Part shown: in pieces, positions 1 to 26,318 of the stretch | How positions within the stretch are numbered: the first letter of the stretch is position 1 | Layout: the number at the start of each line of letters is the position of its first letter | DNA from: a virus | DNA: 26,318 nt | Direction: 5' to 3' (one strand) | Virus record (IMG/VR): IMGVR_UViG_3300032282_000167 | Location: 1 to 26,318 of that record | Position numbers and translations under genes: made by a program | The notes under the pieces: generated by a model | What the model was told of the DNA's origin: nothing | Database searches by the model: none | The model's input: the letters and a program-made list of their open reading frames with translations, nothing else

Positions 1-1
1 A

Positions 2-820
2 AACGTGCTCTATCGCAAGATGAGCCGCCCTGATTGCAGTTACTCAAGCTCTGCTGGTGGCACTATTTCCTACGTGGGTGACAACAACGTAGACACTTAC
101 TGCCAACAGACCAGTGCAAACGGCAACATTTCAGCCAATTTTGGGACAAATAACCCCATTTATGCTGGCTCAATTGGCATATTGCCCTATGTTTCTGGTG
201 GTGGAAGCGCTACATGGACGCTGACGCTTGAGTATTCGACTGATAACAGTACTTGGACGACGTTAGAGAGCCTTGGAACGGTCACGGTGACTGATAACGT
301 GTGGATTTGGACTGACATCAACCCCGGTCAATCCGTGCAGTACTACCGCGTACGTGCCTCCAACAGCACGACCCTTGCTTTGCGTGAGTTCTACGTTGGA
401 AATAATTCCACCGAGATCACAATGTCGCGTTTGAACCGTGACGACTACACAAACCTGCCAAACAAGAACTTCACGGCTAATCAGCCCTTCCAATTTTGGT
501 TTGATCGCACAATTCCTCAGCCCACGCTGTACTTGTGGCCCGTCCCCAGTGATCCGTTTGTCCAAATTACCGTGTGGTACAGCAAACAGATCATGGACGT
601 GGGTGCATTGACTGATGAGCTGTACATACCCACGCGGTGGTACGAGGCGACGCTGATGATGTTGGCGCATAGAATGAGCCTAGAGTTGCCCGGCGTCGAG
701 ATGCAACGCATCCAATACCTCGAAGGACAAGCCGAGAAGTACCTCAATCAAGTTGAGCAGGAAGAGCGCGACAAGTCTCCAATCTACTTTGCCCCTAACA
801 TTTCGGTCTACACAAGGTAA
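2..820 (+). CDS. Neck/head-tail adaptor-like structural protein with jelly-roll domain (5' partial)
   Basis: The frame is open to the left edge, so the true start lies upstream; a GTG at 5 is only the first possible start inside the window. The N-terminal ~130 visible residues look like a beta-sandwich of the discoidin/F5-8-C kind: a DNNVDTYCQ stretch, LTLEYSTDNSTW strands, then YRVRAS and LREFYVGN near its end. The C-terminal part (from about residue 140) has the pattern of podoviral neck adaptors: LNRDDY, a FWFDRTI...LYLWPVP strand pair, ITVWYSKQI, then a helical tail ending in a charged EQEERDK segment. The same tail pattern recurs in the protein at 10222-10857. Its likely role is a ring or fibre-docking layer between portal and tail. 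The next gene starts 3 bases after the stop. The structural role is inferred from pattern; the jelly-roll assignment is tentative. Confidence 0.6.
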   Translation, partial: NVLYRKMSRPDCSYSSSAGGTISYVGDNNVDTYCQQTSANGNISANFGTNNPIYAGSIGILPYVSGGGSATWTLTLEYSTDNSTWTTLESLGTVTVTDNVWIWTDINPGQSVQYYRVRASNSTTLALREFYVGNNSTEITMSRLNRDDYTNLPNKNFTANQPFQFWFDRTIPQPTLYLWPVPSDPFVQITVWYSKQIMDVGALTDELYIPTRWYEATLMMLAHRMSLELPGVEMQRIQYLEGQAEKYLNQVEQEERDKSPIYFAPNISVYTR

Positions 821-823
821 GAG

Positions 824-1171
824 ATGCCAGTCTTTCTCGACACTCGTGGCAACGCAACTTTATCAATAGCGATCTGTGATCGTTGCAAGATGAAGCGCGA
901 CCATGATCAGATGAGACCAGACCCGAACTTCCCCGGTCTCCAAGTCTGTGGGCAAGGCTGTGCTGATGAGAAAGATCCCTATAGACTTCCAGCCCGAAAA
1001 ACTGAGAGAATAACGATCAGATTCCCACGTCCTGACGTGAGCGTTGCCGCCAATGACAACAACATTGTTACTACGCAAAATGGCATCACTGGTGGTAGCT
1101 TTATCATCTCGACTGAAGGTAATACTCAGACGCCTCAAAATGACGGTAACAATGACCAACTGAGCCCATAA
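824..1171 (+). CDS. Small four-cysteine (putative zinc-binding) phage protein
   Basis: This 115-residue protein starts at an ATG three bases after the preceding stop, with a purine-rich AAGGTAAGAG site in front. Cys18 and Cys21 form a CxxC pair, and Cys42 and Cys46 form a CGQGC pair about 20 residues later, which looks like a zinc ribbon. A DPYRLPAR motif follows at about 51-58. The last ~45 residues are Asn/Thr/Gln-rich and probably disordered. I recognise this as a type of small protein found beside neck genes in environmental phages, but no function is known to me. Its position between a neck gene and the fibres suggests a structural or assembly role. Confidence 0.7.
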   Translation: MPVFLDTRGNATLSIAICDRCKMKRDHDQMRPDPNFPGLQVCGQGCADEKDPYRLPARKTERITIRFPRPDVSVAANDNNIVTTQNGITGGSFIISTEGNTQTPQNDGNNDQLSP

Positions 1172-1172
1172 T

Positions 1173-3356
1173 ATGTCCGCACAAGTAACGATTACCCAAC
1201 TACCAACGGCTGGCGCGATTACGGGCTCGGAGCTCGTACCTATCGTTCAGAATGGGCAGACTGTACAAACAACTACGTCTGCTATTTCCTCGTCGCCAAA
1301 CCAAACATCTCAGTACTTAACTGTCATTCAAACCCCTTTGCTACCTAACAGTCGTGCGCTGTCAGGTGGTACTGGTATTGGTTTAACTGATGGTGGAGCT
1401 CAATCTACCCTTCAGGTGTTCTTGAATGGGGTCTCAGGAAGCCTTGAAACGGCGTCTAACGGGATTATTGTCAAATCTAGTGGCTCAGTAGTCGCTCGTA
1501 CTTTGACAGCCACAGGGAGCGGTTTAAACATTGCTAATGGCAGTGGCGTATCAGGTAACCCAACATTCTCTCTGACTGGTGTTATTGCCTCCGTAGCTGG
1601 GCTGTCTGGTACAGGTATGCTTGCACTGACTGGTGGGGGAACGACTGTGTCTGGTCGTGACTTGACTGGTACAACAGATCAGATCAATGTGGTCAATGGA
1701 AACGGCGCCTCTGGTGCACCGACGTTTAGTATTGCGAGCAACGTGGTGTTGCCCGGCACCTCTGGCATGACCATCCCCAAGGGAACCTCTGCCCAGCAAC
1801 CCGTTGGCGCTGAAGGTCAGTTTCGCTTTAACACCACCACATCCACCTTTGATGGCTATGCCGCAGGTTCTTGGAGACAGTTTTCTCTTGCTGGTGGTGT
1901 GACGTCTTTTAGCGCAGGCAGTACAGGACTTACGCCTTCCACTGGCACTTCTGGTGCTGTTGTTCTAGGTGGGGTCTTAAACGCCTCTAGCGGCGGTACT
2001 GGAGCTAATGGAACGCTGACAGGTTATGTGTATGGAAATGGTACTGGCGCGATGACTGCCAGCACCACAATTCCTAATGCTGGACTTGCTAACAGCTCGA
2101 TCACCATCGGTTCTACCTCTGTGTCTTTGGGCGGAACGATTACCACATTTGCTGGTACATCAATTTCTGGCTCAACCAACACTTTGAGCAACATTGGCAA
2201 CAGCTCGCTTACAAACAGCTCCATCACAATCAATGGATCTTCTGTTAGTTTGGGTGGATCAGTCACCGTAACAGCTACAGCAACAAATGCACTAACCATC
2301 GGAACAGGTTTGTCTGGTACGTCCTACAACGGATCTTCCGCTGTCACGATTGCTATTGACTCAACTGTTGCGACCTTAACTGGCACTCAGACGCTGACAA
2401 ACAAAACGATCAGTGGTTCATCTAACACTCTGACGAATATTGCCAACGCAAGCTTGACTAACTCGTCTGTGACCGTTGGAACGACAGCAATTGCTTTGGG
2501 TGCATCTAGCTTGACGCTAGGTGGTTTAACTTCTGTGGCTGTGACGCAAGATCCAGTGTCAGCATTACAGCTAACAACCAAGCAGTATGTGGATGCAGTA
2601 GCCCAAGGGCTAGACCCAAAAGCATCTTGCGTTGCAGGGACTACCATAAACATTACCTTATCTGGTGCGCAAACTGTTGATGGGGTTGCCTTGGTTGCGG
2701 GTGATAGGTGTTTGGTAAAAAACCAAAGTACAACGGCAGACAATGGTATTTATGTTGTTTCTGCAAGCGCTTGGACTCGTGCAACAGATATGGACACTTG
2801 GGCGGAAGTCCCCGGCGCGTTCACCTTTCTGGAGCAAGGAACAACTCAAGCCGATACAGGTTGGGTATGTACTTCCAATGCAGGTGGAACAATAGGCGTT
2901 ACCGCTATTACATTTGTGCAGTTTGCTGGTGCTGGAACTTACTCCGCTGGAACTGGCCTGACCCTCACAGGCACACAGTTCAGCATCACTAACACTGCCG
3001 TAACTGCCACCTCGTATGGTTCCGCAACACAAGTTGGTACATTTACAGTCAACGCTCAAGGTCAACTGACCCTTGCAGGCAACACCACAGTCACCCCAGC
3101 GGTAGGTTCTATCACTGGTTTAGGTACTGGTGTAGCAACTGCTTTAGCGGTCAATGTAGGCTCTGCTGGCGCCTTTGTGACCTTCAACGGCGCATTAGGC
3201 ACACCAAGCTCTGGTACGGTTACCAACTTGACTGGTACTGCATCAATTAACATTAACGGAACTGTTGGTGCTACGACACCTACAACGGGCGCATTTACTA
3301 CTGTAGCCGCAACAACAGTAACGGCAACAACTGGCATCTTTGGAGGAACATTCTAA
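1173..3356 (+). CDS. Tail fibre protein
   Basis: This 727-residue protein is rich in Gly, Ser, Thr and Asn and very poor in charged residues, as expected for a fibrous beta-structured phage tail protein. The N-terminus (ITQLPTAGAITGSELVPIVQ) looks like a virion-attachment domain of the kind that begins many environmental phage fibres. Residues about 300-460 hold repeats of the form NSSITIxxxSVSLGG and TISGSxNTLxNI. Residues about 455-595 form a more ordered domain (TTKQYVDAVAQGLDP, VAGDRCLVKNQ, NGIYVV, WTRATDMDTWAEV) known from many phage and prophage tail fibres. The C-terminus returns to simple TPTTGAFTTV-type repeats and ends in FGGTF. The stop overlaps the next start (TAATG), so the two fibre genes are translationally coupled and their products probably act together in host recognition. 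Confidence 0.85.
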   Translation: MSAQVTITQLPTAGAITGSELVPIVQNGQTVQTTTSAISSSPNQTSQYLTVIQTPLLPNSRALSGGTGIGLTDGGAQSTLQVFLNGVSGSLETASNGIIVKSSGSVVARTLTATGSGLNIANGSGVSGNPTFSLTGVIASVAGLSGTGMLALTGGGTTVSGRDLTGTTDQINVVNGNGASGAPTFSIASNVVLPGTSGMTIPKGTSAQQPVGAEGQFRFNTTTSTFDGYAAGSWRQFSLAGGVTSFSAGSTGLTPSTGTSGAVVLGGVLNASSGGTGANGTLTGYVYGNGTGAMTASTTIPNAGLANSSITIGSTSVSLGGTITTFAGTSISGSTNTLSNIGNSSLTNSSITINGSSVSLGGSVTVTATATNALTIGTGLSGTSYNGSSAVTIAIDSTVATLTGTQTLTNKTISGSSNTLTNIANASLTNSSVTVGTTAIALGASSLTLGGLTSVAVTQDPVSALQLTTKQYVDAVAQGLDPKASCVAGTTINITLSGAQTVDGVALVAGDRCLVKNQSTTADNGIYVVSASAWTRATDMDTWAEVPGAFTFLEQGTTQADTGWVCTSNAGGTIGVTAITFVQFAGAGTYSAGTGLTLTGTQFSITNTAVTATSYGSATQVGTFTVNAQGQLTLAGNTTVTPAVGSITGLGTGVATALAVNVGSAGAFVTFNGALGTPSSGTVTNLTGTASININGTVGATTPTTGAFTTVAATTVTATTGIFGGTF

Positions 3357-6300
3357 TGGCACAAGCAGGCTACACGCCCATATCTCTCTACTACAGCACC
3401 ACAGCGGCGGCTGTCCCAACTTCTGGAAACCTCGCTTCGGGTGAGTTGGCGATCAACATCACCGACGGCAAGCTGTACTACAAGAACAATTCTGGCGTAG
3501 TGACTTTGCTTGCAGGCGCAACGGCTGGCCCCGCTGGTGGCTCGACTACGCAGGTTCAGTATAACAATGCAGGCGTACTGGCTGGAATTACGGGCGCTAC
3601 GACCAACGGCACTGCACTGACTCTTGTTGCCCCAAATTTAGGAAGCCCAGCCAGCGTGGGAACCATGCCAGCCTTTACTTTGGGCGGCACAGTCTCAGGC
3701 GGCGGCAATCAGATCAACAACGTCATCATCGGAACAACTACTCCGTTGGCTGGTGCGTTTACTACGCTGAGTGCAAGTGGTAGATTTGAGGAAAGCGCAG
3801 ATATTCGATTTATGAATGAGGGCTTTGGCATTGTCAATGCCGCCAATTCTGCGCGAATAATGACTTTTAACAATGCATCAATTACAACAAGTGTTGGTCT
3901 TGCAGTCACAGGAACATTATCAAGCACACTAGACGCAACCATTCAAGGCGTAACTGTAGGTCGTGGTGCAGGTGCTGTGGCTACCAATACTGCGGTGGGT
4001 TCAAGTGCGCTAGTAAATAACAGCACAGGCTCACAAAATACTGCCTTTGGCTATCAGGCTGGATTTGTAATAACTACAGGTAGCCAGAACACTGCTGTTG
4101 GCGCATCCATCATGGATCAAACTGTAGGCGTTACTGGAAGTGAAAATGCCGCTTTTGGTCGTGTCAATATGCGCCCTCTTACTAGCGGTTCCAATAACAC
4201 AGCAATGGGTAACGCAAGTTTAAACTCACTTATTAGTGGTTCAAACAACACTGCCTCTGGGTATCAAGCCCTTGCAACTATTACTTCACAATCTAACAAC
4301 ACCAGTGTTGGGTATCAGGCTTTGTACTTAAACACAGAGTCTTCAAACACAGCCGTAGGCTATCAAGCGGGTTATAACAACGCAGGTGGTGACTACTTAA
4401 CTGTTGTTGGCTCTCAAGCAGGCAAGGGCAACACCTCTGGGCGATTTAACGTGGCGGTAGGCAGGGATGCGCTGTTAACAAATTCAACAAGCAATGACAA
4501 TACGGCAGTCGGAACTAATGCGTTAAAACTCACAACTGCGGCTGGCAACACCGCTGTCGGCTCAAATTCTCTTGGCGTTACCAATTCTGGTTTAAGTAAT
4601 GTTGGCGTTGGCAATGGTGTTTTAACAAGAAACACGACTGGTTCTTACAACGTAGGCGTTGGAGCGGATGCTTTATCCTTTAATCTTTCAGCATCTAGCA
4701 ATACTGCTGTAGGGTTTACGGCTGGTTACGCAAACGTCACGGGAACTGATCTAGTAGCAATAGGCGCTGGAGCCGCGTACAGCACACAAGCCGATGTTGG
4801 CAACATGGCTATTGGTGCAAATGCCTTGTACACAAACAATGGTGGTATTGGAAATACTGCTATTGGAACTCAGCATAGTGGCGTTAGCAATGCCGCTTTG
4901 TATGCCAACACAACTGGCAGTTACAACACTGCCGTTGGTACAAGTGCATTGCGAACAAACATTGGTGGCTCTAACAATACTGCTGTAGGTTATCAAGCGG
5001 GTTATTTAAACACAGGTGCTAGTGGGCTTGCAGTTTTAGGTTATCGGGCCGCATATAAAGCCACTACAGGCTCAGATTTTCTAGTTGCAATTGGAGACTC
5101 TGCGGCATATAACCATGAAACTGGCGCAAGCATGACTGCTGTAGGTCGCAGAGCATTTTATACAAATGTATCTGGAAACGATAACACAGGTGTTGGAATT
5201 AACGCTGGTTATTATGTAACAGGTTCTAACAACACAGCGTTAGGGTCAGCGGCTTTGCAAGGCAATACTGGTGCAACAGGATCAAACAACACTGCTGTAG
5301 GTAAAGAAGCACTCTATTTAAACACTACAGCATCAAACAACACAGCCGTGGGTTATCAGGCGGGGTATACCAATACCACTAGTGCAAGCACTACTTATAT
5401 AGGTGCTTATTCTGGTCTTTATGCAACGGGTGCTAGAAATTCCGCTATTGGCACATACGCTTTGTACGGAACATCGTCAGGAACAAATACAGGAACAGAT
5501 AACACCGCATTGGGTTATGGTTCTATGCAGTCTATTACATCTGGCAGTTACAACACAGCCGTTGGCGGTGGTGATGCAAGCGGTGCCGGAAACCCCTCCC
5601 TGTACAGGATTACAACTGGTAATTACAACGTAGCAGTTGGTAACGGTTCTTTGGGCAATAGCACTTCGGCTTCTAACAACACAGCATTAGGTTATCAAGC
5701 CCTCAACGCCAACACCACAGCATCTAACAATACAGCAGTAGGTTATCAGGCGGCATACAAGACAACTACAGACACTCAGATAGTTGCGATTGGCTACCAA
5801 GCCCTTTATGAAAACACAACGGGCGGTGGCGGCTCGTACAACATTGCAATTGGCCCATCTGCCCAGTACTATGGCAGTACAGGCGCTTACTACAACATTG
5901 CTATTGGTGCGGCGGCAATGATTGGTCAGTCTAACGCAAAGACTGCTTCATTTAATACCGCTATTGGTAACCCAATCACCCCGATTGCATCGGGTGCTTA
6001 CACAATGGGCAATATTACCTCTGGCACATACAACGTGGCTTTGGGTAATGCCGCAATGGGTTTCCTTACAAGCGGCTCGTATAACGTGGCTATTGGCGTG
6101 TCTGCACAACGCAACATCACCACAGCACAGAACAATGTAGCTGTAGGTTATCAGGCGTTGTTTAGCAATACTGCGGGGACTGAAATCACGGCTATAGGTC
6201 ATCAGGCTGGGTATTATTTTAATGGCCCAAGCGCCATCAACACTTATGTTGGTTATAGGGCTGGTTTTAGTAGCACAGGCGCAAACACTTCTGATTACGG

Positions 6301-7060
6301 CAATACTTTTATTGGTTATACGGCGGGTTATTCTGTAGCCAATGCAGGTGGAAGTCAGACTGGTATTTACAACACATTTATCGGTACTAGTTCTGGCTAT
6401 GATGTGACCACAGGCTCCAAGAACACCATCATTGGTCGCTACAACGGCAACCAAGGTGGCGCAGACATTCGCACAGCATCAAACAACATTGTGTTGTCTG
6501 ACGGGGATGGAAACCCACGGGCTTTGTACATTGACACAGGAGGTGTTTACAATTGGGTTTTTACCCAGCAAACAACACCAACAAGAATCAATGCCTCTGA
6601 AGTCATACAAATTGACACTAATGCGTATGGATATGGAATTATTTACTTAGGTACATCAGGAACTGTTGCCAATCGTTTTTACAATCAAAGCAATACATCA
6701 GTTGTTGGACAAATTAGTTTTTCTGGTTTTGTAACAACTTACTCAACAACATCCGATTACCGATTAAAAGAAAACGTCCAACCAATGACGGGCGCATTGG
6801 CTAAAGTTGCAAAACTCAAGCCCGTAACCTACAAATGGAAAGAAGACGGACTTGATGGTCAAGGTTTCATTGCACACGAATTGCAAGAAATTATTCCAGA
6901 AAGCGTTTGCGGAGAAAAGGACGGTATTGATGAACGTGGTGACCCTCAATATCAAAGCGTAGATACATCATTCTTAGTGGCTACATTGACAGCGGCTATC
7001 CAAGAACAACAAGCAATCATTGAATCACTCAAGGCACGTTTGGATGCCGCTAATCTTTAA
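3356..7060 (+). CDS. Giant tail fibre/adhesin with YadA-head-like repeats and peptidase S74 chaperone
   Basis: This 1234-residue protein starts with a GELAINITDGKLYYKN segment (about 28-43) typical of phage fibre N-termini. From about residue 210 to 1040 I count about 46 degenerate repeats of 15-25 residues of the type NNTAVGYQALxxNTTGS. They resemble the left-handed beta-roll repeats of trimeric YadA-type adhesin heads. The last ~100 residues match the intramolecular chaperone of endosialidase-type fibres (peptidase S74): SDYRLKENV at 1133, KPVTYKWK, GFIAHELQEIIPE, and a closing coiled coil. Ser1133 and Lys1138 sit at the spacing of the known Ser-Lys dyad (S-D-x-R-L-K), so the chaperone is predicted to trim itself after trimer folding. 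The protein is likely a receptor-binding fibre. Start is coupled to the previous stop; there is no clear ribosome site. Confidence 0.9.
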   Translation: MAQAGYTPISLYYSTTAAAVPTSGNLASGELAINITDGKLYYKNNSGVVTLLAGATAGPAGGSTTQVQYNNAGVLAGITGATTNGTALTLVAPNLGSPASVGTMPAFTLGGTVSGGGNQINNVIIGTTTPLAGAFTTLSASGRFEESADIRFMNEGFGIVNAANSARIMTFNNASITTSVGLAVTGTLSSTLDATIQGVTVGRGAGAVATNTAVGSSALVNNSTGSQNTAFGYQAGFVITTGSQNTAVGASIMDQTVGVTGSENAAFGRVNMRPLTSGSNNTAMGNASLNSLISGSNNTASGYQALATITSQSNNTSVGYQALYLNTESSNTAVGYQAGYNNAGGDYLTVVGSQAGKGNTSGRFNVAVGRDALLTNSTSNDNTAVGTNALKLTTAAGNTAVGSNSLGVTNSGLSNVGVGNGVLTRNTTGSYNVGVGADALSFNLSASSNTAVGFTAGYANVTGTDLVAIGAGAAYSTQADVGNMAIGANALYTNNGGIGNTAIGTQHSGVSNAALYANTTGSYNTAVGTSALRTNIGGSNNTAVGYQAGYLNTGASGLAVLGYRAAYKATTGSDFLVAIGDSAAYNHETGASMTAVGRRAFYTNVSGNDNTGVGINAGYYVTGSNNTALGSAALQGNTGATGSNNTAVGKEALYLNTTASNNTAVGYQAGYTNTTSASTTYIGAYSGLYATGARNSAIGTYALYGTSSGTNTGTDNTALGYGSMQSITSGSYNTAVGGGDASGAGNPSLYRITTGNYNVAVGNGSLGNSTSASNNTALGYQALNANTTASNNTAVGYQAAYKTTTDTQIVAIGYQALYENTTGGGGSYNIAIGPSAQYYGSTGAYYNIAIGAAAMIGQSNAKTASFNTAIGNPITPIASGAYTMGNITSGTYNVALGNAAMGFLTSGSYNVAIGVSAQRNITTAQNNVAVGYQALFSNTAGTEITAIGHQAGYYFNGPSAINTYVGYRAGFSSTGANTSDYGNTFIGYTAGYSVANAGGSQTGIYNTFIGTSSGYDVTTGSKNTIIGRYNGNQGGADIRTASNNIVLSDGDGNPRALYIDTGGVYNWVFTQQTTPTRINASEVIQIDTNAYGYGIIYLGTSGTVANRFYNQSNTSVVGQISFSGFVTTYSTTSDYRLKENVQPMTGALAKVAKLKPVTYKWKEDGLDGQGFIAHELQEIIPESVCGEKDGIDERGDPQYQSVDTSFLVATLTAAIQEQQAIIESLKARLDAANL
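3983..6480 (+). repeat. Degenerate tandem repeats inside the giant fibre gene
   Basis: About 46 units of roughly 45-75 bases encode the NNTAVGYQA-type beta-roll. Several are close at DNA level, for example copies of a GTAGGTTATCAAGCGG-like core near 4350, 4985, 5345 and 5735. Synonymous drift between copies suggests old duplications kept for structure. Near-identical stretches could support copy-number change by recombination. Confidence 0.85.
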
Positions 7061-7074
7061 CTGAAAGGTAAACC

Positions 7075-7395
7075 ATGACTACTTTTACAACCCGCATTAC
7101 AGCAATGTACACCCTGCAACAGCCTGACCCTAACTATGTGGTCAATGCTTTATGGGAAGTCATTGGCGTAGACGGCACTTACACTGCCTCTATCGGCGGC
7201 AACACGCAGTTTAACTCTGCTGACCAAGAGGGTGCATTCATCCCCTACGCCAGCCTGACAGAAGCAATCGTAATCGGTTGGATTCCTGAGTCAGCCATTA
7301 CAAGCGCACAGCAGTGTGTACAGGGACAAATCGACAGCATGATTACACCGCCTGTTAGCCCTGCTAATACAGCTTTGCCTTGGGCCACACCCTAA
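7075..7395 (+). CDS. Small phage protein of unknown function downstream of tail fibre
   Basis: This 106-residue protein follows the giant fibre after 14 bases, with a CTGAAAGG ribosome site. It has a central beta-rich part (NALWEVIGVDGTYTASIGG), an FIPYASLTEAIVIGWI motif at about 60-75, a helix, and a Pro-rich C-terminus ending in LPWATP. The middle and the order 'beta core, PYxxLTExxVxGWV, PPxxxxLPW end' resemble small proteins (possibly the DUF7936 type) commonly coded next to phage fibre genes. A role in fibre assembly or capping is possible but not shown. Confidence 0.7.
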   Translation: MTTFTTRITAMYTLQQPDPNYVVNALWEVIGVDGTYTASIGGNTQFNSADQEGAFIPYASLTEAIVIGWIPESAITSAQQCVQGQIDSMITPPVSPANTALPWATP

Positions 7396-7406
7396 GTTAA
7401 CGGGAA

Positions 7407-7428
7407 GCCACCACCCGATCTTGGTGGC
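7407..7428 (+). other. Intergenic hairpin with GCCACC/GGTGGC stem
   Basis: GCCACC at 7407-7412 pairs with GGTGGC at 7423-7428 around a 10-base loop. It lies between the stop at 7395 and the start at 7446. There is no U-tract after it, so it is more likely an RNA-stability or translational element, or a weak terminator. The same stem recurs at 7688-7705. Confidence 0.55.
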
Positions 7429-7445
7429 ACATTAAAGGAAACATC

Positions 7446-7682
7446 ATGGGAAAAACAGAAAAGACCCCTGTGACAATCGACGGCGTAGAGTACAAGTTTG
7501 AAGACATGACACAGCAACAGCAGATGTTGCTCAACCATGTTGCCGACTTGGATCGCAAGTTGGACTCGGCAAGATTCAATGTGGATCAGTTGCAAGTAGG
7601 CAGAGATGCCTTCTTCAGAATGCTGAAAGATGCGTTAGAAGCAAAGCCTGAAGAGGCGGTTACTGACGTAACAGTGAATTAA
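7446..7682 (+). CDS. Small coiled-coil protein of unknown function (DUF6447-like pattern)
   Basis: This 78-residue protein has a strong AAAGGAA ribosome site 8-9 bases before the ATG. It begins with a short beta element (VTIDGVEYKFEDM) followed by a long helix with heptad-like hydrophobic spacing (QQMLLNHVADLDRKL...DQLQVGRDAFFRMLKDAL). The layout 'VTIDGxEYxxxDLT, then one coiled helix with a late R/A-rich turn' matches a family of small marine and freshwater phage proteins (I believe DUF6447), whose function is unknown. It sits between two intergenic hairpins at the boundary of fibre and lysis genes. Confidence 0.7.
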   Translation: MGKTEKTPVTIDGVEYKFEDMTQQQQMLLNHVADLDRKLDSARFNVDQLQVGRDAFFRMLKDALEAKPEEAVTDVTVN

Positions 7683-7687
7683 GAACC

Positions 7688-7705
7688 AGCCACCTTCGGG
7701 TGGCT
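7688..7705 (+). terminator. cUUCGg hairpin between fibre-side and lysis genes (weak terminator or RNA stabiliser)
   Basis: AGCCACC (7688-7694) pairs with GGTGGCT (7699-7705) around a TTCG loop closed by C-G, the extra-stable tetraloop class. Flanking AAGA (7681-7684) can pair with TCTT (7706-7709) across a small bulge. The sequence after it is TCTTCAAGG, not a good U-run, so termination would be partial. It lies just before the ribosome site of the next gene. Confidence 0.6.
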
Positions 7706-7720
7706 TCTTCAAGGAATTTT

Positions 7721-7915
7721 ATGGAATCGGTGGATACAAGATTGGCTGTACATGAAGCGATATGCACAGAGCGGTACAACAGTATCGACCGATCCCTGCG
7801 CGATGGGGACAAGCGCATGACGAAGATTGAGTACCTCTTGTATGGGGTGATCGTGTGCGTGTTGTTCGGCCCCGGTGTGGCTGGCGAGCTTATCAAGAAG
7901 GTTTTGGGGTTGTGA
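7721..7915 (+). CDS. Small membrane protein, XhlA/holin-like
   Basis: I start at the ATG at 7721 (64 residues) because an AAGGAA site precedes it; an in-frame GTG at 7700 falls inside the upstream hairpin and is less likely. Residues 1-35 are polar and helical (VDTRLAVHEAICTERYNSIDRSL), and residues about 37-55 form one transmembrane segment (YLLYGVIVCVLFGPGVAG) followed by a short basic tail. A soluble helix joined to one C-terminal membrane span is the layout of the XhlA-type holin accessory proteins. Its position at the start of the lysis region fits that, but function is inferred from topology only. Confidence 0.7.
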   Translation: MESVDTRLAVHEAICTERYNSIDRSLRDGDKRMTKIEYLLYGVIVCVLFGPGVAGELIKKVLGL

Positions 7916-7916
7916 A

Positions 7917-8006
7917 ATGAAGTGGCTGGAAGCTGTCATAGCCGCCGCCGCAATTGTTTGTTTCATAATGGCTGGTACTTACCTCATAGCGTGGGGCGGG
8001 ACATGA
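7917..8006 (+). CDS. 29-residue single-span membrane peptide
   Basis: A short frame starts at an ATG one base after the preceding TGA and stops just before the next gene. It encodes MKWLEAVIAA followed by AAIVCFIMAGTYLIAW and GGT, which is a single membrane helix with almost no soluble part. Its placement inside a tightly packed lysis region, with no room wasted on either side, argues that it is translated. It could be a small holin, antiholin or lysis modulator. No homologue is recognised and it is too short for pattern-based naming. Confidence 0.5.
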   Translation: MKWLEAVIAAAAIVCFIMAGTYLIAWGGT

Positions 8007-8009
8007 TCA

Positions 8010-8297
8010 ATGCGTTGGCTCGTACTGTTACTGTTGTTAGGGCTAGTTGGAGCCGTAGCCAAGAATGGCTGTCACGTTCGCGAGTTCTATGGAATTGGCT
8101 ACACCATCCACAATCCGTCCGAGCGCCATCAGCAAATGATTCAGTGGCTCAAAAACAATGCGCAATATTGCAAGTCCAGCGACTACGTGGTTATCTGGAA
8201 CAATTTGGCAGAGTGGGCGGGTACAGCCGACTCAGCAGAAACTAGAAGTTTAATTATTCATGGATACAAAGATGCACTTGAGCGTGAAAAGAAATGA
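8010..8297 (+). CDS. Small secreted protein in lysis region
   Basis: This 95-residue protein opens with a signal sequence: MRW, a Leu-rich core (LVLLLLLGLVG) and a plausible signal peptidase I site AVA-K at about 17-18. The mature part has two cysteines (Cys21 and Cys54) that could form a disulfide in the periplasm, a GYTIHNPSERHQQMIQWL segment, and a basic tail ending in EREKK. Cys21 is not in a lipobox, so it is not an obvious Rz1-type lipoprotein. The stop overlaps the next start by ATGA. It could be a periplasmic lysis or superinfection factor; function unknown. Confidence 0.7.
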   Translation: MRWLVLLLLLGLVGAVAKNGCHVREFYGIGYTIHNPSERHQQMIQWLKNNAQYCKSSDYVVIWNNLAEWAGTADSAETRSLIIHGYKDALEREKK

Positions 8298-8533
8298 TTC
8301 CGCCGCTTCACAAGTGGTATCCCATGATTGGGGTAGCCGACTATCCAACAAAAACGGATGCGCTTGAGCGCAGGCATCAGCGCCTTGACGAAGAATATAA
8401 ACAAGCTTTGAAGATGACAAAGGTAAAGCACAAAATTGATGAACTTGAGGTTGAGTTGTATGTGAAGAAAGCAGAGCGCAATCAACTTAGCCTTGAGATT
8501 TTTACCAACCGAAAAATAGACATACTGGCATAA
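8294..8533 (+). CDS. Small coiled-coil protein in lysis region
   Basis: This 79-residue protein overlaps the previous gene by four bases (ATGA), so it is translationally coupled. The N-terminus (MIPPLHKWYPMIGVADYP) is followed by a highly charged helix from about 22 to 68 with heptad-like spacing. There is no membrane span or signal, so it does not match an Rz-type inner-membrane spanin by topology, although it sits where one might be expected. No family is recognised. Confidence 0.65.
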   Translation: MIPPLHKWYPMIGVADYPTKTDALERRHQRLDEEYKQALKMTKVKHKIDELEVELYVKKAERNQLSLEIFTNRKIDILA

Positions 8534-8534
8534 C

Positions 8535-9233
8535 ATGGTTACAAAGAAAGTCCCAGCCAAAGTAGCGCCCGTTAAGAGGCGTATACCTAAGCCCAAAATA
8601 GAGGTTATTGTTGCGCCCAAACTTGAAGCTAAGAAAGACGACAGCCCTCTTGGTAAAGTGATTGGCTTGATCGAGTGGGTGGACAATCCGTTTAAACTGT
8701 TCACGGTCATTCTGCTGTCGTTTCTGTTCTTTGCTGGGTACTTTGCGTGGGATTCCCGCACAGTTATTTTGAACGCCATCACAAGCTCAAGCCATCAGCC
8801 GCAACTTAAAGAGATCAAGGTTTTGGAGCACGTAGCTGAAAAACTCAAAAAGGACTTGGAAGCTGAGACTGTTTTGGTTCACAAGGTAGCCCTTGTTGTA
8901 AATAGCAGGATCACGCTACTTTCGTATGGCCCAAAAGGTCGAGACACTACTCTTGATGGCTACAACTCCACCCTGTTTGGCAAAGACGTTGCCCGTAATT
9001 CCGCAGTAATTGCCATGATGAATGGGGAAGTCTATTGCGATAAGCTGGTAGCCTCTGGTAAAACATCCGAGTGGGAAGAAAAACAGGGCGTAGGCTTTAT
9101 TTGCCGTGGCTCCATCCCTCCTGAAATGGGTGCATTTGAGGGGTACATTTCGGTTGGGTTTACCAAAGAACCTTCAGATCTTGGTGCTGTCAAAACTCGT
9201 ATCAATCTAGCCGCCACTGAAATGTCTAAATAA
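8535..9233 (+). CDS. Membrane-anchored protein with large predicted periplasmic domain
   Basis: This 232-residue protein starts one base after the previous stop. The first ~35 residues are very Lys/Pro-rich, then one transmembrane helix spans about 54-72 (LFTVILLSFLFFAGYFAW). By the positive-inside rule the remaining ~155 residues face the periplasm. That part starts with a helix (about 90-120), then a mixed alpha/beta domain (ITLLSYGPKGRD, ARNSAVIAMMNGEVYC, GVGFICRGSIPP, GYISVGF) that vaguely resembles a GAF/PAS-like sensory fold. Cys168 and Cys190 (approximate positions) could pair. I do not recognise a family. Its place between small lysis genes and the holin suggests a role in lysis timing or sensing, which is inference. 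Confidence 0.65.
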   Translation: MVTKKVPAKVAPVKRRIPKPKIEVIVAPKLEAKKDDSPLGKVIGLIEWVDNPFKLFTVILLSFLFFAGYFAWDSRTVILNAITSSSHQPQLKEIKVLEHVAEKLKKDLEAETVLVHKVALVVNSRITLLSYGPKGRDTTLDGYNSTLFGKDVARNSAVIAMMNGEVYCDKLVASGKTSEWEEKQGVGFICRGSIPPEMGAFEGYISVGFTKEPSDLGAVKTRINLAATEMSK

Positions 9234-9242
9234 GGAGCAACT

Positions 9243-9737
9243 ATGTTTGAAATGTTATCTGGAGGCTTGCTAGGCTCCATTTTTGGCGGAATTTTTAGGA
9301 TGGCGCCAGAGGTGCTCAAGTGGCTCGATAAAAAGAACGAGCGCCAACACGAATTGAACATGTTCAAGTTCCAATGCGACTTGGAAGCTCAACGTGGTCA
9401 ACAGAAACTGGCTGAGATTGGCGCTCAACGCGAAGCCGCCATTGACGTAGGCGTGATGGATGCCTTCAACAATGCCATTACACAGCAGGCTGAGATGGTT
9501 AAAGCCGCAGGTGGATGGGTAGCCAGCCTTTCAGCTTCTGTGCGTCCTGTGGTCACATATTGGGTGCTATTTGTGTGGTCGTTCATTCATGTTTGGTTCG
9601 CATGGAACGCATGGTTGGCTGGCGCTCCAGCGGTAGAAGTGTTCAAAACCATGATGACACCAGACTTTTCAGCCCTTCTGTCTGGGACTATCAATTATTG
9701 GTTTCTTGATAGAACTCTTGCCAAGCGTGGTCTATGA
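9243..9737 (+). CDS. Predicted holin, 3TM gene-transfer-release type
   Basis: This 164-residue protein has an excellent TAAGGAG ribosome site 6 bases before the ATG. It has a Gly-rich hydrophobic N-terminus (GGLLGSIFGGIF, about 7-18), a charged helical middle (about 29-90), a membrane helix at about 101-125 (VRPVVTYWVLFVWSFIHVWF) and a final one at about 141-156 ending in SGTINYWFLDRTLAKR. The order 'VRPxxTYW ... LLSGTIxYWFxDRTL' is characteristic of the holin family described for gene-transfer agents (GTA_holin_3TM). It would make the inner-membrane lesion that lets the lysozyme out, and it overlaps the lysozyme start by four bases (ATGA). Confidence 0.8.
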   Translation: MFEMLSGGLLGSIFGGIFRMAPEVLKWLDKKNERQHELNMFKFQCDLEAQRGQQKLAEIGAQREAAIDVGVMDAFNNAITQQAEMVKAAGGWVASLSASVRPVVTYWVLFVWSFIHVWFAWNAWLAGAPAVEVFKTMMTPDFSALLSGTINYWFLDRTLAKRGL

Positions 9738-10174
9738 ACTTAGAACTTGCCGCCGCTCTGTGTCGTCAATTTGAGGGCTACAAGGCTACTCCGTACCTAT
9801 GTCCAGCAGGTATACCCACTGTGGGCTACGGGTCTACCTACTACCGTGATGGGCGCAAGGTAACCTTGCAAGATCCGCCTATGGACGAACCGACGGCTAG
9901 GGCGCTTTTGATGGTGGAGTTAGAGCACACGTACTTGCCGGGAGTCCTTCGCCACTGCCCCATTTTGGCAACTGATGAGCGCAAGTGCAACGCGACCGTG
10001 GATTTTGTTTACAACCTTGGCATAGGGCGCCTCCAAACCTCTACCCTTAAACGTAAAATTAACGCTCAAGATTGGGAAGGCGCCAAAGAACAGCTCATGC
10101 TATGGAACAAAGGCGGCGGTAAGGTTTTGTCAGGGTTAACTAAGCGTAGAGCGGCTGAGTGCGCCTTGTTTTAA
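9734..10174 (+). CDS. Endolysin: GH24 (T4-type) lysozyme
   Basis: This 146-residue protein cleaves the glycan strands of peptidoglycan at lysis. The family's catalytic pattern E-8x-(D/C)-5x-T is exact: Glu14, Cys23 and Thr29, followed by VGYGS. This is the less common variant with Cys in place of the catalytic Asp. The C-terminal half has the usual helical lobe (CNATVDFVYNLGIGRL, LMLWNKGGGKVLSGLTKRRAAE). There is no signal or SAR anchor at the N-terminus, so export should depend on a holin, and the predicted holin lies directly upstream with a four-base overlap. Length is normal for the family. Confidence 0.95.
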   Translation: MNLELAAALCRQFEGYKATPYLCPAGIPTVGYGSTYYRDGRKVTLQDPPMDEPTARALLMVELEHTYLPGVLRHCPILATDERKCNATVDFVYNLGIGRLQTSTLKRKINAQDWEGAKEQLMLWNKGGGKVLSGLTKRRAAECALF

Positions 10175-10192
10175 ATTAAAAGGCATACTAAA

Positions 10193-10225
10193 ATGTCTCA
10201 ACGAATCTATGAGGTGATTGCATGA
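10193..10225 (+). other. Ten-codon mini-ORF coupled to adaptor start
   Basis: ATG at 10193 opens a ten-codon frame (MSQRIYEVIA) after an AAAGG site, and its TGA overlaps the ATG at 10222 of the next gene. It may be a leader that couples or tunes translation, or simply chance in the 47-base A/T-rich gap. The gap holds no convincing promoter. Confidence 0.25.
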
Positions 10226-10857
10226 CGACCGCAAGTGTTATGACCTATGACAGTTTGGTCGAAAACATCCAGTCTTATCTGGAGCGTACTGACACCGCCA
10301 CAATCGACAAGATCCCCCTGTTTATCATGCTTGCTGAGCAGGTTATTGCCTCTCAGATCAAGTTTTTGGGCAACCTGACGGTCAACACCAGCAACATGGT
10401 GATTGGAGCCTCTACCATTGCCAAGCCTGCTCGTTGGCACAAAACAGTCTCAATGAACATCACAGTAGGTGGGTCTCGCAAACCAGTGCTTAATCGTCGA
10501 TATGAGTATCTGCGGGAGTACTGGCCCTCACCGACTGCCACTGGAACCCCTGTCTACTACGCAGATTACGACTACTCCAATTGGCTCATAGCTCCTACGC
10601 CTGACGTTGCCTATGCCTTTGAGGTCTTGTACTACGAGCGTGTTCAGCCTTTGGACAGCTCGAATCAAACCAATTGGTTCACCATCTACGCACCTCAAGC
10701 TTTGCTTTATGGTTCCTTGCTTCAGGCTATGCCGTTCCTCAAGAATGATGAGCGGATTCCTATGTGGCAAGCTCAGTACAAACAGATCATGGACACGCTT
10801 ACTGCTGAGGATAAGTTGCGTCTAGCTGATCGTCAGGCGATTGCGAATGACTCATGA
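10222..10857 (+). CDS. Phage adaptor (head-tail neck) protein, SU10-type
   Basis: This 211-residue protein has a GAGGTGA ribosome site. Its N-terminus (MTYDSLVENIQSYLERTD...IPLFIMLAEQVIASQI) followed by VLNRRYEYLREYWPSP, PVYYADYDYSNWLIAPTPD and a helical tail (YAPQALLYGSLLQAMPFLKND...QYKQIMDTLTAEDKLRLADR) is the recognisable layout of the adaptor protein of SU10/phiEco32-like podoviruses. The adaptor docks under the portal ring and carries the tail. It heads a coupled set with the tail decoration and nozzle genes (ATGA overlap with the next start). A second adaptor-like protein lies at the left edge of the window. Confidence 0.8.
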   Translation: MTTASVMTYDSLVENIQSYLERTDTATIDKIPLFIMLAEQVIASQIKFLGNLTVNTSNMVIGASTIAKPARWHKTVSMNITVGGSRKPVLNRRYEYLREYWPSPTATGTPVYYADYDYSNWLIAPTPDVAYAFEVLYYERVQPLDSSNQTNWFTIYAPQALLYGSLLQAMPFLKNDERIPMWQAQYKQIMDTLTAEDKLRLADRQAIANDS

Positions 10858-12086
10858 GCTACGTAAGCCCCTTTACTGGTGACGTAATACAGCCGACGGA
10901 TGTCAGTTTCCGTACAGTCACGCTGACTTCCAACACGCAGTTGAACTGGCCCTCCAACAGCACGACAAACACCGACTACGCCGCTCGCATTATGCAAGTG
11001 ACCGCTGGCGCTGGTTTAAGCATGTACATGCCTCCAGCCAATCAGGCTTCGGTTGGTAACGACGCATTGATCCGCAACATAGGATCAAACACCTTTACGG
11101 TCAAAGACTACGCAGGCACAAACACGATTGTGACCGTAGCCGCTGGTGAGTCCAAGTACATCTACATTACCACCAACCCTACGGCTCAAGGTACGTGGGG
11201 CAACATCGCTTTTGGCACTGGAACCTCTTCTGCTGATGCCGCTACCTTGGCTGGTTACGGTTTGGTTGCCAGTGGCGCTACGTTGAACCAAAGCCATCCA
11301 AGTGCGGCAATCACGACAGGCACTACCTTTGCCGCCACTGATCGAGCCCAGACCCGTGTGTGGGGTAGTGGCGGTGGAACGGCGACTCTTCCAGCCGCCG
11401 CGACGCTTGGAAACAATTGGTTTACGCTGTTTAAGAACAATGGAACTGGATCCTTCACGATCTCATGTACAGGTGCTGAGCTGATTGACGGTAACAGCTC
11501 AAAGACGTTCAATCCCTCTGAGTCTGCATTTATTGTTTGCACTGGTACGGCTTATGTAACGATTGGTTACGGTGTCAGTTCGCAGTTTGCTTTCACTGTA
11601 CTGACAAAGAACGTGACTGGCGGCTCTGTTTTGTTGACCAACAATGAGGCGGCAAACAACATTCAAGAGTATGTTGGTAACTTGACGAGTAACGTGGTGG
11701 TGACGTTCCCTGCTGTGGTGAACTTGTACGTTATCTCAAACCAAACAACAGACAATGGGTTTACGCTTACGGTGACAACAGGGTTGGGGTACAACGCGAC
11801 CATACCTCCCGGTCAACAAGCCACGCTTATCTGCGACGGAACCAACTTCTTCAATGCCAACACCACTCAAGCTGGCGCAACGATTGTGAGCTTGGTCGAC
11901 GGTACTGCTGGAACCCCATCTTTAAACTTTGCCGCTGAAACCAGCACTGGCGTGTACCGACCTGCCGCGGGTGAGTTTGGTGTTTCGGTGCTTGGAACTC
12001 AACGATTTAAAGCAACCGCAACAGGTGTTTCAATCACTGGAACAGGTACGTTCTCAGGTGGAATAGCTGGGGGAACCTTTACATGA
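10854..12086 (+). CDS. Tail fibre/tail decoration structural protein
   Basis: This 410-residue, beta-rich, Thr/Gly/Ala/Asn-rich protein is coupled to the adaptor by ATGA. The N-terminal ~120 residues (SPFTGDVIQPTDVSF, then LTSNTQLNWPSN...AARIMQVTA...MYMPPANQASVGNDALIRN, FTVKDYAG, YIYITTN) form a predicted beta domain seen in podoviral tail proteins coded beside the adaptor. Two more similar beta modules follow (ATLPAAATLGNNWFTLFKNNG; VVVTFPAVVNLYVISNQT). The C-terminus (SLNFAAETSTGVYRPAAGEFGVSVLG) is a module common in fibres and ends in GGTFT, close to the FGGTF end of the fibre at 1173-3356. Probable role: a fibre or short spike attached at the neck. Confidence 0.75.
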   Translation: MSYVSPFTGDVIQPTDVSFRTVTLTSNTQLNWPSNSTTNTDYAARIMQVTAGAGLSMYMPPANQASVGNDALIRNIGSNTFTVKDYAGTNTIVTVAAGESKYIYITTNPTAQGTWGNIAFGTGTSSADAATLAGYGLVASGATLNQSHPSAAITTGTTFAATDRAQTRVWGSGGGTATLPAAATLGNNWFTLFKNNGTGSFTISCTGAELIDGNSSKTFNPSESAFIVCTGTAYVTIGYGVSSQFAFTVLTKNVTGGSVLLTNNEAANNIQEYVGNLTSNVVVTFPAVVNLYVISNQTTDNGFTLTVTTGLGYNATIPPGQQATLICDGTNFFNANTTQAGATIVSLVDGTAGTPSLNFAAETSTGVYRPAAGEFGVSVLGTQRFKATATGVSITGTGTFSGGIAGGTFT

Positions 12087-14326
12087 CAAAGAAAGTTTTT
12101 GCCCTTGACACAAAAGCTGGTATTCAGCGCGACGGTACTGTCTTTGACATGGACTTTTACACCTCTGGTCGATGGGTAAGATTCCAACGTGGGCGTCCAC
12201 GTAAGATGGGTGGGTATCGTCAGATCGTGAACGACTTGGCGGGCCCCTCCCGCGGAATCTACCTTAACCCCCAACAGAACTTTAACAACGTGTTCAATGG
12301 CTACTCTGGTGGCTTGCAGGTGCTTCCTATCAACAACAGTGGTATTGGATCTGGTATTACAGACTTCACGCTGACTGGTTTTACTGCAAACGCAAACAAC
12401 TTGTGGCAGTTTGATACTTTTTATGACGTGAGTGGGTCTGGGGATAACTTGTTGCTTGGGCACCCCGGTCAAAACCTCTCACTAATTGACAACAACATCA
12501 ATACTCGTGTTTTGGGTGGCGCCGTTACTGGCACAAGTTTAAGCCCAATTGGCGTGTTCACAGCCTCCGTGTACTTAAACAGCACCACGACCATGTATCT
12601 GTCAACACAGAACGCCCAAATTGGTGCTGGTCAATCTATCTCAGGTACTGGCATTCCTTCTGGTGCAACCGTTATCTCAGCCAACCTTAGAGTGCCTGTT
12701 TTAAACGCTGTGGCGGTGACTGGTATTGCTGGTCAATGTTCATGTACATCCACAACAGGTCTGTATATTGGTCAAACAGTCGCTGTGTCTGGTACTAACA
12801 CTGGAACAGCCACAGGCATTACTTCGGGCGTGACGTACTACATCATCGCCACCAATTACGCGACCACATTTACCTTGTCAGCAAGTTCTGGTGGTGCGGC
12901 AATTATCACCACCGCTGGAACAACCACAGGTTTGGTGTTCACGCTTGGGCAAGTCCAAAATATCGTGATTTCAGCCGCCGCTACAACTTCTGGCGCTTCT
13001 ACGATTACGTTTGACAACAACATTTCAGTGTCTGGTGGTGTGGTTACCTTGCATCCTTTTGTGTTTGTATATGGCAACAACGGTTTAATTAAGAACTGCT
13101 CAGCAAGCAACACGAACGATTGGGTCTCAGCAGACGCAAATGAGGTCTCTGTAGCCACTGGAAAGATTGTCCAAGGGCTACCAGTGCGTGGTGGCTCAAA
13201 CGCGCCTTCTGGGCTGTTTTGGAGCCTTGATTCATTGATTCGCGTGTCATACATCGGTGGTGCGGGAACTCCCCCACAATACTGGCGCTATGACCTGATC
13301 TCTTCTCAGTCGTCTATCTTGTCTTCTCAGTCCGTAATTGAGTATGACGGCATCTATTATTGGTGTGGTGTTGATAGGTTCTTGCTCTACAACGGTGTTG
13401 TGAAAGAAATTCCTAACACCATGAACCAAAACTACTTTTTTGACAACTTGAACTACGCTCAGCGCGAGAAGGTTTGGGTCTCAAAGGTTCCTCGTTTTGG
13501 TGAGATCTGGTGGTTCTACCCTCGTGGAGATGCCACAGAGTGTACCGACGCGATCATCTACAACATACGTGAGAACATTTGGTATGACGCAGGCGAGGCT
13601 TTAGGAGCTCAGCGCTCTGCTGGTTACTTTTCTCAAGTCTTTCACTATCCAGTCACCGCTGATTGGAACGTCAACGCTACAGGTGGTGTATTGACAGCCA
13701 CAATCACCAATGGAGGATCTGCGTATACAAACGGAACCTACAACAACAAAGCGTTGACTGGTGGTGCAGGAACAGGCGCTACGGCAAATATTACCGTCTC
13801 TGGTGGTGTTGTTACATCTGTGGTGATCAATGGTCATGGATCTGGTTATGCCGTAGGTAACACCCTATCTGCAACGATTGCAGGCGGATCTGGCTTTATC
13901 CTAACCGTCAACACGTTGATGAGTTTCGTTTCCCTGTATCAAAACGAAATTGGTACAGACAAGGTGACTGGCGCTCTTGCAACGGCAATTGAGTCTTATT
14001 TTGAGACAAATGACCTTGGTTTGGTCTCTGGGGGGCCGTCTGGAGCCGCGCAGGTTGGTGATAACAAGTGGCTACGTTTAGAGCGTATTGAGCCTGACTT
14101 TATTCAAGATGGTGTTATGTCCGTATACGTGACTGGACGACCCTTTGCTCAGTCTCAGGACGTAACATCTCAGGCGTACGAATTTACGCCCTCAACAGGT
14201 AAGATTGACATGCGTGAACAGCGTCGTGAATTACGATTGAAGTTTGTGTCTAACGTAACTGGTGGTGACTACCAACTTGGTAGGCTTCTGCTAGACGCGG
14301 ATACTGGTGACGTGAGACCGTACTAA
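12083..14326 (+). CDS. Predicted tail nozzle protein (beta-propeller) with inserted domains
   Basis: This 747-residue protein overlaps the upstream gene by ATGA. The start (WVRFQRGRPRKMGGY at about 31-45) and a series of propeller-like blades (LWQFDTFYD...LLLGHP; GLFWSLDSLIRVSYI; YWRYDLIS; VIEYDGIYYWCGVDRFLLYNG; EIWWFYPRGD; IIYNIRENIWYD) fit the nozzle that closes the distal tail of T7/P22/SU10-like podoviruses. Two insertions break the propeller. Residues about 160-310 include a GLYIGQTVAVSGTNTG...YYIIATN...TFTLSAS segment resembling the E1_FCCH-like domains seen in phage proteins. Residues about 526-607 form a Gly-rich beta domain (LTATITNGGSAYTNGTY...GHGSGYAVGNTL). The inserts probably project from the tail. 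Confidence 0.8.
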   Translation: MTKKVFALDTKAGIQRDGTVFDMDFYTSGRWVRFQRGRPRKMGGYRQIVNDLAGPSRGIYLNPQQNFNNVFNGYSGGLQVLPINNSGIGSGITDFTLTGFTANANNLWQFDTFYDVSGSGDNLLLGHPGQNLSLIDNNINTRVLGGAVTGTSLSPIGVFTASVYLNSTTTMYLSTQNAQIGAGQSISGTGIPSGATVISANLRVPVLNAVAVTGIAGQCSCTSTTGLYIGQTVAVSGTNTGTATGITSGVTYYIIATNYATTFTLSASSGGAAIITTAGTTTGLVFTLGQVQNIVISAAATTSGASTITFDNNISVSGGVVTLHPFVFVYGNNGLIKNCSASNTNDWVSADANEVSVATGKIVQGLPVRGGSNAPSGLFWSLDSLIRVSYIGGAGTPPQYWRYDLISSQSSILSSQSVIEYDGIYYWCGVDRFLLYNGVVKEIPNTMNQNYFFDNLNYAQREKVWVSKVPRFGEIWWFYPRGDATECTDAIIYNIRENIWYDAGEALGAQRSAGYFSQVFHYPVTADWNVNATGGVLTATITNGGSAYTNGTYNNKALTGGAGTGATANITVSGGVVTSVVINGHGSGYAVGNTLSATIAGGSGFILTVNTLMSFVSLYQNEIGTDKVTGALATAIESYFETNDLGLVSGGPSGAAQVGDNKWLRLERIEPDFIQDGVMSVYVTGRPFAQSQDVTSQAYEFTPSTGKIDMREQRRELRLKFVSNVTGGDYQLGRLLLDADTGDVRPY

Positions 14327-14586
14327 TGGCAAATATTCTCAACCCAGCACAGGTCTATGACCCAAGGTATCACACCTTCGAGTCGTGGGCTTCGCTTATG
14401 TGCGAGCTCTACGCTGTGCAACAGTTGGCTATACCAAACAAAGATACGGATTGGAAAGAGTGGGCGTCGGGTCTGAAGGCAATTGATGTGTTTACAAACG
14501 AGGGGATACCGGGCCCCTACATCTACTCGGACTGGCAAGAATGGGCTGAAGCCCTTGTCAATTCAGTTAACCCAGCGGTGAATTAA
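14326..14586 (+). CDS. Small tail-module protein of unknown function
   Basis: This 86-residue acidic, aromatic-rich protein starts inside the previous stop codon (TAATG overlap), so it is coupled to the nozzle. It contains the near-repeat DWKEWASGL (about 42-50) and DWQEWAEAL (about 68-76), plus a GIPGPYIYSDW stretch. The two WxEWA units suggest a symmetric helical pair. Being coupled to the nozzle and followed two bases later by the giant internal protein, it is most likely a minor virion or assembly protein. No family is recognised. Confidence 0.7.
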   Translation: MANILNPAQVYDPRYHTFESWASLMCELYAVQQLAIPNKDTDWKEWASGLKAIDVFTNEGIPGPYIYSDWQEWAEALVNSVNPAVN

Positions 14587-14588
14587 AT

Positions 14589-17500
14589 ATGGCACGACCA
14601 GTATTGATGAGCGACGAAGATCTTTACCAACTTACTGGAAGCTGGGAAGACGCCGCCGCTTTAAGAGACGAACAAAACAACGCAATCAACCAATACGATT
14701 GGTCACAACCTGCGGCTGTAACCGCTCCTGTTGCTGAGGCGCCCGTAGTTGAAACGCCAGCTAGTGGTCTTTCTGCTGTGACTAACGGAAAAAGCGTTGT
14801 CCTTGAAGATGCTTCTGCCCCTGAAGTTCCTGAAGTTACAGCTCCCACAACTGGTGCATTAACCCAAGCCATAACCAAACCTTCAGATACGGAAATTGTT
14901 AAGTTTTTGACTGACAACCCTACTGTAAGCGACGCAGATATAGCCACGATTATGAAGACCACTGGGTTAAATCCAGCGGATATAGCACGAGCTACTGGAG
15001 CCAATGTCGCAGATGTAACTACTCGGTTTGAAGCGGCAACTCAGCCTATTGGCGCCCTAACTCGCAGTTTGACACCAGAAGTTGTTGATGCTGATGCGTC
15101 TATACCAGCAACAACAGCATTAACCGCTGAACAAAAAGCAGAGTTGGCAACCAAAGCTGAAACACCAGCCAAGCCAGCAACTGTCAAAGCCGTATTTCAA
15201 GGCAAGAGCTACGATCTAAATGAAAGTGATGTTAATAAAGTCAAGGCTCAGATCTTGGCTCAAGGCACTACATCCAAATGGACTGGCGAAGGGTTTGGAT
15301 CTGCTGATGCCAACGCTGAAGCCATGGCTAAAAACTTGGTCGCTAGTGGTGTTAAAGACATCAATCAAGTTGGCTTGATCGATAAGAAGGTGGATGTTGA
15401 AGTTAGACCTGATGGTAACGGTGGGTTTGTTGATGCCCAAGGAAAAACTGTTGATCCATCTTTGGTCACAACCCAAGAATACGGTGGTGAAGGCGGCGGT
15501 TACACAACATATACAGCCCCTGTTGGAACACAAAAAGTCATAGGCAACAAAGACACTGGTGAAGCTTTAATTAGAGACTACAACGAGACGGACAAAGCAG
15601 GCACTACATGGTCTGGAACCTACGCTGGTAAGGGCAACACAGCCTTTAGAACATCTTTTACCGCCGATGGAAAACCAATTTTCTACACCACTGGTGCATC
15701 TTCCAATGACTTGGTTAAAGCGTTTGCCGATGATCCAATTCTTGGCAAAGTAGCAACTGCCGCGGCGGCGTACTTTGGGGGCCCCGCAGGCGTAGCCGCA
15801 CTTCAAGTTCTGTTAGGCAAGAGCGTAGAAGACATTGCTAAGGGTGCTTTGCTGACCTATTTAGGTGGTGAAGTTGCTGGAAACGTCTCCAGTTCTACTG
15901 ACCTTATCAACACCTTTGGAGCTGATGCCGCTAAGGTAATTGGCAAAACCGCTGGTCAAGTTGTTTCTAGCGAGGGCAAGGCTGATATTCTTTCTTCCTT
16001 CATTGGTAACGGCATCGATGTTGGAACAAACACCCTACTCAACAACATTGATGGGTTTAAAGATCTTAGCGCTGGCGAAAAGGCTTTTGTTACCAATGTA
16101 GCCAAGACTACCATTCAAAACGGTGGCAACTTGTCGATGGATCAGCTTGTTGACGCTGGTATTGCCGCCGCAACAACCGCTGTGAAAGCCGCCAAGACTG
16201 ACACAATCTCTACAGCCATTAAGGCTGACAAGACCGTCAATGACGCTGTAACTACTCAGCTTGACAAAGCATTAACATTTGATGCAACTGGATCGACAGA
16301 CGTAAACGCGGCAAGTCAAGCGGCTGATGCGGCTGGTTACGGTAAGTTCACATTTGATGGCAAAACTTACACAATTGATAACAACAACGCCGCAAACACA
16401 ATCAAAGAGCTAGAGGCTGACGCCCTTAAAACAAACACAGCCGCCAACCTTAAAGGTGGTGAATTTGAGGGCGTAGATGCACAAGCCGCCGCTACTGCAA
16501 AAGCCAACAATACAGTCATTGGAAACAATGAAGCCGACACGCTAGAAGAAGCGCAGGCTTTGGCTAAGTCTCGCAACCCGACTGGTTCTCAATTTACCTT
16601 TGGCGGTCAGACATACAACATGACCGCGTCTGATGCGCAGATGAAAAATGCGGTTCTGGAGGCTAAGCTTAGCGAAGCTACAACTGCGGCTGATGCCAAA
16701 AAAATTGCACTTGCTGAATTAGGTGCCAATGTTTCGTTTAAATGGACAGACGCAAACGGTAAAGAGCAGACACTTGTTACCGCCTCTACGCCAGTCACAA
16801 CAGCTAATTCAGCAAACTCAACAGCCAATGCCACGATCACAAACTATGTGAATGACAAGCTGTCTAAGAATTTGACCAGTGCAGAGTTCAATCCTGCTGA
16901 CTTGACCAAAGACGAGATGTCAAAGTTTGTTAGCACGTACGCTAACGCGACTGACGCACAAAAAGCCACATTGTTAAAAGGTGCAGATTCAATGACGTTC
17001 AAGGTCATTGACACGCTGTTAAAGCAGACTGCCGCACTCAACCCAACTGGGGCGGGAGATGTAGCCGCCCCTGCTGGTTCTACTACTCTCAAAGCTTGGG
17101 ACAAAGGATCAATAGCTACTGCTGTAGACGTAGCTAAAGCGGCTGGTAATGTTGCCGCGGCTGATATTGCTGGTCTTGGTGTTCGTGGAACTCAATTCTT
17201 GGGCGACCTAATGGGTCAAGACACAAACTCTTTTGCTGGTGTACAAAATCTATTAGTCAACGACAAAGACAAGTCTATGTCTAAGTTGGTTGGCAACGAA
17301 AAGGTTATTGCTGGCGGTATTGCCTCTGGAATCGAATCTGCTGTGGCATGGACGATTGGGGGGCCCATGGCGGGAGTTGCCTCCATCGCTGGTGTGGTGG
17401 CTAACAACTCATGGGTTGAGGGCGCCAATGCTGGTTTAAGCGTTACTGATAACGCAAAACGCACGGCGGCTATGACTGCGCTTGAGGTGGCGGGTGAGAT

Positions 17501-19508
17501 GTTGGGGATCCCCGGCATGAAGGTCATCATGAAGGGCATCCCAGTCACTGGGTCTATATCTGAAATCACCAACGCGCTCACTAGAGCTGGCGCTGGACTG
17601 CTTAATGAAAACGCCTCTGAGTTACTGACAACCATTGCCCAATTCAGCGTAGACAAGTTTGCTTCATTTGGTCTAAACAAAAACGCCACGTTTGATGATT
17701 TCCAAACAGCCCTGAAAGACACCATCATTGCCACTACAGCGGCAGTCGGTACGTCTAGCGGCATTTCTACAGCCACAAGAGCGGCAAGCGGTGCAAACAC
17801 TACGCAGATTGCGGATGCTGATCGTACTGCGGTGTCTCCTGATACATCTTTGTTGACCAGTGGCGCATCCTTTGGCGCTAAAGTTGGTGACACTTCAAAC
17901 CAAGGCGTTAATCAAGTTAGCAGTGAAGCCATTGACTTCAACAAGCTAGATCCGTCAAAACAAACAACAATTCTTGACAGCTTGCGTAGCAATATTGCAA
18001 ACATAGGATTGTCAGCGGCTCTGACACTTGGATCTCTTGCAAATGCAACCGAAGTTGAGACGTATGTAAACAACTCTATTCAGACAGCCGCTAGTACTGG
18101 CGCTAATGTAGAGACAGCGATCAATACGTCTGTCTCTGGCTCAATCAACTCTGCCATCAACAACAAGGTTAGCACAGAGACAGCTATAAGTTCAGCGGTA
18201 TCTTCTGCTGTTACGTCTGCTGTCAACAACAACGTCAACACAACTACAGCTATCAACAGCGCCGTTACTTCTGCTGTAAATACTGCCTCGACTAGCGCCG
18301 CAAGCACTACAGCCGCTGTGACGACAGCCGTGGACTCTGCTGTATCAACTGCGATCAGCACAAGCGTTGCCAACAACACTTTGACTGCGGCTACGGTTAA
18401 CACAGCGGTAAATACTGCCGTTAACTCTGCCGTAACCGCCGCTGTTGCCAACAACGTAAGCACCACAACCGCTGTCAATACTGCTGTTACAGCCGCTGTA
18501 ACCGCCGCTGTAACAAACAATGTGAGTGTTGCCGACGCAGTCACCGCCGCGGTTGCCTCAGTAACAAATTTAAATGTGAATGTTGCGGCTGTGACCGCCC
18601 TTGCTACAAATATAGCTAATGAGACTTTGGTTAAAAATGACCTAGTCAACAATATCAACACTTTAATTGGTGTAACTACGACGCCTGTGACTCCTATCAC
18701 GCCTGTCACACCTCCTCCCCCTCCTCCTCCCCCACCGTCTCTCCCCCCGCCCCCTGTGGTGACGCCCCCTGTAGTTGAGCCGCCTGTGGTGATTCCTCCT
18801 GTTGTTGTTCCTCCTGTGGTTACGCCCCCACCTACAACAACCAGTTCAAAGACAACAACGGCAAGCTCTGGAATGCTTCCAGCCGTCATGATGGCTGGTG
18901 ATATTGCGCGCCTGCCTCCGCAGATGCTCAAGGCGTACATGACACAAGACAAGTTTGTGGATCCTCTTGCTCAACTACACGCTTTGCAAGAAAACACGAA
19001 TGCTGAGAAAATACAGTCAGCACCTCAAGTTAAAACACAGGAACCAGATATGCCAGATCAAGGCACTTGGAAATACGGCAACGCTCCAGACGACCTAGAC
19101 ACGTTGTTTGCCGAAGACAAAGTCGCTCCTGCTTTTAAAGCTGGTGGCTATGTTTCCCCCCTACAAATGGCTTCTGGTGGCGCTATGCCCTTGCCCTTGT
19201 TGGTTAAGTCTGGTGGCGCCTTGGGTGCGATGCCTCGACCTGATGGTCGTTTGGACTTCCGCCACGGTGCGCACGTAGCTGGTGACGGAGATGGGCAGTC
19301 TGACGACATCAAAGCCATGTTGGCTGACGGTGAGTTTGTCTTCCCTGCGGACGTAGTTTCTGCGCTCGGAAATGGCTCAACCAAGGCTGGTTCAGATAAA
19401 CTATACGAAATGATGCACTCAATTCGTGAAAGAGCACGGTCTAAGAAGCCAAAAGACCTGCCACCACCTGCATTGAAATCACCCCTAGATTACCTAAAGA
19501 AACGGTAA
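14589..19508 (+). CDS. Giant internal virion/ejection protein (tape-measure-like)
   Basis: This 1639-residue protein is probably carried inside the capsid and ejected to help move DNA across the envelope, like the large inner proteins of T7/P22-like phages. The N-terminus holds SDxELYxL-like and Ala/Thr/Pro-rich helices. Modules with an F-x-x-G-K/Q-x-Y core occur at about 204, 585 and 665, with a degenerate one near 716. Hydrophobic helices at about 389-411 and 908-938 could insert in membranes. Residues about 1155-1365 are low-complexity Val/Ala/Thr/Asn repeats, followed by nine consecutive prolines (1375-1383) and PPVV repeats to about 1415. The C-terminus (about 1517-1639: MLADGEFVFPADVVSALGNG, SDKLYEMMHSIRERAR, PLDYLKKR) matches a conserved end seen in large podoviral internal proteins. 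Confidence 0.8.
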   Translation: MARPVLMSDEDLYQLTGSWEDAAALRDEQNNAINQYDWSQPAAVTAPVAEAPVVETPASGLSAVTNGKSVVLEDASAPEVPEVTAPTTGALTQAITKPSDTEIVKFLTDNPTVSDADIATIMKTTGLNPADIARATGANVADVTTRFEAATQPIGALTRSLTPEVVDADASIPATTALTAEQKAELATKAETPAKPATVKAVFQGKSYDLNESDVNKVKAQILAQGTTSKWTGEGFGSADANAEAMAKNLVASGVKDINQVGLIDKKVDVEVRPDGNGGFVDAQGKTVDPSLVTTQEYGGEGGGYTTYTAPVGTQKVIGNKDTGEALIRDYNETDKAGTTWSGTYAGKGNTAFRTSFTADGKPIFYTTGASSNDLVKAFADDPILGKVATAAAAYFGGPAGVAALQVLLGKSVEDIAKGALLTYLGGEVAGNVSSSTDLINTFGADAAKVIGKTAGQVVSSEGKADILSSFIGNGIDVGTNTLLNNIDGFKDLSAGEKAFVTNVAKTTIQNGGNLSMDQLVDAGIAAATTAVKAAKTDTISTAIKADKTVNDAVTTQLDKALTFDATGSTDVNAASQAADAAGYGKFTFDGKTYTIDNNNAANTIKELEADALKTNTAANLKGGEFEGVDAQAAATAKANNTVIGNNEADTLEEAQALAKSRNPTGSQFTFGGQTYNMTASDAQMKNAVLEAKLSEATTAADAKKIALAELGANVSFKWTDANGKEQTLVTASTPVTTANSANSTANATITNYVNDKLSKNLTSAEFNPADLTKDEMSKFVSTYANATDAQKATLLKGADSMTFKVIDTLLKQTAALNPTGAGDVAAPAGSTTLKAWDKGSIATAVDVAKAAGNVAAADIAGLGVRGTQFLGDLMGQDTNSFAGVQNLLVNDKDKSMSKLVGNEKVIAGGIASGIESAVAWTIGGPMAGVASIAGVVANNSWVEGANAGLSVTDNAKRTAAMTALEVAGEMLGIPGMKVIMKGIPVTGSISEITNALTRAGAGLLNENASELLTTIAQFSVDKFASFGLNKNATFDDFQTALKDTIIATTAAVGTSSGISTATRAASGANTTQIADADRTAVSPDTSLLTSGASFGAKVGDTSNQGVNQVSSEAIDFNKLDPSKQTTILDSLRSNIANIGLSAALTLGSLANATEVETYVNNSIQTAASTGANVETAINTSVSGSINSAINNKVSTETAISSAVSSAVTSAVNNNVNTTTAINSAVTSAVNTASTSAASTTAAVTTAVDSAVSTAISTSVANNTLTAATVNTAVNTAVNSAVTAAVANNVSTTTAVNTAVTAAVTAAVTNNVSVADAVTAAVASVTNLNVNVAAVTALATNIANETLVKNDLVNNINTLIGVTTTPVTPITPVTPPPPPPPPPSLPPPPVVTPPVVEPPVVIPPVVVPPVVTPPPTTTSSKTTTASSGMLPAVMMAGDIARLPPQMLKAYMTQDKFVDPLAQLHALQENTNAEKIQSAPQVKTQEPDMPDQGTWKYGNAPDDLDTLFAEDKVAPAFKAGGYVSPLQMASGGAMPLPLLVKSGGALGAMPRPDGRLDFRHGAHVAGDGDGQSDDIKAMLADGEFVFPADVVSALGNGSTKAGSDKLYEMMHSIRERARSKKPKDLPPPALKSPLDYLKKR
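18050..18690 (+). repeat. Val/Ala/Thr/Asn repeat tract in giant internal protein gene
   Basis: The region encodes runs of four-residue units such as TAVN, SAVT and AAVT interrupted by NNVSTTT-like spacers every 20-35 residues. At DNA level the units are degenerate GCTGTTAC / GCCGTAAC variants. The tract gives a long open frame on the opposite strand that is not a gene. Confidence 0.8.
18711..18838 (+). repeat. Polyproline and PPVV repeat tract
   Basis: C/T-rich DNA encodes nine prolines, Ser-Leu, four more prolines, then repeats of the type VVxPP, about five times. This would form a stiff polyproline-II linker between the Val/Ala repeat region and the conserved C-terminal part. Confidence 0.85.
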
Positions 19509-19519
19509 GGAGCACATAA

Positions 19520-20404
19520 ATGGCAAGCTTATTCCAAGGTGACGCACCACCAAATGTAGAAACGACCAGAACGACGGCGACTACAGCTCCTCAGTATTTA
19601 ACCGACTACTTGACGGATTTAGCCAAGGCTGGTCAAGGCGTACTTGAAAAGCCTGCTGATACGCTTGTTGCTCCTTTGAGCACTTTGACACAGTCTGCAA
19701 TTGATTATGCGCCTACAGCGTTGATGCGTTATCAAACCCCAATGAATGACGCATTGACGGCTGGTCAGGCTGGTGCTGACGTAAGTCAAGCGGACATCTC
19801 TAAGTTCTACAACCCATACGAGAACGCTGTTGTGGGTGGTATGGCGGCTCAAAGCGCCACTAACGTACAACGTAACCTTATGCCCCAGCTCAAAGCTGGC
19901 TTTGTAGGTACTGGTGGTTTGGGCGGTACTCGTTACGCAAACGCCTTGGGTCAAACCATGGGCGATGTGAACACCACTCTGTTGCAAGAGCAGAACAAGG
20001 CTCGCCAAACTGGCTACCAATCTGCCCTTGATGCCGCTTTGCGTGAGATGAGCGGTCAGACTCAAGCCGCAAGTGCACTGACAAACTTGGGTACTGCTGA
20101 GCAAAACGCGGCAACGTCTGGTTTGAAGTCAGCTTCTGACCTCGGTGCAATCGAGCAGGCTCAGAAACAAGCCGTGATCAATGCGCCTCTGACAAACGCT
20201 ACAAATGTGGCGGCTTTGCTACGTGGTTATACGTACCCAACAACGGTCACCGAAAACTATAAAGGCCCCGCCCAGAACTACGGCCCCTCCATCCTGTCGC
20301 AAATCGGCGGTTTGGGCGGCTTGCTTGGTAGCGGCACTAATAAAGATAATTCAGGCTGGCTTGACAAGCTCACAAAATGGATTGGCGACAATACTCCCCC
20401 TTGA
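19520..20404 (+). CDS. Probable internal virion (ejection) protein
   Basis: This 294-residue protein has a strong TAAGGAG ribosome site. It is helical and Ala/Gln/Thr-rich, with conserved-looking stretches PQYLTDYLTDLA (about 24-35), DISKFYNPYENAVVGGMAAQS (about 92-112), and GGTRYANALGQTMGDVNTTLLQEQNKARQTGYQSALDAA (about 135-175). It ends in a Gly-rich segment (SQIGGLGGLLGSG) and an amphipathic LTKWIGDN. The FYNPY motif plus the RxxxYxxA helices is a pattern I associate with small internal/ejection proteins of environmental podoviruses. Its place between two other internal-protein genes supports that. No enzymatic motif is seen. Confidence 0.65.
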   Translation: MASLFQGDAPPNVETTRTTATTAPQYLTDYLTDLAKAGQGVLEKPADTLVAPLSTLTQSAIDYAPTALMRYQTPMNDALTAGQAGADVSQADISKFYNPYENAVVGGMAAQSATNVQRNLMPQLKAGFVGTGGLGGTRYANALGQTMGDVNTTLLQEQNKARQTGYQSALDAALREMSGQTQAASALTNLGTAEQNAATSGLKSASDLGAIEQAQKQAVINAPLTNATNVAALLRGYTYPTTVTENYKGPAQNYGPSILSQIGGLGGLLGSGTNKDNSGWLDKLTKWIGDNTPP

Positions 20405-20425
20405 AAGTGTTGAGGTTAAAAAACT

Positions 20426-22168
20426 ATGGCAGATAAATCAGCACCAAATTTAACTTTTGCAATTGGCTCAGAAGCCATGCAAGAGTATTTAGACGCTCAA
20501 AAGAATGCTCGAGAAAAGTTAGATGATCGTAGCAATCGTTTGTTTGATCCAACCATGCTTGCCATGGCTCAGGGCTTCTTAGCGCCTACTAAAACAGGTG
20601 GTTTTGGTGAATCGCTGGGCAATGTAGCCGCGCAGGTGGGCCCCGCTCAAGCCGCTGAAGAAAAGCGCATCATGGACATGGCTAAGATGCGTTTGGAAAT
20701 GGCTCAACAAGGTGTCCAGACTGAAATTCAAACAAAACAAGCTCAAGACAGACAACGGATTATCAATCAAGAGTTGGGCGAAGAATCGCCTTTTGGTAAA
20801 CCCCCCGTAGCCGCACAGCCTGCTCCACAACCTGCTCCACGTCCCGCACCTCAACCTGCTGGCGCTTTGCCCTCTGCGCCCAGTGGTCAGCCGCCCCAAG
20901 CTCCTTCTGCGCCTTTGTCTGCACCTTTGTCTACGGCACAGCCAGCACCTGCACCTATGCCAGCACCATTGGCTCAAGCACAACCAACGCAACAAGCACA
21001 GCAAGCGCCTAGCGGAACACAGTTGTTCCCTGCACAACCTTATCCCCTTGACGCTGAAGAGCGCAAATTATTTGCTCAAGGTATTGCGGCTAATAAAGAT
21101 CCGTATGAGATCCGTAAAGACATCAATGAAGCTCGTCGCAAAAACATTCAAGTAAACCAAGCGGGTACTTCTGCGGTGAATTTAGGTACTGGTAAGCAAT
21201 ACGGGTTTGATCCAACGCCTACCAAGACTTACATCCATGGCTACGGGAATGTAGATATTCCTGCAACATACGCAAGGATGCTTGGTGACGCTCAGGATGC
21301 GGATGAATATGCCAAGATTGCCAAGATGATTATGTTTGGGCCTCAAGCCAAAACGCCAGCTCCTTCTACACCTAACGCAACACCTACTGGGGCGGCTCCT
21401 GCTGGGGCTCCATTGCAAAGACCAACAACATCACAAGCAGACGCTGATGCCGCTCGCCTTAGAGCAGAAGCTGAAGCGGAAGCTAAAGGCTCCGCAGATC
21501 GTACAAACGCCGCTAAGAACTTGTTTGCCCCTGCACTTGAGACTCGAATCGTTGCTCAGTCTGCCAAAGATCTTGTCAATCAAGAAGGTGGTAAGTTGGT
21601 CATGGGCATCTTTGAGAAGCCTAAAGTTGGTTCTATTTTGGCAAAAATGATTGACGAAGGTACGTTCTCGCCAATTGGTTTTCGTGACGCTATGGTCGCC
21701 TCTAACATTGCTTTTAGCGTTGACCAAAAGCCCAATGAAAATTCTGAGCAGTACACAGAGCGTAAGCAAGCAATTTTGGATCGCTACTACCAAACAGCGA
21801 CCATGGTGGCTCGTGCCAAGTTTGAGGCTAGTAAGTTGGCTCAAGGTCAGGGTGCATTCTCTGACGGCGAGCGTCGCTTGTTTGCTGACACCACGCTTAG
21901 CATGAAAGACTCTGTAGCTACAATCAACAAAAAAGCTGACATGTTGATTGAGCGTGCAAACTTTGCTCAAAATCTTTCTCGCGAGATGAGTCGTTCACGC
22001 ATGAACTACGACACCTTTGTTGACTCCCCACAGGGTCAGAAGATGATCAAGGACTACGAGAAGCGTTTGAGTAACATTTGGACTGGTAAGGTCGCTGGAG
22101 CCTCTAAGCCTGCTGGCAGACCAGACATAGACGCGGCGCAAGCAAACGTAGAGAGGCAAGTTCAATAA
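20426..22168 (+). CDS. Probable internal virion (ejection) protein with Pro/Gln-rich linker
   Basis: This 580-residue protein follows the previous gene by 21 bases, with a GAGG ribosome site. The N-terminal ~120 residues are helical (MLAMAQGFLAPTKTGGFGESLGNVAAQ, then a long coiled helix with EIQTKQAQDRQR). Residues about 126-205 are a disordered Pro/Ala/Gln linker. Residues about 300-560 are mostly helical, with a GQGAFSDGERRLF motif (about 470-482) that resembles a conserved phrase of podoviral inner proteins. The stop overlaps the next start (TAATG), so it is coupled to the transglycosylase and probably forms part of the same ejection complex. No catalytic motif is seen. Confidence 0.65.
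   Translation: MADKSAPNLTFAIGSEAMQEYLDAQKNAREKLDDRSNRLFDPTMLAMAQGFLAPTKTGGFGESLGNVAAQVGPAQAAEEKRIMDMAKMRLEMAQQGVQTEIQTKQAQDRQRIINQELGEESPFGKPPVAAQPAPQPAPRPAPQPAGALPSAPSGQPPQAPSAPLSAPLSTAQPAPAPMPAPLAQAQPTQQAQQAPSGTQLFPAQPYPLDAEERKLFAQGIAANKDPYEIRKDINEARRKNIQVNQAGTSAVNLGTGKQYGFDPTPTKTYIHGYGNVDIPATYARMLGDAQDADEYAKIAKMIMFGPQAKTPAPSTPNATPTGAAPAGAPLQRPTTSQADADAARLRAEAEAEAKGSADRTNAAKNLFAPALETRIVAQSAKDLVNQEGGKLVMGIFEKPKVGSILAKMIDEGTFSPIGFRDAMVASNIAFSVDQKPNENSEQYTERKQAILDRYYQTATMVARAKFEASKLAQGQGAFSDGERRLFADTTLSMKDSVATINKKADMLIERANFAQNLSREMSRSRMNYDTFVDSPQGQKMIKDYEKRLSNIWTGKVAGASKPAGRPDIDAAQANVERQVQ
20803..21030 (+). repeat. Pro/Ala/Gln low-complexity linker
   Basis: CCTGCTCCA-like units encode PAPQPAPRPAPQPAG and then Pro/Gln/Ala-rich sequence, a probable flexible linker between two helical domains of the internal protein. 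Confidence 0.7.
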
Positions 22169-23814
22169 TGGCTGATCTTAAACTCACCTTCCTAAACAAC
22201 AAGCTAAGTAAAGAACAGCTTCAGATGGCGGAGAAGGTGGCAAAAGCCGCCGCCGCCATGGGTATTGATCCTTCGTTTGCCGTTTCGATTGCTTTCAAAG
22301 AAGGTAGCCTTAACCCCGACACCATTGATCATCCCCAAACAGGCGCAATTGGGATGATGCAAATCATGCCAGATACTGGTAAGGCTTATGGCTACTCCGA
22401 AGCAGATTTGCGCAAGCCTGAAATCAACCTTATTGCTGGACTTAAGAACCTCAAAGAGTCTTTGGCTTACGCAAACAACAAGCCAATGTTGGCGGCTGTT
22501 TATTACCACAGCGGCCCTGACGCGATTGCTGACCAAGCCGCTGGCAAGCCGTTGGGCCCTAACGCGCTGAAGTACGTCAAAACCCTCAAAGGTTTTGGTA
22601 CGTTTGACGCCTTTAACCCAGACTTCAAAGCCCCCGCTGAACAAGAAGCACCTGCCGCGTCACAAGAGTCTGCACCCGCCCCACCAGAGGCTCCCTCAGC
22701 CGCTAATTTAGGTGATGCAAAAATCCTAACGCCTGAACAAGACTTTATTCGCCCAAATTCACTTGCCGACCTAAAGCGTCAACAGTACGGATTGGTTGGT
22801 GCATTGGGTGGAACTGCTGTCGCCGCCGCTCCTTACATTGGAACAACTGCGGCTGGTACGGCAGGTCGAATGATCAGGGCGTTCAATGATGCCAGACAGC
22901 CTTCTACAGCCCCTACAGGCGGTTTGCCGACTGGTGGCGCACCTACTCCACCACAAACAGCCCCAAGCGCTCCTACGGGCGGTTTACCCAATGTTCAAGG
23001 TCAGCCTGTAATGGGGGTTGCCGACGCAGGTCGAATGGCTCAAGGTCAAACAGGTGTAATTCCTTACAACACCGCCAAAGCGCTCGGTGTAACGGACATT
23101 GAGGCTGGTCAAGCTTTGACTAACACCAAGCAACAGGGTGGTGCTTGGGATATTGCAACAAAACGTGCTGAGGCTCTGAATAAGCTCCAAAGCATGGGTA
23201 TGGGTAATTTCAACGAGAACCCGCTTTATGGCGGCATCATGACTCAGGCGCCCAGCGTCGGTGGTGGTGTACGAGTAGATCCAGCAACTGGCACTCCTCA
23301 GTCTTTTGCCATGCGTGTACCTGAGACTGGTCAAGTTGGTCAGACTGCTGAGCTTCAAGCAATTCCAAAGGCGCCTGTCATTCCCACAACGCCTCCACCA
23401 CTTTCTGGCTTAGACCAAGTCAAGAACATGTTTACCAACATGATGAAATACAGTGGCACCGCTTTGCGGTATGTTGCCCCACCCTTAGCTGGTTTGAGCA
23501 TCGGTCGCGACTTGGCTGACATGGAGTCTCAATACGAGCGTGCTCCTATGGAGCGTGACTACACAGACATGGGTTTGAGCCTTGCTAGTGCCTTGGCTAC
23601 GGGTGCTTCACTAACTCCAGCGTTCCCTGTTGCCGCGCCTTTGAGCATTGCTATACCAACCTATCGCAACATTCGTAGGAACGTGCTTGCCCAAGAGTCA
23701 GATCCTGAACTTCAGCGCAGGAACAAAATGGAGCCTACAGAAGCAGAACTTGAGCTTGCATCACAGCCAGCTTTCCGTTATGGTAGATCTGGTATACGCT
23801 ACCCCAATCCTTGA
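22168..23814 (+). CDS. Virion-associated lytic transglycosylase (SLT domain) ejection protein
   Basis: Residues about 14-150 of this 548-residue protein form a soluble-lytic-transglycosylase domain: catalytic Glu45 in AFKEGSLNP, GAIGMMQIMP at 59-68, and AAVYYHSGP at 109-117, all in family order. It would open a local hole in peptidoglycan for DNA entry. Pro/Ala-rich linkers follow at about 153-175 and 245-275. The C-terminal region (about 425-520) has hydrophobic and amphipathic stretches (YVAPPLAGLSIG; GLSLASALATGASLTPAFPVAAPLSIAI) that could touch the membrane, and it ends in a GRSGIRYPNP tail. It is the last gene of the plus-strand block and directly precedes a strong terminator. Confidence 0.88.
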   Translation: MADLKLTFLNNKLSKEQLQMAEKVAKAAAAMGIDPSFAVSIAFKEGSLNPDTIDHPQTGAIGMMQIMPDTGKAYGYSEADLRKPEINLIAGLKNLKESLAYANNKPMLAAVYYHSGPDAIADQAAGKPLGPNALKYVKTLKGFGTFDAFNPDFKAPAEQEAPAASQESAPAPPEAPSAANLGDAKILTPEQDFIRPNSLADLKRQQYGLVGALGGTAVAAAPYIGTTAAGTAGRMIRAFNDARQPSTAPTGGLPTGGAPTPPQTAPSAPTGGLPNVQGQPVMGVADAGRMAQGQTGVIPYNTAKALGVTDIEAGQALTNTKQQGGAWDIATKRAEALNKLQSMGMGNFNENPLYGGIMTQAPSVGGGVRVDPATGTPQSFAMRVPETGQVGQTAELQAIPKAPVIPTTPPPLSGLDQVKNMFTNMMKYSGTALRYVAPPLAGLSIGRDLADMESQYERAPMERDYTDMGLSLASALATGASLTPAFPVAAPLSIAIPTYRNIRRNVLAQESDPELQRRNKMEPTEAELELASQPAFRYGRSGIRYPNP

Positions 23815-23856
23815 TTCTCCTCACAAGTGTCTTTTCGGAGCAGTTGCCACTTGTTT

Positions 23857-23883
23857 AGCCCCCCTCATACGGGGGCTTTTTTT
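23857..23883 (+). terminator. Strong intrinsic terminator of the structural block
   Basis: AGCCCCC (23857-23863) pairs with GGGGGCT (23871-23877) around a seven-base loop, followed by a run of T to 23883. It lies 42 bases after the last plus-strand stop. The TAA of the convergent minus-strand gene (TTA at 23882-23884 on the plus strand) lies in the T-run. Confidence 0.92.
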
Positions 23884-24106
23884 ATGCGTGTCCTGCGGGT
23901 GTGCAGAGCATAAATAGGATTTCTTTGCGCTCGTACTCTATGTCGTCCATAGCGGCGTCATAACCATGCTCTAAAACCAACGAAAACAGCTTTGCTCTAT
24001 AAGCCTGTTCAGACTTACAGCCCTTATCAAAGCATTTGGTGAATCGCTCTATGGCGTTCCAATCAGCTTCTAATTTGCCGTTGTCGTCAATTTTCATCAA
24101 GATCAT
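23882..24106 (-). CDS. Small acidic protein, unknown function
   Basis: I start at the ATG at 24106 (74 residues), which overlaps the upstream gene by 20 bases; a second ATG at 24097 (MKIDDNGKLEADW) is equally possible, and a TTG at 24139 would overlap more. No start has a clear ribosome site. The protein is acidic and helical with an FTKCFDKGCKSEQAYRAKL stretch and ends in LCTPAGHA. The stop codon lies inside the terminator's T-run. It is the last gene of the minus-strand set; no family is recognised. Confidence 0.5.
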   Translation of the reverse strand: MILMKIDDNGKLEADWNAIERFTKCFDKGCKSEQAYRAKLFSLVLEHGYDAAMDDIEYERKEILFMLCTPAGHA

Positions 24107-24323
24107 GTTCAAAACGCTTGGAGTCCACGAGGTCGTCAAACTCGTGGCATTCCCCGCGATCTCGTGGGTCGATACGCCATTCTAACTTTTTAGCAAAGTC
24201 TCGTACAGCGTAGTACCTTTGGGAGTCCTCATGCCAACCCTTGAGAGCATCGATGAAGGATGGGAGCTGTGACGTCTTCCACCCCTCTCCAAACAACTCC
24301 GTGACGAAGTCTTTGGGTGTCAT
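24087..24323 (-). CDS. Small protein, unknown function
   Basis: This 78-residue protein starts at an ATG overlapping the upstream stop (ATGA), so it is translationally coupled. It is helical with TELFGEGWK and FIDALKGWHEDSQRYYAVRDFAKKLEWRI stretches and an acidic C-terminus (EFDDLVDSKRFEHDLDEN). No motif is recognised. It belongs to the early-type minus-strand operon. Confidence 0.6.
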   Translation of the reverse strand: MTPKDFVTELFGEGWKTSQLPSFIDALKGWHEDSQRYYAVRDFAKKLEWRIDPRDRGECHEFDDLVDSKRFEHDLDEN

Positions 24324-24547
24324 AGGTTTTCGCGGTATTCACCAAGGGCGCGAGCCACATTGGTGTTTAGCGTGTTAACAAACTTGATGCACATGTCGCG
24401 CTCTGTTCGAATGATCATGGGTAGAGCCGCCATGATGAAGCCGTCAGCCAACTTCACAAGGTCTTCCTCGAGGAACTCGTGTGGTTCTTCAAGGTAGATC
24501 TTGCGAAACGCTTCTTTGATTTCTTCAGTGTTTAAGTATGGGTTCAT
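24320..24547 (-). CDS. Small helical protein, unknown function
   Basis: I choose the ATG at 24547 (75 residues, MNPYLNTEEIKEAF...), four bases after the stop of the upstream gene; the longer open frame upstream lies over the end of that gene and lacks a good start. The protein is helical: KIYLEEPHEFLEEDLVKLADGFIMAALPMIIRTERDMCIKFVNTLN. It overlaps the downstream gene by four bases. The function is unknown. Confidence 0.6.
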   Translation of the reverse strand: MNPYLNTEEIKEAFRKIYLEEPHEFLEEDLVKLADGFIMAALPMIIRTERDMCIKFVNTLNTNVARALGEYRENL

Positions 24548-24551
24548 GATT

Positions 24552-24899
24552 TTAAGCAATCCGCATGGCTTCAACAGTGCTGTTAAGTCTGTTGCGTGAG
24601 GTTGTGACAGATCCAACACCGTGGCGTTTGCCAAACCAATTGAGGCAGGCGCCTTGTACCTTGTCAATTGGGTACTTGCCTGCGTGAATGGTCAGTGTTT
24701 GACCAACAGCCATATCTTTGACGAACTCTTCTACGTAACCAGTGATCTCGCCGTACTCGTAGTCCTTCACTTCTCGCTTAACGGTGACCTCAAGCTCGCC
24801 GTGTTTTGTGCCGTCAGGTAAGACAACAGCGTATTGGCACTTAAGTGCTTTCAGGATGTTGATTGCGCGATTAAATGCTTTTTCTTCAATAGGGTTCAT
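24552..24899 (-). CDS. Small phage protein with conserved basic C-terminal motif
   Basis: I start at the ATG at 24899 (115 residues), which has a GAGGAC ribosome site; the longer frame upstream runs into the exonuclease gene. The N-terminal part (NPIEEKAFNRAINILKALKCQYAVVLPDG) is followed by a beta/acidic middle (ELEVTVKREVKDYEYGEITGYVEEFVKDMAVGQTLTI). A basic end follows, WFGKRHGVGSVTTSRNRLNSTVEAMRI. That last phrase resembles a recurrent C-terminal module of small phage proteins, possibly DNA-binding, in which a 'fGkgSVTTxR...xxVWRI'-like pattern recurs. The assignment is a guess from pattern. Confidence 0.65.
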   Translation of the reverse strand: MNPIEEKAFNRAINILKALKCQYAVVLPDGTKHGELEVTVKREVKDYEYGEITGYVEEFVKDMAVGQTLTIHAGKYPIDKVQGACLNWFGKRHGVGSVTTSRNRLNSTVEAMRIA

Positions 24900-24906
24900 G
24901 ATGTCC

Positions 24907-25668
24907 TCACTTGTGTTTATTTTTAGCTTGCCAGTACTTGAGGAGGTGATAGAACATCTCCTCCCCACGTTCGAGGTCTTCTTCAGACCATTCTTTGGTG
25001 ACCACGAGACCCGGCTCCGTGACCGACACAAAGACATTTGCACACCTTGCTTGAGGCAATCCTAGACCCAACCTATAGGCGGCTAGTTGCATTAGATGTT
25101 CGTCGTACGCCTCGACCTTTTCTGGGTCTGTAAACTCCTTCGTCTTAAAGTCAATCACAATCCCATCGCCGTCTTCGGTGTACAGGTCTAGCTTCCCACC
25201 AAACCCTAGCTCATTGGCAAAGGACTTCTCAGCAACCCACTTAGGTTCTCCAAAAAGGTTCTTGACCTCTTCGCCTACGCCCATTTGGTACTCAGCCATG
25301 TTGCCAAGCATGATCCCGTCGTACCACTGCTCGAGTGCCGTGTGGATCTCTGTACCCCTTTGGGCGGCGGCACGAGCGTGTTCCCTAGAATCTTTGATGA
25401 CTCGTTGGACGTAGAGGTCTTCAGGCTCGTCAGGTGCCCTTGGGAGGGTCATGGAGGCGAGCATCATTTGGTTGAGCTTCCACGCCTCGAGACCCGGCTT
25501 GGCGGCACAGCCAATGATTGTTGTCACTGACGGTACAAGGTTCAGCTTGCGTGCATCAGCCAGTGTGGTGTTGCGTGGGTTGCCGTTCTTGGCTTGCACG
25601 GTGTATTTCGGTGCACCTTCTCTGGTGTACCAGTGGCTACTCTCACTGGCGCGTACAGTAATGCTCAT
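24907..25668 (-). CDS. PD-(D/E)XK exonuclease (RecB/Cas4-like)
   Basis: This 253-residue protein has the motifs of phage recombination or DNA-processing nucleases in order: RGTEIHTALEQW with His109, GGKLDLY with Asp161, IDFKTK with Asp173 and Lys175, and QLAAY with Gln194 and Tyr198 (QxxxY). These are the metal-binding and catalytic residues of the RecB/Cas4-type fold. The N-terminal helix contains SVTTIIG at about 47-53. Its place in a convergent module with an SSB-like C-terminus supports a role in replication or recombination of phage DNA. It overlaps the preceding gene by four bases. A Cas4-type iron-sulfur cysteine set is not seen: only Cys54 and Cys209 are present. Confidence 0.88.
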   Translation of the reverse strand: MSITVRASESSHWYTREGAPKYTVQAKNGNPRNTTLADARKLNLVPSVTTIIGCAAKPGLEAWKLNQMMLASMTLPRAPDEPEDLYVQRVIKDSREHARAAAQRGTEIHTALEQWYDGIMLGNMAEYQMGVGEEVKNLFGEPKWVAEKSFANELGFGGKLDLYTEDGDGIVIDFKTKEFTDPEKVEAYDEHLMQLAAYRLGLGLPQARCANVFVSVTEPGLVVTKEWSEEDLERGEEMFYHLLKYWQAKNKHK

Positions 25669-25892
25669 ACTTTGTTCTCGTCAATACGGTGATCGCCACA
25701 CCAGTCCACGGGATAGACGGGCACAAAACCATTCATCGTTGGCGCATGGCGACGGCAACGACCAATGCTCGCCAACGGGTTAACGTCTGAATTTGATGTG
25801 CCTATGCGCTGTTTTTCAACGTACCAGATGCACGTCTTACACTTGAGTCCATCAGGGCGGTATGCCCAAGGGTCTTTTTCAACTTCAATCAT
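25665..25892 (-). CDS. Small four-cysteine (putative zinc) protein
   Basis: This 75-residue protein has a strong AGGAGAG ribosome site. Cys18 and Cys21 form CxxC (KCKTCIWYV), with Cys46 in GRCRRHAP and Cys65 in DWCGDH, spaced like a zinc or structural knuckle. A PTMNGFVPVYPVDWCGDH end is typical of a small family found beside phage replication genes. Function unknown; a regulatory or DNA-associated role is possible. It is coupled to the nuclease by ATGA. Confidence 0.75.
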   Translation of the reverse strand: MIEVEKDPWAYRPDGLKCKTCIWYVEKQRIGTSNSDVNPLASIGRCRRHAPTMNGFVPVYPVDWCGDHRIDENKV

Positions 25893-25901
25893 TTTTCTCT
25901 C

Positions 25902-26264
25902 CTAGTAATTGATCTTTGATCGCCACAGAGTCACTCTCATGCCATGCACCTTTCGGCTGGTGGCCGTCGTAATCCCTGCGAACTCGATGATGTTGTTTTT
26001 CTTTGCCATGTTCACAATGTGCCCCCAAGCTCTAGGCTCGGGAGGCGTTGGGACGTCCAAGCTGTCAGTCCTAACTTGCTCTGTGGTGAACTCGTGGTGC
26101 ATACGTGCATATTGGACAAACGTCTCGTACGCAAGTTTCTTCCAGCTCTCACCAGCGTTATCAGCCGCAACCTTTGCCAAGGCGTGACCAAGCTGTAAAC
26201 CCGTAGGTGGGGGCATATACCCCCCAAACAGGTCAAGTGTTAATTCGTCCCGTTCGTTTCTCAT
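25902..26264 (-). CDS. Small protein, possible winged-helix C-terminus
   Basis: This 120-residue protein starts two bases after the upstream TGA (TGATCATG). The N-terminal third is acidic and Pro/Gly-rich (LTLDLFGGYMPPPTG), followed by a helix (ALAKVAADNAGESWKKLAYETFVQYARM) and EFTTEQVRTDS. The end (PEPRAWGHIVNMAKKNNIIEFAGITTATSRKVHGMRVTLWRS) resembles a phage winged-helix-like tail that recurs beside replication genes. No catalytic motif is seen. It is probably a DNA-associated replication-module protein, by inference. Confidence 0.65.
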   Translation of the reverse strand: MRNERDELTLDLFGGYMPPPTGLQLGHALAKVAADNAGESWKKLAYETFVQYARMHHEFTTEQVRTDSLDVPTPPEPRAWGHIVNMAKKNNIIEFAGITTATSRKVHGMRVTLWRSKINY

Positions 26265-26266
26265 GA

Positions 26267-26318
26267 TCAGAAGGGCAGGTCGTCTTCCATGTCGTCAAAG
26301 CCGCTAGAAGGGGCTTTA
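26267..26318 (-). CDS. SSB-like protein C-terminus (partial at right edge)
   Basis: The last sixteen codons of a gene running in from the right edge end in GFDDMEDDLPF and TGA. The acidic tail ending in DLPF is the hallmark of the C-terminal partner-binding peptide of single-stranded DNA-binding proteins. The same ending occurs in some phage recombination proteins. It is the first visible gene of the minus-strand set, only two bases before the next start. Confidence 0.6.
   Translation of the reverse strand, partial: KAPSSGFDDMEDDLPF

Follow-up and report, generated by a model that had tools for sequence, protein, structure and literature searches.

The window analysed here, that is, the whole 26,318-base virus record, comes from a tailed phage, as tail-fibre and adaptor genes (PF24175) flank the region of interest (Table 1). 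The original prediction described positions 7721-9737 as a crowded lysis region with membrane and secreted proteins. B, C, D, F, G and the lysozyme are confirmed as its components, but gene E had been missed; likewise, the cassette is real, but a boundary at 9737 leaves out the lysozyme gene, which is part of it. Positions 7721-10174 represent a conserved phage holin/endolysin lysis cassette, a module of ordinary type. Outside the cassette, the 1234-aa tail-fibre-like protein (3356-7060) contains many repeats of the motif 'NTAVGYQAG', and its C-terminal domain looks like an intramolecular chaperone. Moreover, the 1639-aa and 548-aa proteins encoded at 14589-19508 and 22168-23814 are probably ejection proteins, the N-terminal part of the latter matching internal virion and lytic transglycosylase families.

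Table 1. Genes of the lysis region and its borders (window coordinates)
Feature	Position	Strand	Description
Tail-fibre gene	ends 7060		Upstream border of the region
A	7446-7682		Between the tail-fibre gene and B
B	7721-7915	+	64 aa; N-terminal half soluble, followed by a C-terminal membrane helix (40-58)
C	7917-8006	+	29-aa single-span membrane peptide
D	8010-8297	+	95 aa; secreted (signal sequence), with invariant Cys at 21 and 54 and a four-helix fold
E	8294-8533	+	79-aa soluble charged protein, no membrane helix; start overlaps the D stop
F	8535-9233	+	232 aa; hydropathy gives one membrane helix (53-71)
G	9243-9737	+	164-aa membrane protein, phrog_6637
GH24 phage lysozyme (endolysin)	9734-10174	+	Pfam PF00959, E 1.4e-32
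Adaptor gene	from 10222		Downstream border of the region

The seven small genes from B to the lysozyme were traced in relatives, A not being among these. All seven are under purifying selection, with median dN/dS values against relatives of 0.08 (B), 0.12 (D), 0.13 (E), 0.07 (F), 0.04 (G) and 0.06 (lysozyme). For the 29-residue C the signal is weaker (0.52), and the C family, of about 31 aa, is found in 129 relatives. The low dN/dS of six genes, together with the occurrence of the C family, therefore indicates that these genes are real and conserved. E is present in all 52 complete loci recovered with D and travels with it, and B is swapped for an unrelated protein, B2, in some relatives. The 29-residue membrane peptide and the signal-peptide protein of the original prediction correspond to C, which has one membrane helix, and to D, whose predicted structure has a pLDDT of 89.6. 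B, by contrast, had been called XhlA-like, but neither Pfam nor PHROGs gives an XhlA match, and the resemblance is one of layout only. Four of the conserved genes, B, C, D and E, count as accessory genes with no role assigned.

The GH24 lysozyme has no membrane segment and no signal-anchor sequence and, because of the latter, it needs a holin. F, which had been read as a large periplasmic single-span protein, does possess one membrane helix, but its role is reassigned here, most likely to that of a holin. F matches phrog_31287 over residues 42-227 (E 2.4e-24), a family to which PHROGs gives no function and for which a holin role is proposed here; Pfam contains no family for F at E<=1, and a PDB sequence search with F and D returned no convincing match. 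In an AlphaFold2 model built on 30 aligned relatives, helices at residues 38-48 (amphipathic), 52-85 (membrane) and 88-108 (bridge) precede a GAF-like alpha/beta periplasmic domain at residues 112-231 (block pLDDT ~74-94). The holin T of phage T4 has an amphipathic helix, then membrane and bridge helices and lastly a globular domain, a domain structure that has been called unique among holins (PMC12162936). The model and hydropathy of F show this same layout, with one membrane helix and the globular domain in the periplasm. In general, length, helix layout and GAF-like domain are common to F, to T (gene t; PDB 6PSK, 6PX4, 6PXE) and to the T5-like relatives of T. Specifically, the top VIA-align chain for F is the periplasmic domain of T (6psk_T, Z 14.3, tied with GAF domains), residues 92-232 of F aligning with residues 77-216 of T (rmsd 2.8, 131 residues), and Foldseek retrieves 6pxe_F with E 5e-6 and 6psk_T with a TMt of 0.72. 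The fold match to T proves little by itself, the GAF fold being common and the scores tied. Among F proteins, a common N-terminus and membrane helix are combined with two clearly different types of periplasmic domain (the L002 type and the L059/L061 type), which look as if this domain had been exchanged separately.

At the level of single positions, two features are kept in the F family: the first helix ends with an aromatic residue, which is W48 in F and Y or W in relatives, and a basic residue (K54 in F) lies at the membrane border. In T4 T, F22 and R34, located beside the membrane helix, are each essential, and W48 and K54 may be their equivalents by position rather than by secure alignment. 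F differs from T in that the two proteins have no significant sequence similarity, the cytoplasmic tail of F is longer and Lys/Pro-rich, the F gene sits in a cassette beside the lysozyme, and no RI partner was identified for F. An F profile scores the T protein of phage Banach at 6.8-11 bits, near noise (best decoy, 2.7-4.3), and hhalign gives F versus T a probability of up to 33%, against 99.8% for known T5-like versus T4 holins. The same profile-profile method misses the relation between G3 and G3b, two proteins of sister cassettes, though both match PF11351. Pfam, PHROGs, hhalign and HMM comparisons do not place F in the T family. Sequence comparison cannot prove descent; the claim is therefore limited to F working like T, not to F being a proven member of its family. 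In bacterial genomes (GTDB contigs; two query alignments) F was not found.

The genes of 296 relative loci were clustered and their order was read off. In complete loci the slot of F is occupied either by F or by H2, a two-helix protein of 92 residues that weakly matches the holin family phrog_1527 (E 0.058). The D search gives 37 loci with H2 and 15 with F, and the lysozyme search 26 and 11, respectively, none with both proteins and none with neither; these counts are not fully independent, some contigs recurring between searches. The F search yields 50 F, by construction. The D, E and G proteins flanking F in locus L022 and H2 in locus L126 are 91-95% identical, and D of the window is 97% identical to D of the H2 locus L247. 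At a minimum, the D tree requires 23 F/H2 changes, the E tree 22 and the G tree 16, compared with shuffled means of 46, 46 and 33. This strict one-for-one exchange supports the functional equivalence of F and H2, the latter filling the F slot in sister phages.

The exchange also bears on the idea that D acts on F as an RI-like antiholin of the periplasm, the two proteins forming a T/RI-like lysis-inhibition pair outside the T4-like phages. T4 RI has 97 aa and a cleavable signal peptide (PMC8385771), features that resemble the size and secretion of D, which is in addition helical and has two invariant Cys. Nevertheless, D is found just as well beside H2, a protein lacking any large periplasmic domain, and the number of F/H2 changes on the D tree is much like that on the E and G trees. 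Given that F and H2 are exchanged between near-identical flanks, it is therefore unlikely that D is dedicated to F. The fold matches of D include no RI, which was not among the chains compared. As D has no sequence link to RI and is common to F and H2 backgrounds, its candidature as an RI-like antiholin was rejected, and we regard this role as improbable.

A search of annotated phages identifies 11 records with F relatives. In Edwardsiella phage GF-2, a putative antitermination protein Q is followed by the F relative, lysozyme, Rz and a nested lipobox Rz1, and in Vibrio phage IKEMa6-1, which has no annotation, the ORF order is Q-like, F, lysozyme, Rz and nested lipobox Rz1. The F relative is the sole holin candidate of both cassettes, neither of which contains a G-like gene. 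In the T4-like phages S13, Ci1 and LPCS28, an F relative is present and T4 holin T is undetectable, T being found in T4, Banach and 60AhydR15PP. In other words, F relatives occur in the holin position and, in S13, Ci1 and LPCS28, stand in for T. The succession of holin and lysozyme is reminiscent of the lambda-type S-R-Rz-Rz1 cassette, Rz/Rz1 also being part of it in GF-2 and IKEMa6-1, whereas the window form is without them and has B, C, D, E and G as extra genes. We consider it probable that F serves as the main holin, in the manner of T4 holin T; hole formation and its timing are what we infer from the observed architecture, gene position and one-for-one exchange of F. The suggestion of an unrecognised lysis timing system holds in so far as F is unannotated, F itself being best explained as a holin of T4 T type. 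The previously unrecognised part of the cassette is most likely just this, a T4-T-type holin that a two-helix protein can replace one for one.

The presence in the same cassette of G, a second holin candidate, counts against reading F as the holin. The genes 3′ of the holin slot form distinct modules, each with its endolysin: G with GH24, G3 with GH108, G3b with M15 and Lp68-TM2-Rz-Rz1 with GH19. G3 and G3b match the family GTA_holin_3TM (PF11351), which includes TeaA of phage ICP1, a tested holin (PMC7182436). G itself has no match to PF11351; it is linked to this family by occupying the slot of G3 and G3b, which its own family, phrog_6637, weakly matches. From this position and this weak match it follows that two proteins of holin type are probably encoded in the window, with G probably acting as a second, endolysin-linked holin of GTA_holin_3TM type or as a holin modulator. 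Alternatively, the actual holin could be G, in which case F (or H2) would serve as an antiholin or regulator and sense a signal through its GAF-like periplasmic domain. The overlap of the G end with the lysozyme start, the constant association of G with the GH24 type, the family of its sister-slot proteins and the arrangement in AcaML1, where a G relative adjoins the lysozyme without F, all favour this reading. It is difficult to reconcile, however, with GF-2 and IKEMa6-1, which combine F and lysozyme without a G-like gene in the cassette, and with the GH19 sister cassettes, which have no G; it is accordingly judged unlikely, and F is retained as the main holin. In GH19-type sister cassettes, a conserved 68-aa Cys-rich lipoprotein (MxxLLLxLLLTGCKDVYRYPCQNP...; L047:5720-5926 and L051:1691-1897) sits between E or F and a two-helix membrane protein, and matches no known family.

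The original prediction saw no canonical Rz/Rz1 pair, and this observation is borne out. A lipobox scan of the window gives no Rz1 candidate, nested or otherwise, its only two lipobox ORFs lying on the minus strand as shadows within a large gene of the plus strand, and no lipobox o-spanin and i-spanin were found in the window cassette. Applied to six contigs (49-74 kb), the scan likewise turns up no convincing o-spanin, and the lipobox matches in other contigs are mostly shadow ORFs. Searches of 14 other related contigs (up to 74 kb, none shown to be complete) found no Rz/Rz1, a single weak Rz1-family match being interrupted by a stop. The Rz and Rz1 families are matched in two GH19-type contigs and, among the relatives of the window, Rz/Rz1 are confined to those sister cassettes whose endolysin is of GH19 type; the proposed search for a nested Rz1 frame is thus negative in the GH24-type window and positive in GH19-type relatives, GF-2 and IKEMa6-1. 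Both the missing pair and the conservation of the small genes measured by dN/dS agree with what had been predicted. The absence of spanins alone is not rare, as 91 of 677 phages of Gram-negative hosts are without them (PMC6139136). As a separate observation, a 68-kb relative (G013, the record of L216) has two Rz-like genes, at 31815-32240 and 63874-64326, each accompanied by an Rz1-like lipoprotein.

An outer-membrane disruption system had also been envisaged; in one such reading, D, E or C would replace Rz/Rz1. The lack of a spanin in the window and in the 14 related contigs and the secretion of D are consistent with such a function. On the other hand, D and E, and often C, are also found in GH19 sister cassettes that have a full set of Rz and nested Rz1, and D is near neutral, unlike a cationic disruptin-like peptide. 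D and E do not replace spanins in the GH19 type, and this co-occurrence led us to reject them as spanins; a disruptor role for any of the three proteins appears very improbable.

Taken together with the preferred reading of F as the main holin, a working model can be proposed. F would expose an amphipathic helix to the cytoplasm, cross the membrane with a single helix and carry its globular periplasmic domain on a bridge helix. It would assemble in the inner membrane and, when triggered, open holes, and the signal-less GH24 lysozyme would then reach the cell wall. A more far-reaching version, which we hold to be a long shot, would be that these aquatic phages have two holins in one cassette, F of T type and G of 3TM type, and that secreted D joins the GAF-like periplasmic domain of F in a T/RI-like sensing and timing circuit outside the T4-like phages, lysis being completed without spanins by an undescribed route.

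A diverged family with the layout of T, to which sequence search does not link it, would widen the kind of holin that T represents. As F and H2 naturally replace each other one for one between near-identical flanks, they provide a direct test bed for how the type of holin sets lysis timing, and the F family, which occurs in hundreds of uncultivated and a few cultured phages, would offer an experimental series. Finally, the contrast between the GH24 type, in which no spanin was recognised, and sister cassettes with Rz/Rz1 makes release through the outer membrane in such phages testable.
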